A DNA stretch of 31,395 nt from IMG/VR virus record IMGVR_UViG_3300025132_000176, positions 1-31,395 of that record; one strand, 5' to 3'. Made by a program: the position numbers and the translations under genes. Of this stretch, positions 1 to 31,395 are shown piece after piece. The stretch is from a virus. The notes beneath the pieces were generated by a model. That model saw nothing but the letters and a program-made list of their open reading frames with translations. It had not been told where the DNA came from and did not search any database. Positions within the stretch are counted from its first letter, which is position 1; each line of letters opens with the position of its first letter.

Positions 1-242
1 AGGTTTAAATTTTTTGAGAAAGTTAGGCTATTGCCCCCGGGAGAACCAACTAAAAACATATCCCCTGTAATTCCACTCGGAGTATCTGCTAGACCGCTAA
101 AATTATTATTTGTGCTGGCTATGGCGGACGCCATATCTTTTATCGTAGCGCTTCTACTAACTCCAGAATTAGCTACTACGACTAGGGCTCCTGTTGGCAC
201 TGGAGAAATCCCTGAAAGTTGAGATATTTTTTTATTTGCCAT
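1..242 (-). CDS. Fibre/tail-type virion protein, N-terminal fragment
   Basis: An open frame reads leftward from ATG at 242 and runs off the window edge, so only about 80 residues are visible. It begins MANKKISQLSG and continues with PVPTGALVVVANSG. This layout (KIS-L ... TGAL-VV--SG-S) is common at the N terminus of phage tail-fibre or baseplate-attached proteins, which then carry repeat or receptor-binding domains. The residues seen are Ser/Thr/Gly-rich, as in such proteins. It lies just downstream of another virion-type gene and has its own GTGTAT-type promoter element in the 29-nt gap. An AAGGAATAAGG stretch before the ATG could act as a weak ribosome site. The role is inferred from N-terminal resemblance and position only. 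Confidence 0.6.
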   Translation of the reverse strand, partial: MANKKISQLSGISPVPTGALVVVANSGVSRSATIKDMASAIASTNNNFSGLADTPSGITGDMFLVGSPGGNSLTFSKNLN

Positions 243-261
243 TCCTTATTCCTTTTATATT

Positions 262-267
262 ATACAC
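262..267 (-). promoter_or_regulatory. Late-promoter-like element, GTGTAT variant
   Basis: GTGTATAATATAAAAGG reads leftward in the gap between the stop at 272 and the ATG at 242. It is a one-base variant of the GTGTAA element and lies 25 nt from the start, farther than the other copies. Confidence 0.4.
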
Positions 268-271
268 TTTT

Positions 272-1723
272 TTAATGCAGTGGTATGTAGTTATCGACTA
301 AGAGTGCATCTGATTCCTCTAGTTCTAAATGAAATCTTTCAAAATCTCCTGTTCCTCCATCCATTGCTCCAGTAGCCTCTAGTAGATGAAACTCTTCTAA
401 TTTTTGATCTGCTAAAAAACCGCTTATAAATAAGCCTTTAGATAAATCATCTGGATCTATTTCTGTACTAAAGCTAGCTGTAAACTGTTTGTTTGCGCCT
501 ATTGAAGTATCATAATTAAATCCGTCTAATTTAGCCTTATTAAAAGAATATCTAATTAATTCATTTTCTCTTGTCTCAAAAGGAGTGACTCCGGCATGAA
601 TTGGCTCCCCTGTATTTGGGGTATCGCAAGTTTGCGGCATGTCCAACGTTATAGTAAAGTTATAGTCTTGATTTAAATTAACTAAGTCTATTAAAGATCC
701 GGAGCTCATTTTTTCTACAGTCCCTGCAATATTTATAGTTACAGGGGCAGTGAAGTTTACTTTTCTGCTAATAGGAAATTTATACCCTAAATTACTTTCA
801 GTCTCTCTAGGTATGTCAAAAGATATTACATACGATTCTAAATGAAGGTTTGCAAAGTCTATCCCTAGTCCAGAGAAAGAGTCGACTGTAAAATTTATAT
901 CTCCCGGACGAACTACTGATATTGGATTCCTTTCTATTCTTTTAGGTATGACGGAATTCATGCCTTCAAATTGGTTTCCGCTCTTAGGGTTTATCATTGG
1001 AGATAAAAAACCGCTCCCGCTAGTTTCAAACATTATGTTTTCTCCAACATAGCTTAAATCTGCCCTTGGAAAGCTCCCTACAGATGCCTCTGTAGAATAA
1101 GAAGTCATATAACACCTTCCGAAAGATACAACATTATATCCAGTTGCATTTGGATCGGAAGGTTGTTGTGGATCTCTCTTAGTTAAGTCTTCTATTTTTT
1201 CTCCCGTGTAAATGTCAGCGTGGTCTGAGCGCAAGGCTAAGTAAAAATTCTTTCTGTCTTTATAAGTTTTAGAAGGAAAGAACGGGTCGTAACTGCCACT
1301 TTGATAATAAAATTCTTTATGCTCCTCTTCATCAACAAAACCAGAAAGTAAAGTGTGGCCTGTATTGCTTTCATAAAATGGAGCACCACTAAAAGGCTCT
1401 TCGTACTGGGGATAGTTGACGTATAATCCAAGCTTAGCTTCGTTTGAAACATCCGCTACTAAATAACTAAAAGTAAAATTTACCTCTGGAGGATTAATAA
1501 TTGGTCTACCTAATACTGATCTAGTATTAAGTTGATTTATTTGAGTGTGAGGTATACTAATATCATAAGATAGATTCTGTACTCTATCTAGTTGTTTAAT
1601 TAAATTATGAGTCTGTAAAGGATTTGAATAATCGCTATTAGGACTGCCTCCAATATAGCTTAAAAAGTTATGACCAGATGGGCCTACAAAAAGCGCCTCT
1701 ACATTGTAAATAACTCTTGACAT
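272..1723 (-). CDS. Putative virion (tail) structural protein
   Basis: 483 aa, beta-rich and low in charge clusters, without signal peptide or membrane segment. It directly follows the portal gene, with the portal stop overlapping its ATG (TAATG), so translation is probably coupled. The order terminase, portal, this gene, fibre-like gene suggests a tail tube, neck or head-completion component. No catalytic motif is visible. Many Gly/Asn/Pro turns and alternating hydrophobic stretches (FTFSYLVADVSN, NFTITLDMPQ) support an all-beta structural protein. I cannot assign it to a named family. Confidence 0.6.
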   Translation of the reverse strand: MSRVIYNVEALFVGPSGHNFLSYIGGSPNSDYSNPLQTHNLIKQLDRVQNLSYDISIPHTQINQLNTRSVLGRPIINPPEVNFTFSYLVADVSNEAKLGLYVNYPQYEEPFSGAPFYESNTGHTLLSGFVDEEEHKEFYYQSGSYDPFFPSKTYKDRKNFYLALRSDHADIYTGEKIEDLTKRDPQQPSDPNATGYNVVSFGRCYMTSYSTEASVGSFPRADLSYVGENIMFETSGSGFLSPMINPKSGNQFEGMNSVIPKRIERNPISVVRPGDINFTVDSFSGLGIDFANLHLESYVISFDIPRETESNLGYKFPISRKVNFTAPVTINIAGTVEKMSSGSLIDLVNLNQDYNFTITLDMPQTCDTPNTGEPIHAGVTPFETRENELIRYSFNKAKLDGFNYDTSIGANKQFTASFSTEIDPDDLSKGLFISGFLADQKLEEFHLLEATGAMDGGTGDFERFHLELEESDALLVDNYIPLH

Positions 1724-3651
1724 TATTCTCCATCATACTTACTGCAGTAAAGTATACCAGCAAGAAAATCATCTACTTGATGCTCGTAAGCTATAGATTG
1801 AATTTCTTTTACTCTGTCCTCATTTCTGTCTATTGGCTCTGCTGCATATCTTCCTGCTTTAGCTAGCCAATTTTCTGGATCCTCATTATGGATTACGATA
1901 TTAGAAATCTGTTGGGCAATTTCTTTTTGAGTTTTATTTAGGCGCTTTCTATTGTGAAGCTGTCTTAAAGCAGACTCTACTTCTAAATTTAATTTATCAG
2001 CTAATCCAAGGTTGTCTTGAATTTTTGTCAAACTAAATCTTGTCTGCTTATCCGCTTTTAGGCCTATTGGATTTTTTGTATCAGTTTCTTTTGGAACTCC
2101 AGTGCCCTCCGGCCTTCCTTTTTGCTGAGGGACGGGCTTAGCTTTTTGGTTAGGTACATCTCTGGGAGGTTTATTTCCTAAGACTGGCTCATACAATCCA
2201 TCATCTTTATAACTTTTAAGCTTCTGCTGAGACTCCAAAGACTCTTCAACTGTCGGCATGCGGCCAGACTCAATAGCTTGTATACCTTCTTCTGGAGTAA
2301 GCACGCCCAACTCTATTAGCCTGCTATATACTCTAGCATAAATAGAATTATCTCTTAAGTCTAAATCTTCGAAGTGCGGAGTAGGATAATTTTTAAAGCC
2401 CATCTCTTTAGACAGTCTTTTAATTTCCGGAATTAGGAAATCATTAATAAAGACTTTTCTGCCTTCGTTCAGCCTCTCCATAAATACCTGAACTTTTATA
2501 CTAGAGTTAGCAAACTTTTCGTCACTCAAAAGAATATTATTTAATCCCATTTGTATGTCGTGATTACATACTTCATATTTTTTAGGATCAAGTATTCCTG
2601 CGATATCAGGTATAACAAATTGAGCTTTTGTAGTATAATCAGAAATCAAGACTCTGCCTACTGATTCGTTCTCAAAAAGCTTTTGCATTGCCAAAAGATT
2701 CTTTTGGTTAACTCCGCCTTTCTCAGGCTCGGCGCCCATCGTTACTAGCAAGATGGATTGGTTTGTGGTCCGAGTAAGAGCCATGTCCATCTTCTTCATT
2801 TCTTGTTTCCAGTTTATATCCTCTAGAACTGGATATCCCATAGGAACAGCAAATGGCTCATAATCCTGCTTCTTATAAAAAACAGCGGTCATTTTTTCCA
2901 TTGGCAAACGAATAGACACGGCATTATAACCGGGCTTCTTCCCGCCTTGTCCTTTGATCTGCTTTACAGCTTCTGGATCCAAGCTTTCTAAAACTTGCTT
3001 ATCTTCTTCAGTTTTGGGATTCCTTAACCTTTCTAATTCATAATCAGAAAGTATTTTCCTAAACTCTCCTGTAGCGAAAGTAATATTTCCCGATATTTGT
3101 ATATCAGCAGGATTTAAAATAATATATCTAGCAGGTAAAGAAAAAGAAGCTTCAGAAGTTAGCCCAAAAGTTTGTGTCATTTTAACAACGTCCGCTTGAG
3201 AAACATTTGCGTCAAACCTATGAATAAAAACATTTCCTGATCTGTAATATTCTCTAAAAAATTTACTCTGAAGATTATTTATATTAATTTTTTTAAGCAA
3301 CGCTTCAAAAAATTCCTTGGACTTCTTGCTGCCTCCAGTGAAGTAAATCTCGCTCATGGAGAACTCTGTCATTAAATCAATTGTATTTCTAAATACAGAG
3401 AAGTTGTAATAAGCTTTTTGGCACAGGACTATAGTGTCCCTTATATCTAAGCTAGAGTTATTTGTTATACCTTGAGAATATCTAAACGGAATTATCCCAT
3501 CATCAATATTGCGGTATCTATCTGTACGTTCTATAGACCCAGCTTTATTGCGCCGCGATCTGGTAGAGGCGACAGTCTCAATAAAATCCCCACCTGCCAT
3601 TAAAGGCTCGTTAACGGAGTTTTCGTTCTTAGCTTTTCTTTTAACTGCCAT
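1723..3651 (-). CDS. Phage portal protein
   Basis: 642 aa. Portals form the dodecameric ring at the capsid vertex through which DNA is packaged and ejected. The call rests on the gene order (immediately downstream of the large terminase), the length, and portal-like sequence: an N-terminal stretch on a randomly placed chain (VFRNTIDLMTEFSMSEIYF, about residues 86-104), then F-REYYRSGNVFIHRFDAN (about 134-152), and a long polar C-terminal tail. The tail, from roughly residue 500, is Lys/Gln/Pro-rich and probably internal or disordered. The start ATG at 3651 has a GTGTAA element 18 nt upstream and no Shine-Dalgarno sequence. The alternative, a different head-tail connector, is less likely given size and position. 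Confidence 0.75.
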   Translation of the reverse strand: MAVKRKAKNENSVNEPLMAGGDFIETVASTRSRRNKAGSIERTDRYRNIDDGIIPFRYSQGITNNSSLDIRDTIVLCQKAYYNFSVFRNTIDLMTEFSMSEIYFTGGSKKSKEFFEALLKKININNLQSKFFREYYRSGNVFIHRFDANVSQADVVKMTQTFGLTSEASFSLPARYIILNPADIQISGNITFATGEFRKILSDYELERLRNPKTEEDKQVLESLDPEAVKQIKGQGGKKPGYNAVSIRLPMEKMTAVFYKKQDYEPFAVPMGYPVLEDINWKQEMKKMDMALTRTTNQSILLVTMGAEPEKGGVNQKNLLAMQKLFENESVGRVLISDYTTKAQFVIPDIAGILDPKKYEVCNHDIQMGLNNILLSDEKFANSSIKVQVFMERLNEGRKVFINDFLIPEIKRLSKEMGFKNYPTPHFEDLDLRDNSIYARVYSRLIELGVLTPEEGIQAIESGRMPTVEESLESQQKLKSYKDDGLYEPVLGNKPPRDVPNQKAKPVPQQKGRPEGTGVPKETDTKNPIGLKADKQTRFSLTKIQDNLGLADKLNLEVESALRQLHNRKRLNKTQKEIAQQISNIVIHNEDPENWLAKAGRYAAEPIDRNEDRVKEIQSIAYEHQVDDFLAGILYCSKYDGE

Positions 3652-3663
3652 TTTAACTTTAAA

Positions 3664-3669
3664 TTACAC
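3664..3669 (-). promoter_or_regulatory. GTGTAA promoter-like element (portal)
   Basis: GTGTAATTTAAAG lies in the 18-nt gap between the terminase stop and the portal ATG, so an internal promoter may raise portal and downstream virion expression above terminase. Confidence 0.55.
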
Positions 3670-5493
3670 TTAATCGATCATCCTTGGAACAAAAGTCGCA
3701 TTAACTTCTTCGACTTTTTGTTTTTTCATATCATTATAGGCTTTGACGGCCCAGTTTCCCAACATTAATGTTGTATAATTATCTTTTCTTGCCCTATTGG
3801 CAGAGTTGCTTCTCCTTAAATGCTGCGGCAGATCAAAACTCTGAGTGCCTTTTGCAGTTGATTTTACCTCTACTAGAGCGCACTGTTTCTTTGTTTGGTA
3901 AACTAAGTCATCTTGAGCTTCTATCATTTCCCCAATATCTTCGAAGTGAGTAAGCTTTAACGGAATTTTACTAGATGAAACTTTTGAAAAGAAACTGCCG
4001 TATGCTCCGGTTCTGGATGCAAAAAATATTTTTTTATGATCTATGCAGGACTGCAAATACTCATTGGCGTTTCTTAAAAATTCGGAACTAAATACTTGCT
4101 TAAAACAAACTATGTCATCTTTAGGGCTATAAACCCTCTTGACTCTTTTAAGTTCATTGTCGTATGCCACACCCTGCTTTTCTGTGTTAAAATCAAAAAA
4201 CTTTATGGCAAGGCCAGCTTCTCTGAATAGTTCTGATTCATTTGCGCTATCAATAAACTGATAACCAGCATTATCTATGATTATTATTTTTATATTGAAA
4301 TTCTTATAAAGGTAAAATAAATACTTGATATGATCTTTTAAGTCTCCACCAGCCACAGCGTAAGAATGAACTAGAGTATACGATCCCTCATCCAGCTCTA
4401 AAAGCGACATGGCGAAATAATCAGAGCTAGGACTGTTGCTAAAACTGGGGTCTATGCCGAGTATATACTCCTTCTCTGTATTACCAGTAAGCAAAGTATG
4501 AGGAGACTCCCCATCTGGCACCGTGCACTCATGCATCTTCTTTGCGCTAAAATAGCTATCACTCCCGTCTGTAAACTGAGCACAGTACTCTCGCTGAAAA
4601 GAAGAATTGGACGAGCCTCCCGACTGAGCCTCTTCGATAATAGTTTTATCTATCATGTCTTCCGGTACAGAGTTGTAGCCCATTTGCGATATAAAATACT
4701 TAGAGTCTAATACGTCATCAGAGTAAATGTTTCCCATCCATTCTTTGTATGTTTTGTATAAATTTTCGAAGCTATAACTCGCAGAGGAAAGCGCTATCAT
4801 TTTTGATTTATTCTCGAACACCATCCTATCTTTTTCTTCCATCTTTCCGTTTTTAATTAAGCCATCTTCTATCTCTCTGACCCTAATTCTTTCAGCCATA
4901 TCTTGTGGCGCAACTAAGAATGGCATGAGTACAGTTTTAATAGTATCCTCTGGAAGTAAAAGATACTCGTCCAGCACTAAAATATTAGCACGGAACCCAC
5001 GAATTTTTTCGCCGCTCAAAGGAATTGCCGTAATGCTACCTCCGTTTATTCTCCACTCGAATTGATCATTACGTTTAGACTTAGCTCCGAAAGCCTGAGC
5101 TAGTAATTCTGCCCCTTTAGTATCCACTATCTTTTCTAAGTTTTGAAATATAAATCTAGCAGTACGAAATGTCGGACCGGCTATAAGAATTTTTGTATTT
5201 GGCTCGAAGATGCATTGAAGGAAGCAGTACACGGACGCGATAAAAGTCTTACCGCATCCGCGCCCCCAGACACACATGTTAAAGTTCCTGTTAAAGAATC
5301 CTTTTAAAGTTACCTCTTGAAAAGGCGCTAGTTTTATTCCAGATATTAACTCTACTGTAAATCCTAGATTTGATCTAAGAAACTTCGCTAAAGATATTTT
5401 AGCTTGTTTAGAATCTAGCTCTCCTTTTAGGTCTAAGAGCTCTAAATTCGTGTCTTTAACATCTCTTTTGTATTTTTCGTGAGCGTACCACAT
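3670..5493 (-). CDS. terL: Terminase large subunit
   Basis: 607 aa, a typical length for this packaging motor. The N-terminal ATPase shows a Walker A motif WGRGCGKT at residues 76-83 and a Walker B motif ILVLDE at 171-176 (D175, E176). The C-terminal RNase H-like nuclease shows its first acidic residue in LGIDPS (D348), the second in IIIIDNAG (D407), and late aspartates in EAQDD (528-529). It would translocate genomic DNA into the prohead and cut it. The start ATG overlaps the stop of a 26-codon membrane peptide gene (TAATG), which implies translational coupling. The paired small subunit is not obvious; the 364-aa protein two genes upstream is a possible candidate. Confidence 0.95.
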   Translation of the reverse strand: MWYAHEKYKRDVKDTNLELLDLKGELDSKQAKISLAKFLRSNLGFTVELISGIKLAPFQEVTLKGFFNRNFNMCVWGRGCGKTFIASVYCFLQCIFEPNTKILIAGPTFRTARFIFQNLEKIVDTKGAELLAQAFGAKSKRNDQFEWRINGGSITAIPLSGEKIRGFRANILVLDEYLLLPEDTIKTVLMPFLVAPQDMAERIRVREIEDGLIKNGKMEEKDRMVFENKSKMIALSSASYSFENLYKTYKEWMGNIYSDDVLDSKYFISQMGYNSVPEDMIDKTIIEEAQSGGSSNSSFQREYCAQFTDGSDSYFSAKKMHECTVPDGESPHTLLTGNTEKEYILGIDPSFSNSPSSDYFAMSLLELDEGSYTLVHSYAVAGGDLKDHIKYLFYLYKNFNIKIIIIDNAGYQFIDSANESELFREAGLAIKFFDFNTEKQGVAYDNELKRVKRVYSPKDDIVCFKQVFSSEFLRNANEYLQSCIDHKKIFFASRTGAYGSFFSKVSSSKIPLKLTHFEDIGEMIEAQDDLVYQTKKQCALVEVKSTAKGTQSFDLPQHLRRSNSANRARKDNYTTLMLGNWAVKAYNDMKKQKVEEVNATFVPRMID

Positions 5494-5573
5494 TAATCTA
5501 AATATGCAATTAAAATTATAAAAAATAAAACAAGTAAAGCTTGCTCGTAAGTTAATTCGATTTTACCTCTCAT
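5493..5573 (-). CDS. 26-aa single-span membrane peptide
   Basis: A 26-codon frame fills the gap between the nuclease and terminase genes. Its ATG overlaps the upstream stop (ATGA) and its own stop overlaps the terminase ATG (TAATG). The peptide starts MRGKIELTYEQ and ends in one hydrophobic run, ALLVLFFIILIAYLD (residues 12-26). The double overlap argues that it is translated, if only to carry ribosomes to the terminase start. It might also act as a small membrane protein. Function unknown. Confidence 0.6.
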   Translation of the reverse strand: MRGKIELTYEQALLVLFFIILIAYLD

Positions 5574-6505
5574 AATAATTTTAAATCGTAAGCATACTGC
5601 AAATCTATTTCTTTGTATCTGCAGTTGCTAAAAAATATCCTTTTCATAACTCTTACAGATTCACTTCTATCTTTGACGAATAGAAATTGAACGTTTGGAT
5701 ACTCTTGTATTATAGTCCTGATATTATGAAAAATATGTTGAGGGTTCGTTCTAATTTTTTTATAAGTTCTTTTCAATTTATGAAATCTTAAACTTGAATT
5801 GTAATCGCTTTCAACCAAAACTATTAGATTCGCATCTTCTGTTTCAGCTCTTTCTATTTCGTCGCAAAACCTTTCGTAGCCTCCGCTTAAAGTCCCTACT
5901 AAATCTTGGATAGACTTTCTTTCTATGTAACAATTGCAAGTTTTGTCTTTATTACTAAGAGCATAGTCTCCATATTTTAAACCTTTTATTTCTGTTGGAT
6001 AATTTTTTATCTCCAGAGGATTTTGTTCTCGAGTATCTATGTAAATTTTTTCCTCTTCATAGTTTTCCGGCGAATAACTAAGAGGCTCTGATATTGTGTC
6101 ATATTTAGTCACGAGTCCAACTTCATTGCATATTTCGTTATAGTCCCCAAAAACTTTTTCGTAGTAGGACACGGAAGGACTCATCAAAGACCTGAGCTCA
6201 ACTTGACAAGGCGCGAACTCTAAATCTTTTTTCTTTTTTCTGCCTGAAAGAAAATTTTTAAAATACTCTTTTGCTTCAGACGGCTCGACATGAGACATCC
6301 ATTTTTTTAAATTGTTTTTATTATTAAAGTCGGTTGAGAAGTAACTTTCTTTATTTATAAAATTAATTAATTGGTTGTCATATTTATCTCTTCTGGGAAA
6401 ATGCTTATAGTAATAATCTTTTACTTTTAGCTTATGACTTTTTAGATGAGCATGAAGACTTCTTTCGGATGGAAATTCTTTACCACACTCTTCACACTTA
6501 ACCAT
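5570..6505 (-). CDS. ERCC4/XPF-type nuclease with N-terminal C2H2 zinc finger
   Basis: 311 aa. Residues 4-24 form a C2H2 finger (C4, C7, H20, H24). Residues 155-250 carry the XPF/MUS81 nuclease signature: YIDTRE (D157, E160), YGDYAL (179-183) and ERKSIQD (195-201), followed by a beta strand LIVLVES. Enzymes with this core cut branched or flapped DNA next to single-strand/double-strand junctions. Its position just upstream of the terminase suggests trimming branched concatemers before packaging, as T4 gp49 or T7 gp3 do with unrelated folds, though recombination or repair is also possible. The start overlaps the upstream gene by 8 nt. A helicase or HhH domain usual in cellular homologues is absent. 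Confidence 0.85.
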   Translation of the reverse strand: MVKCEECGKEFPSERSLHAHLKSHKLKVKDYYYKHFPRRDKYDNQLINFINKESYFSTDFNNKNNLKKWMSHVEPSEAKEYFKNFLSGRKKKKDLEFAPCQVELRSLMSPSVSYYEKVFGDYNEICNEVGLVTKYDTISEPLSYSPENYEEEKIYIDTREQNPLEIKNYPTEIKGLKYGDYALSNKDKTCNCYIERKSIQDLVGTLSGGYERFCDEIERAETEDANLIVLVESDYNSSLRFHKLKRTYKKIRTNPQHIFHNIRTIIQEYPNVQFLFVKDRSESVRVMKRIFFSNCRYKEIDLQYAYDLKLL

Positions 6506-7592
6506 TCAAGACTTCCTCCTCTGTTAAGCCCATAATTCTACATTTTATTTCATCCATGGAGGACAAGCGCTCTACTTCTTCTTCTAAAGCCTTCTTTCTG
6601 ATTTCGGCAAGTTTAATCATTTTATGACGAGACTCTTCATCTTTCCACATCTCAACTAAATTTAGAATAGAAGCGTTTTCTTTTATCTGCTTGCTAAGCC
6701 TTTGACTTCTTTTTTCTTTTAGCTCGTTTAGGAGTTTAGTCTGCCTGTTAACACATTGATTATATTCTGTTTGAGCGGTGTTGATAGATTCCACCAAGCT
6801 CATTGCCATTTTTTTACCTTCGGTTTCTTCCGCGGACTGATCAAGAAGTTCTTGTAGTCTCTCTACTCTAACTTGAATATTAGATGCTATTACAACTTCA
6901 GCCGACAACACAATGTACTGATCAACTTCTTCTTGGGTTAAGTCCGGCTTGTCGTGAGTGTATCTAACAAAGCTACTTTCAAAAAGCTCTCTATTATTTT
7001 GAGATGTATAATTAGATATTTGATGCAAAAACCTATAGGTGTGCATATAAGCAATTAGTCTAGAAATATTTTTTTTATCTGAGGCTTTTAAATTTGTTTT
7101 ATCTATTCCTTCGTGAACATACTTATTAATTCTAGCTATAGCTTTTGATTCATTTTTAGGAGGAAGATAATCGCTTGGGGAAACTTCTTTAACTATTTCA
7201 GAAAGCACAACTTTACCGTCTATTCCTTTAACAAATTCGCTGCAAGCCTTATATCTCCTGTCTAATGGAGCTACTCTTTCTTCGTATAAAGTCTCGCACA
7301 TGTCAGTTATCTTCATAGTGGAGCAGTTGTTGTAAAGAAAGTCTCGCTCCTCCTGAGAAAGCTCGTATTCTTTTTTCACATAGTCTGAAGTGGCTACAGT
7401 TTTCTTTCCTCTAGAAGCCAAATATTCTTTTATAGCTTTACCGTATGCACTTCGACCGTCTCTGTACTTTTCTTCTATATCAGGAAAAACTTTTTCTACT
7501 AGTTCTTTGATGGCAGTAACTCCGTCTACATCGTACAACTTGTCTACTAGAGACATCTGCTCCTTAGTCAATACTATTACTTTCTTCTTCAT
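6498..7592 (-). CDS. Unknown helical protein, possible packaging partner
   Basis: 364 aa, almost entirely charged helix. Two helix-turn-helix-like stretches occur near residues 8-60 and 75-125, and a long coiled coil runs from about 240 to 350 (KLLNELKEKRSQRLSKQIKE, EEEVERLSS). No catalytic motif is visible. It overlaps its neighbours at both ends by a few bases, in the order sigma factor, this gene, nuclease, terminase. DNA-binding N-terminal helices followed by a coiled coil upstream of terL would suit a small terminase or DNA-recognition factor, but it is longer than usual and I do not recognise the family. Confidence 0.6.
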   Translation of the reverse strand: MKKKVIVLTKEQMSLVDKLYDVDGVTAIKELVEKVFPDIEEKYRDGRSAYGKAIKEYLASRGKKTVATSDYVKKEYELSQEERDFLYNNCSTMKITDMCETLYEERVAPLDRRYKACSEFVKGIDGKVVLSEIVKEVSPSDYLPPKNESKAIARINKYVHEGIDKTNLKASDKKNISRLIAYMHTYRFLHQISNYTSQNNRELFESSFVRYTHDKPDLTQEEVDQYIVLSAEVVIASNIQVRVERLQELLDQSAEETEGKKMAMSLVESINTAQTEYNQCVNRQTKLLNELKEKRSQRLSKQIKENASILNLVEMWKDEESRHKMIKLAEIRKKALEEEVERLSSMDEIKCRIMGLTEEEVLNG

Positions 7593-8269
7593 ATGTTAAT
7601 ATTTTCAGAGATAATTTCTTTTGCTTTCTCTATTATTGATTTTTTAATATTTTTTATTTGTTTGTAGCCCGGACTTCTATTCTTTTCCGAAGTTTTGTAC
7701 CCTAAAATTTTCGCCACTTCCTGTTCTGTTTTATTTTCTAAATATAAATTTTCATAGACTATCCACTCATTTGGTTTTAATTTTGATTTGAGCTGAGCGT
7801 TTAGCCTTGATAATACCGAATCGAAATTGAATTCTTGTAGTTCTATCTTTTCTGTTTCATGCTCAACTGTCTCTAGCGGCGTAGGTAATTTAGTAAGATA
7901 CGCTGCTTTTTTCGTTCTCTCCCATTGAGCAAATAAAGGACACGAAGAACTTTGAGTTCCGTAAATGTAACATAAAGAATCTGATTCCGCCGCAGCACAT
8001 TTTAAACAAGGCCTACAATAATTTCCATAATTATTTCTGATTAAATTTTTTATCTGATTTGAAATCAGAGTATTTACCCAAGGAGCTAAAGATTTAGACT
8101 GATCGTATAAATGCCATTTTTTAAAAATATGTATTCTAATTATTTGAGAAACATCGTCAAAGTCCATCCATGATAAAGCAGTTAAGTTCCATCTGCTTCT
8201 CCTTTTACTTATTTCAGTATCAATAGACTCAATACAATCTTCGAACTTAAGCTTCTTTTTTCTCGGCAT
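7589..8269 (-). CDS. Phage RNA polymerase sigma-70 family factor with Cys-rich insert
   Basis: 226 aa. A region-2-like block (about residues 30-82) contains LSWMDFDDVSQIIRIHIFKK and WVNTLISNQIKNLIRN, the part that binds core polymerase and melts the -10. A region-4-like helix-turn-helix lies at about 150-215 (NEWIVYENLYLENKTEQEVA followed by KILGYKT). Between them sits a six-cysteine insert (NYCRPCLKCAA, DSLCYIYG, SSSCPLF) that may bind zinc. Such a factor could redirect host polymerase to phage promoters. The GTGTAA elements in this half of the window are the natural candidate targets (inference). The gene follows the zinc-ribbon gene with almost no gap. Confidence 0.8.
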   Translation of the reverse strand: MPRKKKLKFEDCIESIDTEISKRRSRWNLTALSWMDFDDVSQIIRIHIFKKWHLYDQSKSLAPWVNTLISNQIKNLIRNNYGNYCRPCLKCAAAESDSLCYIYGTQSSSCPLFAQWERTKKAAYLTKLPTPLETVEHETEKIELQEFNFDSVLSRLNAQLKSKLKPNEWIVYENLYLENKTEQEVAKILGYKTSEKNRSPGYKQIKNIKKSIIEKAKEIISENINI

Positions 8270-8270
8270 A

Positions 8271-8630
8271 CTAGGACTTCTTTATGCTTCCAGCATCATT
8301 TAAAAAGTCCTGTTCTATGTTTCTTTTCGAATAAGACGCATCTCTCTCCCTAGATTCGTCTACATTATCTTCTGAAGAGCTACCGACTATATCTCCTAAC
8401 TTGTGTACATTTGATTCAAAGGTTCTAAATTCAAACTCAAGAGCATCAATCTCAATCTCAAAGTTATCTTCTTCATCGTAGTCTTCATTTACTTTTTTTG
8501 CAATAACTGTTTTGGATTCACTAGCACTCGCACTAGAAGCAATGTAAGGCTTACCGCAACTTCCACAAAATTTAGGCTTTTGCATTGAGTAAGAAGCCCC
8601 TGCTCCACAACTAGTACAGTATATTTTCAT
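8271..8630 (-). CDS. Zinc-ribbon protein with acidic tail
   Basis: 119 aa from the ATG at 8630, chosen because GTGTAA lies 14 nt upstream. The frame is open further upstream, but that extension would overrun the divergent gene. The N terminus has two CxxC pairs (YCTSCG, FCGSCGKP, residues 4-7 and 22-25), a zinc ribbon. The rest is strongly acidic and Ser-rich (NEDYDEEDNFEIEIDALEFE), ending in a basic patch. It heads the transcription unit that contains the sigma factor, so a transcription-related role is plausible: zinc ribbon plus acidic tail resembles small polymerase-binding proteins. Family not recognised. Confidence 0.6.
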   Translation of the reverse strand: MKIYCTSCGAGASYSMQKPKFCGSCGKPYIASSASASESKTVIAKKVNEDYDEEDNFEIEIDALEFEFRTFESNVHKLGDIVGSSSEDNVDESRERDASYSKRNIEQDFLNDAGSIKKS

Positions 8631-8638
8631 AAAACAGT

Positions 8639-8644
8639 TTACAC
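8639..8644 (-). promoter_or_regulatory. GTGTAA promoter-like element (sigma-factor operon)
   Basis: AGTGTAAACTGTTTTATG, 14 nt from G to the start A. Probable promoter of the zinc-ribbon/sigma/nuclease/terminase operon. If the phage sigma factor uses it, the operon would be autocatalytic. Confidence 0.6.
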
Positions 8645-8683
8645 TATATATTTTATAAGTTTTTCTAAAATATACAAAAAAAA

Positions 8684-8689
8684 GTGTAA
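8684..8689 (+). promoter_or_regulatory. GTGTAA promoter-like element
   Basis: AGTGTAAGAATTATTATG, 14 nt before the ATG at 8698, divergent from the element at 8639-8644. Confidence 0.55.
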
Positions 8690-8697
8690 GAATTATT

Positions 8698-8985
8698 ATG
8701 GAAAATATAAAGTTTTCCAACTGTGAAGGTGTGGAATACGAAATTAAATGGAGAAAACCCCATCGTAGCTATAACGCTGATGGCCTCTGTTGCAACCCTT
8801 TAGTTAAAGATCCAAAAATTCTCATAGATCCAACTCTTAAGGAAAACAGGTCTTTGAGCGTCTTAATAGAAGAAGTAACTCACGCCTTCTTCTGGGATAT
8901 TGCAGAAAAAGACGTAAGAAAGTTTGCTCCTAGACTAGCTAAGATAATTAAAAAAGCTGGGTGGATTAAAGGGGAATCTGATTGA
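8698..8985 (+). CDS. Small metallopeptidase-like protein with altered HExxH
   Basis: 95 aa. The middle reads ILIDPTLKENRSLSVLIEEV then THAFFWDIAE, matching the pattern of a widespread phage/plasmid family in which IDP-LKG----L-VLIHE--HA--WD surrounds a zincin HExxH motif. Here the first histidine is replaced: the motif is EEVTH (about residues 58-62). One zinc ligand would be lost unless the glutamate serves, so it may be inactive or use another metal. The end ...AKIIKKAGW also fits the family. It converges with phoH, overlapping it tail to tail by 20 bp. Family assignment is from recalled pattern, not a search. Confidence 0.55.
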   Translation: MENIKFSNCEGVEYEIKWRKPHRSYNADGLCCNPLVKDPKILIDPTLKENRSLSVLIEEVTHAFFWDIAEKDVRKFAPRLAKIIKKAGWIKGESD

Positions 8986-9724
8986 CTTTCGTTACTATAA
9001 ACTTAGTAAGTTCTGATCTTACAATATCACTTTCGTCGAATTCAAAAGTATGAACGCCCATGGATTTACTCTCTTCGTCATCAAACCCCCCGTAAAGCTT
9101 CTCAAAACCTCCTCTGTTGCCATTTTTTAAGTCAGTCTGCATTGGGTCTGCCATAATAAAACAACGTGAGTATTTGCCTATCCTCGTGAGAACTGTGACT
9201 ATCTCTCGAAAAGAGCTGTTCTGAGCTTCGTCAAGAAGTATAGCTTTACTATTCCAGCTCATGCCTCTAGCGAAATTTACAGGGTGAATAGATACTCTTT
9301 TTTCTTTTTGCAGTTTTTTTACAGTTTCTTCACTTAATAATTCATCTAACTTATCCATGAACGGCAAGTTGTAGTAGTGAAGTTTTTCATCTGCATCTCC
9401 GGGAAGAAAACCTAAACGTGAATCCGAGCTTTCTACAGCAGAGCGCATGTAAATAACATCTGATACTTTAGAGTTATTCAATAATTGCAGCGCAGAATAA
9501 ACCGCAGTTAAAGTTTTAGAACTTCCTGCTGGTCCCTTGCATAATATTAATCTAGTATTCTTATCAAGAGATAGTCCTATAAATCGTTTTTGTTTTTCTG
9601 TCCAAGGGAGCTCATCTATATAAAAATTATCTTTTGGCTTAATAGGCTCTCTTTGATGAATTTTGACCTTACCGTCCGTTACCTCAAGAGACTCAAAGTC
9701 TCCCGTACGTTTAACTTTTGCCAT
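8966..9724 (-). CDS. phoH: PhoH-like ATPase
   Basis: 252 aa, the size of a stand-alone PhoH ATPase domain. Walker A is GPAGSSKT at residues 64-71, Walker B AILLDEAQN at 161-169 (D165, E166), and a further conserved element FIMADPMQTD lies near 190-200. PhoH proteins are P-loop NTPases of the SF1 helicase group, common in marine and T4-like phages; their in vivo role in infection is unsettled (RNA handling or phosphate stress have been proposed). The start has a GTGTAA element 16 nt upstream. Confidence 0.92.
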   Translation of the reverse strand: MAKVKRTGDFESLEVTDGKVKIHQREPIKPKDNFYIDELPWTEKQKRFIGLSLDKNTRLILCKGPAGSSKTLTAVYSALQLLNNSKVSDVIYMRSAVESSDSRLGFLPGDADEKLHYYNLPFMDKLDELLSEETVKKLQKEKRVSIHPVNFARGMSWNSKAILLDEAQNSSFREIVTVLTRIGKYSRCFIMADPMQTDLKNGNRGGFEKLYGGFDDEESKSMGVHTFEFDESDIVRSELTKFIVTKVNQIPL

Positions 9725-9734
9725 TGTCTATATT

Positions 9735-9740
9735 TTACAC
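9735..9740 (-). promoter_or_regulatory. GTGTAA promoter-like element (phoH)
   Basis: AAGTGTAAAATATAGAC before the phoH ATG. It faces the element at 9749-9754 with only 8 nt between the two hexamers, a compact divergent promoter pair. Confidence 0.6.
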
Positions 9741-9748
9741 TTAATTTG

Positions 9749-9754
9749 GTGTAA
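9749..9754 (+). promoter_or_regulatory. GTGTAA promoter-like element (MscS-like gene)
   Basis: GGTGTAATTACTATAAAAG, 20 nt before the ATG at 9769. Confidence 0.55.
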
Positions 9755-9768
9755 TTACTATAAAAGTT

Positions 9769-10263
9769 ATGAATGAGGTTACTAACATAGCGCCTTCAGA
9801 AATTGTTAACGTTATAGGAGGAGGGATTTCTAAAGAGCAAGCAGAAACATTCGCTCAGCAAATGGTGGGTGATTACGGCTGGCTACTTCTCGTTGCGATA
9901 GTAACAATTATGGCAAAAGACATGATTATGAATTTTGTTCAAGGTGTTCTCGTGTTTATGGGAAATGATTTTAATAACGATGACATTATTTATATTTCTG
10001 GACGGCAAGCGCGTATAGTTCGCGTCGGAATTCGTAATACGGTTTTTTACATGACAGATCGCAGAAGTAAGATGCTCGTACCCAATGAACAGCTAAAACA
10101 ACTTACAATTGAAAAGACTCTCCCGAAAAACGGTGGAGAGCCATATTTACCTAAAGCTGGGGATCCGGGATTTATAGGTTGGGAAGAAGTGCCTCTAGAG
10201 CGACAACCAATGCAAGTAGAAGTCGTTGAGAGAGAAAATAACAAAAGAACTACAAGGAAATAA
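9769..10263 (+). CDS. Minimal MscS-like membrane protein
   Basis: 164 aa. A hydrophobic stretch at about residues 35-65 ends in MNFVQGVLVFMG, which aligns with the pore helix of small-conductance mechanosensitive channels. It is followed directly by an MscS beta-domain pattern: NDFNNDDIIYISGRQARIVR, then VGIRNTVFYMTD and MLVPNEQLKQ (residues 67-111), matching F--GD-V-I-G--G-V--I-----T-----V-VPN--L. Cellular MscS has three membrane helices and about 290 aa; here helices 1-2 and most of the C-terminal vestibule are missing. It could assemble as a reduced channel or insert into host channels. It may affect turgor or lysis timing (inference). A LamG virion-type gene follows after 6 nt. Confidence 0.7.
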   Translation: MNEVTNIAPSEIVNVIGGGISKEQAETFAQQMVGDYGWLLLVAIVTIMAKDMIMNFVQGVLVFMGNDFNNDDIIYISGRQARIVRVGIRNTVFYMTDRRSKMLVPNEQLKQLTIEKTLPKNGGEPYLPKAGDPGFIGWEEVPLERQPMQVEVVERENNKRTTRK

Positions 10264-10269
10264 TTTAAA

Positions 10270-11931
10270 ATGAGTCAAGGAACTAATCCAACTTATAATG
10301 GCGAAGGGAAGACTACTCTTCTTAATATGATTCACTCGGCGCCAAACAAAGCCGAATTAACAGGATACAAACCTTACATTACAGGGGTCTTGACTTCTGG
10401 AAATGCGGCAGATGATTCTTTTTTAAGAAATCACTTAGGCAGAGTTTATTACAGCTCGTTGCATTACGCTGGATTAGATAATTTAATAACGGATGCAGTG
10501 GACTCATCTTTTAGAACTATATCTATGACTCCTACTGGGCTTTATGAGGGAACTCCTTCAGCAGGTAGCTCCGCTCATGCCCTAATTTCGCTCTTGCTTC
10601 ATTTTGACGGCTCAGATGAAGCGACTACAACTACTGATGACGGTCCAGACGAGCGCACTATAACTTTAGCCGGAGACGCCCAATTAGATACAGCGCAGAA
10701 AAAATTTGGTACCGCCAGCTTACTACTTGACGGAAATGGCGATCTTGCTTCAGCTGCGGATGATGGAGACTTTGATTTTGGAAGCGGAGACTTTACTGTC
10801 GAAGGATTCTTCAGAATTTCAAGTCTAGGAAACAATTCATTTTTCAGTCACTGGGAAAACGGAGATGCTGCCGGACAATCCTTCTACTTAGTCCATTTTA
10901 ATGGTAGTAATACTTTAAGGTTCGCTTACAGACTAACAACAGGTCTTGTTGAAGCGAGTTATACGTGGCAACCTTCTACAAATACTTTTTATCATATAGC
11001 CGTTGTGAGATATGGCACGACTCTAAAAGTTTATATTGATGGAGTAGCTGTAATAAGTGAGTCTGTGTCTACGACTTCTCTCATTGCTTCTGAGGATCCA
11101 TTCAGAATAGGCGCCTTTAACGATGCTACTACAGCAAGTCCAACTTTAGAGTGGGAGTTTGCTGGTCATGTTGATGAAGTTAGAGTCACTAAAGGCCAAG
11201 CTCGTTATATAGCTAACTTTGTTCCGACTACTTCAGCTTTTGAAGCTACTGACGCAACTGCTCAAACACAAGATCCATATTTTAGCAATGTGAGATTCCT
11301 TAGTAGTTTTGATGGAGACGACGGAGATACTACCACGTCAGGACTAGATGAAAGTAGTAGTGATCTTGACCTTACTTACAATAGTGGAGACGAGCTAAGC
11401 ACTACTCAAAAGAAATTCGGCACTACAAGCTTATATGTCGCCGATAACGTAATAATTTCCTCTAGCGATGGTTTCAATATGGGTACTGGAGAATTTACTA
11501 TTGAAGGATGGTACTACTTTACAAGCTTCAGTAATAGTTTTAGTATTTACGATCAATGGAATGGAAGTGCAACTGGGGCGGGTAATGTTCAAATGTGGAT
11601 GTCGCATTCAGCTGCCGGTAAAGTAAAGTGGTATTACGACGGCAGTTCTCTTCTGCAATCAAACACTACGATGTCTGCCGACGAGTGGATTCATATAGCT
11701 TTTGTTAGACAGAGTGGGACTTTAAAAATGTACTTTAATGGCGCACTTGATTCTAATACTCAAAGTTTCAGCGGACAATTTGGCAAGACTGGCACGGTAT
11801 ACCTTGGAGATCAACACGCAGGCGGCGGAGGAGCGCCACAGTATTTCTTAGACGAACTCAGAGTTACAAAAGGCACAGCTAGATACACAGCAGCTTTTGC
11901 TGCGCCTACTGCAGCTTTCCTTGGGAGCTAA
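10270..11931 (+). CDS. Double LamG (concanavalin-like) surface or fibre protein
   Basis: 553 aa. After an N-terminal segment of about 110 residues come two LamG-like jelly-roll repeats, about 110-320 and 340-550. Each starts LLLHFDGSDE or RFLSSFDGDD, continues KKFGTASLLLDG or KKFGTTSLYVAD, then GDFTVEGFFR or GEFTIEGWYY, Y/WIHIA-VR----LK-Y--G, and ends VDEVRVTKGQARY or LDELRVTKGTARY. Such domains bind carbohydrate, and in phages they decorate capsids or fibres. The two copies probably arose by duplication. It follows the MscS-like gene by 6 nt on the same transcript. Likely a glycan-binding adhesion protein. Confidence 0.8.
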   Translation: MSQGTNPTYNGEGKTTLLNMIHSAPNKAELTGYKPYITGVLTSGNAADDSFLRNHLGRVYYSSLHYAGLDNLITDAVDSSFRTISMTPTGLYEGTPSAGSSAHALISLLLHFDGSDEATTTTDDGPDERTITLAGDAQLDTAQKKFGTASLLLDGNGDLASAADDGDFDFGSGDFTVEGFFRISSLGNNSFFSHWENGDAAGQSFYLVHFNGSNTLRFAYRLTTGLVEASYTWQPSTNTFYHIAVVRYGTTLKVYIDGVAVISESVSTTSLIASEDPFRIGAFNDATTASPTLEWEFAGHVDEVRVTKGQARYIANFVPTTSAFEATDATAQTQDPYFSNVRFLSSFDGDDGDTTTSGLDESSSDLDLTYNSGDELSTTQKKFGTTSLYVADNVIISSSDGFNMGTGEFTIEGWYYFTSFSNSFSIYDQWNGSATGAGNVQMWMSHSAAGKVKWYYDGSSLLQSNTTMSADEWIHIAFVRQSGTLKMYFNGALDSNTQSFSGQFGKTGTVYLGDQHAGGGGAPQYFLDELRVTKGTARYTAAFAAPTAAFLGS

Positions 11932-12278
11932 TTTGACTTAGACCATTCTTTAGGAATAGTATAGTCAGGGGTATTTTCTTTTACAAGAGCCTCACGCCAT
12001 TCTGCTTTGGAGTGCTCGGAAAGTAGAATATGATTACCCGTATTTGTGTCTTTCGATGGAGTCCACCTTTTCGCTAGTTGATACATTTGAGCTTCCTCAT
12101 AACCGAGCATATATGTTAAGCTGGCGAACTTTTTCAATAGAGTTTTTTTAGGAGGCGGGTTTATACCTCTTTCTATTTTGCGCCACATAGTTTTTCCCAC
12201 TCCCATTATTTTAGCAAACTTATCAAGATTTTTAAAATACTTGACTCTATACTCTTTTACATACTCGTTGAACTTCAT
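11928..12278 (-). CDS. XRE-type helix-turn-helix protein
   Basis: 116 aa. Residues 1-50 carry a Cro/CI-like HTH: VKEYRVKYFKNLDKFAKIMG, VGKTMWRKIERGINPPPKKT, with the typical second helix MGVGKTMWRKIERG. The C-terminal half is unrecognised. It is the last gene of the cyclase-ankyrin operon, ATG overlapping the previous stop (ATGA), and its 3' end overlaps the LamG gene end by 4 bp. It could regulate its own operon. Confidence 0.7.
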   Translation of the reverse strand: MKFNEYVKEYRVKYFKNLDKFAKIMGVGKTMWRKIERGINPPPKKTLLKKFASLTYMLGYEEAQMYQLAKRWTPSKDTNTGNHILLSEHSKAEWREALVKENTPDYTIPKEWSKSN

Positions 12279-12493
12279 TTTTTTCTATTCTTCCATCTAT
12301 CCTTGCAAGCAGTAATTTCTGGTCCCCAACTTTTTCTATCAAAATCTAAACTTTCTCTTTTCGCGGCTATAAACCAAGCCATCTTTCCCCCATCTGGAGT
12401 ATCCCAAACACCGGGGTATTCGTTTTTAGTATAACCTCTTTTTAGAAGTTCTTCACTTACTTGGCCTCTTGTCATTAATTTTGATTCGTTCAT
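12275..12493 (-). CDS. Small unknown protein
   Basis: About 72 aa from the ATG at 12493 (MNESKLMTRGQ); a second possible start is ATG at 12475. Charged, with Trp/Asp/Gly-rich segments (EYPGVWDTPDGGKMAWFIAA). It overlaps the end of the lipoprotein gene and is coupled to the XRE gene through ATGA. No family recognised. Confidence 0.5.
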   Translation of the reverse strand: MNESKLMTRGQVSEELLKRGYTKNEYPGVWDTPDGGKMAWFIAAKRESLDFDRKSWGPEITACKDRWKNRKK

Positions 12494-12719
12494 GTTGTCT
12501 AGTTGTATAAATATGATGAAGCTCGTCATAAGCTTCGCTATAGTTCCATCGCGGACATTTAAAAGACATCGTTCTGTGCTTGGGATAGTCTTCCTGCCAT
12601 GCCCAAGTGCCGCTGCAGCCAGCGGAAAGAAAAAGAAGAATAAAGCATAAAATCAATCCGCCGATAGGAATACGCAAAGTCCACCTTTCTAAAAATTTTA
12701 TTTCTTTATCAATATCCAT
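12453..12719 (-). CDS. Small lipoprotein
   Basis: 88 aa. A hydrophobic segment (about residues 19-33) ends in a lipobox LSAGC, so the mature protein would begin with a lipidated cysteine and be anchored outside the inner membrane. The n-region is unusually long (about 18 residues, with charges). The mature part is about 55 aa, rich in Trp, Tyr, His. It follows a 28-aa membrane peptide by 2 nt. An inner-membrane peptide next to a small lipoprotein recalls two-component spanins, but the usual coiled coil and Pro-rich features are absent, so this is only a possibility. Confidence 0.55.
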   Translation of the reverse strand: MDIDKEIKFLERWTLRIPIGGLILCFILLFLSAGCSGTWAWQEDYPKHRTMSFKCPRWNYSEAYDELHHIYTTRQHERIKINDKRPSK

Positions 12720-12721
12720 AT

Positions 12722-12808
12722 TTAGAATAACAATGTTGCTATGTAGTATATCGAAAACGCTAATAACATAGCTATAATTCCTTTTACAATGTCCGTCAAT
12801 AATTTCAT
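12722..12808 (-). CDS. 28-aa membrane peptide
   Basis: Begins MKLLTDIVKG and continues as one transmembrane helix (IIAMLLAFSIYYIATLLF). ATG overlaps the upstream stop (ATGA), and the next gene starts 2 nt after its stop. Coupling and the clean amphipathic-then-hydrophobic layout support a real gene. Function unknown. Confidence 0.55.
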   Translation of the reverse strand: MKLLTDIVKGIIAMLLAFSIYYIATLLF

Positions 12809-13020
12809 CGTTTTATTTTTTTTGCAATCCATCTTACAAAAGATATGAAGCCATGATAAACAAAACCTATACAATACATAAAATATAATAAGATAGCTTC
12901 GGGGTTAAAAAAATTACTCTTTATTTTGTTATTATTACTTATCATTTTATTTATAGCTTTTAATGTTTCTTTATCGGCGCTCCATCTCTCGTCTTTCCAA
13001 CTAATGCAGTATATTTTCAT
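12805..13020 (-). CDS. Small membrane protein
   Basis: 71 aa from the ATG at 13020, which overlaps the ferredoxin stop (ATGA). It begins MKIYCISWKDERWS; a hydrophobic helix lies at about 45-64 (ILLYFMYCIGFVYHGFISFV) and the end is basic (RWIAKKIKR). Probably a single-span inner-membrane protein with a cytosolic C-terminal patch. A membrane partner in a cyclase operon could be an effector, but nothing in its sequence shows a nucleotide-binding domain. Confidence 0.5.
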   Translation of the reverse strand: MKIYCISWKDERWSADKETLKAINKMISNNNKIKSNFFNPEAILLYFMYCIGFVYHGFISFVRWIAKKIKR

Positions 13021-13247
13021 CCGAAATCCCCAATAGCTTCTACTGGGCAATCATTTAAAGCCTCTCTACACAAAGCTTCTTCATCCTCACCTTCAGGTTG
13101 TTTGAAAACGTAAGAATGGCCTTCTTCATCATTTCTTCCAAAACAAGTTGGGGCGACCTCTCTACAGAGATCACAATCAATACATTCTTCGTCAACAAAG
13201 TAACGACCCTCTACATTATCTTTATATCTATATTCTATGTCAGCCAT
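13017..13247 (-). CDS. Single-cluster 4Fe-4S ferredoxin
   Basis: 76 aa. Ligands C22, C25 and C28 lie in ECIDCDLCREVAP, and the fourth in NDCPVEAI (C67, followed by Pro). This is the single [4Fe-4S] bacterial ferredoxin pattern; C60 is extra, in the place often used for a structural disulphide, and C35 is another spare. Strongly acidic, as expected for an electron carrier. In a phage this would be an auxiliary metabolic gene feeding electrons to a reductase; no partner enzyme is visible here. It overlaps the upstream Cys-protein gene by 8 nt. Confidence 0.8.
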   Translation of the reverse strand: MADIEYRYKDNVEGRYFVDEECIDCDLCREVAPTCFGRNDEEGHSYVFKQPEGEDEEALCREALNDCPVEAIGDFG

Positions 13248-13437
13248 TTACAAGTTCCTCCAAAGCAACTTTCATATCTTCTAGAATCATAGCTTCAGCC
13301 ATCTCTTTAGAATCAACTAGTTGTACTTTTCTAAAACAATCCACACAAGTAGCTAAATGCGATTCTCCGCAGTTAGGCAAATTTTCGAAAAATGAAGGGC
13401 AGTCTTCTTCTGCGCAATTTAGTATTTTACTTTTCAT
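13240..13437 (-). CDS. Small Cys-rich (zinc-type) protein
   Basis: 65 aa from the ATG at 13437; the longer open frame would overrun the cyclase. Cysteines at 8, 13, 23, 31 and 34 (CAEEDC, NCGES, CVDCFRKV) suggest a zinc site, followed by an acidic helix (SKEMAEAMILEDMKVALEEL). It starts inside the cyclase 3' end (overlap 11 nt), between cyclase and ferredoxin. Function unknown. Confidence 0.6.
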   Translation of the reverse strand: MKSKILNCAEEDCPSFFENLPNCGESHLATCVDCFRKVQLVDSKEMAEAMILEDMKVALEELVNG

Positions 13438-14056
13438 ACTCCGCTTTCTTTGTACCTCTCCAATCAGGAAACTCGGTTCTACCAAAATTAGACCCATAGG
13501 CAGTCCACATATGAACCGTTGAGCCATGTTTTACTATAACTGGACCCCAGTCGTCAAACTTTAATCCCGGAATATCCATTTGATTAACATATTGATGTAC
13601 TCCGTTTGATATTAGTATGTGATCATTGTCTCCAGCATCCATGCATCGTTGAGCCATATTTATACCAGAGCCAGAAACATTTGGATTGTCATTGATATCT
13701 TTAACAGGGACAACCGGGCCAGAGTATACTCCGTTGCGTAATCCTATCTGCGGATGCTTGTAGGTCTTTTTTCCTACGTCCACCGCGCACTTAAACGCAG
13801 CGTGGACAGAATTGAAGAATACGAGGGCCATACCGTCTCCTGTAGGCAATATTATTAGCTTGCCCTGTCTGTTTGCCTGTTGAAACCCTTCAGTGCCTTT
13901 AACGTAAGATATGAGCTCATCTGTGACTCTTTTCTGTTCTGCTGTACTCTTATTTGAGTACCCGACAATATCCATGAAATATGTATGGGCCTCGCAGGGG
14001 CTATCATAAGCCAAAGACTCGCCTTTTAGTTTGAAGGGGTCTTCTCCCACTTCCAC
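13427..14056 (-). CDS. Class III nucleotidyl cyclase
   Basis: 209 aa, a single cyclase homology domain. Metal-binding aspartates D29 (YFMDIVGYS) and D74 (LPTGDGMALVF), and the transition-state pair N133/R137 (GSGINMAQR), are all present, with IGLRNGVYSGPV (about 104-115) between them. It should form an active homodimer. The base-selecting positions are neither the Lys/Asp-Thr of adenylyl cyclases nor the Glu/Cys of guanylyl cyclases (Leu70 sits where Lys is usual), so the product cannot be read off; a cyclic pyrimidine as in Pycsar is possible. The start is GTG at 14056, 31 nt inside the ankyrin gene, with a later GTG at 14050 as an alternative. No membrane or receptor domain is attached, so control may come from the ankyrin partner. 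Confidence 0.82.
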   Translation of the reverse strand: MEVGEDPFKLKGESLAYDSPCEAHTYFMDIVGYSNKSTAEQKRVTDELISYVKGTEGFQQANRQGKLIILPTGDGMALVFFNSVHAAFKCAVDVGKKTYKHPQIGLRNGVYSGPVVPVKDINDNPNVSGSGINMAQRCMDAGDNDHILISNGVHQYVNQMDIPGLKFDDWGPVIVKHGSTVHMWTAYGSNFGRTEFPDWRGTKKAEYEK

Positions 14057-14973
14057 TTGATGACTCGTTGCCTTTTCTTCTTTTCTTCCTCTTCTTGTAT
14101 TTTTTTTCTAACTTCGGCGGCCTGATCCTCTTTTTGCTTCATCTGCGCGGCTGCCGCTTCTAGTCTCTTTATTTTATCAGACTTAGACTCAAATAACTTA
14201 CCCAGTAATCCTTCTGGCTTTTTAGGGGCGTCTTCATATTCTAAGCCTTTAAATTCTGGTTCGCTATTCCCGCCAACTTGAACTTGGTCTACAGATTTCT
14301 TATATTTTTTTTGTCCTCTGGAGCCATGCTTCGTCGCGCCTTTTGAAACTAGATATTTTAGTATCTCTTCGTTCTCATTATCGTTAGCTATCTCCCAAGG
14401 GTTAAGTTGGTCTAGCTCTGGTTCAAATGTTGAACCGTTTACATTAGCTTTATTATCGACAAGTAATTTAAGTATTTCCATATTACCTATTTCTACTGCG
14501 TAATGTATAGCCATCCAGCCTCTTATGTCTCTAGCGTTTATTTTTACTCCGTCGTCTTCCAATAAACATTCTATTTCATCAATATCTTGTATTTGTACAG
14601 CTTGATGTAGATTTAGATCCTCTCCATAAAATCTCCCTCCTTTAGCTATCAAATTATTTATAATTTTAGTACGGAAAGGTCCTTCAGCCACGTCCATCGG
14701 ATATACTATGGGAGCCTTGTTTTCTTTGTTATCTTCTAAAGCCAGATTCCAATCATTCTGTTTTTGACCTTCGGGTGGGTTGCTTTTTATATTTGGACTA
14801 ATTCCAGCGTCTAGTATAACTTGTACTATTTTCGCCTTGCTGTAATGAGAGGCGTAGTGAAGCGGACTCCAACCTTTCTCTTTGTCTAGAGCGAGGAGCA
14901 GTTTTTTATTCGCTAGAGCTTTTTTTATACCTTTTAAGTTCCCAGCGCACGCAAAAGTATGTAGTTCTCCCAT
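14026..14973 (-). CDS. Ankyrin-repeat protein with basic/coiled-coil tail
   Basis: 315 aa. About five to six ankyrin repeats occupy residues 1-225 (e.g. GWSPLHYASHYSKAKIVQVI, RGWMAIHYAVEIGNMEILKL, NPWEIANDNENEEILKYLVS). A basic linker follows (GSRGQKKYKKS), then a charged coiled coil rich in Lys/Glu (about 255-305) ending KWKWEKTPSN. Ankyrin repeats bind proteins. The gene overlaps the cyclase by 31 nt, so the two products are probably made together and may form a complex, the ankyrin part acting as sensor or inhibitor (inference). It is preceded by a GTGTAA element 14 nt before the ATG. Confidence 0.85.
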   Translation of the reverse strand: MGELHTFACAGNLKGIKKALANKKLLLALDKEKGWSPLHYASHYSKAKIVQVILDAGISPNIKSNPPEGQKQNDWNLALEDNKENKAPIVYPMDVAEGPFRTKIINNLIAKGGRFYGEDLNLHQAVQIQDIDEIECLLEDDGVKINARDIRGWMAIHYAVEIGNMEILKLLVDNKANVNGSTFEPELDQLNPWEIANDNENEEILKYLVSKGATKHGSRGQKKYKKSVDQVQVGGNSEPEFKGLEYEDAPKKPEGLLGKLFESKSDKIKRLEAAAAQMKQKEDQAAEVRKKIQEEEEKKKRQRVIKWKWEKTPSN

Positions 14974-14981
14974 ATTATTAA

Positions 14982-14987
14982 TTACAC
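14982..14987 (-). promoter_or_regulatory. GTGTAA promoter-like element (ankyrin-cyclase operon)
   Basis: TGTGTAATTAATAATATG, 14 nt to the start. It overlaps the last codons of the 22-aa peptide gene's spacer, so the operon has two such elements in tandem. Confidence 0.6.
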
Positions 14988-14988
14988 A

Positions 14989-15057
14989 TTACCAAAACCA
15001 AACCATATAGACGTCCTCACAATCTTCTGGTATAATATCGTAATTCTTACGTTTCAT
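14989..15057 (-). CDS. 22-aa leader peptide
   Basis: A 22-codon frame beginning MKRKNYDIIPED and ending MVWFW, 15 nt upstream of the ankyrin start. It has its own GTGTAA element at the standard 14-nt distance, the main reason to believe it is expressed. The aromatic C-terminal end is striking; it may be a leader or a small toxin-like peptide. Unrecognised. Confidence 0.45.
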   Translation of the reverse strand: MKRKNYDIIPEDCEDVYMVWFW

Positions 15058-15065
15058 ACTATTAT

Positions 15066-15071
15066 TTACAC
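15066..15071 (-). promoter_or_regulatory. GTGTAA promoter-like element (22-aa peptide)
   Basis: TGTGTAAATAATAGTATG, 14 nt to the ATG; divergent from the element at 15108-15113. Confidence 0.5.
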
Positions 15072-15107
15072 ATTGCTAGACTTAGCAAACCTCCGTTGTT
15101 TAAATTA

Positions 15108-15113
15108 GTGTAA
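15108..15113 (+). promoter_or_regulatory. GTGTAA promoter-like element
   Basis: AGTGTAATATATACTGTATG, 16 nt before the ATG of the small lipoprotein at 15124. Confidence 0.55.
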
Positions 15114-15123
15114 TATATACTGT

Positions 15124-15360
15124 ATGAAAAAGTACGCTTTGATGGCCGCATTAGCTTTGACTGTCGCCTGCAAAGACAATGAAGCTACCCCAGAAACTCC
15201 GGTAACTACTAACGTAGTTGAGAAGTCTTTCGGACAGGAGCTTAAAGAGAAAGTCGTGAAACAGGCAGTAGACACCGCCGTAGACGAAGTGGTGGATAAG
15301 GCAGCAGAAAAAGCTAAAGATAAAGCCAAAGATAAAATACTGGAATCTTTGATTCCGTAA
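15124..15360 (+). CDS. Small lipoprotein with Lys/Ala helical tail
   Basis: 78 aa. MKKYALMAALALTVACKDN is a signal peptide with a lipobox-like end (TVAC, Cys16). The mature part is one amphipathic, Lys/Asp/Glu/Ala-rich helix (VDEVVDKAAEKAKDKAKDK). Likely tethered to the outer face of a membrane, perhaps a spanin-like or superinfection-exclusion lipoprotein, as some phages encode. Own promoter element upstream and intrinsic terminator 22 nt downstream, so monocistronic. Confidence 0.65.
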   Translation: MKKYALMAALALTVACKDNEATPETPVTTNVVEKSFGQELKEKVVKQAVDTAVDEVVDKAAEKAKDKAKDKILESLIP

Positions 15361-15381
15361 CGATAAGTTTAAATACATTTA

Positions 15382-15409
15382 AGCCCCGTCAAAACGGCGG
15401 GGCTTTTTG
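15382..15409 (+). terminator. Intrinsic terminator
   Basis: Stem AGCCCCG / CGGGGCT (15382-88 with 15398-404) followed by TTTTT. The next GTGTAA element starts right after the T run. Confidence 0.85.
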
Positions 15410-15415
15410 GTGTAA
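15410..15415 (+). promoter_or_regulatory. GTGTAA promoter-like element abutting a terminator
   Basis: TTTTTGGTGTAATTATTG, 16 nt before the GTG start at 15426. Confidence 0.55.
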
Positions 15416-15425
15416 TTATTGAAAA

Positions 15426-15779
15426 GTGGCATATACAAAATCAAATTTACTAATAGATCAAGGATCAACGTTTTCTACCACTATAACTGGTTATGATGTT
15501 GATGGCAACCTGCTGAACCTCACTGGCCACACCGTAGCTGGTAAAATCAAGTATAACTATAGCACAGGTACTTCTTTGGTAGATTTCACTGCTAGTATCC
15601 AGTCCGGGACAAACGGCGCTGCTTATGTCAGCGGATTAGTTGACTTATCACTAACCGCAACTCAAACGGCCGATTTAATTGTCGGTGACCTAAGATATGA
15701 CGTAGAAGTCACTAGTGGTTCAAATGTGACCCGTATACAGCAAGGTTTAGTTAGAGTATCTCCAGAAGTAACAGCTTAA
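15426..15779 (+). CDS. Small beta-rich virion-type protein
   Basis: 117 aa with a GTG start at 15426 (reading MAYTKSNLLID), supported by the promoter element 16 nt upstream. Sequence such as QGSTFSTTITGYDVDGNLLN, GKIKYNYSTG and LRYDVEVTSGSNVTRIQQGL resembles small phage Ig-like/BppU-type proteins that attach to tails or baseplates. No signal peptide. It converges with the nucleosidase gene, overlapping it tail to tail by 4 bp. Confidence 0.55.
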   Translation: MAYTKSNLLIDQGSTFSTTITGYDVDGNLLNLTGHTVAGKIKYNYSTGTSLVDFTASIQSGTNGAAYVSGLVDLSLTATQTADLIVGDLRYDVEVTSGSNVTRIQQGLVRVSPEVTA

Positions 15780-16321
15780 GACTTTCTTACGTTCTCCCAA
15801 ACTATCTCAAACAAGTTAGAGCCATCTGATACTCTTTCTTCCCAATTAGATTCTTGCTCGTCTTCTTCGCAAGAGTCCGTAATGTATTTGTGGCATAAAA
15901 ACTCCACGCCAAACTCCTTGCAGACTTTTGCATAAGCATAAGCTTCCATATCCACACAATCAATAGCTCTATCCCAAGCTTCTTGAGGGAACTCTGTCAC
16001 GAAGGAATCAAAAGATGCTACTGATGGCCCATAATCGCTCGTCTGGATAATTTTGTCATCTGGACTGTTGTCTATACCCGGATAAGAAAAACCACCGTTA
16101 ATAAACTCCGTGCACTCTATAACGTCACCTATTTTATAGTTGATACCACAGGCTGTGCCAAAATTTATGACTCTTTCTACTTCGGGGTTTTCGCCGAGAT
16201 ATTTAGACAGCTTCAAGGCCGCATTTGTTTTGCCTATTCCTGTTATTAGTCCTCTCGGACAATTTACTGTATGAATTTCTTTATATAGAGCTGCTACTAC
16301 TAATATTTTACTTTTACTCAT
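15776..16321 (-). CDS. MTA/SAH nucleosidase-like (purine phosphorylase family)
   Basis: 181 aa against about 230 in bacterial MTA/SAH nucleosidases. Conserved pieces in order: VVAALYKEI (E15, equivalent of the E12 acid), LITGIGKTNAA (26-35), VINFGTACG (51-59), DCVDMEAYAYAKVC (M125, E126 bind the ribose) and KYITDS (D149, general acid). All three catalytic positions of the family are therefore seen, with loops shortened. It would hydrolyse or phosphorolyse a purine nucleoside or S-adenosylhomocysteine-type compound, salvaging bases or relieving methyltransferase product inhibition. Coupled by a 4-nt overlap to the upstream unknown gene. Confidence 0.75.
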   Translation of the reverse strand: MSKSKILVVAALYKEIHTVNCPRGLITGIGKTNAALKLSKYLGENPEVERVINFGTACGINYKIGDVIECTEFINGGFSYPGIDNSPDDKIIQTSDYGPSVASFDSFVTEFPQEAWDRAIDCVDMEAYAYAKVCKEFGVEFLCHKYITDSCEEDEQESNWEERVSDGSNLFEIVWENVRKS

Positions 16322-17046
16322 GCTGATGGGTATTCTGGAATGTTGTCTTCTCTGTAAATTTTAGATCTTAGCGGAGAATGTTTTTCAACCTCTTTTTTAT
16401 CTTCTTCCGGATAATGGTTATAAAAAAAATAAGGGCTATTACCATATGATCTATCTATATCTTCTGAAGTAAGAGGATTGTTAAATATCTTTACTTTAGG
16501 GGGTTTATCTTTAGAGTACGGTACAATAAAGTCAGGATTATGCCAGCGCAAAAGATTATTGGGAGGTATGGCATAGTTTCCATCATCCAATTCCAAAAAG
16601 TGGTAGCATTTTGAATCCTGATCGTTCGCGTACCCAATATTGAGTTCATTAAGGTCTCCCTCGTAGTCGTCAATAGTAAAAACATACTTACCAGAACGCC
16701 ATACTCTGTCGCGGCAGAATACGTCAACCCTGCGGTTTTGCAGAAAGCCGAATGTTGTGACTGCGATATCATTATCTTGACAATCCCATGTTTGTAGAAG
16801 AGAAAGTCGTTTTTCTTCGTTTTCAGATAACGCGTCATAGTCCTCTTTATGACAAAACGCCGAAATCGGCATCTGCCAAAAAACCGCCCCAAACTGCGCT
16901 TGAAAATGAAAGTGCATAGGGCGGTTAATCATAGACTTTACACCAAATATATAACCTTCGGTCAATCCGGCATCTTCGGGGCCGAATATATAACTATTTC
17001 TGATGTAACACTGAACGTAAGGAGTATTAGCGTTTAATTGTGCCAT
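16318..17046 (-). CDS. Unknown phage protein
   Basis: 242 aa, aromatic- and Asp/Asn-rich, with Tyr/Phe/Trp clusters (MHFHFQAQFGAVFWQMP) and a charged end. No signal, membrane segment or catalytic motif is visible. It starts 1 nt after the small head-type gene and overlaps the nucleosidase, so the three form one unit. Not recognised. Confidence 0.6.
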   Translation of the reverse strand: MAQLNANTPYVQCYIRNSYIFGPEDAGLTEGYIFGVKSMINRPMHFHFQAQFGAVFWQMPISAFCHKEDYDALSENEEKRLSLLQTWDCQDNDIAVTTFGFLQNRRVDVFCRDRVWRSGKYVFTIDDYEGDLNELNIGYANDQDSKCYHFLELDDGNYAIPPNNLLRWHNPDFIVPYSKDKPPKVKIFNNPLTSEDIDRSYGNSPYFFYNHYPEEDKKEVEKHSPLRSKIYREDNIPEYPSA

Positions 17047-17047
17047 C

Positions 17048-17233
17048 CTAGTATATTATAACTCTTTCTTCTAAAGATGCATTAGTTTTTTTATCTTTAT
17101 TAGACCATTGCGAGTTACATACTGCATAACGCTGCTTAACATTGCCAAATTCTTCGCGCATGGCGTCGTCGCCCATGCATCTCTCCAGATATTTGCTTTT
17201 ATCTTCTTTTTTGCCGGGTTTTGGAAGAGGCAT
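17048..17233 (-). CDS. Short conserved phage protein (head-region type)
   Basis: 61 aa. MPLPKPGKKEDKSKYLERCM followed by EEFGNVKQRYAVCNSQW matches a recurrent phage motif, K--FI-RCM-D--M--EF----QR-AVC--QW, often seen alone or fused in head-assembly regions. Two Cys and a terminal Trp may form a small zinc or structural site. GTGTAA lies 14 nt before the ATG. Confidence 0.6.
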   Translation of the reverse strand: MPLPKPGKKEDKSKYLERCMGDDAMREEFGNVKQRYAVCNSQWSNKDKKTNASLEERVIIY

Positions 17234-17241
17234 ATAAATTT

Positions 17242-17247
17242 TTACAC
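17242..17247 (-). promoter_or_regulatory. GTGTAA promoter-like element abutting a terminator
   Basis: TTTTTTTGTGTAAAAATTTATATG reading leftward in two pieces: the T run belongs to the terminator at 17248-17273 and GTGTAA follows without a gap. Confidence 0.6.
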
Positions 17248-17273
17248 AAAAAAAGCTCCCGAAGGAGCTTTTA
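17248..17273 (-). terminator. Bidirectional intrinsic terminator
   Basis: AAAAGCTCC / GGAGCTTTT with a short CGAA-type loop and T runs on both strands. On the minus strand it ends the basic exported-protein gene. Confidence 0.8.
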
Positions 17274-17336
17274 GTTGCATTGACATCTTAAAATACGTCT
17301 AGCGTATTAATGTTCTAAAATACATACTACTTTATC

Positions 17337-17729
17337 TTATTCGCCGGGCTTATTATTATCAATAATTTTATCGCGCTTGTTAGCAAACTCTTTTTTGATC
17401 TCCATCATGCGTTTTTTCATTTCTTTCTGATGTTCTTTTCTCAATTCCAAGAGTTCTTTATGAAGCTCGCGCATCTTCTCTCTGATCTCATTTAATTCGG
17501 GGCTCTGTATATCTTTGCCGCTAAATTTCTTCTTCATTTCATCTCTACGCTTTTTTCTCTTGTCGTGAGCTGCTTTGAAGCGCTCTTTCATCTTTTCTCG
17601 ATCAATTTTCTTTTCTGGACGAGGTTTTTCCGGTTTTTCCTTGCCTTTTCTTGGTTTTGCCTCGAGAGTTACAACCGAAGCGGCGAAAACAGCCACTAAG
17701 CCAATTTTAAGTAGATTTCTAATCAACAT
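17337..17729 (-). CDS. Exported, highly basic helical protein
   Basis: 130 aa. A signal peptide (MLIRNLLKIGLVAVFAASVV, cleavage probably after LEA) precedes a very Lys/Glu/Arg-rich helical body (KKIDREKMKERFKAAHDKRK, EKMRELHKELLELRKEHQKE). The layout resembles Spy/CpxP-like periplasmic helical proteins without their LTxxQ motifs. It could be a periplasmic chaperone or envelope-binding lysis factor. The start is fixed by GTGTAA 17 nt upstream; a terminator lies downstream. Confidence 0.6.
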   Translation of the reverse strand: MLIRNLLKIGLVAVFAASVVTLEAKPRKGKEKPEKPRPEKKIDREKMKERFKAAHDKRKKRRDEMKKKFSGKDIQSPELNEIREKMRELHKELLELRKEHQKEMKKRMMEIKKEFANKRDKIIDNNKPGE

Positions 17730-17740
17730 GACACAAATCT

Positions 17741-17746
17741 TTACAC
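17741..17746 (-). promoter_or_regulatory. GTGTAA promoter-like element (left arm of inverted repeat)
   Basis: Part of TTACACAAA ... TTTGTGTAA (17741-17767), a 9-bp inverted repeat forming two divergent promoters. Confidence 0.6.
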
Positions 17747-17761
17747 AAATTATGTTTTTTT

Positions 17762-17767
17762 GTGTAA
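17762..17767 (+). promoter_or_regulatory. GTGTAA promoter-like element (right arm of inverted repeat)
   Basis: TTTGTGTAATTATTTTCGC, 18 nt before the ATG at 17780. Confidence 0.6.
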
Positions 17768-17779
17768 TTATTTTCGCAA

Positions 17780-18067
17780 ATGGGTGAAGGCAACAAGAAA
17801 ATTAGTTTTGCAGACTTAGACGGCTTTCTAAAGTTCGCGCCCATCATTGGCATAGGTGTTTTAGCTTATTTACAAACTTTATTTCCAAGTAAAGTAGAAT
17901 TCGAAAAGCTAGAGGATCATCTGATTCAAATGGATAAGAAAATAACAGAAATTACTATACTCCAAAAAGATACTTCCAATAACAGTAACGCAATCAGAGA
18001 TCTCAACACAAGGCTAAGACAAATTGAAATTGAATTAGCCAGACACCACGCCGAAGATAACAAATGA
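17780..18067 (+). CDS. Membrane-anchored coiled-coil protein (holin/spanin-like?)
   Basis: 95 aa. One transmembrane helix (FAPIIGIGVLAYLQTLFP, about residues 19-36) is followed by a coiled coil (FEKLEDHLIQMDKKITEITI, RDLNTRLRQIEIELARHH). A single N-terminal span with an extended helix suits an inner-membrane spanin subunit, an anti-holin or a small structural anchor. First gene of a four-gene overlapped unit. Confidence 0.6.
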   Translation: MGEGNKKISFADLDGFLKFAPIIGIGVLAYLQTLFPSKVEFEKLEDHLIQMDKKITEITILQKDTSNNSNAIRDLNTRLRQIEIELARHHAEDNK

Positions 18068-18375
18068 TAAAATCATTTTTATTAGCGGCCGTTCTATCAT
18101 TTCAACACGATTTAGAGATAAAAATCAATGGACTAGTATGTTCTTCCTGCGGAATTGGTATCAAACGCGGATTCAAACGCGAAATTAACGTAAATGACAT
18201 CAAATTTGATGTCAAAAAGCAATTAGCTCTAGTTGACCTCAAAGAAAGTGACTCCGGTAGAGTTTATTGGATATCTAATCAGAAAATTCTTAAAATAGTA
18301 AAGGACGCAGGCTATGAAGTCACTAGTATCAAAAGAATTAGTAACGCAAAGCCGCGAAGATACAATAAACCATGA
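18064..18375 (+). CDS. Exported HMA (heavy-metal-associated) domain protein
   Basis: 103 aa. MIKSFLLAAVLSFQH looks like a short signal peptide or anchor. Residues 17-92 follow the HMA fold pattern: LEIKINGLVCSSCGIGIKRG (metal-site C26 and C29 in place of GMTCxxC), then FDVKKQLALVDLK and KILKIVKDAGYEVTSIKR. HMA domains bind Cu(I), Hg(II) or Zn(II) through the two cysteines. A phage-borne periplasmic form may sequester metal or modify envelope proteins (inference). It overlaps the previous gene by 4 nt. Confidence 0.7.
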   Translation: MIKSFLLAAVLSFQHDLEIKINGLVCSSCGIGIKRGFKREINVNDIKFDVKKQLALVDLKESDSGRVYWISNQKILKIVKDAGYEVTSIKRISNAKPRRYNKP

Positions 18376-18494
18376 AAGAGTTAATTGGTAAATTTATATG
18401 CTACGTACTAACCGTAGCGGATTTTTTTATAAAAATACTACTTCCTAGTGGTAATAAATATAAAATGTATAATTCTGGAAGGGACATGAAATAA
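18372..18494 (+). CDS. 40-aa membrane-associated peptide
   Basis: Starts MKELIGKFICYVLTVADFFI and ends with a polar tail (PSGNKYKMYNSGRDMK). ATGA overlap with the HMA gene and TAATG overlap with the next frame support translation. Probably a small membrane protein. Unrecognised. Confidence 0.5.
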   Translation: MKELIGKFICYVLTVADFFIKILLPSGNKYKMYNSGRDMK

Positions 18495-18553
18495 TGTGCA
18501 CAAATAAAGACTGCTTCGAAGACACTTGCCAAGGCGAATGTAAAAAAGATTAA
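18494..18553 (+). CDS. 19-aa four-cysteine micropeptide
   Basis: MCTNKDCFEDTCQGECKKD, spacing C-x4-C-x4-C-x3-C, enough to bind one metal ion or form two disulphides. Its ATG overlaps the preceding stop (TAATG). Following an HMA protein, a metal-binding micropeptide is plausible, but length alone makes the call uncertain. Confidence 0.4.
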   Translation: MCTNKDCFEDTCQGECKKD

Positions 18554-18780
18554 TTATCTTTGCTATAATATCTTTTTTTATACTCTTTAACCTTATCTGG
18601 GTTGTTCTTCTGCCATTCTAAAGAATTTTTTATAATTTTGTCTTTTTTTCTCTTGTAATATTCCTTGGCGGCCAAATTATCACATTTTTTACATCTATAT
18701 TTGTATCCATCCTTGGTCTTACTCTGCTTGCGGAAATCCTCGAAGGATTTCTCGAGCCCGCAGGCGGTGCAAATCTTCAT
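18550..18780 (-). CDS. HNH-associated zinc-finger protein (no HNH core)
   Basis: 76 aa from the ATG at 18780 (MKICTACGLEKSFEDFRKQS); the open frame extends further, but this start fits the family. CTACG ... YRCKKCDN forms a four-Cys zinc site of the kind preceding many phage HNH endonuclease domains. The basic tail (EYYKRKKDKI, KEYKKRYYSKDN) then stops before any HNH motif. It may be a truncated homing-endonuclease remnant or a small DNA-binding protein. Convergent with the micropeptide gene. Confidence 0.55.
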   Translation of the reverse strand: MKICTACGLEKSFEDFRKQSKTKDGYKYRCKKCDNLAAKEYYKRKKDKIIKNSLEWQKNNPDKVKEYKKRYYSKDN

Positions 18781-18954
18781 ACTTATATTATATGTAGAAA
18801 TTAGATTTTTGAAAATATATTTTAGCAACCTACCTTCGGGATTTTTGAAAAAGTCATTTGGAGAGGGTCGGGGAGATTGATTTCCATCCCCCCCCGCCGG
18901 TCGCTGTATTATTATTTTACAAATTTTTTAGAAAAATACCCTTGTCGCAAGTGC

Positions 18955-18962
18955 CGTGCCAA
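18955..18962 (+). promoter_or_regulatory. CGTGCCAA element
   Basis: Word CGTGCCAA, 58 nt (start to start) upstream of the TTGACA at 19013. The rest of 18829-19012 is AT-rich with a C-run near 18888 and no gene. Confidence 0.4.
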
Positions 18963-19012
18963 CTGCTGTGATTTATAAAAAAAACTTTTTTCAATAAAAT
19001 TAAATTTATCTG

Positions 19013-19075
19013 TTGACAACCCCCCGCTTTACCCTATAGGGTAACGCCGTGCCGCGCAATGAGGCCCGGCACTCA
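19013..19075 (+). promoter_or_regulatory. Sigma70-like promoter with leader hairpin
   Basis: TTGACA (19013-19018), 16 nt, TATAGG (19035-19040). A hairpin GTGCC / GGCAC (19049-53 with 19068-72) follows, with an alternative TGAG / CTCA stem, then an A run into the ATG at 19089. Confidence 0.65.
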
Positions 19076-19088
19076 TTTAAGAAAAAAA

Positions 19089-19493
19089 ATGAATACTATA
19101 ACGAAAACCGAGCAAGTCAAAAAGGACGCGCAAAAGGCCCAACTGTTGGCCATCGTGTCTGAGATGGCTGTTCTGGAAAAGCGCGCATCGCGCTTGCGGA
19201 AACGGTTCACCGCCGCCCGTGATTACCTCGCTGAAAAGGCGGGGATTGTTGGCTCGACTGAAGTCGAGAGTGAAACGGTCGAAGTCTACAACGGAGTCGC
19301 CATCCAATATACGCCGCGCAAAGCGTATCAAGTGGCGGCGAGCTACCGTTGCAACGTCTCCGGAGACGCCGTAAAAGAGGCGAAAAAGGGAGAAGTCGGA
19401 GAAGCGGCCATTCGCCTGCGTTTCATCGCGGAGTATGAAAATGAGATGGCCGAGGCTGGCATCTCCCCGTACACCAAAATCTACGGGAAGTAA
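19089..19493 (+). CDS. Unknown early-region protein
   Basis: 134 aa from the ATG at 19089. The N-terminal half is helical (AQLLAIVSEMAVLEKRASRL), followed by a beta-like centre (VESETVEVYNGVAIQYTPRK) and another helix. It is more GC-rich than the left half of the window, with codons such as GCG, CGC and GCC, which suggests a different origin. Own promoter and strong terminator make it monocistronic. Not recognised. Confidence 0.6.
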   Translation: MNTITKTEQVKKDAQKAQLLAIVSEMAVLEKRASRLRKRFTAARDYLAEKAGIVGSTEVESETVEVYNGVAIQYTPRKAYQVAASYRCNVSGDAVKEAKKGEVGEAAIRLRFIAEYENEMAEAGISPYTKIYGK

Positions 19494-19501
19494 GTGAACG
19501 T

Positions 19502-19531
19502 GGGGCGGGGATTTACTCCCCGCCCTTTTTT
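19502..19531 (+). terminator. Intrinsic terminator
   Basis: GGGCGGGGA / TCCCCGCCC, 5-nt loop, then TTTTTT. Confidence 0.9.
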
Positions 19532-19555
19532 AAATAAATAAATCAAATAAATAAA

Positions 19556-19744
19556 ATGTCAAAAATATCTTATAGCGAACAAATCCGAAGCGGGTACAAT
19601 TACCTCGCTGGCAGAGTTAATGAATTAAAGGCTGAAAATAAAAAATTAAAGGCTGAAAATTCGAAGTTAAAGGCGGACTTATTCCGCGCTACTTTTGGCG
19701 GGCGGTTGCCCTGTAACAACGGAGGAATACAAGATGCGCGATGA
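19556..19744 (+). CDS. Small heptad-repeat protein
   Basis: 62 aa. Three near-identical heptads, LKAENKK, LKAENSK, LKADLFR (about residues 24-44), form a short leucine-zipper-like coil, also visible as a DNA direct repeat. The start sits in an AT-rich run (AATAAATAAAATG). Its 3' end overlaps a 27-aa membrane peptide gene. Function unknown. Confidence 0.5.
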   Translation: MSKISYSEQIRSGYNYLAGRVNELKAENKKLKAENSKLKADLFRATFGGRLPCNNGGIQDAR

Positions 19745-19817
19745 ATTCACTTGGCGCGATGCGCTTGGCGGTTTGTTTCTAATGACCTCCGCCCTGATTG
19801 TTTGGATTCTGTTTTAA
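19734..19817 (+). CDS. 27-aa membrane peptide
   Basis: Begins MRDEFTWRDALGG, then a hydrophobic helix (LFLMTSALIVWILF). GGAGG at 19721-19725, 8 nt before the ATG, is one of the few clear Shine-Dalgarno sites in the window. It overlaps the previous gene by 11 nt and is closed by a terminator. Confidence 0.55.
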   Translation: MRDEFTWRDALGGLFLMTSALIVWILF

Positions 19818-19838
19818 TAACGAACCAAGCCAAACCAC

Positions 19839-19867
19839 ACCGGCCCCCAAACGGGGCCGGTTTTTTT
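19839..19867 (+). terminator. Intrinsic terminator
   Basis: ACCGGCCCC / GGGGCCGGT with a 5-nt loop and TTTTTTT. Confidence 0.9.
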
Positions 19868-20191
19868 GTGCCTAGTGCTGAAAACCTAGCATTTGCTGGC
19901 CTTTTTCAAAAATGCCATTTGCGGGCCCGTAAACGTGCCGCCACGGCCTTTTCATTGCCCGCCGGTGTACTGACCCACCCCAAAAATAAAACGTCAAAAT
20001 TTATCGTTAACGTAAAATTACAGTTTTACAAAAAAAGTATAATTCTATAATGGCCTGACCGTTATAATTTTATAAAATTTTTATAATTGTATCACCGCGC
20101 GGCGCGGCCCGCCCTCGCCGATTATTTGGTATTTGTGTATTTGTTATTTATTATTTTACAATTTATTATTTATAATGTAATTGACAGGGGC
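19868..20191. other. Gene-free spacer with repeat copy A
   Basis: No convincing gene. An open frame crosses it only by reading through the terminator. Contains the word TAGCATTTGCT near 19888 (also near 22564), repeat A (20037-20107) and AT-rich filler. Confidence 0.5.
20037..20107 (+). repeat. Spacer repeat, copy A
   Basis: Begins GTATAATTCTATAATGGCC, continues with TATAATT-type words and ends in a GC palindrome (CCGCGCGGCGCGG). By eye it aligns with 20954-21025 over most of its length. Confidence 0.6.
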
Positions 20192-20216
20192 AAAAAAAAC
20201 GCGCCCGTAGGCGCGT
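20192..20216 (-). terminator. Intrinsic terminator
   Basis: Minus strand: ACGCGCC TACG GGCGCGT followed by TTTTTTT; ends the gene at 20236. Confidence 0.9.
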
Positions 20217-20235
20217 AATATTAAATTGTAAAAAA

Positions 20236-20805
20236 TTAATTCCTAAGATCTGGCAAGCGCCTCCCCCGCCTTTTATCCGAACCGGCGAAAACAATGTCTG
20301 CATCGCGCAGCGCAGCAGTCGCGCCCATAGGACGGGCCACCTCGATCTTTTCAATCTTAAACAGCTCCATCCTAGGATCAAACGCTTCAAAACCGTTGCG
20401 AGAGCAAATGGGCCCAACATGGTACAGCACAAACTCGCGCTTGTAGGCGTCCTCGAAAAAGATTTTGCCACGGGTTTCCATATCAATATGATCGCATTCT
20501 CGGATCCAACTAGCATCCCAGTCGCCGACCGTGTACTGGCTGCTGCTATTCACACAGGCGCTCGACCAGTCTCTAATATCTTCCCGAACCGAACGCGGGT
20601 AGCTATCGTGACGGTCAACATTCGCGCCCGTATAATTCGCCAGCATATCGTCTGATGCGATATAAAGCTGGGGAAACCATATCGAACGCAGGGAGCCGTC
20701 ACCGGGCCATGTATGCACGCCAGCATAGATTAACAAATCGATACGGCCAAGATCAGGGGTTTCAAACGAGTGTAGTACCATTTTTTGATGTTCTTCAGTT
20801 TTCAT
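20236..20805 (-). CDS. Unknown protein
   Basis: 189 aa from the ATG at 20805 (MKTEEHQKMVLHSFETPDLG). Soluble, Asp/Trp/Arg-rich, with beta-like segments (GRIDLLIYAGVHTW, FVLYHVGPICS). Moderately GC-rich compared with the AT-rich flanks. It stands alone between repeat copies A and B, with its own leader hairpin and terminator. No family recognised. Confidence 0.55.
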   Translation of the reverse strand: MKTEEHQKMVLHSFETPDLGRIDLLIYAGVHTWPGDGSLRSIWFPQLYIASDDMLANYTGANVDRHDSYPRSVREDIRDWSSACVNSSSQYTVGDWDASWIRECDHIDMETRGKIFFEDAYKREFVLYHVGPICSRNGFEAFDPRMELFKIEKIEVARPMGATAALRDADIVFAGSDKRRGRRLPDLRN

Positions 20806-20812
20806 ATTAAAA

Positions 20813-20827
20813 CGGCGATTTACGCCG
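20813..20827 (-). promoter_or_regulatory. Leader hairpin
   Basis: CGGCG / CGCCG with a 5-nt loop, 8 nt upstream of the ATG at 20805. A weak promoter (TAGTAT at 20837-20842, poor -35) lies upstream. Confidence 0.5.
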
Positions 20828-20953
20828 GGGGCAAAAATACTAAATAAAATTGTGAGCGACAAGCGGTTTTTTTAAATTAATTTTTTACCGGTGAAAATTT
20901 ATTCTTTTATCAAATAATTGTAAAAGTATAATGATTATAGTTTTATCAAAAAA

Positions 20954-21025
20954 ATATAATTGTATAATGGCCAGATTGATTATAGTTTTATAGAATTATT
21001 ATAATTGTCTCCGCGCAGCGCGCGG
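20954..21025 (+). repeat. Spacer repeat, copy B
   Basis: Begins ATATAATTGTATAATGGCC and ends in CCGCGCAGCGCGC; direct repeat of copy A, the two flanking the gene at 20236-20805. Confidence 0.6.
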
Positions 21026-21240
21026 GCGCTGCCCGCCGCGCCGATTATAGTTATTTGAGGATTATTTATTTATAAATTATTTATAATTTAATCTTTTGTA
21101 ATCCGCTTCGCGGCGCGAAGGATCGTTATAATTTTATCATTATTTAATAATTATTTAATTCCAATTCTTTTATAATTGGCACGCCACCTGCTAGCGTTAT
21201 TATTTATTATTTTATTTGTATTTAGTAATTATTAATTTAT

Positions 21241-21270
21241 AAAAAAAGGAGCAGCATGTAAGCTGCCCCC
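21241..21270 (-). terminator. Intrinsic terminator
   Basis: Minus strand: GGCAGC / GCTGCTCC hairpin followed by TTTTTTT, just after the DUF932-like gene. Confidence 0.85.
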
Positions 21271-21289
21271 AGTTTTGAGAATTATTATT

Positions 21290-22435
21290 TTATGCTACAA
21301 CTGTATCCAAAACACTATTCTGCCAGTTTTCTTTCCATTCAAGATTTTGAACCTTTTTGATTTTCCCGTCTACTTTTTCCCGTTTGAAAGGCTCGAAAGT
21401 AGTCCATTCGGCGATGGTATCCGGATTATTCGCAAAGCCCGCGAAAACGGACGACAAGCGCGTGCTGGTGCTTTCCCGTGTTTCAATCGATTTAGCAGTC
21501 TTTTCGCTACTGAGGACGCGCGTAGCAGTGTTAAACACTTGCCATGCGTTCCGGTCGCTGCCGACAGTACCATCTAGGCCAAGGCCACGGAATTCGCGTT
21601 CGATGCCAGTGTCAGGACGTTGCCAGTGCAAACGCATCGCGGTTGAATCCGTTTGGTTTAATTTTAGAACGTCAGCAATTAATTTTTCAATAAAGCGCTG
21701 GCCTTGCTTCTGGTCGATTTTAATCTCTTTTAACTTGCGAATAATATATGCGTCCGTTTCTAAAGCGGATAAAATACTTTTCAATTCGTTACGGAAAACG
21801 CCAATTTCAATCCCGTCCGTGTGTTTGTGCATTTCACTTTGCCACCTAGAAAAGGAAGCGCATCCGTTTTTGCACCAAACGCGATGCAACGTATAGGCCA
21901 AGCGCGGCCGTCCCGTCCCGTCATAAGAATTGTCGGTGATTAGCTTAAAACCTAATTCGTCACCAACTTCCGGACGATATTCGCCGGTCTCTTTTAATGC
22001 TTTTACATTCTGGTTTTCAATATATGCCTCGTAACGAAAACGGGAACCGGAAAGGCTAGACAGGATTTTCGTTTCTTTAGGCTCCAAACCGGTTTGCACC
22101 ATCGCGGCACGGAGCATGGCCACGAATTCCGTGTTGTGTATAGGCTGGTAGTCCGACGACGCAGTGCCGACGCGATGCGACAAGCCAAGGCCAAGCGATA
22201 CCGCTTCGCCCTTTGCGTTGGTTTCTTTCCTATCTGCCAGCGCCCACAGTTCCTTGCGTGTGTTTGGCAGATACGTGTCCGTGCTAATCTTTTGGACAAT
22301 CGGCATTTTCCAAGGGCAATCCATTTCTTTCGCGAGAAAATAGTCCTCAGAATATAGCGCGTTGTCATTCTTTTGCATTGTCTTGGCCAATTCCTCATTC
22401 GCCCGTACGGATAACATTTTATTGAGTTTATTCAT
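21290..22435 (-). CDS. DUF932-like phage/plasmid protein
   Basis: 381 aa from the ATG at 22435 (MNKLNKMLSVRANEELAKTM); a second ATG lies at 22417. The frame is open upstream, but the leader hairpin marks this start. The central part, AYTLHRVWCKNGCASFSRWQ followed by MHKHTDG, fits the R-VC-NG ... R--HT core of DUF932 proteins. These are common on plasmids and phages and have no settled function. Preceded by SRFRYEAYIE (about 150-160) and followed by a helical C-terminal half. Single-gene unit with promoter and terminator. Confidence 0.6.
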   Translation of the reverse strand: MNKLNKMLSVRANEELAKTMQKNDNALYSEDYFLAKEMDCPWKMPIVQKISTDTYLPNTRKELWALADRKETNAKGEAVSLGLGLSHRVGTASSDYQPIHNTEFVAMLRAAMVQTGLEPKETKILSSLSGSRFRYEAYIENQNVKALKETGEYRPEVGDELGFKLITDNSYDGTGRPRLAYTLHRVWCKNGCASFSRWQSEMHKHTDGIEIGVFRNELKSILSALETDAYIIRKLKEIKIDQKQGQRFIEKLIADVLKLNQTDSTAMRLHWQRPDTGIEREFRGLGLDGTVGSDRNAWQVFNTATRVLSSEKTAKSIETRESTSTRLSSVFAGFANNPDTIAEWTTFEPFKREKVDGKIKKVQNLEWKENWQNSVLDTVVA

Positions 22436-22443
22436 GATATTAA

Positions 22444-22495
22444 GCGGTGTTTTCAACCGCCCCGCCAAAATACCAGATAGAAAAACCGCCGCCAA
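22444..22495 (-). promoter_or_regulatory. Sigma70-like promoter with leader hairpin
   Basis: Minus strand: TTGGCG (22490-22495), 17 nt, TATTTT (22467-22472), then hairpin GCGGT / ACCGC (22444-48 with 22456-60), 9 nt before the ATG. Confidence 0.5.
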
Positions 22496-22974
22496 GCCTT
22501 TTTTTTAAATAATTTTCCGGCCAGTTCCCCGCGCTTTTTCACATAGGATTGTGACGCTTGGCATAGCATTTGCTAGTTGAATCTTTTATATAAAAAATAT
22601 AATTATATAATTTAATCTTTTATAAAAAAAGTATAATTGAGTAATTACTGGTTTATCTAATTAGGATAATTGTATCGCGGCGCTGCCGCGCAGCGGCATG
22701 GGGATTGGCCCCGGGATTATTTGTTATTTATTTATTTCTAATTTATAATTTCAGAATTATAATTATTTTATAATTATATAATTATTTAGTATTTGTAAAT
22801 TTCTAATTTATAATTATTTATTATTATTTCATTTCTAATTCGTAATTCGCGCAAGCGCGCAGAGAATGTCAAGCAAAAAAATAGAATTATTTGAAAAAAT
22901 TTGATTTATAAATGGCACGGTTCTTTCCGACAGATTCCGTGCCAAAAATAAAAAAATAAAAATTAAAAAAATAC
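22496..22974. other. Gene-free AT-rich spacer with GC palindromes
   Basis: Contains a diverged relative of repeats A/B (from GTATAATTGAGTAATTAC near 22631 to the palindrome GCGGCGCTGCCGCGCAGC near 22677), a CGCGCAAGCGCGC hairpin near 22848, TTATTTAT filler, and the inverted repeat TGGCACGG / CCGTGCCA. No gene seen. Confidence 0.5.
22914..22944. promoter_or_regulatory. Inverted repeat containing the CGTGCCAA element
   Basis: TGGCACGG, a spacer of about 14-16 nt, CCGTGCCA: a perfect 8-bp inverted repeat ending about 30 nt before the TTGCAC of the GP88 promoter. Operator candidate. Confidence 0.45.
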
Positions 22975-23002
22975 TTGCACGAAAAACAAAATTTTGTATA
23001 CT
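22975..23002 (+). promoter_or_regulatory. Sigma70-like promoter of the GP88 gene
   Basis: TTGCAC, 16 nt, TATACT (22997-23002). The ATG at 23009 starts only 7 nt after the -10, so the transcript would be leaderless or nearly so. Confidence 0.65.
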
Positions 23003-23008
23003 TTGGGC

Positions 23009-23653
23009 ATGGCAACGATTAAAGCCTTACAAATGCAAGTTGGTAGTTTATCAAATCCAAGCAAAATGCCCGGGTTTGGTTACTCAACGCCAGCCAAAGA
23101 TTGCCAAACCGGTAGCAAGCTGGCCAAGATAGTCAATTCAATTTGTAGCATATGCTATGCAAAAAAAGGGCGGTATGTTTTCCCGAACGTCCAAAACGCT
23201 ATGCAATACCGCTTGGATTCTCTAAATAAAATTGATTGGATTGATTGCATGGTCGAATTGATCTCAAAAAAACAGAGCAAATTACCAGAAGGGCAACGGG
23301 AGTTTTTCCGGTGGCATGATTCCGGTGATATCCAAGGCGTTTGGCATTTGGAAAAGATTGCAGAGATTGCAAGGCGATTGCCCGAAATCAATTTTTGGTT
23401 ACCGACTCGCGAATATCGTTTTGTGCGGGAATGGCTGGCCACAGCAACCAAGCCAAGCAATTTGCAAATTAGGCTTTCCGCTTACATGATAGACGGCAAA
23501 CCGCCAACAGAATTGGCAAACCGCCTTGGCCTTACAACGTCAGGAGTAAGTGAAAACGGGTTCAATTGCCCTGCACCCAAACAAGATAATGCCTGTGGCG
23601 ATTGTCGGGCCTGTTGGACAAGCGACGAAAATATCAATTACAAATCCCACTAA
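23009..23653 (+). CDS. GP88 family (gene product 88) protein
   Basis: 214 aa. The start ATG at 23009 is preferred over an upstream in-frame TTG that lies within the -10. Pattern: GFGYSTPAKDCQTG, CSICYAKKGRYVFPNVQNAM (C46, C49), FFRWHDSGDI, WLPTREYRFVREWL, and a C-terminal four-cysteine cluster CPAPKQDNACGDCRACW. This matches GP88 proteins found on phages and plasmids, which have conserved cysteines and RWHDSGD. Biochemical role unknown; a metal cluster is likely. First gene of a three-gene unit. Confidence 0.8.
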   Translation: MATIKALQMQVGSLSNPSKMPGFGYSTPAKDCQTGSKLAKIVNSICSICYAKKGRYVFPNVQNAMQYRLDSLNKIDWIDCMVELISKKQSKLPEGQREFFRWHDSGDIQGVWHLEKIAEIARRLPEINFWLPTREYRFVREWLATATKPSNLQIRLSAYMIDGKPPTELANRLGLTTSGVSENGFNCPAPKQDNACGDCRACWTSDENINYKSH

Positions 23654-23655
23654 AA

Positions 23656-23835
23656 ATGCTAAGACTTTTACAATGTTTTGAGCGAATCAGTAAACCTTAT
23701 TATCTAGTCAAACATATTGATATGTTCGGCGACAAAATGATAATCAGACGCAAAACAAAAAGAGACGCAAAATCACTGGCCAGAGTCTTAATTGAATTCT
23801 CAGGTGGAAAAGCAAAAATAACACACAAAAAATGA
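23656..23835 (+). CDS. Small basic protein
   Basis: 59 aa from the ATG at 23656, 2 nt after the GP88 stop. Basic (MIIRRKTKRDAKSLARVLIE), soluble, no family recognised. Linked by ATGA overlap to the next gene. Confidence 0.55.
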   Translation: MLRLLQCFERISKPYYLVKHIDMFGDKMIIRRKTKRDAKSLARVLIEFSGGKAKITHKK

Positions 23836-24083
23836 CTGCGAGACAAAAGCGATGGAATAGGGTATTGGAATCCGAAACAGAATTCCGAAACGAAGTCAAA
23901 AAACGGGAGCCTAATATATGCCCCAAAAAACTCGAGGCGATTAGCCTAATCGGTGGAATCAACGACATCCCCGAAACAGACGGGCACGGCTCATTTGGGA
24001 TTGTGAGCGAACCGATGACAATCAATTTGTCATTAAATAATTACCACAGAATTATCCTAAATGAAGACAACCTCCTCTGGTGA
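23832..24083 (+). CDS. Small unknown protein
   Basis: 83 aa: charged N-terminal helix (RQKRWNRVLESETEFRNEVK) then a Gly/Asn-rich half (ISLIGGINDIPETDGHGSFG). The last codons lie inside the terminator stem. Function unknown. Confidence 0.55.
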   Translation: MTARQKRWNRVLESETEFRNEVKKREPNICPKKLEAISLIGGINDIPETDGHGSFGIVSEPMTINLSLNNYHRIILNEDNLLW

Positions 24084-24100
24084 GGTTTCTTCTTTTTTTT
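24063..24100 (+). terminator. Intrinsic terminator overlapping the stop codon
   Basis: GAAGA-AACCTC / GAGGTT-TCTTC (one bulge) then TTTTTTTT; the upstream arm codes for the end of the preceding gene. Confidence 0.85.
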
Positions 24101-24335
24101 TATAATTATACTTTTATATTTTTTTTATAATTATATATTTATGACTATTTCATATTTTCTTATTTATAATTAACGTATTTATTATTATTATGTTTATTAT
24201 TCATTATTTCGTTTGTAATTGCTTCGCAATGCGAACGACTGGGGTCTGGAAAGGTTATTTAGTATTTCCGCAATTATAATTTCTTATTTAACAAATATCG
24301 TGCCAACATTGATGTAAAAAAAATATTTTTTTCTC
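24101..24335. other. Gene-free AT-rich spacer
   Basis: TATAATTATA-type filler, a GCTTCGCAATGCGAACG hairpin near 24221, and CGTGCCAA at 24299-24306. Confidence 0.5.
24299..24306 (+). promoter_or_regulatory. CGTGCCAA element
   Basis: 37 nt upstream of the TTGACT at 24336, the same spacing as at the GP88 promoter. Confidence 0.45.
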
Positions 24336-24382
24336 TTGACTTTAAAATAAAATTTATTATTATGTTCCGCGAGCGCAGGCTC
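24336..24382 (+). promoter_or_regulatory. Sigma70-like promoter with leader hairpin
   Basis: TTGACT, 16 nt, TATTAT (24358-24363), then GAGC GCAG GCTC (24371-24382) followed by TTTTTT, 11 nt before the ATG. The hairpin-plus-T run looks like a short attenuator. Confidence 0.55.
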
Positions 24383-24393
24383 TTTTTTACAAA

Positions 24394-24573
24394 ATGAATA
24401 CTAACGACATTATAGATGAGGCGATACTCTGGTTATGTGACTTGAGTTGGCGAGACGTTACTCCTTGGGAAGCGGAAGAAGACTTGCGCGAAATGCCAAA
24501 GATGCGTATACTTACAATCGTTGACAAGATGTATGACGGAGGACTAAAACAATTCATTATAGACGCAGGATGA
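24394..24573 (+). CDS. Small acidic protein
   Basis: 59 aa, begins MNTNDIIDEAILWLCDLSWR; acidic and helical, with no family recognised. First gene of the lysis-like unit, ATGA-coupled to the hydrolase. Confidence 0.6.
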   Translation: MNTNDIIDEAILWLCDLSWRDVTPWEAEEDLREMPKMRILTIVDKMYDGGLKQFIIDAG

Positions 24574-25013
24574 AAAAACTAATCACACTTTTAGCATTGG
24601 GAGCGGTTACTCTATATGCATATAAAAATAATGGACTCAGCAGAGAAACAAAGATCGTCGCCATTACCATTCTGGCGGAGGCCAGAGGGGAGGGGGAAGC
24701 AGGAATGTACGCCGTTGGTGCTTGCATCGCTCAACGAGCATTTGAACGAAAGAAAACGCCTCAAGAAATCTGCTTGCAAAAATTCCAATTCAGTTGTTGG
24801 AATGGCAAGAAGTTAAGTGACCTTGAGCATCTGCTGAAGATTAAAGAAGCCAAGTACGCCATCAACGTAGCTAAAAATGTTAAACAGCTTTCCCGTAGCT
24901 TTATAGGATACGCGAATCATTATCACGCTACTTGGATGAAGAAACCACCCTACTGGGCGAAGGGCAAAAAGCCAGTTAAGATTATCGGACAACACGCATT
25001 CTACAAGCTATGA
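24570..25013 (+). CDS. SleB-type cell-wall hydrolase (endolysin candidate)
   Basis: 147 aa. An N-terminal hydrophobic segment (LITLLALGAVTLYAY, about 4-18) could be a signal-anchor. The Hydrolase_2/SleB domain follows: ITILAEARGEGEAGMYAVGA (catalytic Glu at E37 in LAEARGE), CIAQRAFERKKTPQEICL, FQFSCWNG, and the C-terminal GYANHYHATW ... GQHAFYK. Enzymes of this family cleave peptidoglycan glycan strands, often as lytic transglycosylases. With a signal-anchor it could act as a SAR-type endolysin. It lies between a small acidic gene and a large unknown gene, overlapping both by 4 nt. No holin is obvious nearby. Confidence 0.85.
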   Translation: MKKLITLLALGAVTLYAYKNNGLSRETKIVAITILAEARGEGEAGMYAVGACIAQRAFERKKTPQEICLQKFQFSCWNGKKLSDLEHLLKIKEAKYAINVAKNVKQLSRSFIGYANHYHATWMKKPPYWAKGKKPVKIIGQHAFYKL

Positions 25014-26107
25014 GCAGTTTGAATTCAAAACATTTGAGAAAGGAAATAACTCCATACTCTAAATTATGGTTAAGGTATGCATCTGCAAGCTGTAAAATCT
25101 TTAAAGAAGAAATCGCATCTAAATTTTTTAAATACGACGATAGCGAGTTTCAGAGTAATCGCCAAAAAGAAAGATCAAGTCATATATCTGATAATATGGT
25201 CGGGTATTGTTGGGTAGGATTTGAATTAACCTACTGGAAAGATGATATTGCATTTTTGAAGCCTTCTATCTATACCGGTAGATCAAGAAACGTACCTAAT
25301 AGATTATCCGATACTTCAAAAGGATTTAACAAGCGAGAAAAATACTTGTTGTACGTTAACGAGACCTGCGAAGCTGATATAAATACTAAATCTAAATACG
25401 AAAGGATGATGAGCAAATACTGGAATAAGAAAATTCTAAATGCAAATCTTCCTGACGTATCGTGGGACTGTTTTTCTGTAATGGAACAGAGTAATATAAA
25501 CGCTGTAAAAAAACATATACAATCCTCTGATCATCCAGAAGTATGGACTATCCTAAATAAAAAAGATGAAGCAGGTCATTCCTTCTATAACCCTAAACTG
25601 CTTAAAGAATTAAAAAAGTTAGAAAAAGTTGTAAATAAAATAAATTATACCCTCATGCAAATAATGAGTTTTTATAGAGACTATTATAAAAATATAAAAA
25701 ATATTGGGTTTGCTAAAAAGAAAGCTATACTTTTACAAAAGTTTGAAGAAAAACTAAATAGACTAACTCCCTCTAGTTTGCACAACGAATTCTCATTTAG
25801 CCATGATTTTTCAACTGCTATTCCTCCACATCTTTTAAATGAAAATTTTATAGAATGCTCAAGAGCTTATGGAAATTTGCACATGGATCATGGAATTTAT
25901 GACTTGGACAGAGTTTTATTAATGGCGCTAGACCCCCACGCTGGGGCACATAATATAGACGGAAAATTTCAAAAATTTCTTCTTGACATGAAACATAGCT
26001 TGAGGATAGTTAAAGAAGAAGAAAAACAAAAACGGCGGGAAGCTCTACGAGAAAGAAATTTCCCAAAACGAAAAAAAACATTTGACACTCAGTTAGAACC
26101 GTGTTAA
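25010..26107 (+). CDS. Unknown protein, possible GIY-YIG-like segment
   Basis: 365 aa, Lys-rich. Residues about 75-150 contain LKPSIYTGRSRNVPNRLSD followed about 30 residues later by YERMMSKYWNKK. That recalls the second half of a GIY-YIG nuclease (YxGxSxNxxxRL, then a helix with a conserved Glu), but the first GIY strand is not clear. The rest is helical with a basic tail (EEEKQKRREALRERNFPKRK). AT-rich codons unlike the preceding hydrolase. May be a homing-type or restriction-like nuclease; low certainty. Confidence 0.45.
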   Translation: MSSLNSKHLRKEITPYSKLWLRYASASCKIFKEEIASKFFKYDDSEFQSNRQKERSSHISDNMVGYCWVGFELTYWKDDIAFLKPSIYTGRSRNVPNRLSDTSKGFNKREKYLLYVNETCEADINTKSKYERMMSKYWNKKILNANLPDVSWDCFSVMEQSNINAVKKHIQSSDHPEVWTILNKKDEAGHSFYNPKLLKELKKLEKVVNKINYTLMQIMSFYRDYYKNIKNIGFAKKKAILLQKFEEKLNRLTPSSLHNEFSFSHDFSTAIPPHLLNENFIECSRAYGNLHMDHGIYDLDRVLLMALDPHAGAHNIDGKFQKFLLDMKHSLRIVKEEEKQKRREALRERNFPKRKKTFDTQLEPC

Positions 26108-26135
26108 GCTGCACGGGTCGCTTACGAAAGGCGCA
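26082..26135 (+). promoter_or_regulatory. Sigma70-like promoter with leader hairpin
   Basis: TTGACA, 17 nt, TAAGCT (26105-26110), within the end of the upstream gene. A weak bulged hairpin CGCTT / AAGGCG (26119-26133) follows, then AAAAATAAAATG. Confidence 0.5.
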
Positions 26136-26143
26136 AAAATAAA

Positions 26144-26335
26144 ATGAATATAACCGAAGCACAATTAAGAGACTTTCAGTTGCAGAGAGCAACCATGCTC
26201 CAGCAGATTAAAGAAAAGGATCAAACTATCGTTAGGCTTACCCAAGCGAAAATAAAGTTAGAAAAAAAGCTTGACGAAAGAAAAGAAGTAATTTATGATG
26301 TGGATTCGTTTGAGGGTGGTTCCTCTCACGTTTGA
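26144..26335 (+). CDS. Small coiled-coil protein
   Basis: 63 aa: a helical coil (LQQIKEKDQTIVRLTQAKIK, LEKKLDERKEVI) and a short acidic/Gly tail. No family recognised. It has its own promoter and sits directly before the structured RNA region. Confidence 0.5.
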   Translation: MNITEAQLRDFQLQRATMLQQIKEKDQTIVRLTQAKIKLEKKLDERKEVIYDVDSFEGGSSHV

Positions 26336-26339
26336 TTGT

Positions 26340-27005
26340 TCCATATAACCCTGTTAGTGGAGGTCAACTAACAAGTCATACGATTAAGGGGGTCAGACTG
26401 GGCTGACTTAAAACAACCCAGACAATTTTTGTTCTTTGAAAATTTAGAGTGGGATAGATCTGCTAGTAAGATGCAGCAAGGGCGTATTCACACTTGCTTT
26501 CTTGCATTGGGCAAGTGATACCATACTTCATAGGGTAGTCCTTTTTGAACACCACTCTAATCAATTTGTTCTTGAGTTTGCGGCCAAATATTGATGCTTG
26601 TTGGACATGTATCATCATAACAAATAAAAAAACTCAGGCTATGCGAGTCTACGGAATTTAGACAGCCAAACATAACTGGCTCGAAACGTTCACTCAGCGA
26701 GTTTTCCTCAAGAACATTCAATTTGAGTTGACGGAGTTAAATACCCCTGCGAGTTTCTCGATGTACTCGCGCCCGTTTTACTGCTGGTGGTGCGGCAGCA
26801 ACTCATGAATTTCCTTTCTCGACGGAGAGAGGCGGTGTGGCATGAATTAATCCCTCCCAAGGGGATAAGGCAGCACCTGCGGAAGTAGCAACGGCCAAGT
26901 GGCAGCGTCAAAACGTGGGTGAGTCCGAAGTAGGTTGATAAGAAACTTTGTTTCTCGGGAACCGAAAAGGTGTTGGTAGACAAATAATCCAACCACCATT
27001 TTTTA
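26340..27005 (+). ncRNA. Candidate large structured non-coding RNA
   Basis: About 660 nt with no credible gene and many local and nested helices. (1) H-type pseudoknot: GTCAG/CTGAC (26392-96, 26403-07) whose loop CTGGG (26398-402) pairs with CCCAG (26417-21). (2) 9-bp helix TTAGAGTGG/CCACTCTAA (26444-52, 26552-60) enclosing CTGC/GCAG and CACTTGC/GCAAGTG (26491-97, 26511-17). (3) GGCT-GTCTA/TAGAC-AGCC (26637-67). (4) GCGAGT/ACTCGC (26749-70). (5) CTTTCTC GACG GAGAGAG (26814-31). (6) ATCCC/GGGAT (26850-66). (7) AGAAAC TTT GTTTCT (26941-55). (8) GGTG-TTGG/CCAA-CACC (26969-97) before ATTTTTT, terminator-like. Less AT-rich than neighbouring spacers. Size, complexity and phage setting recall GOLLD/ROOL-type RNAs; I cannot assign a class. 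The 5' end is uncertain: it may share the 26082 promoter or start near 26340. Confidence 0.65.
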
Positions 27006-27030
27006 ATTTAAAATAGTAAGTTAAATAATA

Positions 27031-27276
27031 ATGAATAAAGAAATCAAAAAATACTTAAACGAATTAGTCGCCTATATGGCCGACGATCTACACCTAGAAG
27101 GTTTACCTGATAAAATGAGTCGCAGGGCTTGCCAGCTATCGGATGCCGCAGACATTCTAAAAGAACATTTAGAAGGTGAGCAGTCCGAAAAAGAAACCAA
27201 GATAAAGCTGAAAGCGATGGAGCTGGAGATTGGAAAAAAAGACTGCTATCTCTGGAAACGTATGCCAGCACCTTAA
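27031..27276 (+). CDS. Small helical protein
   Basis: 81 aa, acidic N-terminal half (LNELVAYMADDLHLEGLPDK) and a charged helix (EKETKIKLKAMELEIGKKDC). It begins about 25 nt after the terminator-like hairpin of the structured RNA and may be read through from it. Function unknown. Confidence 0.5.
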   Translation: MNKEIKKYLNELVAYMADDLHLEGLPDKMSRRACQLSDAADILKEHLEGEQSEKETKIKLKAMELEIGKKDCYLWKRMPAP

Positions 27277-27287
27277 TAAATTTAACG

Positions 27288-27503
27288 ATGAAAACCAAAC
27301 ACGCCCAAAGGAAGGCGGAGAAAAGAAAGCTGACTCGCAGCATTAAACTTGAAGCAGTCAAGACTCGAAACATAATTGTTCGCGGCTTGAAGCTGGAAGT
27401 CAAAAGGGACTTTCGTAGGTGCAAAAAGAACCACGCTGGAGACGTGGAAGTAATTTCCTACATAAAAAAGCTAGAATCTCAAGTTAATCAAATACTTTCG
27501 TAG
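27288..27503 (+). CDS. Small highly basic protein
   Basis: 71 aa, Lys/Arg-rich throughout (HAQRKAEKRKLTRSIKLEAV, KRDFRRCKKNH). Nucleic-acid binding is likely from charge alone. Follows the previous gene by 11 nt and is closed by a terminator. Confidence 0.5.
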   Translation: MKTKHAQRKAEKRKLTRSIKLEAVKTRNIIVRGLKLEVKRDFRRCKKNHAGDVEVISYIKKLESQVNQILS

Positions 27504-27549
27504 ACTCCTCCTGAGATACGTTTAGTCATTTTACGTATCACCTAGAACA

Positions 27550-27582
27550 ATCCTAGTGGTCAACACCACTAGGATTTTTTTT
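27550..27582 (+). terminator. Intrinsic terminator
   Basis: ATCCTAGTGGT / ACCACTAGGAT, CAAC loop, then TTTTTTT. Confidence 0.92.
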
Positions 27583-27603
27583 GTAAAAAAGTGAATTTTA
27601 TCC

Positions 27604-27632
27604 TTGCATAAAAATATTTTTTATGGTAGAAT
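27604..27632 (+). promoter_or_regulatory. Upstream promoter P1 of the ParB-like gene
   Basis: TTGCAT, 17 nt, TAGAAT, followed by GGTAGTAGGG. A closely similar promoter and initial sequence lies at 29260-29288. Confidence 0.5.
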
Positions 27633-27666
27633 GGTAGTAGGGACTAGAATTTACTAGAGCAAAGTG

Positions 27667-27674
27667 CGTGCCAA
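27667..27674 (+). promoter_or_regulatory. CGTGCCAA element
   Basis: 49 nt upstream of the TTGACA at 27716; also about 35 nt downstream of P1's -10. Confidence 0.45.
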
Positions 27675-27715
27675 AGTACCTCAGAAAAAAAAATTAAAAA
27701 AATAAAATTTATGGG

Positions 27716-27764
27716 TTGACACCCTGAAAAGCTGTGGTACGGTCGCGTTTCCCCTAGACGGGGA
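27716..27764 (+). promoter_or_regulatory. Sigma70-like promoter P2 with leader hairpin
   Basis: TTGACA, 16 nt, TACGGT (27738-27743), then hairpin TCCCC / GGGGA (27750-54 with 27760-64), 8 nt before the ATG. Confidence 0.6.
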
Positions 27765-27772
27765 CTTCCAAT

Positions 27773-28789
27773 ATGAAGACTACTAATAATAAAACTGTAT
27801 ACGCTAGTTCTAAGTCATTAAAGGCTAAGGCAAATGAAATAACAAAACGAGCAAAGGCCGCTAAGGAGCATTTGCTAAATGGCAACTTTGAGAGTGACAC
27901 TCTTGTGGTTGCACCTCGCAACGTCACGCCAGAAGATGCATTAGAGATTCTAAAGCATAGAAACTTCTTGTATGAAAACGAGGAACAAGTATCCACTAAT
28001 CGAAACCTAGATCCGAGAATCGTAGCTAGGATCAAGATGGATATTCAAGAAAGCGAGTGGCGAACCGCCGCATCGCGAATCATGTTTGACACTAGCGGTC
28101 ATCTGATTGATGGACAGCATACTCTCGCAGCAATCGCTGAGTCGGGACGTAATGTTGAGGCAATGTTCTTTTTGGGAGTACCTAAAGATACTATCCAGAA
28201 AATTGACATAAGCCGACCGAGGACAATCGCACAAAGATTAAAATTCTCAGGTGCGTTACCCATTGAATCTAATGTTGATTCAAAGTTCAGAGTTGACGTT
28301 TCAAATATAATTCTCAGGTCAAAGTTCACTTTACTGGGCAAGCCTATCCTCGAACCAAGAAAGCTAGTTGATAGGGCTTGGTATAACGACAAGAAGATTA
28401 TAGATACTTGCAACAAGTATAAAGATCATATAGAATACTTTATGAATAATAAGAGCAAAAAAGCTCAATTCAAAAAAGTATCTCTGATTGCTCCTATGGT
28501 TTTAGCTCGTTCTAAGAACCAAGAGAAAGCAGAGGAATTCTATATGAAATTCTTGAACCCTGACTTACGGACATCATCCAAGAACAAGGCTCCTGCAAAG
28601 CTCAATTGGCTGGTCAACCAAATCGCGAAGTCTAAAAAGGAAGGAGTTCTCTCTACAAAAGAACTCTTAAATGGAAGAAGCGAAGTTAACTTTTGGTTTT
28701 GGCAAGCCTCAAAAGCTATCAATGCTTACACAAATAATAAATCGTATCCATCAATGAAAATCAACGGTAAAACTTATCCTAATGCCTAA
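27773..28789 (+). CDS. ParB-like nuclease-domain phage protein
   Basis: 338 aa. After a basic helical N terminus, residues about 75-165 follow the ParB/Sulfiredoxin-like pattern: LDPRIVARIKMDIQESEWRT, MFDTSGHLIDGQHTLAAIAE, GVPKDTIQKIDISRPRTIAQ. Phage relatives usually read DGQHR; here Arg is replaced by Thr (DGQHT, 113-117), which may alter the nucleotide or DNA contact. The C-terminal half is helical and unrecognised. Such proteins bind or nick DNA or hydrolyse CTP; the role here is unknown. It overlaps the next gene by 8 nt. Confidence 0.7.
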   Translation: MKTTNNKTVYASSKSLKAKANEITKRAKAAKEHLLNGNFESDTLVVAPRNVTPEDALEILKHRNFLYENEEQVSTNRNLDPRIVARIKMDIQESEWRTAASRIMFDTSGHLIDGQHTLAAIAESGRNVEAMFFLGVPKDTIQKIDISRPRTIAQRLKFSGALPIESNVDSKFRVDVSNIILRSKFTLLGKPILEPRKLVDRAWYNDKKIIDTCNKYKDHIEYFMNNKSKKAQFKKVSLIAPMVLARSKNQEKAEEFYMKFLNPDLRTSSKNKAPAKLNWLVNQIAKSKKEGVLSTKELLNGRSEVNFWFWQASKAINAYTNNKSYPSMKINGKTYPNA

Positions 28790-29183
28790 AAAGAATAAAG
28801 ACTCCAAGTTTACATACTTGGCCTTTTACAATAACAAGACTGTCAAAGTCGGATATTCAAAAAATGTTTTATCTAGGATTCGACAGTTGGGCGGTGCTTC
28901 CTCATGCTTTGTCTGCTTTCGGGCAGAGCATGACAGCACACACTCAGCACAACAGGCTGAGAAGCAAATGAAGCAGGAACTAGTCAACTATATCATTCAA
29001 GATGCTGAATGCCGTGAGTGGTTAGATACAGAAAAGAAAGGTTTCTATAAGTCATTAAAGAAAACTTTATCTAGTATAAAGATGAACTTCTTTACTTACG
29101 CCAGAAATCTTGGCTACAAAAGCTCTACCACTTGGGACGAGACAGAACCAAGTGAAGTAAAGAAATTAGTTATTGGTAGGTAA
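28782..29183 (+). CDS. GIY-YIG-type (T5orf172/MUG113-like) protein
   Basis: 133 aa. TYLAFYNNKTVKVGYSKNVL then SRIRQLGGAS (about 11-40), followed by AEHDSTHSAQQAEKQMKQEL and REWLDTE, matches the short GIY-YIG variant VKIGYT-N---R---L ... E---H--L ... EWF. Usually a DNA-cutting or DNA-binding fold. Cotranscribed with the ParB-like gene; terminator downstream. Confidence 0.6.
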   Translation: MPKKNKDSKFTYLAFYNNKTVKVGYSKNVLSRIRQLGGASSCFVCFRAEHDSTHSAQQAEKQMKQELVNYIIQDAECREWLDTEKKGFYKSLKKTLSSIKMNFFTYARNLGYKSSTTWDETEPSEVKKLVIGR

Positions 29184-29200
29184 CTAGTGGAAGGGACAAG

Positions 29201-29236
29201 CCGTCCTCCCTGCACGAGGGGAGGGCGGTTTTTTTG
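29201..29236 (+). terminator. Intrinsic terminator
   Basis: 10-bp stem CCGTCCTCCC / GGGAGGGCGG (one G-U pair) followed by TTTTTTT. Confidence 0.92.
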
Positions 29237-29259
29237 TTTAAAAAAATTAATTTTTTCAC

Positions 29260-29288
29260 TTGACTTAACGAATGGTCTCTGTTAAAAT
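29260..29288 (+). promoter_or_regulatory. Upstream promoter P1
   Basis: TTGACT, 17 nt, TAAAAT, followed by GGTAGTAAG, a near copy of the arrangement at 27604-27641. Confidence 0.55.
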
Positions 29289-29322
29289 GGTAGTAAGAAA
29301 AAGAAATATGGAAAGCATGAGC

Positions 29323-29330
29323 CGTGCCAA
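29323..29330 (+). promoter_or_regulatory. CGTGCCAA element
   Basis: 49 nt upstream of the TTGACC at 29372, the same spacing as at 27667. Confidence 0.45.
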
Positions 29331-29371
29331 CCTCCATAAAAATAAAAAATAAAAAAAAGTGAAAAAAGGTG

Positions 29372-29432
29372 TTGACCGAAAAACGATTTTCGTGTTTAAT
29401 CTTTTCAGCGCGAGGGAATGAGCCTTCCGCTC
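29372..29432 (+). promoter_or_regulatory. Sigma70-like promoter P2 with leader hairpin
   Basis: TTGACC, 17 nt, TTTAAT (29395-29400), then hairpin GAGGGAA / TTCCgCTC (29412-29432, one bulge), then TGAATAAAATG. Confidence 0.6.
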
Positions 29433-29443
29433 ACTTGAATAAA

Positions 29444-29788
29444 ATGAAAGTGCAAGTATATTACAACCTCCACAAAAAGCGCCTCTCGGTGAGAAGCGCG
29501 GAGACGGGCTTGGTGATCAACCATGCCGACATCGTGGCTCTGGACAATGCCAAGTTTCATGTCCAGCCAGCAGGACGCGCCAAGGTGCGTAGAGAGAAGC
29601 GTAAGAACGTACATGCTTACGTTTCGGGACAGCTTGGCCGTCCAGCAGGGGATCTTGAGGGCTACTCCTTAGATCGTGCCTACTACAACCCTTACAAGAA
29701 CGAGTTCTTCGTGAATGATAAGGGCGAGGAACTTCGCGGCGAGTACGAGAAGGTCATCGTTACAGGAAAACAGATCTACTATAAGTGA
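29444..29788 (+). CDS. Conserved-type phage protein of unknown function
   Basis: 114 aa from the ATG at 29444. KVQVYYNLHKKRLSVRSAET and KVRREKRKNVHAYVSGQL resemble small phage proteins with a YNLHKK-LSV ... RKNVHA-V-G pattern. GC-rich codons compared with the spacer. Function unknown. Monocistronic or leading into the 50-aa gene. Confidence 0.65.
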   Translation: MKVQVYYNLHKKRLSVRSAETGLVINHADIVALDNAKFHVQPAGRAKVRREKRKNVHAYVSGQLGRPAGDLEGYSLDRAYYNPYKNEFFVNDKGEELRGEYEKVIVTGKQIYYK

Positions 29789-29796
29789 GATCTCCA

Positions 29797-29822
29797 CGCC
29801 CCCCTTCGGGGGGGCGATTTTT
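29797..29822 (+). terminator. Intrinsic terminator with UUCG loop
   Basis: CGCCCCCC TTCG GGGGGGCG followed by ATTTTT. Confidence 0.92.
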
Positions 29823-29847
29823 AAAACTAAAAGAATAAATTATAATC

Positions 29848-30000
29848 ATGGAATTCTTAATCAAAAAAAACGAAAATGGTAAATGGGAAGGCAAGTTGCT
29901 GGTGGATGGTAGAATCTTCTGCATGGCCTTTGGCAAGGACTCTGAGGATGAAGTTCGGGAGTCTTTAAATTTAGATTGGATAAGGCTAAACTATAAATAA
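29848..30000 (+). CDS. 50-aa small protein
   Basis: Begins MEFLIKKNENGKWEGKLLVD and ends LDWIRLNYK. Alternating beta-like pattern with an acidic middle (GKDSEDEVRESL). A-rich start context; no promoter recognised between the terminator and this gene, so it may use read-through. Unrecognised. Confidence 0.5.
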   Translation: MEFLIKKNENGKWEGKLLVDGRIFCMAFGKDSEDEVRESLNLDWIRLNYK

Positions 30001-30020
30001 AAAAAATAAAAAAAAGGGGG

Positions 30021-30069
30021 TTGACATCCTTTTTGTTTATGCTAAATTGAACCCGTTCCCGAGAGGAAC
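30021..30069 (+). promoter_or_regulatory. Sigma70-like promoter with leader hairpin
   Basis: TTGACA, 16 nt, TAAATT (30043-30048), then GTTCC / GGAAC (30055-59 with 30065-69), then CCTAATAAAATG. Confidence 0.65.
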
Positions 30070-30079
30070 ACCTAATAAA

Positions 30080-30388
30080 ATGAATCAAGAAATACACTAC
30101 CACGTTATTCTCCACGCGACAGGCAAAGAATCCGGCTCCGGCTTCAAGGGCTTCGATGAGTGCTACGCTTACTTCTTCACCGCTGCTCCGGTTGGCTCTG
30201 AGGAATTCAAACAGGAACGTCAAAAGGCGATTGACACGTTCTCTGGTCAGCAACTCAAGCACGGCTGGACAGGCTACAAGGTCGGTAAGACTGAGGCAGA
30301 GGTTGGCCGCGAGAAAGTGGATTGCCTGTCTCCCTCTTACGGGTACGGTCAACGCTCCAAGTCCATCTTCAAGGAGGTGGAGGTATGA
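30080..30388 (+). CDS. Unknown early-region protein
   Basis: 102 aa from the ATG at 30080 (MNQEIHYHVILHATGKESGS). Beta-strand start, then Phe/Tyr-rich loop (FDECYAYFFTAAPVG) and a basic second half. No family recognised. It leads a three-gene overlapped unit. Confidence 0.6.
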   Translation: MNQEIHYHVILHATGKESGSGFKGFDECYAYFFTAAPVGSEEFKQERQKAIDTFSGQQLKHGWTGYKVGKTEAEVGREKVDCLSPSYGYGQRSKSIFKEVEV

Positions 30389-30561
30389 TTACCCTCACCG
30401 GAGAGCAGATCCCCAAAGCTCGGCTCGTAGCATTGCGCTACGGGCTGAAGCTTGAAATCCTAGGTATGAAAAAGAAAGGTCACTCTGCTTATTCTATATT
30501 GAAAAAAGAGTACGGGTACAAGGGTAGTCGCAAGGATGTATTATCCCAATTAGAAAAATGA
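30385..30561 (+). CDS. Small basic protein, HTH-like
   Basis: 58 aa from the ATG at 30385, which overlaps the previous stop (ATGA). AAGGAGGTGGAGG just before it is a strong Shine-Dalgarno match embedded in the preceding codons. KARLVALRYGLKLEILGM and HSAYSILKKEYGYKGSRKDV look like two short helices with a turn. Possibly DNA-binding. Confidence 0.55.
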   Translation: MITLTGEQIPKARLVALRYGLKLEILGMKKKGHSAYSILKKEYGYKGSRKDVLSQLEK

Positions 30562-30785
30562 TTAATCATATCCCGCCTATTGGTTCCAAAAGATTGTTTG
30601 TCTACATGGCAGAGCAGAACATGAAACCAGTAAATAAGGCTGGCACTTTACTAGATCAAACTATGAATGCTAAATACCAAAGGTCTGTAATGGCTACTGT
30701 CGAGAGAAGCGAGTTCAGCGCGATGAGAGAGTTGCGAAGCTCGGAAAGGCACTCCAGAGAGAAGATTATCAGTTATCCTGCTTAG
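30558..30785 (+). CDS. Small unknown protein
   Basis: 75 aa, Arg/Ser/Glu-rich (MATVERSEFSAMRELRSSER). ATGA overlap with the previous gene; terminator 22 nt downstream. Unrecognised. Confidence 0.5.
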   Translation: MINHIPPIGSKRLFVYMAEQNMKPVNKAGTLLDQTMNAKYQRSVMATVERSEFSAMRELRSSERHSREKIISYPA

Positions 30786-30806
30786 AATTTTAGTCCTGCT
30801 AGGCTC

Positions 30807-30838
30807 GCCCGTCCCCGAAAGGGGGCGGGTATTTTTTT
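30807..30838 (+). terminator. Intrinsic terminator
   Basis: CCCGTCCCC GAAA GGGGGCGGG followed by TATTTTTTT. Confidence 0.9.
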
Positions 30839-31104
30839 ATATTTTTTATATAATTATTGCGCGACGCGCAACGCGCGTGATTACGAAGTCGCCTTCGTTA
30901 TTTCATTATTTCATATTTATAATTTGGTAATTTGTAATTATTTAATATACATTTATTTATAAATGATGTATTTCTAATTGTTTTATTTATTATTTTTATT
31001 TTTGTAATTTGTAATTGGCATGATTATTGCGTAGAACAATATTTGTAATTATAAAAATACAAAAAAAAGCTAACTTATAAAGCTGCTTTTTTTAATTAAA
31101 ATTA
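30839..31104. other. Gene-free AT-rich spacer with GC palindromes
   Basis: GCGCGACGCGCAACGCGC and GACTTCG-type pairs near 30858-30898, then TTATTTAT filler up to the tRNA. AGCTAACTTATAAAGCT near 31069 may terminate the leftward tRNA transcript (weak). No gene seen. Confidence 0.45.
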
Positions 31105-31178
31105 TGGACGCGAGGGTCGGAATCGAACCGACGATGGATCTTTTGCAGAGATCTGCCTTACCACTTGGCTACCCCGCG
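31105..31178 (-). tRNA. tRNA-Cys (anticodon GCA)
   Basis: Minus strand: acceptor CGCGGGG / CCTCGCG, D-stem GCC/GGC, anticodon stem GATCT/AGATC with loop CTGCAAA (anticodon at 31144-31146), T-arm GTCGG TTCGATT CCGAC. U73 discriminator, typical for tRNA-Cys, and an encoded CCA end. Position 1 is C rather than the usual G. Confidence 0.9.
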
Positions 31179-31213
31179 CCTTATTTATTATTTAGTATTT
31201 CCTTATTTACAAT

Positions 31214-31395
31214 TTATAAATCCTCGAATACTTTCTCAACTTCTTCTTTGTTTACGCATGGTAAATCCCATCCAACATTGTCAGGAGTGCAAGGCTGCTC
31301 CAGTTCGTCCTTCATCGTAGCTACGAAATTCGCGAAGCTCTTACATTCCTTAGCTATATTATAGAAACCCTCATCCCCTGTTATCCACAAGGCAA
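31214..31395 (-). CDS. Unknown protein, C-terminal fragment
   Basis: A frame enters from the right edge and stops at 31214. The visible 59 residues include ALWITGDEGFYNIAKECKSF and an acidic end (NKEEVEKVFEDL). The 5' part lies outside the window. Not recognised. Confidence 0.55.
   Translation of the reverse strand, partial: ALWITGDEGFYNIAKECKSFANFVATMKDELEQPCTPDNVGWDLPCVNKEEVEKVFEDL

Follow-up and report, generated by a model that had tools for sequence, protein, structure and literature searches.

Comparative evidence established that positions 26340-27005 (plus strand) of a viral DNA stretch of 31,395 nucleotides (IMG/VR record IMGVR_UViG_3300025132_000176; the whole stretch is referred to as the window) are a conserved structured RNA with no conserved reading frame. 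The RNA is a chain of five domains, A, M1, B, C, and D, with AAUUU linkers, and not one 660-nt molecule of the GOLLD or ROOL kind. In this uncultured marine phage, the leader has a length of about 700 bases and is placed ahead of a small-gene operon, and its anatomy gives good support to its description as a modular 5′ leader of the operon that carries the KTKH-family gene. Domains, conservation, covariation, domain order and shuffling, the linkage of D with the KTKH gene, and the promoter and terminator candidates were all obtained computationally. The features are as follows.

26271..26299, plus strand: candidate sigma-70 promoter TTGACG-17-TATGAT; the transcript start would be near 26306
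26311..26328, plus strand: 5′-terminal hairpin, sequence UGAGGGUGGUUCCUCUCA
26352..26373, plus strand: hairpin a0, UGUUAGU-GGAGGUCA-ACUAACA, whose loop holds the Shine-Dalgarno-like GGAGGU
26392..26421, plus strand: domain A, H-type pseudoknot with stems S1 GUCAG/CUGAC and S2 CUGGG/CCCAG
26424..27009, plus strand: AAUUU linkers at 26424, 26441, 26563, 26720, 26808, and 27005, the domain edges
26444..26560, plus strand: domain M1, 9-bp closing helix UUAGAGUGG/CCACUCUAA around hairpins
26568..26715, plus strand: domain B, closing helix GUUCUUGAG/CUCAAGAAC enclosing several hairpins
26724..26805, plus strand: domain C, closing helix, invariant GAGUUAAAUACCCCUG strand, variable hairpin, and GUGGUG-loop hairpin
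26809..27002, plus strand: domain D, manA-related (RF01745 at 39.7 bits; 15-sequence alignment, covariation, model R2)
27031..27276, plus strand: 81-aa ORF directly 3′ of the leader, its AUG 31 nt after CCACCAU
27288..27503, plus strand: KTKH-family gene for a 71-aa basic helical-hairpin protein
27549..27576, plus strand: intrinsic terminator candidate of the operon, a 12-bp stem followed by a T run

Structured domains of the leader

As the preliminary description had stated, no believable gene was found within 26340-27005, and no frame stayed open in all the homologues compared, which were homologues of the 3′ half of the stretch. The folding energy of the whole stretch was not unusual on the plus strand relative to shuffles (z −0.75), with values of z −2.7 on the minus strand and z −0.8 to −2.4 for single window domains. 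Since the plus-strand value is so modest and complementarity alone is no proof, the reality of the RNA rests on comparison, which supports an above-chance RNA even though thermodynamics alone says no. Among the homologues, compensatory changes were found for A (pseudoknot included), C, and D, as well as for the closing stems of B and M1, as judged from the aligned sequences. The structures of D and C were derived from the very alignments used for scoring, which favours both of them; independent evidence comes from the Rfam match of D and from members that the models recovered without having seen them. The multi-helix RNA proposed earlier thus proved to be real and conserved on the plus strand, by covariation together with Rfam and reciprocal model matches, and every helix named there, the H-type pseudoknot and the 9-bp helix at 26444-26560 among them, was found at its given position.

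At gathering scores, tRNA-Cys was the only Rfam match in the window. A, M1, B, and C had no Rfam family match and are four structured elements absent from Rfam; the earlier statement that the RNA fits no named class and may be new therefore holds for these four and fails for D. The suggested search for GOLLD, ROOL, OLE, introns, tmRNA, and RNase P returned no Rfam match, either in the window at the gathering score or in the region at E up to 10. The tRNA-Cys 4 kb away, which had been read as a GOLLD- or ROOL-like context, lies on the other strand.

The score of the candidate promoter was equalled by 0.7% of same-length stretches in the window, and homologous leaders carried TTGACA-17-TAnnnT at similar positions. 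The 5′ end of the leader RNA is probably near 26306, slightly upstream of 26340. The 5′-terminal hairpin was found in the same place in other long leaders as UUUUCCCUUCGGGGA (L100, L203, and L168). Hairpin a0 was the same in L100 as in the window, while in L203 the stem was GCUGGU/AUCAGC around an identical loop, which amounts to compensatory changes. The GGAGGU in the a0 loop is a perfect Shine-Dalgarno word that was kept while the stem varied (window, L100, and L203), in phages whose genes seldom have such sites.

In domain A, 99% of the cells were paired and double changes occurred in both stems, with GUCAG/CUGAC, GUCUG/CAGAC, and AUCGG/CCGAU as variants of S1 and CUGGG/CCCAG versus CAGGG/CCCUG for S2. 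The third loop held an inserted GGAA-loop hairpin with a covarying stem (GUA/UAC, GCA/UGC, and GCG/CGC) in most homologues; the window and L100 were without the insert. A pattern for A matched 7 contigs of 2.9 million, all seven of which also contained D.

Domain M1 had one homologue (L212), with the closing helix UUUGAAUGG/CCAUUCAAA and a conserved UGCUAnUAAGAUGCAGC; its local score of 37 against a maximum of 28 in 1000 shuffles is based on these two sequences. Four sequences supported domain B, whose closing helix was GCUUUUGAG/CUCAAAAGC in L168 and GCUCUUGAG/CUCAAGAGC in L203 and L214. Both sides of the closing helices of B and M1 had changed between homologues. In domain C, compensatory change was seen in 9 of 25 pairs, the model R1 recovered diverged copies in L205, L212, L213, and L214, and D was also present in every contig that matched a pattern for C (6/6). 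Domain C shares the conserved GUGGUGCGG with wcaG RNA (RF01761), and both occur in marine phages; however, its score of 14.3 bits (E 6.5) is far below the 42 bits required, other helices surround the motif, and on this evidence C would not be counted as a member.

AAUUU words occurred seven times in the region, six of them at domain edges and one elsewhere, at 26655. The word was also found immediately 5′ of D in homologues.

The manA-like domain and the KTKH gene

Domain D comprises the P1 hairpin, a closing helix GGUG/CACC, P2, P3, a loop-E-like P4, and P5. Under relaxed Rfam thresholds, 26815-27003 matched manA RNA (RF01745) over model positions 1-192 with 39.7 bits and E 1.1e-8, below the curated cut-off of 55.2 bits. 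Two large relatives of the window phage had D at 49.7 and 45.5 bits, and the D of L204 scored 58.4 bits, above the cut-off. Conversely, the model R2, built from 15 window-type D sequences, found all 30 classical manA loci tested (E 6e-10 to 1.5e-3), with full-length matches in all but one. Because of the full-model Rfam match, the L204 score above the cut-off, and this reciprocal detection, D is judged homologous to manA, as an outlying branch that in the window falls under the cut-off and is without a GUGGUG hairpin inside P3.

The two share P1, the closing multi-branch helix, P2 to P5, a P5 with a GGUA..ACA..AAUCC loop, and a location immediately 5′ of a gene in marine phages, with an end-to-end match over the 192 positions. 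They differ in that the GUGGUG hairpin of the P3 junction is internal to classical manA; it was not found in the alignment of window-type D, and the window has a similar one in C instead. Moreover, classical manA is a single domain (the upstream gene ends a median of 33 nt before it), whereas D of the window is the end of a chain. Within D, compensatory change was seen in 17 of 46 pairs, and 97% of cells were paired versus at most 48% with the partner strand slid. A pattern for the D end matched at least 119 stretches of viral contigs; among the matches listed, most were classical manA, while a few, the window among them, formed a distinct branch. The exact D pattern was not found in a GTDB scan of one genome per bacterial and archaeal species.

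The hairpin and U run at 26969-27003 were indeed present, as first described. However, the U run is not kept in homologues (L203 AUCUUAUUUU, L209 AUUUAUUUU), and a terminator scan made no call there. Since the U run is unconserved, the hairpin is probably not the terminator it was said to resemble; it is P5 plus the closing stem of the manA-like domain.

The position of D is that of a putative phage 5′ UTR, with an AUG or GUG start codon 10-16 nt downstream in 16 loci; in the window, the first AUG follows 31 nt after D and belongs to another ORF, the 81-aa one. A profile of the KTKH family found one copy in each of 15 of the 17 D-bearing records, always right behind D, as also in the window, with one extra ORF between D and the KTKH gene in the window and L214. 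L205 had an apparent diverged version, and L204 had none. The N-terminal helix of the KTKH protein is basic and invariant, and the structure model consists of two helices with a mean pLDDT of 92; from its basic charge, we infer that the protein binds nucleic acid. Searches of PHROGs, Pfam, and PDB with the KTKH protein returned nothing, the 81-aa ORF had no family match, and searches for relatives of the neighbour proteins at 25010-26107 and 27773-28789 were empty. DNA searches of cultured phage records found neither the leader nor the KTKH gene, and a protein search with KTKH likewise found none.

Domain order in homologous leaders

Window-type D was found in seventeen viral contigs. In the long forms (n = 10, including the window), A was the first domain and D the last; C, B, M1, or others stood between them, and each record had one strong D match. 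Domain orders were obtained from pattern scans for C, D, A, and M1 and from reading of the leaders:

Window: hp-a0-A-M1-B-C-D
L100: hp-a0-A-C-D
L203 and L206: hp-a0-A-B-C-D
L168: hp-A-X-B-Y-C-D
L210: A-hp-C-D
L212: hp-A-C′-M1-D
L213: A-X-C′-D
L214: A-B-C′-D
L204 and L205: A-C-D

M1 has changed place: it follows A and precedes B in the window, but is found between C′ and D in L212. Thus, going by these genomes, related phages drop or reorder leader domains. Domain X, which separates A from the domain that follows in L168 and L213, reads GGUCGC..GUAGCACCU..AAAAAGCGRCC, with a G-U change in its closing helix; the window has no X. In six short forms, D stood alone (L092, L110, L181, L208, L209, and L211), and the locus consisted of a promoter, D, and a gene. 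In five of these six, a sigma-70-like TTGACA-17-TAnnnT precedes D, its −10 box 19-22 nt away. In the 50,941-base record L204, D lies at 1234-1417 on the minus strand, and A-C-D is followed by an intrinsic terminator with no gene, the single instance of the RNA on its own.

Proposed role and competing explanations

On balance, we favour the view that this modular 5′ leader controls the KTKH operon, in which case D is the constant element and control is translational, most simply autogenous. The operon would be a unit of the long non-coding 5′ leader, the 81-aa ORF, the basic KTKH-family protein, and the terminator, with independently closed domains A-M1-B-C-D strung on AAUUU linkers. D would fold immediately next to the site of translation start, where its 3′ strand reaches into the room needed by an initiating ribosome, so that it most likely controls the operon at translation. 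In the simplest version, the basic KTKH protein would bind its own leader, as in T4 gp32 control, while the optional domains A, M1, B, and C, lost or shuffled among phages, would likely tune this control or RNA stability. From placement and linkage, we infer the action of D on translation and the binding of KTKH to D; transcription as one RNA is likewise a proposal. Control of KTKH by D is made less secure by L204, where a terminator but no gene comes after the leader, and by the first AUG of the window, which lies in another ORF. Since classical manA precedes unlike genes (gp32-type SSB, ThyX, and transaldolase), one dedicated regulator protein fits poorly. Shine-Dalgarno sites are scarce in these phages (15 of 116 genes); their absence after D is therefore uninformative, and the idea of D as a Shine-Dalgarno substitute was dropped. 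A terminator/antiterminator switch in D through the local GGU before P5 was also rejected, as it fails in L204 (GAU) and L205 (GUU).

The closest working analogy for such a mechanism is the T4 gene 32 leader, where the autogenous operator is an H-type pseudoknot of about 28-30 nt in the mRNA leader, followed by UUAAA (PMC535899). Domain A is likewise an H-type pseudoknot in a phage leader, with UUAAAA, and a putative nucleic-acid-binding protein, so classed by charge, is encoded behind it. The two systems differ in that KTKH is a 71-aa helical hairpin and not a gp32-type SSB, that no sequence relation is shown, and that the window leader has four further domains. Classical manA stood before a gp32-type SSB gene in 22 of 50 loci (L187, L188, L193, and L082 among them). 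In the available part of the 2010 report on manA RNA (Weinberg et al., 2010; PMC2864571; updated in Rfam 14, PMC7779021), the associated genes belong to mannose/fructose metabolism, nucleotide synthesis, ibpA, and photosynthesis, with no gp32-type SSB among them.

Several other explanations were weighed against the modular leader. A less likely reading is a new kind of phage RNA, composite and domain-shuffled, with fixed A and C-D and an exchangeable middle, forming a dedicated RNA-protein system with KTKH. In a related and unlikely reading, the RNA acts in trans as a stand-alone molecule and KTKH, from the same transcript, is its RNP partner, so that the linkage reflects joint work and not regulation. 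The fixed 5′ (A) and 3′ (C-D) ends of the long forms around a variable middle are GOLLD-like, as in GOLLD the 3′ part is conserved and the 5′ part varies (PMC12286853); the strict association of RNA and protein, seen in 15 of 17 records, and the geneless leader and terminator of L204 point the same way. GOLLD and ROOL also resemble the leader in size class (~660 nt), pseudoknots, and phage origin (PMC12286853), but here there is no Rfam match, no tRNA is adjacent, a gene follows 10-16 nt downstream with little variation in that gap, the domains are separable and reorderable, D is solitary in six loci, and the single-domain classical manA also precedes unrelated genes. The large ornate RNA originally envisaged is thus replaced by a separable-domain 5′ leader that is not evidently stand-alone.

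RNase E prefers to cleave at RNWUU. AAUUU at the domain edges matches this preference, and together with the stable hairpins at predicted 5′ ends and the unconstrained identity of the middle domains, it would suit a leader whose 5′ hairpin, pseudoknot, and domains protect the mRNA and whose linkers are cut by an RNase E-type enzyme to release or trim domains. We regard this as rather unlikely, as C and A hold long unpaired stretches that do not vary, which points beyond bulk protection, and the AU-rich linkers may be mere flexible spacers. A tandem riboswitch, in which D and perhaps further domains would switch the operon on binding small molecules, is improbable: manA was put forward as a riboswitch candidate in 2010 (PMC2864571), and multi-helix junctions and long conserved unpaired strands such as that of C would agree with ligand binding, but the genes behind manA are functionally unlike, and the homologues share no conserved expression platform: the U run 3′ of D is not kept. 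That there is no RNA element, only chance pairing or a diverged gene, is hardly credible; the shuffle-like folding energy of the whole region speaks for it, and the covariation in A, C, and D, the Rfam and reciprocal matches, and the lack of a frame open in all homologues speak against it.

While manA, GOLLD, ROOL, and gp32 operators are known already, a shuffled-domain chain ending in manA was not found described in the openly licensed literature. There, manA goes back to 2010 with no demonstrated function, and its place at the fixed end of a shuffled chain, tied to one basic-protein gene, provides a concrete partner and a testable system. The modular leader is also a case of structured phage RNA domains recombined as protein domains are, and it contributes A, M1, B, and C, four structured elements that Rfam lacks.

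The C loop GGUGGUG (26786-26792) is complementary to ACCACC at the D 3′ end (26989-26997), and by eye at least six pairs are possible in all long forms. This pairing could be a contact or a switch competing with the D closing helix; that all long forms allow the C-loop GGUGGYG to pair with the D 3′ CCACC, with one position varying, is suggestive only. The terminase large subunit of the window (3670-5493, minus strand) had at least 599 relatives in viral contigs and only about 24% identity to any cultured phage, and by these relatives the window phage is placed in an abundant group of uncultured marine phages.
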